Below are positions 1 through 36,182 of a stretch of DNA of 36,182 nucleotides, in pieces; the stretch's first letter is position 1; the number at the start of each line of letters is the position of its first letter. The translations under genes and the position numbers were made by a program. The notes under the pieces are model-generated. The model saw nothing but the letters and a program-made list of their open reading frames with translations. It did no database searches and was not told the origin of the DNA. Source of the stretch: Planctomycetaceae bacterium (GTDB lineage Bacteria > Planctomycetota > Planctomycetia > Pirellulales > Pirellulaceae); the NCBI GenBank assembly GCA_007695205.1, contig REEF01000475.1, positions 1 to 36,182 on the forward strand, given 5' to 3'.

Positions 1-840
1 GATGCCCATTTGGTGAGCGTGCTCGAGAGCTTGAGCCGCCTGGATGCCCAGCTTGGCCACAGACTGGCAGAAGCGACGTCCTGTCGAACCTTCCGAATTC
101 GTCGGGCTTTGAAGGGTGGTGGAAGGTTGCGTGGCGGTCAACGCCGAAGTCTGCTCGTCGTCCGAGCATGCCCCGGTGCCCGAGTTTGATACTTTCGGCA
201 ACGCAACCGCATCGAGCAAACATGTCGATTCAGGCGCCCCCGACCATGGCGATTGTTTGGGTACCCAGCGAGTCCTTGCGCTCAGATCGGGGATCGGACG
301 ACCCGGAAGGGAAGCGTCGATTTCCTCCTGCTGCCGAAGCTCGGCGATCACCTCGGCCAGCGTCCGGCCGTCGATGTACTGCATCGCGTAATAGTACACG
401 CCGCGCTCGCAGCCGACCGAAAACACGCCGACGATGTGCGGATGGTCCAGCATCGCCGCAGCACGAGCCTCGTTTTGGAAACGTTGCAACTGCCGCGGGT
501 CCAGCATCGCCGCCATGGGCAGCGTCTTCAGCGCCACCCGACGCCCCAAAGAAATCTGCTCGGCCTCGTACACGATGCCCATTCCGCCCCGAGCAATCTC
601 GCTTAACAGACGGAAATCGCCCAACTGTCCCAACGCCGCGTCTGACGGCTGGACGACCTGCGGTTCCGACCCGCTGGGAAGATGGAAGGTAGCCAACATC
701 TCGTAAGCCTGCCGCAGCGGATCGGCGAGCTGCGGATACTGCTCGAGATAGGGCTCGAGCGCGGGCCGCTCGCCGCGGTGGAACCGATCGTTCAGTTCCT
801 CGACGACTTCGTCCAACATGCCCTCGAAGTCCGTGCTCAT
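1..840 (-). CDS. Planctomycete-type serine/threonine protein kinase, C-terminus cut off by the window edge
   Basis: Reverse frame from ATG at 840 stays open for 280 codons to base 1 (MSTDFEGMLDEVVEELNDRFHRGERPALEPYLEQYP...GDFRLLSEIARGGMGIVYEAEQISLGRRVALKTLP...VAKLGIQAAQALEHAHQMGI). Glycine-rich loop, VALK lysine and the approach to the HRD motif are visible. Absent from the ORF track because no stop lies in the window. Confidence 0.93.
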   Translation of the reverse strand, partial: MSTDFEGMLDEVVEELNDRFHRGERPALEPYLEQYPQLADPLRQAYEMLATFHLPSGSEPQVVQPSDAALGQLGDFRLLSEIARGGMGIVYEAEQISLGRRVALKTLPMAAMLDPRQLQRFQNEARAAAMLDHPHIVGVFSVGCERGVYYYAMQYIDGRTLAEVIAELRQQEEIDASLPGRPIPDLSARTRWVPKQSPWSGAPESTCLLDAVALPKVSNSGTGACSDDEQTSALTATQPSTTLQSPTNSEGSTGRRFCQSVAKLGIQAAQALEHAHQMGI

Positions 841-939
841 TTATATCCCCCACCAAGTCGAGACGTTGCTATCCGAGATCCGCCCCACGATTCACAAACG
901 TCACCACCCCACCTCCCTAGCAGACTCGTCGCCGTGGGC

Positions 940-1584
940 TCAGCCTTCGTCGCTGTCCTGTTCTCCGAACTGATCCAGCGTTTGACGTGCCCGCAGCAAC
1001 GCCCGCGTGAACCGCTTCCTCGCCGCAGCAGGGCTAACTCCCAGCCGGGTGGCAGCCTGGTCGTTCGAGATCCCCTCCACAGCTCGAAAAAAAAGGATCT
1101 CGCGGTCGAACGCGGAAAGCTGGTCGAGTACGGATTCCAAACGCCGAGCCATTTCTTCATGCTCCAAGACTCCAGACGGCGGCCGCTTCACCAAACGCTT
1201 CACCAACAGCATGGACGATCGGTCGGGCAACCGCTCTTCCCGTGCGACCGATCGCCGAATCGCCTGAACGTGACGTCGCCACGCCGCGGCCAGGCACTGC
1301 GCGGCGGTCTGATGCAACCACTGCTCCAGCGGCATCGGCCGACGCTGCAGGTACTCGTCCATCCGCGAGAAGACCTCCATTTCCGTCTCTTGGAGAATGT
1401 CTGACGGGTCGACTCGCTGACGCAATCGTCGGTCCATCCGAGCCGCAATCGCCTGGCGCAAGGCCGGAGAATAACGCTCGAACAGCCGCCGAAAAGCTTC
1501 CCGATCACCAGCCTCAATTGCCTCCAGCAAAAGTTGCGTCTGGGAAGAGGACGATTCGGATGCTTTTGGGTTGGCCGCCATCAC
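940..1584 (-). CDS. ECF-type RNA polymerase sigma factor (sigma-70 family)
   Basis: 214 aa; sigma2-like 'DPSDILQETEMEVFSRMDEYL' and sigma4-like 'LSAFDREILFFRAVEGISNDQAATRLGVSPAAARKRFTRALLRAR'. Adjacent to the kinase, a common planctomycete pairing. Confidence 0.9.
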   Translation of the reverse strand: MMAANPKASESSSSQTQLLLEAIEAGDREAFRRLFERYSPALRQAIAARMDRRLRQRVDPSDILQETEMEVFSRMDEYLQRRPMPLEQWLHQTAAQCLAAAWRRHVQAIRRSVAREERLPDRSSMLLVKRLVKRPPSGVLEHEEMARRLESVLDQLSAFDREILFFRAVEGISNDQAATRLGVSPAAARKRFTRALLRARQTLDQFGEQDSDEG

Positions 1585-1859
1585 TCCGGCTCCCTATCTA
1601 CTACCTGCCAAATGTTCTTGAAGTGGGACAGGAAAAAGGTCTTTTTTTTCGGTTTTCTTCTGCAATCACCTAAAAAAGAGGGTTTTTAATCCACCATAAA
1701 CAGCGATCCCTCGCGAGCATTCGGGCACCAGATTTGGCGGTCAACCTCCCGTCTGCTAAGCATCTTCACCTGAACAATGTATAATACTCCCTGGTAGGAC
1801 GGATTGGCAATGCGTCCCCGAAAAGGTGTCGGTCCCGAATGGCACGAGCCGAGTTTTTT

Positions 1860-1963
1860 TAAGCTCTGTCAGAAAAGGGGTCAGACCCTCTCCGGGCACA
1901 CCGTATTTCCCGAGTTTTCAGCGTGCCCTCCAAAGGGTCAGACCCCTTTTCTGACAGAGCTTA
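1860..1963. repeat. ~104-bp inverted-repeat element (REP/MITE-like), arms 1860-1889 and 1934-1963
   Basis: TAAGCTCTGTCAGAAAAGGGGTCAGACCCT ... AGGGTCAGACCCCTTTTCTGACAGAGCTTA; arms are complementary at 29/30 positions. Confidence 0.85.
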
Positions 1964-3265
1964 GGTGTCCAGGCCCAGATCCAGCGCGCTGATGTCGATC
2001 AGGTGCATTTGGCGGCCTTGGTCGGCGTGGGGGGCATCAATGCAGACAAAGCGAGCATCGTTGCTCAACCGCGGGTGCGTGTCCACTCGCCACTCGCCCC
2101 GATACTCGGGCGGCACAGGAAAGTGGCCCAGGTCGATCCGGCGGCCACTGGGGACATGAAACAGGTGCGGCGTTTGCAAACGCTCTTTACCCTTGGGGTA
2201 GGTGTCGTTCAAGATCCACTGGTTCCCAGGCAGGTAGCTGATGTGGCCACCGGGGTCCAATACGCCGCGCCCGATCTCTTCCACAATCCCGCCTTCGCGA
2301 TCCTCGAACAAAAAGTTTCCCCAGTTGTCGTTGCCCAACCAGTGCCGGGATTGAGCCAGGATGTGTTGCGGGTCGCGCCAGATGAAATGCGATGCGTATC
2401 CGTTGGGGATCACAATCCGCACGTCGCTGCCGTCTGGCCGAGCCGTCACCAGCCGGGTGAGTCGCGAACCGTTGGGGTAACGCCAGCGATGCAAGGCGAT
2501 GAAACGCGATCCGTCCGGGCTGTACAGCAAATGATTGAAGTAGTGTTTTGCCTGCGGGTCGGGGTTGGGGATCTGCCCGCGACGGGCGATGTCAGCGATC
2601 GACAGGATCAATCGCGATTGGCCCGTGTCCAAATCGACATGCTCGATGCCCGATTCGTCCGGCACCAGTTCGTCGGCATGCGGATCGGGCAGACCGGCAT
2701 AACCGTAGCCGGGGCGGACATCTCCGATGCGTCGATAGTCGGTCGTCACTGCGGATCGACCATCGGGACTGACCGAATAGACAGGCCGCGGGATCGTGCG
2801 TCTTGCCCCTGTCCGCACGTTCATGAGGTGACAGACAAAGCGATCTTCGACCCGGTCGTTCCAAAGGATCTCGTCCGTCGTGCCGGGTCGCCATTGCAGC
2901 ATACAGCCCTGTTGCCAGTTCCAGGCAGTGCTTTCTCCCAGCTCGATCCACCGATCGCCGTCCTGCAAGTCGACCATGCCGATCTTGATGACATCCTCGG
3001 CAACCGGCGACCGGTGCTCGAAGTCCACCTGCATCCCCAGCACGTAACGGTCGGTGGGATCGAATTGCAGTTTGTCGTAATAGGCGAACCAATGGTGCTT
3101 GGGTCCCCGCGTGATAACGCGGACCGGGGGAAACGGCGGTTCGCAGCCCATGCAACGGCGATCGGCATGCCATCCCCAGGCGAAACCAGCCAGGCTGCCC
3201 ACCAGGAACTGACGCCGAGGGATCGAGGAAGATGCTACTGACGAAAACAATCGACGACATTGCAT
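1961..3265 (-). CDS. Exported TolB/WD40-like beta-propeller protein (Tat-type signal)
   Basis: Reverse ORF. Start at MQCRRLFSS (3265) preferred because of an upstream GGAG (ORF track starts at 3322). Tat-like 'IPRRQFLVGSLAGFAWG'; propeller-like repeats 'YSPDGSRFIALHRWRYPNGSRLTRLVTARPDGSDVRIV'. Confidence 0.75.
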   Translation of the reverse strand: MQCRRLFSSVASSSIPRRQFLVGSLAGFAWGWHADRRCMGCEPPFPPVRVITRGPKHHWFAYYDKLQFDPTDRYVLGMQVDFEHRSPVAEDVIKIGMVDLQDGDRWIELGESTAWNWQQGCMLQWRPGTTDEILWNDRVEDRFVCHLMNVRTGARRTIPRPVYSVSPDGRSAVTTDYRRIGDVRPGYGYAGLPDPHADELVPDESGIEHVDLDTGQSRLILSIADIARRGQIPNPDPQAKHYFNHLLYSPDGSRFIALHRWRYPNGSRLTRLVTARPDGSDVRIVIPNGYASHFIWRDPQHILAQSRHWLGNDNWGNFLFEDREGGIVEEIGRGVLDPGGHISYLPGNQWILNDTYPKGKERLQTPHLFHVPSGRRIDLGHFPVPPEYRGEWRVDTHPRLSNDARFVCIDAPHADQGRQMHLIDISALDLGLDT

Positions 3266-3333
3266 ATTGCTGCTCCGAATGGGGACATGGTCCGATCCCA
3301 GTACCGACGGCCCAGCCCGCACTCGGTGAAAGC

Positions 3334-4074
3334 CTACGCCTTCTCGTCCGCCTTCGGCTCGTCACCCTGAGGTTCGTCGCTCTCGGCCTGCGTCTGAGGC
3401 TCTTCCGCGTCGTTTTCGGGTTCGGTCACCGCAGCGGTCTGGTCCTCGACCTCGGCTGAACCCTCCGTCGGCGCGGTATCTGCGGCCGTCTCTTCTTGTT
3501 CTTCCGTATCGTCGAACGCCGGTTTTTCGCTGACTTGCCGCACTCGGTCATGCTGGCCGACGAATTCCAGGATCGCTCGAGTTCCGGCGTCGCCCAGACG
3601 CGGTTTGGCCAACCGCAGGATCCGGGTATAGCCGCCTGGGCGATCTTCGAAGCGAGGCGCGACTTCCTCGAACAACACGCGCATGGCTTCTTTATCGCCG
3701 ATCATTTGCAGCACGCGGCGACGTGCGGCCACCGACGGCGCGATCGCGTTGTTCCATTGCAGCCATTGCTCGCTGGTACGCCACTGTCGCCACCGTTCGC
3801 TCCCACGATCGGCAGTCGTGGCGAACTGCTCGGCATTTCGCTCGGCCTGCAGCGACTTGCGGGCGATGGTGATGCACTTCTCCACCAGCGGGCGCACTTC
3901 CTTGGCCTTTTGCAACGTGGTGATAATGCGTCCCTTGACTTTGGGCACGGACGCATCCACATCGGGATCCGTCTGCCGTTCGGTCAGAAAGATACTGCTC
4001 GCCAAGTTCTTCAGCATGGCCTTACGGTGGCTGGAAGAACGTCCTAAATGTCGGCCTCGTTTTCGGTGTCTCAT
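3334..4074 (-). CDS. rplQ: 50S ribosomal protein L17 with insertions and an acidic C-terminal tail
   Basis: MRHRKRGRHLGRSSSHRKAMLKNLASS...TTLQKAKEVRPLVEKCITIAR...RPGGYTRILRLAKPRLGDAGTRAILEFV; start reset to the conserved MRHRK. Confidence 0.95.
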   Translation of the reverse strand: MRHRKRGRHLGRSSSHRKAMLKNLASSIFLTERQTDPDVDASVPKVKGRIITTLQKAKEVRPLVEKCITIARKSLQAERNAEQFATTADRGSERWRQWRTSEQWLQWNNAIAPSVAARRRVLQMIGDKEAMRVLFEEVAPRFEDRPGGYTRILRLAKPRLGDAGTRAILEFVGQHDRVRQVSEKPAFDDTEEQEETAADTAPTEGSAEVEDQTAAVTEPENDAEEPQTQAESDEPQGDEPKADEKA

Positions 4075-4178
4075 GATCGCCTGTGAAATCATCTTGGCTG
4101 TGGCCGGTCGTGGATCGCTCCTGACAACCGACTCAGCGGGGTGTGACAAAAAGGGGCTCCTCGATCATTCCAGCGGCA

Positions 4179-5174
4179 TCAACTGACACTTGGGGACATG
4201 GGCGTTAACCGCATCCCCAGGTGCATGCCCAGATCCTTCAGCCGTTCGTTCACCTCGTTCAATGTCGTGTCGCCGAAATTGCGGACCTCTAACAGTTGAT
4301 CTTCCGTCCTTTGGACGAGATCGCGCACCGAGGTAATATCCGCCGATTCCAGGCAGTTCATGGCACGCACCGACAGCTTCAGCTCCGCCAAGCTCATGTT
4401 CAGCTTGGCTTCCAAGGCTGCATCCATCGTGCCCGATCCGGAACGTGGTGGTGCCGTAATCCGGGGCCCCAGCTCGTTGTATTGAATAAACGGGTTCAAG
4501 TGTTTGCGGAGGATCTTTGCCGATTCGACCATCGCCATCTCGGGGCTGATCGAGCCATCGGTCCAGACCTCCAGGGTCAGTTTGTCGTAGTTTGTCTTCT
4601 GGCCGACCCGCGTTTCTTCGATCTCATAACGCACGCGGACCACAGGGCTGTAGACGGCATCGACGGGGATGATCCCGATCTCGTGATCGCCCTGACTGTG
4701 CTCGGTCGACGGGACGTAACCGCGTCCGTTTTCGACCACCATCTCCATCATGAAGGGGACATCGTCGGTCAACGTCGCCAGCACGTGATCCGTGTTGATC
4801 ACCTGGACATCCGCGTCGGTCTGTACGTCCGCCCCCGTAACGACTCCGGTCGTATTTTTTTCGACCGTGATGACCCGCGTCGATTCGCTGTAGTTCTTCA
4901 CCACCAGCGACTTGACGTTCAACACGATGTCCGTCACGTCCTCCAGCACACCGGGGATCGTCGAGAACTCGTGTTGCGCGCCGCGAACCTTGATCTGGGT
5001 CACCGAGCTGCCCATCAGGCTGGACAGAAGGATCCGTCGCAAGCTGTTCCCGATCGTCGAGCCAAATCCACGCTCGAACGGTTCGGCGACGAACTTGCCG
5101 TAGGTAGTCGACAGAGTCTCCGCGTCACAAACGACCGCGCTGGGCAATTCAAGTCCACGCCAGCGAATATGCAT
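4179..5174 (-). CDS. rpoA: DNA-directed RNA polymerase subunit alpha
   Basis: [53 protein letters not shown] plus alpha-CTD '[46 protein letters not shown]'. Start at [11 protein letters not shown] with GAGGAGA upstream. Confidence 0.97.
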
Positions 5175-5211
5175 TCTTGTCTCCTCGGGAAATCGCTCTC
5201 GGGCTGCTGGT

Positions 5212-5595
5212 CTATACGCGTCGCTTTTTCCTTGGACGGCAGCCATTGTGGGGAATCGGGGTACAATCCTCGATCGACTTGACGGTCAAACCGGCCGCTT
5301 GCAACGCGGTGATGGCGCTTTCGCGACCGGACCCGGGGCCTTTCACCCGGACGTCGACCTCTTTCACCCCGAACTTGATCGCCTTTTCTGCCGCCTGTTG
5401 CGCCGCACACTGCCCGGCGAACGGCGTGCTCTTTCGACTGCCCTTGAAGCCGCACGTCCCGGCACTAGACCAGCACAGCGTATCTCCCTTGGTGTCGGTG
5501 ATGGTCACGGTCGTATTGTTGAACGTCGCCTGGATAAAGGCGATGCCCACCGTCACATTGCGACGGATTCGGCGTTTCTTGCTCTTGACTGCCAC
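5212..5595 (-). CDS. rpsK: 30S ribosomal protein S11
   Basis: [56 protein letters not shown]. Confidence 0.97.
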
Positions 5596-5664
5596 AGCCT
5601 GGCTACTCCTGTCGAAACCTCAAAAAATCGATGCCACCCCCGCGAGAAGCGATCCCTGCATCCA

Positions 5665-6048
5665 TTAACGCAAATCCTTGACGCCCTTCTTGCCCGCCAC
5701 CGTCTTCTTTGGTCCCTTTCGCGTCCGCGCGTTGGTCCGCGTACGCTGGCCGCGCACCGGTAACCCCAGACGGTGCCGGATGCCCCGATAGCACCGGATG
5801 TCTCGCAGACGATTGACGTTCTGCTGCGTCTGACGACGCAACGGGCCCTCGACCACGTAATCCCGTTCCAGCAGAGCCGCCAGACGGCTCAATTCGTCGT
5901 CTGCCAAATCCCGGGCCTTTCGCAGCGGGTCGATCCCCGCTTTGTGGCACAGGTCGCGCGCGACCTTGTCGCCCACACCATAAAGGTACCTGAGCGAGAT
6001 ATGCGTCGGCTTGTCGTTCGGAATGTCCACACCTAGAAGACGCGGCAT
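5665..6048 (-). CDS. rpsM: 30S ribosomal protein S13
   Basis: MPRLLGVDIPNDKPTHISLRYLYGVGDKVARDLCHKAGID...RGIRHRLGLPVRGQRTRTNARTRKGPKKT. The 540-aa ORF in the track is an out-of-frame read through secY; the true start is 6048. Confidence 0.97.
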   Translation of the reverse strand: MPRLLGVDIPNDKPTHISLRYLYGVGDKVARDLCHKAGIDPLRKARDLADDELSRLAALLERDYVVEGPLRRQTQQNVNRLRDIRCYRGIRHRLGLPVRGQRTRTNARTRKGPKKTVAGKKGVKDLR

Positions 6049-6086
6049 GTTTTCGTTTCTCCTAATACCGGGCTTTAGCCCTGACT

Positions 6087-6200
6087 CTAGCCCTGACGTT
6101 GCTTGTGACGCGGGTTGCTGCAGATCACGTACACACGCCCCTTGCGCCGCACGACCTTGCAGTTCTCGCAGATTCGTTTTACGCTCGATCGAACTTTCAT
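6087..6200 (-). CDS. rpmJ: 50S ribosomal protein L36 (zinc-binding form)
   Basis: Translated by eye: [37 protein letters not shown]. Cys-Cys-Cys-His set is present. Missing from the ORF track because of its length. Confidence 0.97.
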
Positions 6201-6284
6201 GTCGAAACTCCTGCGGGGGTCCGGGGAAATGGCTTAATATACGAAGACAACGGCTGACTTCGCAAGGGGCTGATCGGCAGAAGG

Positions 6285-7658
6285 TCAGGATTCCAGCAGA
6301 CCTCGATAGTTCCGCATCACCAAGTGGGCGTCGATCTTCTGCACCAAATCGAATCCTACACTGACGGCGATCAGCAACCCCGTACCTCCATAAAAACTGG
6401 CAACTGTAAAACTGACGCCCAACGAGGCGGAAACCACCGTGGGCACGATAGCGACGATGGCCAAAAAGCCAGCGCCGACGTAGGTAATTCGCTCCAACAC
6501 CCGCTCCAGGTAGTCGGCCGTCCTTCTGCCAGGTCGGTACCCTGGGATAAAGGTACCGTAATCTTTCAGATTCTCGGCCATTTCCTTCGGGTTGAATGTA
6601 ATGGCTACCCAAAAGTAGCAAAAAAAGTAGATCAAGCCCACGTAAACCGCGTTGTACGTGAACGATGTGCCGGGCCCAAAAATCTGGTACAAATTGGCCC
6701 AGAGATTGGCGGTTCCGGTGAAGGTATTCGCCATGAAGTTGAAGATCATGGCGGGCAACATCAACAGACTGCTGGCGAAAATGATGGGCATGACACCGGC
6801 TTGGTTGATCCGCAACGGCAGGTACTGCCGCGTCCCGCCATAAACTCGACGCCCACGCACATGTTTGGCACTTTGAGTGGGGATACGTCGCTGGCCCAAC
6901 GTGATGAACACCACCCCGACCACCACGGCGACGAACAACACGGTCAGCACAATCAGCGTTTCCACGCCGATGCGTCCGGGGGTGAGCCCGGCGAGTTGCA
7001 TGTCGGCGTCGCGGAACAGTTGTGCGGCGGCACCGGGCATCTGAGCCAGGATACCGGCCATGATCAACAAGCTGATCCCGTTGCCAATACCAAATTCGTC
7101 GATCTGCTCGCCCAGCCACATCAGGAAGATGGTCCCGCAGGTCATGATCAACACGGCGGTCCATTGCCAGCCGAAATGAAGCACCCCCTGGGCGTTCAGG
7201 AACGCCGGATCGATCAATCCGGCTTCGCCACCCGCCGGTTGTGCCATCAGGTATAAGCGGACGTAGAACCAGCTCTGAACCAAGCACAGGGCGACCGTCA
7301 GATAACGCGTGTATTCGTTGATTTTCTTCCGGCCTGTTTCCCCCTCCTTTCGGAGCTGCTCAATGGGCTTCCACACGCTCCCCAGCAACTGGAAAATGAT
7401 CGATGCGCTGATATAGGGCATGATCCCCAGGCCGAAGATCGTCGCTTGACGAAGGTTGCTGGCGCTGAACACGGCCACGCGATCAACGAAATCACCCAGC
7501 CCCCCGTCTTGTGCCGCCGTCTGCCCCACGACTTCCTGGTCGATGATCGGCAACGGGATGTGCCACCCGACGCGGTAGATCGCCAGGAACAGCATGGTCA
7601 GGAAGATTTTCTGCCTGAGTTCGGGAATGGTAAAAACGATGCGAAGCTTCTCCCACAT
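6285..7658 (-). CDS. secY: Preprotein translocase subunit SecY
   Basis: MWEKLRIVFTIPELRQKIFLTMLFLAIYRVGWHIPLP...YISASIIFQLLGSVWKPIEQLRKEGETGRKKINEYTRYLTV...PTQSAKHVRGRRVYGGTRQYLPLRINQAGVMPIIFASSLL. Confidence 0.98.
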   Translation of the reverse strand: MWEKLRIVFTIPELRQKIFLTMLFLAIYRVGWHIPLPIIDQEVVGQTAAQDGGLGDFVDRVAVFSASNLRQATIFGLGIMPYISASIIFQLLGSVWKPIEQLRKEGETGRKKINEYTRYLTVALCLVQSWFYVRLYLMAQPAGGEAGLIDPAFLNAQGVLHFGWQWTAVLIMTCGTIFLMWLGEQIDEFGIGNGISLLIMAGILAQMPGAAAQLFRDADMQLAGLTPGRIGVETLIVLTVLFVAVVVGVVFITLGQRRIPTQSAKHVRGRRVYGGTRQYLPLRINQAGVMPIIFASSLLMLPAMIFNFMANTFTGTANLWANLYQIFGPGTSFTYNAVYVGLIYFFCYFWVAITFNPKEMAENLKDYGTFIPGYRPGRRTADYLERVLERITYVGAGFLAIVAIVPTVVSASLGVSFTVASFYGGTGLLIAVSVGFDLVQKIDAHLVMRNYRGLLES

Positions 7659-7755
7659 GACTGCGTTCCGTCCTTTCCATGTCCGTCGTCGATCAGATCA
7701 CAACGGTTTCTTTAGGAGCCTTCGGTAATACGCCTCGCGGCGAATCCTTCGCCAA

Positions 7756-8241
7756 TTACGAGGAGGGTGACGCTTTCTCGGAGGGTTGGCTCTGCCCGAC
7801 CAGCACGCAGACCTCGCCTCCGGCCTGTTCGATTTTTTCCCGAGCGGACTGGCTGAAGCGGTGAGCCGAGACTTTCAGCCGCCGCGTCAACGTTCCGTCG
7901 CCCAGGATCTTGAGCACATCGTACCGCCCCTTGGCCAGCGACTTGACGCGCAACGTCTCGGAATTGACTTCGTCTCCATCCTGGAACGTCCGTTCCAGAT
8001 CGGCGACGTTGACGGTCGTTACCTTCAGCGCAAAGCGGTTGTTAAAACCCCGCTTGGGGACACGACGGACCAAGGGCATCGTCCCGCCCTGAAAGATGAC
8101 CGAAGCCGACGATCCGGCTCGCGATTTCTGTCCCTTATGGCCTCGTCCACACGTCTTGCCTCGCCCCGAACCGGTCCCTCGTCCAACACGACGCGCCTTT
8201 TTGCGTTTTTGGACCCCTTGATGTACGTCGTTCAATCTCAT
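7756..8241 (-). CDS. rplO: 50S ribosomal protein L15
   Basis: MRLNDVHQGVQKRKKARRVGRGTGSGRGKTCGRGHKGQKSRAG. Confidence 0.96.
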   Translation of the reverse strand: MRLNDVHQGVQKRKKARRVGRGTGSGRGKTCGRGHKGQKSRAGSSASVIFQGGTMPLVRRVPKRGFNNRFALKVTTVNVADLERTFQDGDEVNSETLRVKSLAKGRYDVLKILGDGTLTRRLKVSAHRFSQSAREKIEQAGGEVCVLVGQSQPSEKASPSS

Positions 8242-8723
8242 GACAAGGACACTCCTCGAAGCCGCTCGATATCTTCCCGCGTCCTCAGTTGAGCCAGGGC
8301 GTCGAAGGTTGCTTTCACGAGCGTGATGGGATTATTGGTTCCGTAACTCTTGGTCAGAATGTTTTCCACCCCGGCAGCCTCACATACGGCACGAACGGCC
8401 TGGCCCGCGATGATCCCGGTACCCGCACCGGCCGGAACCAAGACGACTCGTCCAGCCCCAAAGTGCCCATGGACCTTATGCGGAATCGTTCCATCGACGA
8501 TGCTCACCTCGACCATCTCGCGAGCCGCCTGTTTGTTGGCCTTTTCGACACTGGGAGGCACTTCATTTGCTTTGCCATAGCCCCAGCCCACTTTGCCTCG
8601 GCCGTCGCCGACCACCGTCATGGCGGCAAAACTGAAACGTCTTCCCCCCTTGACCACAGCGGCGCAGCGGCGGATCTTGACTACCTTTTCGATGTTTTCA
8701 CCGAGATTTCGATCTGTCGACAC
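8238..8723 (-). CDS. rpsE: 30S ribosomal protein S5
   Basis: RRCAAVVKGGRRFSFAAMTVVGDGRGKVGWGYGKANEVPPSVEKA...; ATGA overlap with rplO. Confidence 0.97.
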   Translation of the reverse strand: MSTDRNLGENIEKVVKIRRCAAVVKGGRRFSFAAMTVVGDGRGKVGWGYGKANEVPPSVEKANKQAAREMVEVSIVDGTIPHKVHGHFGAGRVVLVPAGAGTGIIAGQAVRAVCEAAGVENILTKSYGTNNPITLVKATFDALAQLRTREDIERLRGVSLS

Positions 8724-8812
8724 GTCTTTAAGCTCCTGGCATTCCCGTTGACGGCGAACAACACACAGGTGTTCTCACCGCTAGTGGACCCTTCATTTTG
8801 TGATAACCGAGG

Positions 8813-9181
8813 CTAGAAGGTCAATCCCGCCTCGCGAGCCGCATTCGCCAACGAAGCCACCCTTCCGTGGTATTTGGCATGACCTCGATCGAACGCGACT
8901 CGTTCCACACCGATGGCCTTCGCCTTTTCGGCGATGATCTTTCCGATGATTTCCGCCGCCGACTTGTTGCCCCCATAACGGACTTCTTCCCGGACAGCTC
9001 GGTCTCGCGTGCTGGCAGACGCCAAGGTCTTCCGGGCCATATCGTCGACGATCTGCACTCCGATGTGCTGAAGGCTGCGATGCACGGTCAAGCGCGGACA
9101 CTCGGCAGTCCCGCGGACGCGATTGCGTACATGGTGCCGCCGACGCTGCCTCCGCAATTCGATTTCTTTTTGCTTGTTCAC
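8813..9181 (-). CDS. rplR: 50S ribosomal protein L18
   Basis: RRRHHVRNRVRGTAECPRLTVHRSLQHIGVQIVDD...FDRGHAKYHGRVASLANAAREAGLTF. Confidence 0.96.
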   Translation of the reverse strand: MNKQKEIELRRQRRRHHVRNRVRGTAECPRLTVHRSLQHIGVQIVDDMARKTLASASTRDRAVREEVRYGGNKSAAEIIGKIIAEKAKAIGVERVAFDRGHAKYHGRVASLANAAREAGLTF

Positions 9182-9247
9182 AGTTCGCTCGTTTTACTGG
9201 TTGTTCGTGGATGGGACCTTACCTACAGCCCCGACGGCCTTCGACGA

Positions 9248-9790
9248 TTAGGTCGCGGACTTGCCCGGCTTGATCTTGACGTACTCACCCTGGTATCGCA
9301 CGCCCTTCCCCTTATAGGGCTCCGGCTTGCGGATCGCCCGCACCTCGGCGGCAAATTCTCCGACCTGCTGCTTGTCGCAACCGCGGACCACGACGTGCGT
9401 TTGATCGGGGCACTTCACATCAAGCTCTTTGGGGATCTTCTTTTGAATCTCGTTGGCAAACCCAACACGCAACTGCAACGTGTCGCCTTGCACCGCCGCC
9501 AAATAGCCGACGCCGACAATCTCCAGCCGCTTTTCGTATCCATCTTTCACGCCGATGATCATATTATTGATCAGCGAACGCGTCAGGCCGTGGAAGGCGC
9601 GGGCTTGGCGGGTGTCTTTCGTCTTGGTGACAATCACTTCGTTGGCCTGCTGGTCGATCTGGACCTGGACCTCGGGGCGATGCTCCCAATGGAGCGTGCC
9701 TTGGGGACCTTCGGCAGTCACTTTGCGACCTTCGATGGTCAGCTTGACACCGTCGAGCAGGGGGATGGGTTGATTTCCGATACGGGACAT
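9248..9790 (-). CDS. rplF: 50S ribosomal protein L6
   Basis: MSRIGNQPIPLLDGVKLTIEGRKVTAEGPQG...RAIRKPEPYKGKGVRYQGEYVKIKPGKSA. Confidence 0.97.
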   Translation of the reverse strand: MSRIGNQPIPLLDGVKLTIEGRKVTAEGPQGTLHWEHRPEVQVQIDQQANEVIVTKTKDTRQARAFHGLTRSLINNMIIGVKDGYEKRLEIVGVGYLAAVQGDTLQLRVGFANEIQKKIPKELDVKCPDQTHVVVRGCDKQQVGEFAAEVRAIRKPEPYKGKGVRYQGEYVKIKPGKSAT

Positions 9791-9814
9791 GGCACTAATC
9801 GTTTCTGAAACTGC

Positions 9815-10210
9815 TTACCACACTTCACACAAAACTTCGCCACCCAGGTTGCGCTGACGCGCTTCGCGGTCGCTGACCACTCCCCGGCTGGTGCTGATGA
9901 TGGAGATCCCCAGCCCATCGAGGATCGGTCTCAGGTCCTTCGCCTTGGTGTAAATACGGCGTCCCGGCTTACTGATGCGTCGGATCCGCTGGATCACGCG
10001 TTCGCCGTTGGGGCCATATTTCAGCTCGATTCGAAGTTGCGTCACCGGCGCGGCTTCCATCTCCTGCCAATCCCAAATGTAGCCCTCGCGTTTGAGGACA
10101 TCTGCCAAGCCTCGCTTGACTTTGGAGATGGGCATGTCGACGTAGGGGCGCTCGACTCCTACCGCGTTACGGATGCGGGTCAACATATCGGCGATCGGGT
10201 CAGTCATCAT
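9815..10210 (-). CDS. rpsH: 30S ribosomal protein S8
   Basis: [17 protein letters not shown]...[54 protein letters not shown]. Confidence 0.97.
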
Positions 10211-10228
10211 GGGGGTTAAACTCTCCCT

Positions 10229-10414
10229 TTACCAGCTCGACTTTCGGACACCGGGGATCAATCCCTGGTCGGCCAACTTGCGAAAACAGATCCGGCAGAT
10301 GCCGAACTTTCGGTAGACCGCCCGGGGCCTGCCGCAAAGTTTGCAACGCCGTACCAGACGGGTAGAAAACTTGGGCTCGCGCCGAGCTTTGGCAATCTTC
10401 GATTTACTAGCCAC
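10229..10414 (-). CDS. rpsN: 30S ribosomal protein S14, short zinc-binding type
   Basis: 61 aa; [38 protein letters not shown] with two CxxC pairs. Confidence 0.97.
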
Positions 10415-10496
10415 AGACTGTTACCTGTTTGGGATAGGATGGATCGAATCTAAGGTACATTACACATTCTCCTGGTCGGAACCGCCGAAGCGGGCA

Positions 10497-11057
10497 TCAA
10501 GCGGCCGCCGATTCCTCACGCTGAAAGGGCAGCCCCAAACGCGTCAGCAGTTCCAGCGCTTCCTGGTCGCTGGCACATGCGGTCACGATGGTGATATTCA
10601 TGCCCTGGACCCGCAAAAACTTGTCAGGATTCAATTCGGGGAAGACCAACTGTTCGGACAGCCCGAGACTATAGTTGCCACTACCATCGAAGGCGGTCCG
10701 GCTGATCCCACGAAAGTCGCGCACTCGCGGCAGCGCCACCGAAACCAAGCGGTCCAGGAACTCCCACATGCGTGCTCGCCGCAAACTGACTTTGCAGCCG
10801 ATGGGCATGCCTTCGCGCAAGCGGAACCCGGCCACGCTCTTTCGTGCATGGGTGATGATCGGCTTCTGGCCGGTGATCTGGGTCATCGCATCGACGGCCA
10901 TCTCCAGGTGTTTCTTCTCCTGGATCGCCGAGCCAACCCCCATGTTGAGCACGATCTTTTCCAAACGCGGCAGCGATAACCGATTGGACCGCCCCAGGCT
11001 TTCTACCAGGGCCGGCAGGATTTCGGTTTCGTATTTTTCTTTCAGACGCGGGGCCAT
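10497..11057 (-). CDS. rplE: 50S ribosomal protein L5
   Basis: MAPRLKEKYETEILPALVESL...LPRLEKIVLNMGVGSA...GQKPIITHARKSVAGFRLREGMPIGCKVSLR. Confidence 0.97.
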   Translation of the reverse strand: MAPRLKEKYETEILPALVESLGRSNRLSLPRLEKIVLNMGVGSAIQEKKHLEMAVDAMTQITGQKPIITHARKSVAGFRLREGMPIGCKVSLRRARMWEFLDRLVSVALPRVRDFRGISRTAFDGSGNYSLGLSEQLVFPELNPDKFLRVQGMNITIVTACASDQEALELLTRLGLPFQREESAAA

Positions 11058-11062
11058 GTTGT

Positions 11063-11416
11063 TTACGTCTCCTTGGCGTAGCTAGGACGCGGCGGACTGA
11101 TGATTCCCAGCGAGGCACCGCTACGTTTGGCGAAACGTTCCTTGGAACCGTCTGCCAGGTACCGATAACCAATCCGCGTGGGCTGGTTGGTCTTCGGGCA
11201 GATCACCATCACGTTCGATGCGGGCACAGGCATCTCTTTACTCAGACGCCCGCCCTGCGGATTCTTTTGACTCCGCCGCACATGCTTGTAGACTCGATTG
11301 ACACCTTCGACGACCACCTTGTTCGCCCCGGCATCCACCGCCAGCACTTTGCCTCGCTGACCGGCATCGTCACCGCACACGACCATCACAATATCGTCGA
11401 CTTTGATACGCATCAC
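11063..11416 (-). CDS. rplX: 50S ribosomal protein L24
   Basis: [55 protein letters not shown]. Confidence 0.95.
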
Positions 11417-11781
11417 AGCACCTCACTCGCCAAGCTGACGATCTTCATAAAGTTGCGTTCGCGCAGTTCGCGGGCCACGGCACCGAAGATGCGCGTTCCG
11501 CGGGGGTTCTTTTCGTTGTCGATAATGACGACCGCGTTACTGTCGAACCGAATGTAGCTGCCATCGGGTCGCCGAGTCGGTTGTTTGCAGCGTACGATCA
11601 CAGCTCGGACCACCGACTTCTTTTTGATGTCGCTGCCGGGGATGACGCTCTTGACACTGCAGACGATGATGTCCCCGAGGCCGGCAACGCGGCGCCGGGA
11701 GCCTCCCAGCACCTTGATGCACTGCACTTCTTTCGCCCCGGTGTTATCAGCCACCTGCAGGCGTGTCTCTTGCTGAATCAT
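11413..11781 (-). CDS. rplN: 50S ribosomal protein L14
   Basis: [31 protein letters not shown]...[44 protein letters not shown]. Confidence 0.98.
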
Positions 11782-11787
11782 AGCCGG

Positions 11788-12102
11788 TTATCCCTCTTGT
11801 ATGTCGTTCTCTTGCCCGCCCTGCTGCGCGGCAGCCCGCAAGGCAGCCAGGTCGACGGCTGTCGATTTCTCCAGCACCCGCACCAATTCCCAGCGTTTCG
11901 ATTTGGAACGGGGGCGGGATTCGATGATCTCCACCCGATCTCCCACAGCAGACTCTTGCGTCTCGTCGTGCACATGGCAGACGGTCCGTTCCCGAATGAA
12001 CTTCCCATAGATGGGATGTTTCACCAGTCGCGGAATCTCGACGACACGTGTCTTTTCCATCTTGTCACTGGTGACGATACCGACAGCAACTCGTTTTGGC
12101 AT
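11788..12102 (-). CDS. rpsQ: 30S ribosomal protein S17 with a C-terminal extension
   Basis: [71 protein letters not shown]. Confidence 0.95.
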
Positions 12103-12108
12103 GGCTGC

Positions 12109-12312
12109 TCAATTTCCTTGTACGCTCATCTCGCGTTGTCGTTGAATGGTCTTGATCTGGGCGACCATGCGGCGGTGCCTTCGTAATTCGCTGGGCGCGT
12201 CGAGTCGCTCGGTTTGCGACTGAATGCGCAACCGAAACAGGTTTTCGCAGGCATCGCGAAGCTGCAACTGCAACTGTTCGTCGCTCATTTCACGCAATTC
12301 GGAAACTTTCAT
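12109..12312 (-). CDS. rpmC: 50S ribosomal protein L29
   Basis: MKVSELREMSDEQLQLQLRDACENLFRLRIQSQTERLDAPSELRRHRRMVAQIKTIQRQRE. Confidence 0.94.
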   Translation of the reverse strand: MKVSELREMSDEQLQLQLRDACENLFRLRIQSQTERLDAPSELRRHRRMVAQIKTIQRQREMSVQGN

Positions 12313-12332
12313 TTCGGCATCCTTCCTTTCGC

Positions 12333-12749
12333 TCAGGCGGGTCGCCGTCTCACGAACCGTACGGGGATGGGCATCTTGTGGGCCAGTCGGGCAAAACAGA
12401 CCTTGGCCTGCTGCTCGGTGACCCCACCCAACTCGTACAGTACCGTACCGGGTTTGACTACTGCCGCCCAGAACTCAGGTTCGCCTTTGCCCTTGCCCAT
12501 CCGGGTCTCCAAGGGCGTCGACGTGACGGATTTGTGGGGGAATATGCGGATGTACAATCGGCCCTCGCCACGCACATATTGCTGGGCGGCGATACGCCCC
12601 GCTTCGATTGTCTGCGCTTTGATCCATCCGCCCTGGAGCGCCTGGAGACCAAAATCGCCGAAGACAACCTTGTTGCCGCGGGTCGCGTTACCTTTTATAC
12701 GTCCTCTTTGGCTTTTTCGATGTTTGACTCGCTTCGGCATCAGGGCCAT
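12333..12749 (-). CDS. rplP: 50S ribosomal protein L16
   Basis: MALMPKRVKHRKSQRGRIKGNATRGNKVVFGDFGLQAL...WAAVVKPGTVLYELGGVTEQQAKVCFARLAHKMPIPVRFV. Confidence 0.97.
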   Translation of the reverse strand: MALMPKRVKHRKSQRGRIKGNATRGNKVVFGDFGLQALQGGWIKAQTIEAGRIAAQQYVRGEGRLYIRIFPHKSVTSTPLETRMGKGKGEPEFWAAVVKPGTVLYELGGVTEQQAKVCFARLAHKMPIPVRFVRRRPA

Positions 12750-13401
12750 CGAAACTGTCTCCTTCGTACATACCTTGGTTGATCCACACTTGGACTCCGA
12801 TATGCCCCTGAGCCGTCTTGGCTTCGGCGAAACCGTAGTCGATCTTCGCCCGCAACGTGCTCAGAGGAATCGAGCCCATAATCTGTTTTTCTCGCCGTGC
12901 CATTTCGGCACCGCCCAACCGGCCTGCCAACTGGATCTTGATCCCCTTGGCACCGGCGTCCATCGTCAGTTCCATCGATCGTTTCATGGTCCGGCGAAAA
13001 CTGGCTCGCCGTCCCAATTGCTGCGCGATGTCTTCCGCCACCAACTGAGCCCGGATCTCGGGCCGATGGATCTCCTCGATCTTCAAGTTGACGCGACGGC
13101 CGATCAGGTTTTGCAGGTCCTCCTGCAGCAATTCCACCTCTTGCCCCTTCTTACCAATGATCAATCCTGGCCGGGCAACGTGCAGGATGACCTTCACTTC
13201 GTCTCGCGTCCGCTCGATGTCGATCCGATCGATGCCAGCGTTGCGATACTGCGATTTCTGTGGGTGGTGTTTGATGTAACGTCGGATCTTCTGGTCCTCG
13301 ACCAACAGTTCCGCGAAGTCCTGCTTCGAAGCGTACCAACGGCTTTTCCAGCCCGTCATGACGCCCGTACGAAATGCCACCGGATTGACTTTCTGACCCA
13401 T
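12688..13401 (-). CDS. rpsC: 30S ribosomal protein S3
   Basis: MGQKVNPVAFRTGVMTGWKSRWYASKQDFAELL...RPGLIIGKKGQEVELLQEDL... Confidence 0.97.
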   Translation of the reverse strand: MGQKVNPVAFRTGVMTGWKSRWYASKQDFAELLVEDQKIRRYIKHHPQKSQYRNAGIDRIDIERTRDEVKVILHVARPGLIIGKKGQEVELLQEDLQNLIGRRVNLKIEEIHRPEIRAQLVAEDIAQQLGRRASFRRTMKRSMELTMDAGAKGIKIQLAGRLGGAEMARREKQIMGSIPLSTLRAKIDYGFAEAKTAQGHIGVQVWINQGMYEGDSFDGPDAEASQTSKKPKRTYKR

Positions 13402-13404
13402 AAC

Positions 13405-13758
13405 TCAGATCTCGTCGATTGTTGCCAGTTTGATGTGAATGTGCGCCATCCGCCGCTTGATCATGAATGCCATCCCGCGAGCTCGTGGCCGGACACGCTT
13501 GAACATCGGACCATTATCGATCCGTGCCTCGGCGACCAACAGCCCTTCGACATCCACCGTTCGATCCCGAGTCTGGTCCGAATCCTGAGCATTTCCCAAC
13601 GCGCTGCGGATCACCTTTTCCAGGAGCCGGGCTCCGCGCTGCGGCTGGTACTGCAGCAGATCCAGCGCTTCGTCGGCATACTTGCCGCGGATCATATCCG
13701 CCAGTGGCCGGACTTTCCGCGCACTGATGCGTGCGAATCGATGAGTTGCTTGAAACAT
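13405..13758 (-). CDS. rplV: 50S ribosomal protein L22
   Basis: MFQATHRFARISARKVRPLADMIRGKYADEALDLLQYQPQRGARLLEKVIRSALGNAQ...RVRPRARGMAFMIKRRMAHIHIKL. Confidence 0.96.
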   Translation of the reverse strand: MFQATHRFARISARKVRPLADMIRGKYADEALDLLQYQPQRGARLLEKVIRSALGNAQDSDQTRDRTVDVEGLLVAEARIDNGPMFKRVRPRARGMAFMIKRRMAHIHIKLATIDEI

Positions 13759-13775
13759 CGTCCCGTACTTTCCTG

Positions 13776-14045
13776 TTAACGCTTCCCTTTGCCACCGTGA
13801 CCACGAAAGATACGCGTCGGGGCGAATTCACCTAGTTTATGTCCCACCATATCCTCGGTCACGAAGACCTTCATATGGATCTTCCCATTGTGTACCAGAA
13901 ACGTATGCCCGACAAACTCCGGGACGATCGTGCAGGCGCGAGCCCACGTCTTGATCGGTTCCTTGGTTCCCGCCTCGTCCTGCAACTGAACCTTGTGGAA
14001 CAGCTTGAAGTTGACGAAGGGACCTTTTTTCAATGACCTGCTCAT
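13776..14045 (-). CDS. rpsS: 30S ribosomal protein S19
   Basis: [20 protein letters not shown]...[51 protein letters not shown]. Confidence 0.98.
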
Positions 14046-14063
14046 GCCTAACGATCACTCCGG

Positions 14064-14924
14064 TTAGCGTTTGATCTTCAACTGGCCATAACGTTTGGAT
14101 CGCCGTCGCCGCACGATCGCGGCATTGGACGGCTTACGTTTCTTACGTGTCGCCCCGCCTTTGGCGGGCTTGCCGGTCGGGCTGACCGGATGTCGACCGC
14201 CCTTGGTGCGTCCTTCACCGCCACCGTGCGGATGGTCGATGGGGTTCATGGCCGTGCCGCGAACATGCGGTCGTCGACCCAGCCAGCGATTACGCCCTGC
14301 TTTGCCCAATTCGATATTCATGTGGTCCGCATTGCCGACCTTGCCAATCGTCGCTCGGCAGTTGGACGGAACTCGCCGGATCTCGCCGCTGGGCAACGTG
14401 ATCTGCGCCCACGTCGCTTCCCGAGCCACCAGCGTCGCGCTGGTACCCGCACTGCGGCACAGCGTACCACCCTGGCCGGGCAGCAGTTCGATATTGTGAA
14501 TATCCGCACCCAACGGAATCCGCTTCAACGGCAGGCAATTGCCTACCGAAGGCGGTGCGTCGGGACCGTTTTCGATCCGATCGCCTTCCTTCAACCCATC
14601 CGGAGCCAGAATGTAACGTTTCTCTCCGTCCACGTAATGCAATAAAGCGATCCTGGCGCTGCGATTGGGATCGTATTGGATGGAATGCACTCGAGCCACC
14701 ACCCCGTCTTTGTTGCGTCGGAAGTCGATGATCCGGTACTGACGCTTGTGCCCGCCACCTCGATGACGCACCGTGATCTTGCCCTGGTTGTTACGGCCGC
14801 CGGTCTTCTTCAGCGGACGAAGCAAGGATTTCTCGGGCTTGGCACCGGGGGTCAGTTCCGCAAAGTCGCTGACGCTTGCGCCGCGACGCCCGGGGCTGGT
14901 CGGTTTGTATTGTTTGAGTCCCAT
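14064..14924 (-). CDS. rplB: 50S ribosomal protein L2
   Basis: [18 protein letters not shown]...[29 protein letters not shown]...[35 protein letters not shown]. Confidence 0.98.
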
Positions 14925-14966
14925 GATGATTCTCGACCGTTTTTTATCTTCGTGGTTTCCGATGAC

Positions 14967-15293
14967 TTAGAAGAAGTTGATCCGATGTTCCTGGTCCAGA
15001 GTCACCACGGCTTTCTTCCAGTCCTTGGTATAGCCTTTGCGAAAACGGTGGCGACGGGGCTTTCCGGCGCGATTCATCGTCCGCACTTTGACCACCCGCA
15101 CATTGAACAGCGTTTCCACCGCCTGACGGACATCCTCCTTGTTCGCCAGCGGATTGACCTCAAAGGCGTATTGGTTCAGTTCGCTCGAACCATAGACGCC
15201 CTTTTCGGTCACCAGAGGACGAAGGATGATCTGATGGGCGCTTAACATCGCCGAGGTCTTTTTGCTTGTTTTGCCGGTTTGCGTCGCCACCAT
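14967..15293 (-). CDS. rplW: 50S ribosomal protein L23
   Basis: SAHQIILRPLVTEKGVYGSSELNQYAFEVNPLANKEDVRQAVETLFNVRVVKVRTMN. Confidence 0.95.
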   Translation of the reverse strand: MVATQTGKTSKKTSAMLSAHQIILRPLVTEKGVYGSSELNQYAFEVNPLANKEDVRQAVETLFNVRVVKVRTMNRAGKPRRHRFRKGYTKDWKKAVVTLDQEHRINFF

Positions 15294-15295
15294 GG

Positions 15296-15964
15296 TTATG
15301 CCTCAACTTCCGCTTCGTTCGTGTCTGTTGTCGCACCAGCCTGAACTTTCCCGGTCAGAGCATCCAAAGCCGCTTTGGTCACCAGCATCCGTTCGGGCGT
15401 CAGCACATTCAGCACATTCAGGTCGGACGCTCGCGAGATCGTCACTCGGTCGATATTCCGCGCGCTGCGATAAACATTGACATCATGCTGGGCGGTCGTC
15501 ACCAACGTGCTCCGCCCGACCAACTGCAGCGCTTTGAGGATCGCGAACATCTCGCGGGTTCGAGGCTCTGAAAAGGCTAAATCGTCGATCACGACCATGC
15601 TGCCGCTGTTGATCTTCGCCGCGATCGCCATCCGAGTCGCCGCACGAACGGCCTTCTTGGGCATTCGAAACGAATAATCTCGATTGCGAACCGGATGAAT
15701 GTGCCCACCGCCGCGGCGGATGCCCGACCTGCGATGCCCAGCACGAGCGTTGCCCGTACCCTTTTGCCGATACAGCTTTTTCGTCGAGCCGGCTACCTGG
15801 CCACGCGACTTCGTGCGCGCCGACCCTTGGCGTCGATTCGCCTGGTACATCACCACGGCTTCGTGCAGAAGCTGCTTATTGATGCGCGGCGCCAACTCGG
15901 ACAGGTCGAGTTCGTATGTACCGACCTCGACTCCATTGCGATCGTAGATGGGAAGCGTAGTCAT
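15296..15964 (-). CDS. rplD: 50S ribosomal protein L4
   Basis: YQANRRQGSARTKSRGQVAGSTKKLYRQKGTGNARAGHRRSGIRRGGGHIHPVRNRDYSFRMPKK. Confidence 0.96.
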   Translation of the reverse strand: MTTLPIYDRNGVEVGTYELDLSELAPRINKQLLHEAVVMYQANRRQGSARTKSRGQVAGSTKKLYRQKGTGNARAGHRRSGIRRGGGHIHPVRNRDYSFRMPKKAVRAATRMAIAAKINSGSMVVIDDLAFSEPRTREMFAILKALQLVGRSTLVTTAQHDVNVYRSARNIDRVTISRASDLNVLNVLTPERMLVTKAALDALTGKVQAGATTDTNEAEVEA

Positions 15965-15972
15965 GGTGATCC

Positions 15973-16686
15973 CTAACCAACCTTATTTGTTTCACGAATG
16001 ACGACATAACCGCCACTCGGGCCCGGCACCGCGCCACGGACCAGCAGCAGATGATTTTCGGGGTCCAAGCGAACTACCCTGAGATTGCGAACCGTATTGC
16101 GCTGGTTGCCGTACTGCCCGGCCATCCGAATGCCCTTGAACAACCGACTTGGATCGGCGCTCATGCCCGTGCTTCCCGCGTGACGATGGACTTTTTTCAC
16201 GCCGTGCGATGCCCGCTGACCGGCGAAATTGTGACGACGCATCACGCCCGAATAGCCGCGGCCCTTGCTGGTGCCCACAACGTCGACCGCTCGAACCCCC
16301 TCCAGGGACTGGACCGTCACCTGCTGCCCCACCTGAGCGTCTTCGACCGGCCCGCGGAGCTCGCGAATGAACTTCTTGGGTTCGCACCCAGCTTTGGCAG
16401 GGAGAACAGCACCGGCGGACGAGCGGCGTTTGGCTCGCTTGCTTCCGAAGTTGGCAACATGACCACGTTCTGACCGACTGGCTTGGCTGGCGCGAATCCG
16501 CTTGCCACGGGGACGCTTCTTGTCTAGAAACCCCAGTTGCACGGCTTCGTATTTGTCTCGCTCCAAGGTTTTCAATTGGAGCACATGACACGGACCCGCC
16601 TGTAGCACCGTCACGGGAATGGCGCGTCCGGATTCGTCGTAAATCTGAGTCATGCCGACTTTAACGCCGAGAATGCCTTTCACCAT
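15973..16686 (-). CDS. rplC: 50S ribosomal protein L3
   Basis: MVKGILGVKVGMTQIYDESGRAIPVTVLQAGPCHV...RGYSGVMRRHNFAGQRASHGVKKVHRHAGSTGMSADPSRLFKGIRMAGQYGN. Start placed at conserved MVKGILGVK rather than 16794. Confidence 0.96.
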   Translation of the reverse strand: MVKGILGVKVGMTQIYDESGRAIPVTVLQAGPCHVLQLKTLERDKYEAVQLGFLDKKRPRGKRIRASQASRSERGHVANFGSKRAKRRSSAGAVLPAKAGCEPKKFIRELRGPVEDAQVGQQVTVQSLEGVRAVDVVGTSKGRGYSGVMRRHNFAGQRASHGVKKVHRHAGSTGMSADPSRLFKGIRMAGQYGNQRNTVRNLRVVRLDPENHLLLVRGAVPGPSGGYVVIRETNKVG

Positions 16687-16728
16687 CGGTCGAATTCCTA
16701 ATACTATGGTCGGTTGCCTGCGGGAGTC

Positions 16729-16810
16729 TGAGAACGCGCCTGTAGCCGCGATGGACTTCAAGTGTTCGGCGGGCTGCCGCCAACCGAACCGCAATGCTAC
16801 AGCCGTCTCA
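16729..16810 (-). promoter_or_regulatory. Candidate structured RNA element in the rpsJ-rplC intergenic region (rplC 5' leader)
   Basis: Nested stems on the plus reading: TGAGA(16729-33)/TCTCA(16806-10), CTGTAGC(16740-46)/GCTACAG(16796-802), GTTCGGCGG(16764-72)/CCGCC-AACC-GAAC(16777-89) with a GCTG loop. The ribosomal operon neighbours here are otherwise tightly packed. Confidence 0.5.
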
Positions 16811-16859
16811 GCTTACCCGAGCGGCCTGTGCCCATAAACTTTCTCAAAGGAAAAATGAA

Positions 16860-17189
16860 CTACCTCGTGGACGCTTTAATCTTGATATCAACGCCAGCCG
16901 GTAGGCTCAGCTTGTTCAATGCCTCGATCGTCTTCGCCGTAGCCTGAACGATATCGATCAATCTCTTGTGTGTTCTGATCTCGAACTGCTGCCTTGCCTT
17001 TTTATCGATGTGCGGGCCGGACAACACCGTATACTTTTCAATCCGCGTTGGAAGAGGGATCGGGCCATGCACCTCGGAGTGCGTGCGCTTGGCCGTGTCC
17101 ACGATCTCTGCCGCACTCTGATCGAGGATCGCGTGATCGTACGCCTCCATCCTAATGCGAATCACCTCGTGACTCGAAGCTGCTGACAC
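16860..17189 (-). CDS. rpsJ: 30S ribosomal protein S10, first gene of the superoperon
   Basis: [96 protein letters not shown]. Confidence 0.98.
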
Positions 17190-17343
17190 ACCTGACTCCT
17201 TCTAAACCCTCAATCCACTCCAACACAACATCGACACCGCCACCGCCCCATGTCACCAAGCAAATGGTCACCGAGTGAATTTGGAGCGGGACAGGGAAGC
17301 TTAAGCACATCTCCGAACGCCGTCAACAGCCCACCGAGTCGGT

Positions 17344-17362
17344 TCGGAAAATATTTTTCCGA
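17344..17362. promoter_or_regulatory. AT-rich palindrome in the divergent rpsJ / mini-protein intergenic region
   Basis: TCGGAAAA-TAT-TTTTCCGA; 8-bp perfect arms in a ~465-bp divergent intergenic region. Confidence 0.35.
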
Positions 17363-17654
17363 ATTCCGGCCAGCCACGACGATAGCGGAGGGCTCGCACC
17401 GAAAAACGGAGGAAAAACCCGTGCCGCCACCAGCTACAACAAATATGCTCCCAATTAACACCCTCCAGATCTCACCGAACCCAGAGACGTGTAGCTCTTT
17501 GCGGGGAGTGGCGTGGCTCACTAAGAGGCGTTGGTGCTGGCGCTGCAGGGGTGCGGTTGCCAAATCACCGCTTCCCAGTGCGAACCAAGGCTGTTAGTAT
17601 AACGAAGTTCTAAAACACGTAAAGCGTACTTCGTCAAAGAATCCGAGGGAAATC

Positions 17655-17753
17655 ATGGCAAAACCGAAACACAAGGTAAAAAAAGCCAATCATGGCAAAC
17701 GTCCGGCAAACGCGAAGGCTCGAAAGGCCAAGCGGCGTAAGGTCAGTACATAA
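17655..17753 (+). CDS. 32-aa highly basic mini-protein
   Basis: ATG at 17655 with GAGGGA seven bases or fewer upstream; translates to MAKPKHKVKKANHGKRPANAKARKAKRRKVST*. Too short for the ORF track. First of a co-oriented gene set after the divergent intergenic region. Confidence 0.75.
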   Translation: MAKPKHKVKKANHGKRPANAKARKAKRRKVST

Positions 17754-17843
17754 CCAGGCAGGTTCCTGGCAGGACACTTCCAGGGTGGTCGAACAGGGTG
17801 GTCGAATGAACGGGTGCCGTAGGGAGCATGAAGGAGCCGAAGG

Positions 17844-18356
17844 GTGACAGGCAAACAACTGCTGTATGACTTGACGACAATCGACTTTGATTCGCCGACG
17901 GCCGATATCGAGACGATTCGGCTTTACAATCCACAACGTTTCGAGATGGAACAGTTGACGGCGATCGTCCTGGAAGATGTGGAGAATTATCTCTGCATCG
18001 GATACAAGGATATCACGGACGACGAGTTCTGGGTGCGAGGCCACATGCCAGGGATGCCCTTAATGCCGGGGGTTGTCATGCTGGAAGGTGCGGCACAAAT
18101 GTGCAGCTACTTTGTGCAAAAATACGAACTCCTGGGAGCTGCGATGGTTGGTTTTGGAGGACTGGAAGATGTCCGGTTTCGCGATCCAGTACTTCCGGGT
18201 GATCGGCTCGTGTTCATCAGCAAACTGACCAAGGTTCGCAAAGGACGTATGATCGTGTGCCGTTTCCAAGGGGTCGTGCGCAATAACGTGGTGGTGGAAG
18301 GCGGTATCAAGGGCATTCCGATCCCGGTGGAAGCACTGACCGCTAAACAGTCGTGA
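17844..18356 (+). CDS. FabZ/FabA-like hotdog-fold (3R)-hydroxyacyl-ACP dehydratase family protein
   Basis: GTG start with AAGGAG upstream; 'FWVRGHMPGMPLMPGVVMLEGAAQMCSYF' matches the FabZ GHFPGxPxMPGVxxxEAxAQ signature. Confidence 0.85.
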   Translation: MTGKQLLYDLTTIDFDSPTADIETIRLYNPQRFEMEQLTAIVLEDVENYLCIGYKDITDDEFWVRGHMPGMPLMPGVVMLEGAAQMCSYFVQKYELLGAAMVGFGGLEDVRFRDPVLPGDRLVFISKLTKVRKGRMIVCRFQGVVRNNVVVEGGIKGIPIPVEALTAKQS

Positions 18357-18369
18357 GCCGGGTTGGATC

Positions 18370-19059
18370 ATGGGACGACGAGCCGTTCGAAAGATCGACC
18401 CCCAACTGGATCTGTCTCGTCATTTGACGACCATCGAGGCGATACCGATCCCGCTGGAGTTGGCCACGTTATTCGAGCGGGATCAACCGCTGGAGATCGA
18501 GGTCGGTAGCGGGAAGGGGCTTTTTCTTGCGAAGGCGTCGGAAGTGTACGCCGATCGCAATTTCCTGGGGTGCGAGATAGCTCGAAAGTACGCCCGCTAC
18601 GCAGCGGCTCAGCTCGCCCGGCGCGCTCGGACTAACGCGATGGTGGTGCATGGGGACGCGCAGCGATTGTTCACCGAGGTGTTGCCGGACGGTTGTGCGG
18701 CGGCGGTCCACGTCTATTTTCCCGATCCCTGGTGGAAGAAACGGCACCTGCGGCGCCGGATCATGAATGATCGGTTTGTCGCCCAGATCGAGAGGGTGCT
18801 TCAGCCCGCCGGCACACTGCATTTCTGGACCGATGTCTACGACTACTTTCAAGCGACGTTGGCAGTATTAGAAACTTCGACTCGGTTGCTGGGGCCCTTG
18901 GCCGTGGCGGAAGAACCAGCCAGCCACGACCTGGATTACCGGACGCATTTCGAGCGGCGGATGCGGTTGGGGGCGCAAGATGTGTGGCGGTGCGAGTTTC
19001 GCAGGCAGCCGGTCCACGATGACCACGCCGCCAATACGAACGTTTTGGCCCAAAGCTGA
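18370..19059 (+). CDS. trmB: tRNA (guanine-N7-)-methyltransferase
   Basis: LEIEVGSGKGLFLAKAS...NFLGCEIARKYARYAA...VHVYFPDPWWKKRHLRRRIMNDRFVAQIERVLQPAGTLHFWTDVYDYF. Confidence 0.93.
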   Translation: MGRRAVRKIDPQLDLSRHLTTIEAIPIPLELATLFERDQPLEIEVGSGKGLFLAKASEVYADRNFLGCEIARKYARYAAAQLARRARTNAMVVHGDAQRLFTEVLPDGCAAAVHVYFPDPWWKKRHLRRRIMNDRFVAQIERVLQPAGTLHFWTDVYDYFQATLAVLETSTRLLGPLAVAEEPASHDLDYRTHFERRMRLGAQDVWRCEFRRQPVHDDHAANTNVLAQS

Positions 19060-19141
19060 TCGCCGGACGAATTCAATACAAAACGCGTTTCAAGGAGAGC
19101 ATCGGCCGCAAAGCGGATGCCTGCGTCCTGAACGTGTGGCG

Positions 19142-19169
19142 CTTGCTCCTCTCCGTCGCGCCTTATACT
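19142..19169 (+). promoter_or_regulatory. Possible sigma-70-like promoter upstream of the 1566-aa propeller gene
   Basis: CTTGCT-16 nt-TATACT; sequence match by eye only. Confidence 0.25.
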
Positions 19170-19244
19170 ATGAACAGTGGTCAACTCGCCTTCGGTATGT
19201 CACCGACGGGCACGACTTTCCGTTGAATCTGGAGCAACAAATCG

Positions 19245-22200
19245 ATGCGATTTTCACAAGAATCCAGGCATCGCACGCTTAAACTGAATCCGGTCCACAT
19301 CATGCTTGCCTTCTTTATGGGGGTGCTCGCGTGGCCAGTAAGTACTGGTCCCCAAGGGTTTGCTGACGATGGCATCAGCGTTTTTCAGTCGCCGCCCAGC
19401 GATGTGCGAAGGCCCATGATGCGAGCGGATCGGGCGATCGCCGAGCGTCGTTATGCGGATGCAGCGTACGAACTGGGGCGTCTGCTGCTGATCGAAAGCA
19501 CGGAATCGGCAGAATCCCAAGACTATTTCTTGATGGATGCGGATGCGGGGGATGGGCCGGTCCAGCAAAGTTTCCGGAGTCAGATCCAGCAAAAGTTGGC
19601 CGCGTTGCCGGCCGAAGGCCGGCAAGCGTACGAGCTGCAATATGGGGCTCAGGCTCGTGCTGCGCTGGATCAGGCCTTATCCGACGGGGATATGGATCGT
19701 GTGGCCGATGTGATCCGGCGTTTTTTTCACACGCAGGCGGGCTACGAGGCGTCGGTTTTGGCGGGGCGGTATGAACTGGGACGTGGGCGACCGATGGCCG
19801 CTGCGCTGCATTTGGATCGGGTGGCCAGAATGCCAGCCGCCGCCGTGCGTTTCGAGCCCGAATTATCCTTCCTGCTGGCCGCTTGTTGGTTGTACTCCGA
19901 GATGCCTGACAAGGCTCGAGAGACGTTGGTGACGATGCGAGGCCGAGTTTCAGGCGACGCGATCCGCTTGGGCGATCAACAGGTAGCCATGTTCCGTGAG
20001 GACGCGGAAGCATTGGATTGGTTCGAGGACCTGGTGGGTCAGCGGCCACCGCTGCTGGCTCCGGAACTGACCCAGTGGGTGCTGCACCGGGGCAACGCAC
20101 AGCGGAATGCCCGCACCCAAGGTAGCCTGCCGTTGTTGAGCTACCGTTGGCGGGTTCCCACGTGCATCGATCGGGCGGATGAGATGCTGATCGAGAAGCT
20201 GGGGAAGCAATATCGCGACGAAGCGCGTGCGGCGATTCCCGCGTTGCAGCCGTTAGCGGTCGGGGACACGATCCTGATGCGGACTCCCCACAAATTACTG
20301 GGCGTCGATTTCGCCAGCGGCAAGCGGATCTGGGTCTGGCCTCCGTGGGAGGGTGATTCGATCGATCCCTGGTCGGGCGGTGCGGACCGTCATCAGGTGC
20401 TGGCGGCACAACGTGAGCAGGAGGTCCAGCAGCGGATCTGGGACGATGCGGCTCACGGTCAGATCAGCAGCGACGGGCGCTCGGTCTTTTTGGTCCACGA
20501 ATTGGGCTATGCGCCGGCAGGGACGCATATGCCCAACCGGTTCTTGATGCTTCGGGGCGGCATGGGGCTGCGCTCATCGAGTGATGCGCGAACGACGAAC
20601 CAGCTCGTGTCGCTCAGCCTGGCCAGGCAGGGCGCAGCCGAGTGGATTGTCGGAGGCGAAAGCGGTGAGGACGAACCGGCGTTGGCGGGTGCATTTTTCT
20701 TGGGGCCTCCGTTGCCTCTGGAGGGAAATCTGTATGGGATGATCGAGGTCAACGGCGAGATCCGATTGGTCGTATTAAACGCCGCGAACGGTCGGCTGGT
20801 CTGGCAGCAGCAGTTGGCTCATGTCGAATCGCGGACGATCGAGGTAGATGGCGTCCGGCGTCTGGTGGGTGCGATGCCTTCCTACGAAGGCGGCGTGTTG
20901 ATCTGTCCGACCTCAGCCGGCGCGGTGGTCGCTGTCGACCGGGCAGCCCGGTCGCTGCTGTGGGGTTATCAGTATTTGGACGCGCCGCAGCAACCTCAAC
21001 ACGCCGGATTGAGGGCTGCCCAACTGGCACGTCGGATCCCGCAACCCGTGGATTCACGCTGGATCGACTCGACGGTCACCATGGCGGACGGACGGGTGCT
21101 CGTGACGCCTGCCGAAACGGATGACTTGCACTGCTTGGACCTGCTGACGGGCGAACCGGTCTGGGAGCCACAGCCACGGGGCGATCATTTGTATGTCGCC
21201 TGCGTGCATCACGGCAAGGTCATTTTGGTAGGTCCCGAACAGATGACGGCGATTCAATTGAAAGACGGCCAAGCGGCTTGGGAGAACCCGCTGGACCTGA
21301 TGGACCCGCCGAGCGGTCGAGGCCTGTATACCGGCCAGCACTATTTCCTGCCCACGATGGGCTCGGAGTTGCTGAAGATCGACTTGGACTCCGGTCAGAT
21401 CGTCGAACGCACGATGACGTCGATCGTCTTGGGAAACCTGGTCGCGTATCGGGACGAGATCCTGTCGCATGGACCGCAGTGGTTGTCCACGTTCTACCAG
21501 AGCGAGCCCTTGCAGCAGCGAGTGGAAGAGACGCTGGCGCGGGATCCGGATGACTTGGAGGCGTTGGGGCAGTACGGGGAATTGTTACTGGCCCAAGGCA
21601 GGCGGGACGAGGCCATCGAAAAACTGCGATTGGTATGCCAGCAGAGCCCGGAGAACACCATGACTCGAAGCCTGCTGGCCGACACGTTGTTGGCGGCCCT
21701 GCAGGAGGATTTCCAGGGCCGTTTGGACACGGTGGACGAGATCCGGGCGCTGGTCGAACATCCGTCCCAGGAGATCCGGTTGTTGCGATTGCTGGCCAGT
21801 GGCTGGCAGCAGCAAGGCGAGGTTCGCAAGGCATTCGAGGCCTATCTGGGACTGGCCGAGTTACGCGAGCAATCGTTGATGGAAAGCAGCGTCGTGGAGC
21901 GTGAAGCCGAGCAGATCGAGCGTCATTGGAATTGCCGCACGGAACGCTGGCTGCAAGCTCGATTTGCCGAGTTGCTGAGCGTGGCGGATGTCGAGCAGCG
22001 AGCGATGATGGATCAGGCGATCGGACGATGGCGAGACGCCGCGCTGGCAGAAGGGGAAATCTCCTCGATGCGAGGCTTTCTCCGCTATTTCGACACCCAT
22101 CCATGGGCCGGCGAGATCCGTTTGCGGCTGGCCGAGCGGCTGGTCCGGACCGGGGAATTAGTCGAGGCTCAGTTGCTGTTGTCCAGCTTAGAACGGGCAG

Positions 22201-23945
22201 CCGATGACGATCTGCAACGGCGGATGGCCCTGCAACTGGCCCAACTGCTCGAGCAGGGAAGGCAGTTTGACCAAGCGTTGCACCAATACCGTGTGCTGTC
22301 GGAACGATGGGGCGATGTCGAATTCGCCGAGGGGAGCACGGGCACCGAGTTATTCGCTGCGGCGTTGGCTCGAGCCGAATTCCAGGACGCGGCCCGCCGT
22401 GCCGACCCTTGGCCGACGGGGCATGTCGAAATCTCGGAATCGACGGAGCAGGTGAATCGGTACCCCAGTTATCGGCGGGTTTTCAGTTCCCGGACTCGTC
22501 AACGAACGTTCGGAGCTCCGGCCGGAATGCGCGTCTTCTACGACCAGCACCCCAACACGTTGATCGTCCGCGATGGACTCGGCAACACGATCCAGACGGT
22601 GAACCTGGGAGCCAGGCGGCTGAATACGGCCGATTTCAGCTTGATCCACGCACGCCTGCACGGTCATCTGTTGATGGTCTCGGTCGGGATGGAAGTGCTG
22701 GCGATCGACTTGATGCAAGCGGCTCGAAACGCCTCGGCTGCGATCAAGTGGCGTCGGGAACTGATCCGACCCGCGCACGGAACGGCCATCTATCACACTC
22801 AGGTAAACGTCCACACCTTGCGACACCCCTGGGGCGACACGCGCCGGGTGTTCGCCGATCGGGAAAAGAATCTGATCGGGGTGACCGGTCCGCTGACGTA
22901 CCGCGGCTTGTTCCTGATGAATCTCCGCGAACTGGTCTGTGCCGATCCGGTGACGGGCGATACGATCTGGTCGCGAACCAATCTGCCGATGGGTTCGGAT
23001 GTCTTCGGCGACGACGAACTGATCTTTGTCGTACCACCGTCATCGCAGACCGCCTATGTGTTCGGAGCCTTGGATGGGCAGGAACTGGGGACGCGTGAAG
23101 TGGACGAACTGGATTACCGCTGGGCTACCTCGGGACGCAATGTCCTGGCCTGGTCTCAGGCCAGCGCGACCGAACCGCTGACGCTGCGTTTGTACGATGT
23201 GTGGACGGGCGAGGAGCATTGGCGCGAGGAAGTTCCGGCCGAATCGCGAGCGACGTTGATCGAAGAAGACGAAGTGGCCTTATTGCAGCCCGATGGCCGT
23301 CTGGTGATCCGATCGCTGGGCGGGGATGCGGTACTGGTCGAAACCCAGGTCCAACCTGAACAGGGTCTGTTGTCGCTGTACGTGATCCGCTCGCAGCAGC
23401 AGTACCTGGTGGTGACCAACCGCACGGCTCGCGTCGAACCGAACACGCCTGCCGCGTCGATCCGATCGATCGTCAGCGGGACGGCGACCCCGTTGGTCAG
23501 TGGCCATGCGTATGCGTTCGATCGCGGTACGGGTCAGTCGGTATGGGAAGAGCCTTTCCCTGTGGATCGGTTCGGGTTCCCCGAGGATCAGCCCAGCGAG
23601 AGCCCCGTGCTGCTGCTGCTGCGTCACTACCGGCCCGATTCCACTCGAGGCACCCAGCAACATACGGCGATGCTGGCGCTGGCGCGCCACGACGGGCGAC
23701 AGGTCATGGACAAAGGGGACATCCCGGCTCAAACTTACACCTACGATGTGACGGCAGACCGCTTGCAGCAATCCGTCACCATCGGGTTGCCGTCCAGGAA
23801 TATCACGATGAAAATGACCGACAACCCAGTGCCGGAGCCGCCCGACGCCCCGGAGGATCAGCCGGAGCAGGATGTGGGGGATTCCGACCAGGCCGACGCG
23901 GGGCGTGCGGACGCGACGAGGGCTTCGATGCCGCGAGGAATGTGA
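19245..23945 (+). CDS. Giant secreted PQQ-like beta-propeller protein with TPR-like segment
   Basis: 1566 aa; hydrophobic N-terminal signal (IMLAFFMGVLAWPVSTGPQGFADD); PQQ-type strands (VGDTILMRTPHKLLGVDFASGKRIWVW, VAVDRAARSLLWGYQY, LLTGEPVWEPQ); TPR-like 'DPDDLEALGQYGELLLAQGRRDEAIEKLRLVCQQSPEN'; acidic Pro/Asp-rich tail. Confidence 0.88.
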   Translation: MRFSQESRHRTLKLNPVHIMLAFFMGVLAWPVSTGPQGFADDGISVFQSPPSDVRRPMMRADRAIAERRYADAAYELGRLLLIESTESAESQDYFLMDADAGDGPVQQSFRSQIQQKLAALPAEGRQAYELQYGAQARAALDQALSDGDMDRVADVIRRFFHTQAGYEASVLAGRYELGRGRPMAAALHLDRVARMPAAAVRFEPELSFLLAACWLYSEMPDKARETLVTMRGRVSGDAIRLGDQQVAMFREDAEALDWFEDLVGQRPPLLAPELTQWVLHRGNAQRNARTQGSLPLLSYRWRVPTCIDRADEMLIEKLGKQYRDEARAAIPALQPLAVGDTILMRTPHKLLGVDFASGKRIWVWPPWEGDSIDPWSGGADRHQVLAAQREQEVQQRIWDDAAHGQISSDGRSVFLVHELGYAPAGTHMPNRFLMLRGGMGLRSSSDARTTNQLVSLSLARQGAAEWIVGGESGEDEPALAGAFFLGPPLPLEGNLYGMIEVNGEIRLVVLNAANGRLVWQQQLAHVESRTIEVDGVRRLVGAMPSYEGGVLICPTSAGAVVAVDRAARSLLWGYQYLDAPQQPQHAGLRAAQLARRIPQPVDSRWIDSTVTMADGRVLVTPAETDDLHCLDLLTGEPVWEPQPRGDHLYVACVHHGKVILVGPEQMTAIQLKDGQAAWENPLDLMDPPSGRGLYTGQHYFLPTMGSELLKIDLDSGQIVERTMTSIVLGNLVAYRDEILSHGPQWLSTFYQSEPLQQRVEETLARDPDDLEALGQYGELLLAQGRRDEAIEKLRLVCQQSPENTMTRSLLADTLLAALQEDFQGRLDTVDEIRALVEHPSQEIRLLRLLASGWQQQGEVRKAFEAYLGLAELREQSLMESSVVEREAEQIERHWNCRTERWLQARFAELLSVADVEQRAMMDQAIGRWRDAALAEGEISSMRGFLRYFDTHPWAGEIRLRLAERLVRTGELVEAQLLLSSLERAADDDLQRRMALQLAQLLEQGRQFDQALHQYRVLSERWGDVEFAEGSTGTELFAAALARAEFQDAARRADPWPTGHVEISESTEQVNRYPSYRRVFSSRTRQRTFGAPAGMRVFYDQHPNTLIVRDGLGNTIQTVNLGARRLNTADFSLIHARLHGHLLMVSVGMEVLAIDLMQAARNASAAIKWRRELIRPAHGTAIYHTQVNVHTLRHPWGDTRRVFADREKNLIGVTGPLTYRGLFLMNLRELVCADPVTGDTIWSRTNLPMGSDVFGDDELIFVVPPSSQTAYVFGALDGQELGTREVDELDYRWATSGRNVLAWSQASATEPLTLRLYDVWTGEEHWREEVPAESRATLIEEDEVALLQPDGRLVIRSLGGDAVLVETQVQPEQGLLSLYVIRSQQQYLVVTNRTARVEPNTPAASIRSIVSGTATPLVSGHAYAFDRGTGQSVWEEPFPVDRFGFPEDQPSESPVLLLLRHYRPDSTRGTQQHTAMLALARHDGRQVMDKGDIPAQTYTYDVTADRLQQSVTIGLPSRNITMKMTDNPVPEPPDAPEDQPEQDVGDSDQADAGRADATRASMPRGM

Positions 23946-23978
23946 CAACCAACTTTGTTTGCAACACAGGAAGAACGC

Positions 23979-25370
23979 ATGCCCAGAACACCGGTGTCGG
24001 AAGCCAGGAAACCGGAGCGTATCGGCCAGCAGACTTTGATCCAAGGCTGGGTGCGAACGCGACGCGATTCGAAAGCGGGCTTCAGCTTTCTGGAGATCAA
24101 CGACGGTTCGTGCATGGCGAACCTGCAGGTGATCGTGGATGGCTCGTTGCCCAATTACGAAACCGAGGTCAAGCGATTGACCGCCGGTTGCAGTGTCAGC
24201 GTCCACGGCCAGATCAAGCCTTCGAGCGGCAAGGGGCAGGCGACCGAATTGCTGGCCGAAACGGTGCAAGTGCATGGCTGGGCCGATCCTGAATCGTACC
24301 CGCTGCAAAAGAAACGCCACTCGTTCGAAAAGCTACGCGAATGGGCGCATCTGCGGCCGCGGACCAACACGTTCGGTGCGGTCGCGCGAGTTCGCAATTG
24401 CGTCTGCCAGTCGATCCACCAGTTCTTTCAGCAACGAGGCTTTCTGTACATCCATACACCCATCATCACGGCCAGCGACTGCGAGGGGGCGGGCGAAATG
24501 TTTCGCGTCACCACGCTGGACTTGGAAAACGTCCCGCGCCAGCAGGGCACCGTTGATTACTCGATGGATTTCTTCGACCGCCCGTCTTATCTGACAGTCA
24601 GCGGTCAATTGGAAGCCGAAATCTTCGCCACCGCACTGGGCAACGTCTATACGTTTGGCCCCACCTTTCGAGCAGAAAACTCGAACACGTCGCGGCACCT
24701 GGCCGAATTCTGGATGATCGAACCCGAGATGGCCTTCTACGAACTGACGGACAACATGGATTTGGCCGAGCAGTTCCTCAAACAGATCTGCCGGGATGTC
24801 CTCGAACGTTGCGGCGAGGACATGCAATTCTTTCACGACCGGATCGACAACACGGTCTTGGCCACGCTGGATTCGATCGTCCAGCACCAATTTATCCGCC
24901 TGCCGTACACCGACGCGGTCGAGATCCTCCAGCGCAGCGGCCAGACATTCGAGTTCCCCGTAGCTTGGGGCAGCGACCTGCAATCCGAGCACGAACGCTA
25001 TCTGACCGAACAGCATTTCCAACGTCCCGTGGTCTTGTACGACTATCCCCGCGTCATCAAGCCCTTCTACATGCGAGTCAATGACGACGGACGCACGGTC
25101 CGCGCGATGGATGTCTTGGTGCCCAAGGTGGGCGAGATCATCGGGGGCAGCCAGCGCGAAGAACGGCTGGAGATGCTCGAGCAGCGGATGGTCGAGCAAG
25201 ACCTGCGGCCGGATGACTACTGGTGGTACCTGGACCTGCGCCGTTTCGGCACGGTGCCTCATGCCGGGTTCGGGCTGGGCCTGGAGCGGATGCTGCAATT
25301 CATCACCGGCATGGCCAACATCCGCGACGTCATCCCCTTCCCCCGCACACCCGGCAGTGCCGAGTTCTAA
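23979..25370 (+). CDS. asnS: Asparaginyl-tRNA synthetase
   Basis: OB-fold '[34 protein letters not shown]'; class II motifs '[28 protein letters not shown]' and '[30 protein letters not shown]'. Start set at MPRTPVSE. Confidence 0.96.
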
Positions 25371-25436
25371 GTCTTGCCCGGTTCGGCGATGGTTGCCGAA
25401 AGATCCGGTCGGGAATTGCTTTCGGGTGACGACATT

Positions 25437-25520
25437 GTGGGTCCCGCGCGCCGAGCGGGACTCGTTTTTCCGGTGGGCATCTGCGAGCCCACTGGGTCCC
25501 GCTCGGCGCTCGGGACCCAC
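25437..25520. repeat. Inverted-repeat hairpin element, REP-like or intergenic terminator-like
   Basis: GTGGGTCCCGCGCGCCGAGCGGGAC (25437-25461) and GTCCCGCTCGGCGCTCGGGACCCAC (25496-25520), 24/25 complementary; an inner stem GTGGGC/GCCCAC lies in the loop. Located just after the asnS stop, between convergent genes. Confidence 0.8.
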
Positions 25521-25537
25521 CGCGCCCTTCCGCCGAT

Positions 25538-26923
25538 TCAGAGGTCGGTGCTGGCGAGGATCTGGCCGACAGGTTCCGGCCCCGGGTAGTTGACCAGGAC
25601 ATAAGCGTTTCGCCCGTCGTTGACGGTGATCGTGCGGGATGCATACAGACCCATGACCCGATGGTTGCGGTCCAGTGGTTGGAAATCGATTTGATGTTCA
25701 CCGGCCGGCAATTCGATTCGCAGGACCTGGATCGTATCGGGCAACAGGCCCCAGTAGCGAGTATCGGCGCTTTCGGTGAACTGCCACACCAGGCCGGCCA
25801 ATTCGAAGGCCACGGCTTCCAACGAGCCCTCGCGCGAACCGGTCAAGCGCTTGGCCGCCAAGATCGTCGACTCCTTGACCGCTCGACGCACCAGCGCGCG
25901 TGCCACCACGTGGTTTCGATTGGCGGCGCACTGATCGATGGCCATCCGAGTGACATCCGTGATGGTCGCCGTCTGCCCCACAGGTTGGCCGTTGATATGT
26001 ACCGCCAGTTGCGAGATCTGGTTCGGCATCGCGAACATCTGCGGAACTTTGATCGGGGCGACGATCGGTGGCAGGGTCTTTTGGCCCGCGATGTTCAACG
26101 CCGCGTTGGCGATCACCAACGCGGCCGTGGAAGGCAGTTCTTCGACCTCGTCTTTCAGCGGCCCGCGTCCCACCAGCGCAAAAATATAGACAACACCGTT
26201 GCCCGGCGCGGAATGGCGGCCGGTCTTGGAGCGGTGCAGGTCACCGGCGCCGGGAGCAAAGTCGGGTTGCCAGCTAACGACCATCTCGCGGTAACGAGCC
26301 ACATCGTCGAAATCGCGATGCGTTTCTTCCCGCAGTGCCGCGCGCAGATAGGGCGCCAAAGCCACCTGCTGATAGTGGGCTTTGGGGTTGGTACCGTCTG
26401 GTTCCGCTGCCGCAGCGACGATCTGCGCCTGTTTGTCGACCATCTGCAGACAATAGGCCTCGGCGTCCCCGCCATCCTGCATCAAGTTGGCCAAGGCCAG
26501 GTACGCACGGATCAAGACTTTCTCGTAGTCCTCGCCTGCGTAACTCAAACGCCGGTCGTCCGAGAACAGCGAAACCGTGGTTTCGGCCAGACTCTTCTGC
26601 TCCAGATGATCGAACTCATCCCGTACATGCCGCAGATGGCGTTCCGCTTCGGCCGGTCGTCCGGCAGCCAACTGGACCGAGGCTTTTTCCAGCAGCAGCA
26701 CATTGGTCTCGCCGCGGCCCCGCTCCAGATGTTCCTCCAGCAGTTGCCGAGCCTTTTCCAGGTCCCCCGTATAAAAGGAATTCCGGACCGGGATCAGCCG
26801 GTCGGTATGCGTAGCGCATCCCGAGGTAATCAGCACGGTCCATGCGATCGCCGCGGTCCATGACAGCAACGAACGACTCGCTGGTCGGCGGTGGGCCGGT
26901 GGCTTCTGGAATTCGGCTTGCAC
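25538..26923 (-). CDS. Lipoprotein, COG3014-like
   Basis: Lipobox LITSGC; 'RNSFYTGDLEKARQLLEEHLERGRGETNVLLLEKASVQLAAGRPAEAERHLR'; paired with an LpoB-like gene. Confidence 0.7.
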   Translation of the reverse strand: MQAEFQKPPAHRRPASRSLLSWTAAIAWTVLITSGCATHTDRLIPVRNSFYTGDLEKARQLLEEHLERGRGETNVLLLEKASVQLAAGRPAEAERHLRHVRDEFDHLEQKSLAETTVSLFSDDRRLSYAGEDYEKVLIRAYLALANLMQDGGDAEAYCLQMVDKQAQIVAAAAEPDGTNPKAHYQQVALAPYLRAALREETHRDFDDVARYREMVVSWQPDFAPGAGDLHRSKTGRHSAPGNGVVYIFALVGRGPLKDEVEELPSTAALVIANAALNIAGQKTLPPIVAPIKVPQMFAMPNQISQLAVHINGQPVGQTATITDVTRMAIDQCAANRNHVVARALVRRAVKESTILAAKRLTGSREGSLEAVAFELAGLVWQFTESADTRYWGLLPDTIQVLRIELPAGEHQIDFQPLDRNHRVMGLYASRTITVNDGRNAYVLVNYPGPEPVGQILASTDL

Positions 26924-26953
26924 GACTTCGCTGGCCTCCGCACGGCTGGAGAC

Positions 26954-27646
26954 TTATTTCCACCAGTTCATGGCCGACCATTTACTGATCGCGGACTGGT
27001 GGTAGCCCTTGCTTAACGCAGCCGATTCTTTGTAAAACTGCCCCGTACGAACGTCGACCAGTTCCAACGTCAGCAAGTAATCGCGTTGGTAGTTCCGATT
27101 GTCACGCGTCGTTCCCGAGGTGATCGTGGCGTACAGCAGGTGATCGAATGGCTGGCCCTGCTGTTCCATGTACGCGGTAAAGGTCCGCATGCCCGAGGGT
27201 ACCAGAAGCTCGTCGGGACGCAGACGCGTTTCGCGCAAGCCAGCCTCGACATAGCGCCGGCTGATCGGTTGAAAGGCCCCGGATTGGGAGATTTTCCCGT
27301 CGATGCACTGGTAGATTTGCTCGCGAAAATCACCGATCTCTTCGGCGCTTTTGTTCTCGACGCCGATGAAGGCGATCCGTTTCGGAGCCAGCATAATGGG
27401 CTCGGAGCTGTGCGATGCTAGCGACGCAGGCACCTCGTAACCGTGGGCCAACAATTTGGCGACCGCTTCTTCGATCAGCGGCTGAAACGTCTCGGTACCG
27501 GCCTGATGGCTGCCGATCATGTCTCGTTCGCCCGGTTGGACGATCCGCGCATGCTGTTTGCTGCGACAACCGCTGCTCGCAAAAAGAAGCGGCAGCACAA
27601 CAACGCTGCCCGCTAGCAACGCCAGGATCGACGGTCGTCGAAACAT
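26954..27646 (-). CDS. LpoB-like (penicillin-binding-protein activator type) lipoprotein
   Basis: Start at MFRRPSIL with GGAGGA upstream; lipobox LFASSGC; 'KRIAFIGVENKSAEEIGDFREQIYQCIDGKISQSGAFQPISRRYVEAGLRE...LELVDVRTGQFYKESAALSKGYH'. Confidence 0.75.
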   Translation of the reverse strand: MFRRPSILALLAGSVVVLPLLFASSGCRSKQHARIVQPGERDMIGSHQAGTETFQPLIEEAVAKLLAHGYEVPASLASHSSEPIMLAPKRIAFIGVENKSAEEIGDFREQIYQCIDGKISQSGAFQPISRRYVEAGLRETRLRPDELLVPSGMRTFTAYMEQQGQPFDHLLYATITSGTTRDNRNYQRDYLLTLELVDVRTGQFYKESAALSKGYHQSAISKWSAMNWWK

Positions 27647-27762
27647 CGGCAGTCCTCCCTGACTGGGCCGAAACAAAAATCATGCCGGCATCCGAACCGC
27701 CGGCGATGCCGTTGGGTTATCGGAATTTCACACCGGAAAGTTGAAGGAATCTGACGCGCGAC

Positions 27763-29040
27763 TCAGCCCTGCAAACGACTGGGATGCGCCCACAGCCCCA
27801 GGGCAGGGTTGCTGATATAGTAGATCCGCTCGCCATCGTCAAGCGTATTCCACCCCTCCACTAACTTCTGCGGATCGTAGCGGCGCTGCATCTGGGCCAG
27901 ATCGCCGAACTGGTAGCCGACCCCTTCGATTTCCGAACGATCGAGTTCTCCCGGGCAGTAGGTGATGCGAAAACGGTTCTCCGACGACCCGTGGATCAGA
28001 TGAGCGGCGGCGGAAAGGTTTTGCCGCAAGTCCTCGTTCTGCTCCATGAACCGCATGATCTCGGGCGTCGTTCGGTACCCATACTTGCGGATCAGGCGAT
28101 CGATCTGCTGGTCCTCGCCAAACGCCCCCACCGCCGGCGCCAACACGATCAAATCGCCGTCGTCCTCGATGGCCATCCGCGTGCGGTAGATCGACTTGTT
28201 GCCCAACCAGGTGCTGTGAAATTCTTCCGGGTCCAAGTAAACCACGACCTTCTTGAAGGGCTGGTCCACCACCGTAAAGTTGACCTTCACCGACAATTCG
28301 GCCGCCTGCTGGAAACACTCGTGGTCATCCCCGACGTACAGCCCGCGTGTCACCAGGCGGCCGGCGCCGTCACTGCCGACCACCGTCAGGATGTAGACCA
28401 GCGGCAGGTGGCTGCAGAAATGATCCTGCGCATAGTTCAAGATGCGTCGCAGGGGTGTATCGGCACGGCCCATCATCCGTTCCATGCCATAAGCCGCGCC
28501 GATGAAGTGGCTCTCGTTGATCCCCTGCGATCCGCCCGTACCGACGAAGATGTTCTTGTTGTAATTGGCCATGCCGATCACTTCGTGCGGGACCACCTGG
28601 CCGATCGAGAGGATCAGATCATGCTCGCCTTGCCAGATCAATTGGTTCAATTGAGCCGGCCAAGGTCGGTTCCAAATCCCCTCGGTCACCTCGCTGACAT
28701 ACTCGATCGGCACATGGCCGATCGTCAACACATCGTCCCGCCAGCGGTGTTCGCGGATCAGCGACTTGGGCAGGCCCGGGAACATCTTCTCCAACTGCCA
28801 GTCCGGCATCGGCACGTGCGTGCCCAAGGCGGGCATGACGTCCGTCAGACGATCGCCGAAATGGTCGTAGGTGATGCAAGTCAGCAATCCGGCCCGGCTG
28901 TTGTATCGGGTGAAATCGGGCGGCAGAGCGATCACCCGGCGACGGTCGCCCAACCGCTCGAAACAGTCCGTCAACGCGGATCGTAGTTGCTGGTCGGTCA
29001 GCACGGTATCGGGAGAACCCTCGGCGTAGTAGATGGTCAT
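27763..29040 (-). CDS. LarA-like (DUF2088) nickel-dependent hydroxyacid racemase/epimerase family protein
   Basis: ATG overlaps the upstream stop (ATGA). 'TFxRYNSRAG...GTHVPM...GQVVPHEVIGMANYNKNIFVGTGGSQGINESHF' resembles the LarA catalytic core (GTHR, PH, K region). Confidence 0.75.
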   Translation of the reverse strand: MTIYYAEGSPDTVLTDQQLRSALTDCFERLGDRRRVIALPPDFTRYNSRAGLLTCITYDHFGDRLTDVMPALGTHVPMPDWQLEKMFPGLPKSLIREHRWRDDVLTIGHVPIEYVSEVTEGIWNRPWPAQLNQLIWQGEHDLILSIGQVVPHEVIGMANYNKNIFVGTGGSQGINESHFIGAAYGMERMMGRADTPLRRILNYAQDHFCSHLPLVYILTVVGSDGAGRLVTRGLYVGDDHECFQQAAELSVKVNFTVVDQPFKKVVVYLDPEEFHSTWLGNKSIYRTRMAIEDDGDLIVLAPAVGAFGEDQQIDRLIRKYGYRTTPEIMRFMEQNEDLRQNLSAAAHLIHGSSENRFRITYCPGELDRSEIEGVGYQFGDLAQMQRRYDPQKLVEGWNTLDDGERIYYISNPALGLWAHPSRLQG

Positions 29041-29960
29041 ACAACCTCTCCGTTGTCTTGCAAAAGTTTTCGAGCAGCCCGTTCGATTTCGGCCTGATCG
29101 CACTGGTCAACCGGACTCATCAGCGGCAGGATGGGCCCCGTTTCGGCGATCCCTGCCAGCGATACGGCCGCGTGCAGCACGCGGATGGGATGGATCGAGT
29201 TTCGTAAATCCTCCAACGGCGAAAACAGGGCTCGAATCGTTTCAGCTCGATCAAAATCGCCAGCGTGGACCGCGTGCATCAACTGCATCGACAGCCGCGG
29301 GGCGACGCAAACACATCCCGAGGTGAATCCGCCGCACGAGAAATCTCGCAGATGAACGATCGCAGGTTGCTCGCCGATCCCACTGACAATTCGCTTCGGA
29401 TCCGTGTGCTCGGTCAATGCCTTCAGATAATCGTCCCGGGCCGGGTCATCGCGAACCACCGCGTACTTGATCCAGTTGACCAACCCGTCCTGCACCAGGC
29501 GAGCGACCGTTTTCGGCGCGATATAGCCGTCGTGCTTGATGTAAAGCACCACCGGTTTGCCCCAACGATCAGCGACCAGCCGGATACCGGTCGCGATGCC
29601 GTCGGAGGTCGCGATTTCGACTTGTGGTAAGACCATCGCCGTCGGAAACCCGAAATCTTTCAACACGGCGACCTGATCCATCATCAGGCCGAAAGCGGGG
29701 CCGATCGAGGGGATCATCAGCGTCTGCTCGCCAGAGAGTTCCTTCAGCATCTGCAGCAAATCCGCGTACTCGCTTAAGGCCACGTGGTACAGCACCGCGT
29801 TGCCCCCATACAGCAACGTGGACACGCCACCCGCTTCCAAGTGTTGGACCATCCGGCGATTCTGCTGGATGTCCAGCCTCAGATCGGCAGAACGAGCCAA
29901 GGGGGGCACGGCGATCACCGAGGTAGATAATCGCTGAGGGGTAATCGCTTGGGTGTCCAT
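29037..29960 (-). CDS. Dihydrodipicolinate synthase / N-acetylneuraminate lyase (DapA) family aldolase
   Basis: 'NRRMVQHLEAGGVSTLLYGGNAVLYHVALSEYADLLQMLKEL...GKPVVLYIKHDGYIAPKTVARLVQDGLVNWIKYAV'; DapA-family TIM-barrel layout. Confidence 0.82.
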   Translation of the reverse strand: MDTQAITPQRLSTSVIAVPPLARSADLRLDIQQNRRMVQHLEAGGVSTLLYGGNAVLYHVALSEYADLLQMLKELSGEQTLMIPSIGPAFGLMMDQVAVLKDFGFPTAMVLPQVEIATSDGIATGIRLVADRWGKPVVLYIKHDGYIAPKTVARLVQDGLVNWIKYAVVRDDPARDDYLKALTEHTDPKRIVSGIGEQPAIVHLRDFSCGGFTSGCVCVAPRLSMQLMHAVHAGDFDRAETIRALFSPLEDLRNSIHPIRVLHAAVSLAGIAETGPILPLMSPVDQCDQAEIERAARKLLQDNGEVV

Positions 29961-30026
29961 GTCGATTCTCGTCTTTCTATTGCAAGGCGGACGCTGGCCA
30001 AGTGCAAATGGGGAAGAATACCTTGG

Positions 30027-31751
30027 TCAATAGATGTCCGGTTCCGGGATTTTCGGGCCATGATGCAGGAAGTCGAAATCGCAACCTTCATGGGCCTGCG
30101 TGACGTGCCGCGTGAACAACTGGCCGTAACCCCGTGGATATTTGGCCACCGGAGGCTGCCATCCGGATCGACGATGCTGCAGTTCCTGGTCGTCCACCAA
30201 CAGTTCCAGCCGACGCTCGCCGACGTCCAATTCGATGATATCCCCGTCCTGGACCAATGCAAGAGGACCGCCTACGAACGCTTCGGGCGAAACATGCAAT
30301 ACGCACATGCCGTAACTGGTCCCGCTCATCCTGGCGTCAGAGATACGGACCATGTCCCGCACCCCTTGCCGCAGCAACTTGTCCGGGATCGGCAGCATAC
30401 CCCACTCGGGAAACCCCGGTCCGCCCTGCGGGCCAGCGTTCTTCAGCACCAGCACCGAATCGGCCGTCACCGGCAATCCCGGATCATTCAACCGCTCCTT
30501 CATGTCGCCGCGATTCTCGAAAACCACGGCCGGCCCCCGGTGGCCGAACAGACGCGGATCCGCAGCGATCGGTTTCACCACGCACCCGTCGGGCGCCAGA
30601 TTGCCTCGCAAGACGAATGTTCCGCCCTCGCCCGAGACTGGATTGTCCCGAGACCGGATCACGTCCGGGTCGATGACCTTGGCCTGGGCGATGTCTTCAC
30701 CCAGCGAACGGCCAGAGACGGTCCGGCAATCCAGGTGCAGCAGGTCGCTGATCTGCAACAACAAAGCCCCCAACCCGCCCGCGTTGTAGAAATCCTCCAT
30801 CAGATACTTTTCGCCCGCAGGACGTATGTTGGCCAGCACCGGCGTACGACGCGAGATCTGGTCGAAGCGTTCCAGCGGCAAATCGAATCCGGCTCGGCGC
30901 GCCATCGCGATCAGGTGGACGATCGCATTGGTGGAACCTCCGATGGCCATGTCGGTCACCACCGCATTGTCGAACGACTCAGCGGAAAGGATCTCCGAGG
31001 GCTTCCAATCCTCCCAGGCCATCTGGACGATGCGACGTCCGACGGCGGTCGCCATCCGCGCATGTTCGGCCACCACGGCGGGAATCGACGCGGCACCCGG
31101 CAAGGTCATCCCCAGCACTTCGGCGATGATCGCCATCGTCGATGCCGTACCCATCGTCATGCACTGGCCCGCCGATCGAGCGATGCAGTTTTCGATCTCC
31201 AGCCAAGCGTCCTCGCACAGATTCCCCGCTCGCAATTCGTCCCAGTACTTCCAAGCGTCGCTGCCGCTGCCCAGTGTCTGGTTGCCCCAGCGTGCGGTCA
31301 GCATGGGACCGGCCGGTAGGAAAATGGTCGGCAGATCCATCGAGATGGCCCCCATCAACAGGCCTGGGGTCGTCTTGTCACAACCGCCCATCAGAACCGC
31401 GCCGTCGACCGGATGGCAACGCAGGATCTCCTCGGTCTCCATCGCCAACAGGTTGCGGTACAGCATCGTCGTCGGCTTCATGAACATTTCGCCCAGCGAC
31501 ATCACAGGCACCTCGACGGGAAACCCTCCCGCCTGCCACACGCCCCGCTTGACCTGCTCGGCTCGCTCGCGAAAGTGCGAATGGCACGTGTTCAGATCGC
31601 TCCACGTGTTCAGGATCGCAATCACCGGCTTGTCCCGGTAGTCCTGGTCGTCGTACCCCATCCCTTTCAATCGGGAACGGTGCCCGAACGAACGCAGATC
31701 GCGCGGGCCAAACCAGCGATGACTTCGCAATTGTTCAGGCGTTTTTTTCAT
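30027..31751 (-). CDS. IlvD/Edd-family dehydratase (sugar-acid dehydratase-like)
   Basis: Start at [38 protein letters not shown]; Fe-S/metal site motifs '[13 protein letters not shown]', '[16 protein letters not shown]', '[15 protein letters not shown]', and '[36 protein letters not shown]'. Confidence 0.92.
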
Positions 31752-31918
31752 TCGCGTTCCTTCGTTCGTTTGAAATCCCCTGTTCGCCGTGGCCCGGCAC
31801 AGGTTAACCGAAAGCATGCCGATATCGCTCAGCCGACCCGCCGAACAGAATACCGCGAAGCGAGCCCCAAGCCAACCACCCCTGCCGTCCAACGCTGGGG
31901 CGGCGGGCGTTACCAATT

Positions 31919-32022
31919 TAGCACCGTGCGAGAAATAACTGTCCGATGTCCCCTCGCCCCTCCAGGGAGAAGGCAGGGTGAGGGGGCCAAAAGTGCGTCA
32001 GTTATTTCTCGCACGGTGCTTA
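31919..32022. repeat. ~104-bp inverted-repeat element (MITE/REP-like)
   Basis: AGCACCGTGCGAGAAATAACTG (31920-31941) and CAGTTATTTCTCGCACGGTGCT (31999-32020), perfect 22-bp arms. Interior carries CCCTCGCCCCTCCAGGGAGAAGGCAGGGTGAGGG. Confidence 0.85.
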
Positions 32023-32330
32023 GTTATCCGACCCCGTTGCGTCACCCATACACGTTGACAGCCCAAACGCCCCGATTAGAATCGGCCGCAGTTGAATCAG
32101 ACAATCCCGGTGATATCCACTTTATCCGGCTGAAAAACCCGGGATAATAATATCGTTACGGTCCGAACGGGGGCCGCCGATGACGCAATGAAAGGATGGT
32201 CCGAGCGCGGGGCATCGTCGCCGGCGGAGGCGTCCGCGGAAAAAGACGATGGTCACGCGTGCTGACTGCGGGGCGAGGTGGGGGTGAGACAATCCGGGAG
32301 CACGTCGGGAATTGAACGCTTTGGCGGTCT

Positions 32331-32391
32331 CACGCGAAGGTGCGAAGCTTCGACAACGCAAAGCCCTTCGCGAGCGTCGCGCCTTCGTGTG
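32331..32391. repeat. Imperfect inverted repeat (CACGCGAAGG...CCTTCGTGTG type)
   Basis: CACGCGAAGGTGCGAAG (32331-32347) vs CTTCGCGAGCGTCGCGCCTTCGTGTG (32366-32391); partial complementarity seen by eye. Confidence 0.55.
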
Positions 32392-32479
32392 CGACTCCTT
32401 CCCGTCAGCGTGGCTAACGGTCGGCGAAGCGGTATGCAAGCGGTCTGTTCGTTTTGTAGACGGAACGGTCGACGTAGGG

Positions 32480-32630
32480 AGGTTTCACTACCATCCACTC
32501 TTTGATTCAGATGTGCTAAACGCCGCTGAATGGTACGATTGCCGCCAGCCAAACCTCGGGTCGGACTTTGTGGTACGTGTTCGGAGAGCGATAGATCGGT
32601 TGACTGTAGATCCGGAACGTCGTACCGAAG
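32480..32630 (+). pseudogene. Truncated ParE/RelE-type toxin remnant
   Basis: In frame with ORF 32312-33019: RFHYHPLFDSDVLNAAEWYDCRQPNLGSDFVVRVRRAIDRLTVDPERR, resembling the N-terminal half of ParE-like toxins. Downstream sequence no longer matches the family, and no antitoxin gene is visible. Confidence 0.65.
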
Positions 32631-32843
32631 TGCCTGCCGTCCTAGGAAGCGATCAGCAGGCAGCCAAGCAGCACGACGACCATGATCAGGCAAAGGCGCT
32701 CTTGATCTGTCCGGGTAGGATCGTGGACAATGGGGAGACGTGGCGAAGCGTCCGGCCAGGAGGCTTTTGTCCGTCACGGGGGGCGTTCATGTTGCGGTTG
32801 GCGATACCGAGTGAACATTGGCAGGTTTGGATGCGGAAAGGTC

Positions 32844-35800
32844 ATGATCATGTTTTCAGGGATTCCTTTGCTGTGCTCGCTGGTTCTGACGCTGGGCATT
32901 TCTACGGAAGACGCGGATGCCGCTCGGCAGATCGTTCAGGCTACCGGGGTGCGTGGTGGCTTGGTGGTCCACGTCGGTTGTGGCGATGGACGGTTGACGG
33001 CAGCCTTACGGGTCGATGATGGTTATCTGGTACACGGCCTGGATGCCGATCCGGCGAACGTCGATGTGGCGCGGCAGCATGTGGCTCAGATGGACCTTGC
33101 TGGCTTGGTCGCCATCGATCGGTTGCTCTCGGGGCATCTGCCTCACGTGGACAATCTGGTACAGCTCTTGATTGTCGAGGATACGTCGCTGGTATCCGCT
33201 GAGGAAATGAACCGAGTGCTGGCGCCAGGTGGCGTCGCGTACGTGAAGTCGGATACTGCGTGGATCAAGACCACCAAGCCGTGGCCTGATACGATCGATG
33301 GGCAATGGACGCACTATTTGCGAGGCCCGGACAACAACGCGGTTGCGCGGGACGAGGTGGTCGGTCCGCCGCGTCATATCCAGTGGTTGGCTGCACCCCG
33401 CTGGACTCGCAATCACCATACGCTGAACAGTGTCAGTTCGTCGGTGACGGCGGATGGCAGACTGTTCTATATCGCAGACGAGTCTTCGCCGGCGAACATT
33501 CATCTGCCAGCCCGCTGGATGGTAACCGCCCGTGATGCATTCAGCGGAGTCACGTTGTGGAAGAGGCCGATGCTCTCGTGGATCGATCACCAGCACCGGT
33601 TCCGCAGCGGGCCGGCCCAAGCACCGCGATTGCTGGTCGTATCCTCCGATCGTTTATATCTGCCCCTGGAATTGGGTGGACCCGTTTCGGCGCTGGATAC
33701 GGCAACGGGGGAAGTGGTGGCCCGTTATCCGGAAACCGTCAACGCCGAGGAGATCATCCTGGTGGGCGACGTATTGTTGGTTCTGGTGGGTACTCCGGAA
33801 GCCGAGCATGCTTTCGTTCATCCGGTGCCTCGCAAGGCGCCACGGCCGCGAAACCAGAAGGCGTTGATTGCCGTGGACACCGTCACGGGGCAGACGCTGT
33901 GGCGATGGTCGCCTGAGGGTCATCCCGTGCCGAAGACCTTGGCCGCCGACGGCACCCGCGTCTACGTCGCTGTGGGGCGCGGTGCCGCCTGCTTGGATCT
34001 GGGCTCGGGCGAACTGCAGTGGCGTTACGGCCAGACAGCGTCCGAGGTTCGAGGCGGGATCAATTTTGGCGAGAACACGCTGGTGGTTTCCCAGGGAGTT
34101 GTTCTGTTCACCGTGGGCCGCGAGTTGCTGGCCGTTTGCGCGGACGAGGGCACCGAGCTGTGGCGGCGCGAGGCGGGCAGTGGCTTCCACGCCCCGCCCG
34201 ATGTCTTGGTGATCGATGATCTCGTTTGGCACAAAGTCGATTACTATGCGGATTCCAACCCGCCAGTGGCAACGCATCCCAAGATCGAGGCATTGGACCT
34301 TCGTACGGGCGAAGTCCGTGTCTCGGACCCGATCGCGGACCAGGTCAAGTCGGCGGGCCACCACTATCGATGCTACCGAGCGAAAGCGACTCAGCGATTC
34401 TTGATCGCCGGCAAACGGGGGGTCGAGATGATCGATATGGTGGGTGAACAGCATTCTCGGAATAACTGGGTGCGGGGTGCGTGCCAGTACGGCGTTTTGC
34501 CGGCGAATGGTTTGCTGTACGTGCCGCCCCATTCCTGCGGCTGCTATATGGAGACCATGCTGCATGGCTACTGGGCTTTTGCCGCCGAGCAAACCGCCAT
34601 GGCGGATGCGAAGGTTCGAGCGGCGGAGGGCTCGGCGCTGGAGGAAGGACCGGCTTACGGTCAGGTGAGCCCGCCGGAGCTGGCAAGCGTCGAAGCCTGG
34701 CCCACGTACCGCGGTGATCCGGTGCGTCGAGGCGTGGCGGATACCGTCGTGCCGGTTGAGCTTCAGCAAGCGTGGCAAACACATCTGGGCGGCCGGCTGA
34801 CCCAACCCGTGGTGGCCGAGGGTTGGGTGGTTCTGGCCGACGTGGATAGCGGCATCGTGTACGGGCTGGACGAAACCAGCGGCCAGGTGCGATGGCGTCA
34901 TGTGGCTGGTGGGCGAGTCGATTCGCCGCCTACGATCCATCAAGGAATGGTCCTGTTTGGAAGCGCTGATGGTCGAGTGACCAATTTGCGGTTGAGCGAC
35001 GGGCAGTTGGTCTGGCGATTCTTGGCTGCCCCTGCGGATCTGCGGATCGTGGCACTGGACCGATTGGAGTCGCCCTGGCCGGTGCATGGCAGCGTGATGA
35101 TCCTGGACGACATCGCCTACTTCTCGGCCGGTCGTTCCAGTTGGTTAGACGAGGGGATCTTTCTGTACGGCCTGGATCCCGTCACTGGACGAGTGATCCA
35201 CTCCAGCCACTATCAGAGTCGGCACCCTGAGTTCACTCGTAAGGAAGACCTTCCCGAGCAACGGGACCACGAGCGGTTCGAACAGAACGTGGCTGATTTC
35301 AAGACGCTGGAGCACCCGGATCACAGCGATGCATTTTCGATGGCAGCCGGTTCGATTTCGGATGTGCTGGTCAGCGACGGCCGCGACGTGTTCCTGCACC
35401 ACCGCAGGTTCAACGCCGCGTTGGAAAAGCAACCAGAACTCTCGCGACATCTGTTCTCCACATCCAGTCTGTTGGACGATGCCGAGAACCATCGATCGCA
35501 CTGGGTGCTGGGCACGGGCGATTTCAGCCGCATCCCCGTGGCCTACTCGTGGATCGTCAACAGCCGGGATGGTCGTCGCGGTCAGGCCACGATTTCGGTC
35601 CCGACCGGGCTCATGATGGCCTTCGACGACCAAGCGGTGTGGGGGATTCAACGCCCCGAAGCTCACCAGGCATCGGTCGGTGAGTACCTGCTGTTCAAAA
35701 TGGCCAACCGGCCGTTGGCGACCGACGAGCCGTCGCTACCCGATTTCAGGCCCGAACCGCCGCGCGATTATCTGTATCGCGTCGCCCTGCCGGCTCGCGG

Positions 35801-36077
35801 CCGAGCGTTGATCCAATCGGGCGAGCATCTGCTGATCGCGGTCATGCCCACCGATATCCCTGACGACGATCCCCACGCCGCATACGAAGGTCGGCTGGGT
35901 GGTGCGGTATTGGTTTGTGCCGAGCGGGATGGCCAGGTGCTTGCCCAATACCCGCTGGATTCGCCCGCCGTCTGGGATGGTATGGCCGCAGCCAACGGCC
36001 GCCTTTATATCGCTACCGTCGAGGGAACCGTCGTGTGCCTGGCACACGACGATAGGAACGGTTCTTCAGGGCAATAG
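32844..36077 (+). CDS. Predicted secreted protein: N-terminal SAM-methyltransferase-like domain fused to PQQ-like beta-propeller
   Basis: Start at MIMFSGIPLLCSLVLTLGIS with GGAAAGG upstream; 'GGLVVHVGCGDGRLTAALRV...VHGLDADPANVDVARQHVA...RVLAPGGVAYV' then propeller strands such as 'VDTVTGQTLWRWSPEG', 'LDLGSGELQWRYG', 'LDETSGQVRWRHVAGG'. Confidence 0.85.
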   Translation: MIMFSGIPLLCSLVLTLGISTEDADAARQIVQATGVRGGLVVHVGCGDGRLTAALRVDDGYLVHGLDADPANVDVARQHVAQMDLAGLVAIDRLLSGHLPHVDNLVQLLIVEDTSLVSAEEMNRVLAPGGVAYVKSDTAWIKTTKPWPDTIDGQWTHYLRGPDNNAVARDEVVGPPRHIQWLAAPRWTRNHHTLNSVSSSVTADGRLFYIADESSPANIHLPARWMVTARDAFSGVTLWKRPMLSWIDHQHRFRSGPAQAPRLLVVSSDRLYLPLELGGPVSALDTATGEVVARYPETVNAEEIILVGDVLLVLVGTPEAEHAFVHPVPRKAPRPRNQKALIAVDTVTGQTLWRWSPEGHPVPKTLAADGTRVYVAVGRGAACLDLGSGELQWRYGQTASEVRGGINFGENTLVVSQGVVLFTVGRELLAVCADEGTELWRREAGSGFHAPPDVLVIDDLVWHKVDYYADSNPPVATHPKIEALDLRTGEVRVSDPIADQVKSAGHHYRCYRAKATQRFLIAGKRGVEMIDMVGEQHSRNNWVRGACQYGVLPANGLLYVPPHSCGCYMETMLHGYWAFAAEQTAMADAKVRAAEGSALEEGPAYGQVSPPELASVEAWPTYRGDPVRRGVADTVVPVELQQAWQTHLGGRLTQPVVAEGWVVLADVDSGIVYGLDETSGQVRWRHVAGGRVDSPPTIHQGMVLFGSADGRVTNLRLSDGQLVWRFLAAPADLRIVALDRLESPWPVHGSVMILDDIAYFSAGRSSWLDEGIFLYGLDPVTGRVIHSSHYQSRHPEFTRKEDLPEQRDHERFEQNVADFKTLEHPDHSDAFSMAAGSISDVLVSDGRDVFLHHRRFNAALEKQPELSRHLFSTSSLLDDAENHRSHWVLGTGDFSRIPVAYSWIVNSRDGRRGQATISVPTGLMMAFDDQAVWGIQRPEAHQASVGEYLLFKMANRPLATDEPSLPDFRPEPPRDYLYRVALPARGRALIQSGEHLLIAVMPTDIPDDDPHAAYEGRLGGAVLVCAERDGQVLAQYPLDSPAVWDGMAAANGRLYIATVEGTVVCLAHDDRNGSSGQ

Positions 36078-36083
36078 GCCGGG

Positions 36084-36182
36084 ATGATTCGTAACCCAAA
36101 GCGTGAGCGAGAGAATCCGAGGATGGTGTTCGCTGACACTTCGGGTGCCAATGCGCGACGTCTTGGGCCAGATGGATACAAC
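36084..36182 (+). CDS. Possible start of a further ORF, cut by the window end
   Basis: Open for 33 codons: MIRNPKRERENPRMVFADTSGANARRLGPDGYN. No family recognised. Confidence 0.2.
   Translation, partial: MIRNPKRERENPRMVFADTSGANARRLGPDGYN

Follow-up and report, generated by a model that had tools for sequence, protein, structure and literature searches.

In E. coli, the S10 operon is under the control of ribosomal protein L4 (PMC10931766), and control from a site within an operon has precedents in S8 for the spc operon and S7 for the str operon (PMC10931766). Eckert and Weinberg (2020, PMC7247131) additionally described an L4 r-leader in Archaeoglobi, located before rplC-rplD-rplW-rplB and rated borderline by its authors, and an L2 r-leader in Alphaproteobacteria, predicted within the S10 operon before rplB. 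Planctomycetes are poorly covered by surveys of RNA regulators. They are not mentioned in the main texts of two open-access r-leader and ncRNA surveys, and our search of open-access papers returned no further report of an rplC leader.

We analyzed a window of 36,182 nucleotides from a Planctomycetaceae bacterium, in which the ribosomal operon lies on the minus strand in the order rpsJ, rplC, rplD, rplW, rplB, rpsS, the genes being identified with NCBIfam. The rpsJ-rplC gap (16687-16859) is 173 nt long, while the remaining gaps from rplC through rplD-rplW-rplB to rpsS are 8, 2, 42, and 18 nt, and the initial annotation was correct in calling this spacing unusually long against the 2-42 nt found elsewhere in the operon. 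The element described here lies between rpsJ and rplC, inside the operon rather than at its 5' end, as had been proposed. It also appears undescribed, as was suspected: a cmscan search against the 4227 families of Rfam 15, run for the window at the gathering threshold and for six loci at E<=1, gave no match. Upstream of rpsJ, no gene is evident over about 440 nt (17190-17633), ahead of divergent plus-strand genes, one of which looks by sight like a 3-hydroxyacyl-ACP dehydratase. The promoter of the operon, and a second leader if there is one, probably lie in this upstream region.

The Pirellulales element resembles the E. coli S10 leader (Rfam S10_leader) in being a structured RNA on an rpsJ-rplC-rplD operon with an operon protein as its presumed ligand. 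The E. coli leader, however, is long and multi-hairpin, includes a NusA-dependent attenuator, and lies upstream of rpsJ, whereas here we find a single bulged hairpin between rpsJ and rplC, and no U-run directly follows this hairpin in the window. With no Rfam match and a position downstream of rpsJ, it is not a leader of the E. coli type. The E. coli S7 str and S8 spc sites are likewise internal, and an r-protein acting there keeps the genes farther down the operon from being translated, but the genes, the ligand, and the RNA structure differ. The Archaeoglobi L4 r-leader shares the placement before rplC-rplD-rplW-rplB but is archaeal, and the Alphaproteobacteria L2 r-leader shares a predicted site within the S10 operon and a ligand guessed from closeness but stands before a different gene in another lineage; both are set apart from our element by description, not by structure. 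We are probably dealing with a new r-leader motif, perhaps with a new ligand and in an unusual internal position.

A predicted bulged hairpin conserved before rplC

Comparison of rplC leaders shows a conserved hairpin at the level of predicted structure, composed of helices P1 and P2, a UA bulge, and a variable arm P3, with a single-stranded AUG/YGGA segment on its 5' side, all placed before the rplC ribosome-binding site (Table 1). The core of about 60 nt (about 55-60 nt without the arm) is conserved across Pirellulales with the consensus UAUG-N2/3-YGGA, GCC..CGGG, UA bulge, A-U, variable arm P3, U-CCCG..GGC-RA. In relatives, the pattern UAUG-N(2-3)-YGGA-A-GYY..NGGG-UAA-(arm)-U-CCC..RRC-RA, followed by an AAGG-type Shine-Dalgarno sequence and the rplC ATG, is near-universal just upstream of rplC in Pirellulales. 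The window reads UUAUG..GCC..CGGG-UA-AG-(stem)-CU-CCCG..GGC-AA from 16837 to 16714, where the stem is the one identified in the initial annotation. This match to the pattern of relatives indicates that the stem belongs to a larger conserved element, of which it forms the variable arm.

Table 1. Coordinates of the rpsJ-rplC region and its predicted RNA element in the window.
Feature	Position	Strand	Description	Support
rpsJ (S10)	16860-17189	-	upstream gene, same cluster	NCBIfam NF001861 / TIGR01049
rplC (L3)	15973-16686	-	nearest downstream gene, presumed first target	NCBIfam TIGR03625 L3_bact, 6.7e-73
Shine-Dalgarno-like AGGA of rplC	16695-16698	-	between motif and start codon	read from sequence
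Whole motif (Pirellulales rplC leader)	16714-16837	-	5' end at 16837	R1 21.2 bits, E 9.7e-6; R2 41.6 bits, E 7e-8
Unpaired AUG	16833-16835	-	5' edge of motif	A/T/G conserved in 88/91, 91/91, 90/91 leaders
YGGA position	16826-16829	-		order-wide alignment: G 88/91, G 88/91, A 91/91
P1 5' strand GCC	16823-16825	-	pairs with 16716-16718	94.8% paired cells; 2/3 pairs changed on both sides
P2 5' strand CGGG	16816-16819	-	pairs with 16721-16724	two-sided changes
UA bulge (of GGUAA)	16814-16815	-		U 87/91, A 89/91
A-U and covarying N-N pair opening P3	16812-16813	-	partners 16725-16726	
P3 5' strand UGAGA	16806-16810	-	partner 16729-16733	P3 pairs: 28-47 two-sided changes each
Genus-level P3 extension: CUGUAGC/GCUACAG and GUUCGG..CCGCCGAAC hairpin	16734-16805	-		genus comparison
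P3 3' strand UCUCA	16729-16733	-	partner 16806-16810	
P2 3' strand CCCG	16721-16724	-	preceded by conserved U at 16725	U 87/91, CC 81-87/91
P1 3' strand GGC	16716-16718	-	followed by RA at 16714-16715	

A small internal loop, differing by one base in size among sequences, separates P1 from P2, and the length of P3 is variable. The A-U pair at the opening of P3 is present in 85 leaders, and the pair next to it occurs as GC, CG, UA, or AU with 38 two-sided changes. Conserved letters that are unpaired comprise the AUG, YGGA, the UA bulge, and the RA after P1. Measured in 87 leaders, the 3' end of the motif precedes the rplC start by a median of 22 nt, mostly by 17-30 nt, which means that P1 adjoins the ribosome-binding site, and an AGG or AAGG is found at the place equivalent to the window's AGGA in most relatives. 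A freely varying length would have spoken against the element, but the distance of the core to the rplC start is near-constant.

In the genus of the window (loci L003, L004, and L012), the YGGA letters are lost and replaced by CACA- or CAUA-like letters at 16826-16829, which makes this genus a divergent member. A small GGC/GCC hairpin could form at the former YGGA, and the AUG, the UA bulge, and P1/P2 are kept.

The three inverted repeats of the initial annotation are indeed found at 16729-16810. They had been read there on the plus strand, and their mRNA-strand form is UGAGA/UCUCA, CUGUAGC/GCUACAG, and GUUCGGUUGGCGG-CAGC-CCGCCGAAC. The outermost, TGAGA/TCTCA in the original reading, is the base of the order-wide P3, while the other two are an extension at the genus level. 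The claim of a structured element in the rplC leader therefore stands in that the element is real and conserved, but its conserved part is mostly outside 16729-16810 and extends past both ends. The inner helices of the extended P3 are intact in 3 of 4 genus genomes (G000, G001, and G003); in the fourth, G002, pairing in the outer arm is disrupted and the tip shows partial compensation. An arm similar to CUGUAGC/GCUACAG also occurs at locus L060, and the extended arm is missing from most relatives. It is present as a single copy in the window's genome, on which ground we rejected a mobile or repeated palindrome.

The folding energy of the 83-nt piece is -37.4 kcal/mol (z = -2.3 versus shuffles, with 8 of 200 equally good), and that of the whole rpsJ-rplC gap is -63.2 kcal/mol (z = -1.9). 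Taken without comparative evidence, this stability is only suggestive, and it is the comparative evidence rather than stability that leads us to regard the element as more than chance.

Covariation and model searches

We looked for L3 in 60 related genomes and inspected the rplC upstream region of 59. A covariance model of 15 base pairs (R1), trained on 15 relatives with the window left out, recognized about 35 of the 44 rplC leaders not used in training (E<=0.01) in 160,838 bases from 59 sources, gave no match away from rplC leaders at this threshold in the same sequences, and recovered the whole motif of the held-out window. A refined model built from 50 sequences (R2) matches 91 of 95 rplC leaders; in a further set of 80 loci chosen by name, among them many non-Pirellulales, it matches 48. 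When whole genomes were searched with R2, 31 of 39 matched at E<=0.1, the best match was always directly upstream of rplC, and only two weak second matches appeared. The motif is thus found consistently just upstream of an r-protein gene and on its sense strand.

The initial annotation had named conservation and compensatory changes in the helices as a check, and covariation in the core proved very strong across about 20 Pirellulales families. In an alignment of 91 sequences, 93.1% of cells are standard pairs, 14 of the 15 pairs show two-sided changes, and there are 329 two-sided cells compared with 96 +/- 10 after shuffling; the covariation score is 0.640, against 0.217 +/- 0.011 for shuffled alignments and 0.06-0.16 for slid partners. 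This alignment was fitted to the structure, and a model-free MAFFT alignment (A2) and a set of one sequence per family serve as safeguards. A2 gave 92.4% paired cells and 42 two-sided cells versus 12 +/- 3. The one-per-family set, covering 17 families, gave 91.9% paired cells, two-sided changes at 12 of 15 pairs, and 41 two-sided cells versus a maximum of 22 in 1000 shuffles. RNAalifold independently gives the same helices. The long arm of the L060 row was removed before the A2 alignment, whereas R2 and every count made after it rest on sequences left unedited.

Candidate control of rplC and its alternatives

A structure found only and consistently before an r-protein gene is the hallmark of an r-leader (PMC7247131). 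Since the motif sits only and consistently before such a gene, we consider it probable that the gap carries a cis-acting structured RNA, an r-leader between two cistrons, that acts on rplC translation. An operon-encoded r-protein in excess over rRNA would bind P1, P2, and the bulge together with the 5' AUG/YGGA strand. The bound protein would stabilize P1 beside the rplC Shine-Dalgarno sequence and block loading of the 30S subunit, so that rplC would be repressed, and translational coupling across the gaps of 2-42 nt would spread the repression to rplD-rplW-rplB and on. The upstream rpsJ would be spared direct control. That AUG, YGGA, and UA are conserved while single-stranded is consistent with a protein-binding site, and these unpaired letters point to a definable site of protein-RNA recognition. 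Several observations count against the r-leader reading. The conserved AUG is without an explained role, the YGGA letters are lost in the window's genus, such that a ligand reading YGGA would have to tolerate their loss, and three loci that are Pirellulales-like (L051, L105, and L109) are without the motif.

For the ligand, we infer about equal odds for L3 and L4, with L2 or another operon protein less likely. L3 is suggested because rplC is the next gene, and L4 because of precedent. Closeness of a gene is a poor guide to the ligand according to Eckert and Weinberg (PMC7247131), and the heuristic of prior ligands in the literature favors L4. One specific version, which we put forward tentatively and would not bet on at even odds, is autoregulation by L3, which would recognize the UA-bulged hairpin along with the AUG/YGGA strand and thereby repress rplC translation; an internal L3 site would then have replaced L4 acting upstream of rpsJ as the control point of the S10 operon. 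If true, S10 would be uncoupled from the large-subunit genes in Pirellulales. We know of no described bacterial r-leader that has L3 as its ligand. As a compact element in a highly conserved operon, present nearly order-wide, the motif offers a clean system for the balance of r-protein synthesis, and it could be used to ask whether S10-operon control arose anew, at a different site and perhaps through a different protein.

Resemblance to an rRNA site is frequent among r-leaders but not obligatory. The initial annotation had pointed to rRNA mimicry in leaders of this kind. Here we found no likeness to 23S or 16S rRNA above that of shuffled sequence, and this too counts against the r-leader reading. 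R2 with filters off had no match in six Pirellulales 23S loci (best E 1.5), and with a profile of the conserved unpaired blocks 23S and 16S rRNA scored no better than shuffled sequence (rRNA up to 19, shuffled rRNA maxima about 14-15 with sd about 3, true leaders about 28-33). Likenesses picked out by eye to H71 (CGGGUAAGUUCCG), to the L2 region (GGAAGCGGGUUAGC), and to the segment before H97 (CGGAAAGGAUAA, with the AUG in 1 of 6 23S sequences) were dropped as chance.

An alternative that we think unlikely, though worth weighing, is that the RNA responds to a signal other than an r-protein, as a small-molecule riboswitch, an RNase III processing site, or a stability element that sets rplC expression apart from that of rpsJ. 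Some cis RNAs of r-protein genes may bind no r-protein (Eckert and Weinberg, PMC7247131), and the variable and at times long P3 arm would offer a target for double-strand cleavage. However, a motif that is confined to the region before rplC and, a few exceptions aside, single in each genome follows the pattern of an r-leader, and a processing site needs neither conserved unpaired letters nor a fixed distance to the Shine-Dalgarno sequence.

The almost invariant AUG raises the question of a minimal uORF of 7 codons (AUG ... UAA) that controls rplC by translation or stalling, and in 58 of 91 leaders a UAA does lie in frame, 18 nt after the AUG. We find this quite improbable: at least 23 of the 91 leaders retain the AUG and the UAA in different frames, the encoded peptides are nearly all different (UGG and CGG share codon 3 about evenly, and codon 4 varies among AAG, AUG, and ACG), an upstream Shine-Dalgarno-like triplet is missing for 40 of 87 AUGs, and the bulge in the RNA structure already accounts for the UAA. 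A leader-peptide or uORF regulator was accordingly rejected on frame and peptide diversity. The view that the gap is plain spacer whose inverted repeats arose by chance or from a mobile palindrome, to which the fold of the 83-nt piece at only 2.3 sd better than shuffles might lend color, deserves almost no credence given covariation across about 20 families, position-specific conservation, and the single-copy arm. An N-terminal extension of L3 can be set aside just as firmly, for although the rplC frame is open to 16794 (mechanical ORF 15973-16794), alignments with L3 homologues start from the 16686 ATG, loop and spacer lengths ignore frame, and the changes are pairwise-compensatory.

Distribution across planctomycetes

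As far as sequence comparison can tell, almost every member of the Pirellulales that we examined has the motif, in a single copy per genome apart from a few exceptions. The rpsJ-rplC gap in this order is about 110-410 nt. Loci L092, L097, and L118 match the motif despite only 57-58% L3 identity. The motif is absent from the roughly 25 loci of other Planctomycetia families that we examined, nor did the Phycisphaerae or other loci that the scan brought up match it. Most of the nonmatching loci have a shorter or different gap, or no rpsJ ahead of rplC. A draw across the phylum added no further member, only Pirellulales matching, although with 15 candidates scored per genome this is a weak test.

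The three Pirellulales-like loci noted above (L051 being from genome G041) have a gap of 130-550 nt and no recognizable motif. They are apparent losses and would be useful for tracing what replaces the control. In the Gemmatales-type genomes (L119-L122 and L186) there is no rpsJ before rplC. Their rplC leaders share a different block, G(C/U)(C/U)GAUCGAACCGCGG ... CCGGACG-NGNGGUCGGC, in which a long-range stem is possible, and this is possibly another, unrelated rplC leader.

Some of the assemblies carry titles at odds with their content. This is true of the MAGs of L102, L126, L136, and L137, and a contig titled 'Candidatus Nealsonbacteria' bears a Pirellulales-like L3 together with the motif, while 'Acidobacteria' and 'Oscillospiraceae' contigs appeared as L3 relatives in a planctomycete search. 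Contigs with such discordant titles are likely mis-binned or mislabeled.
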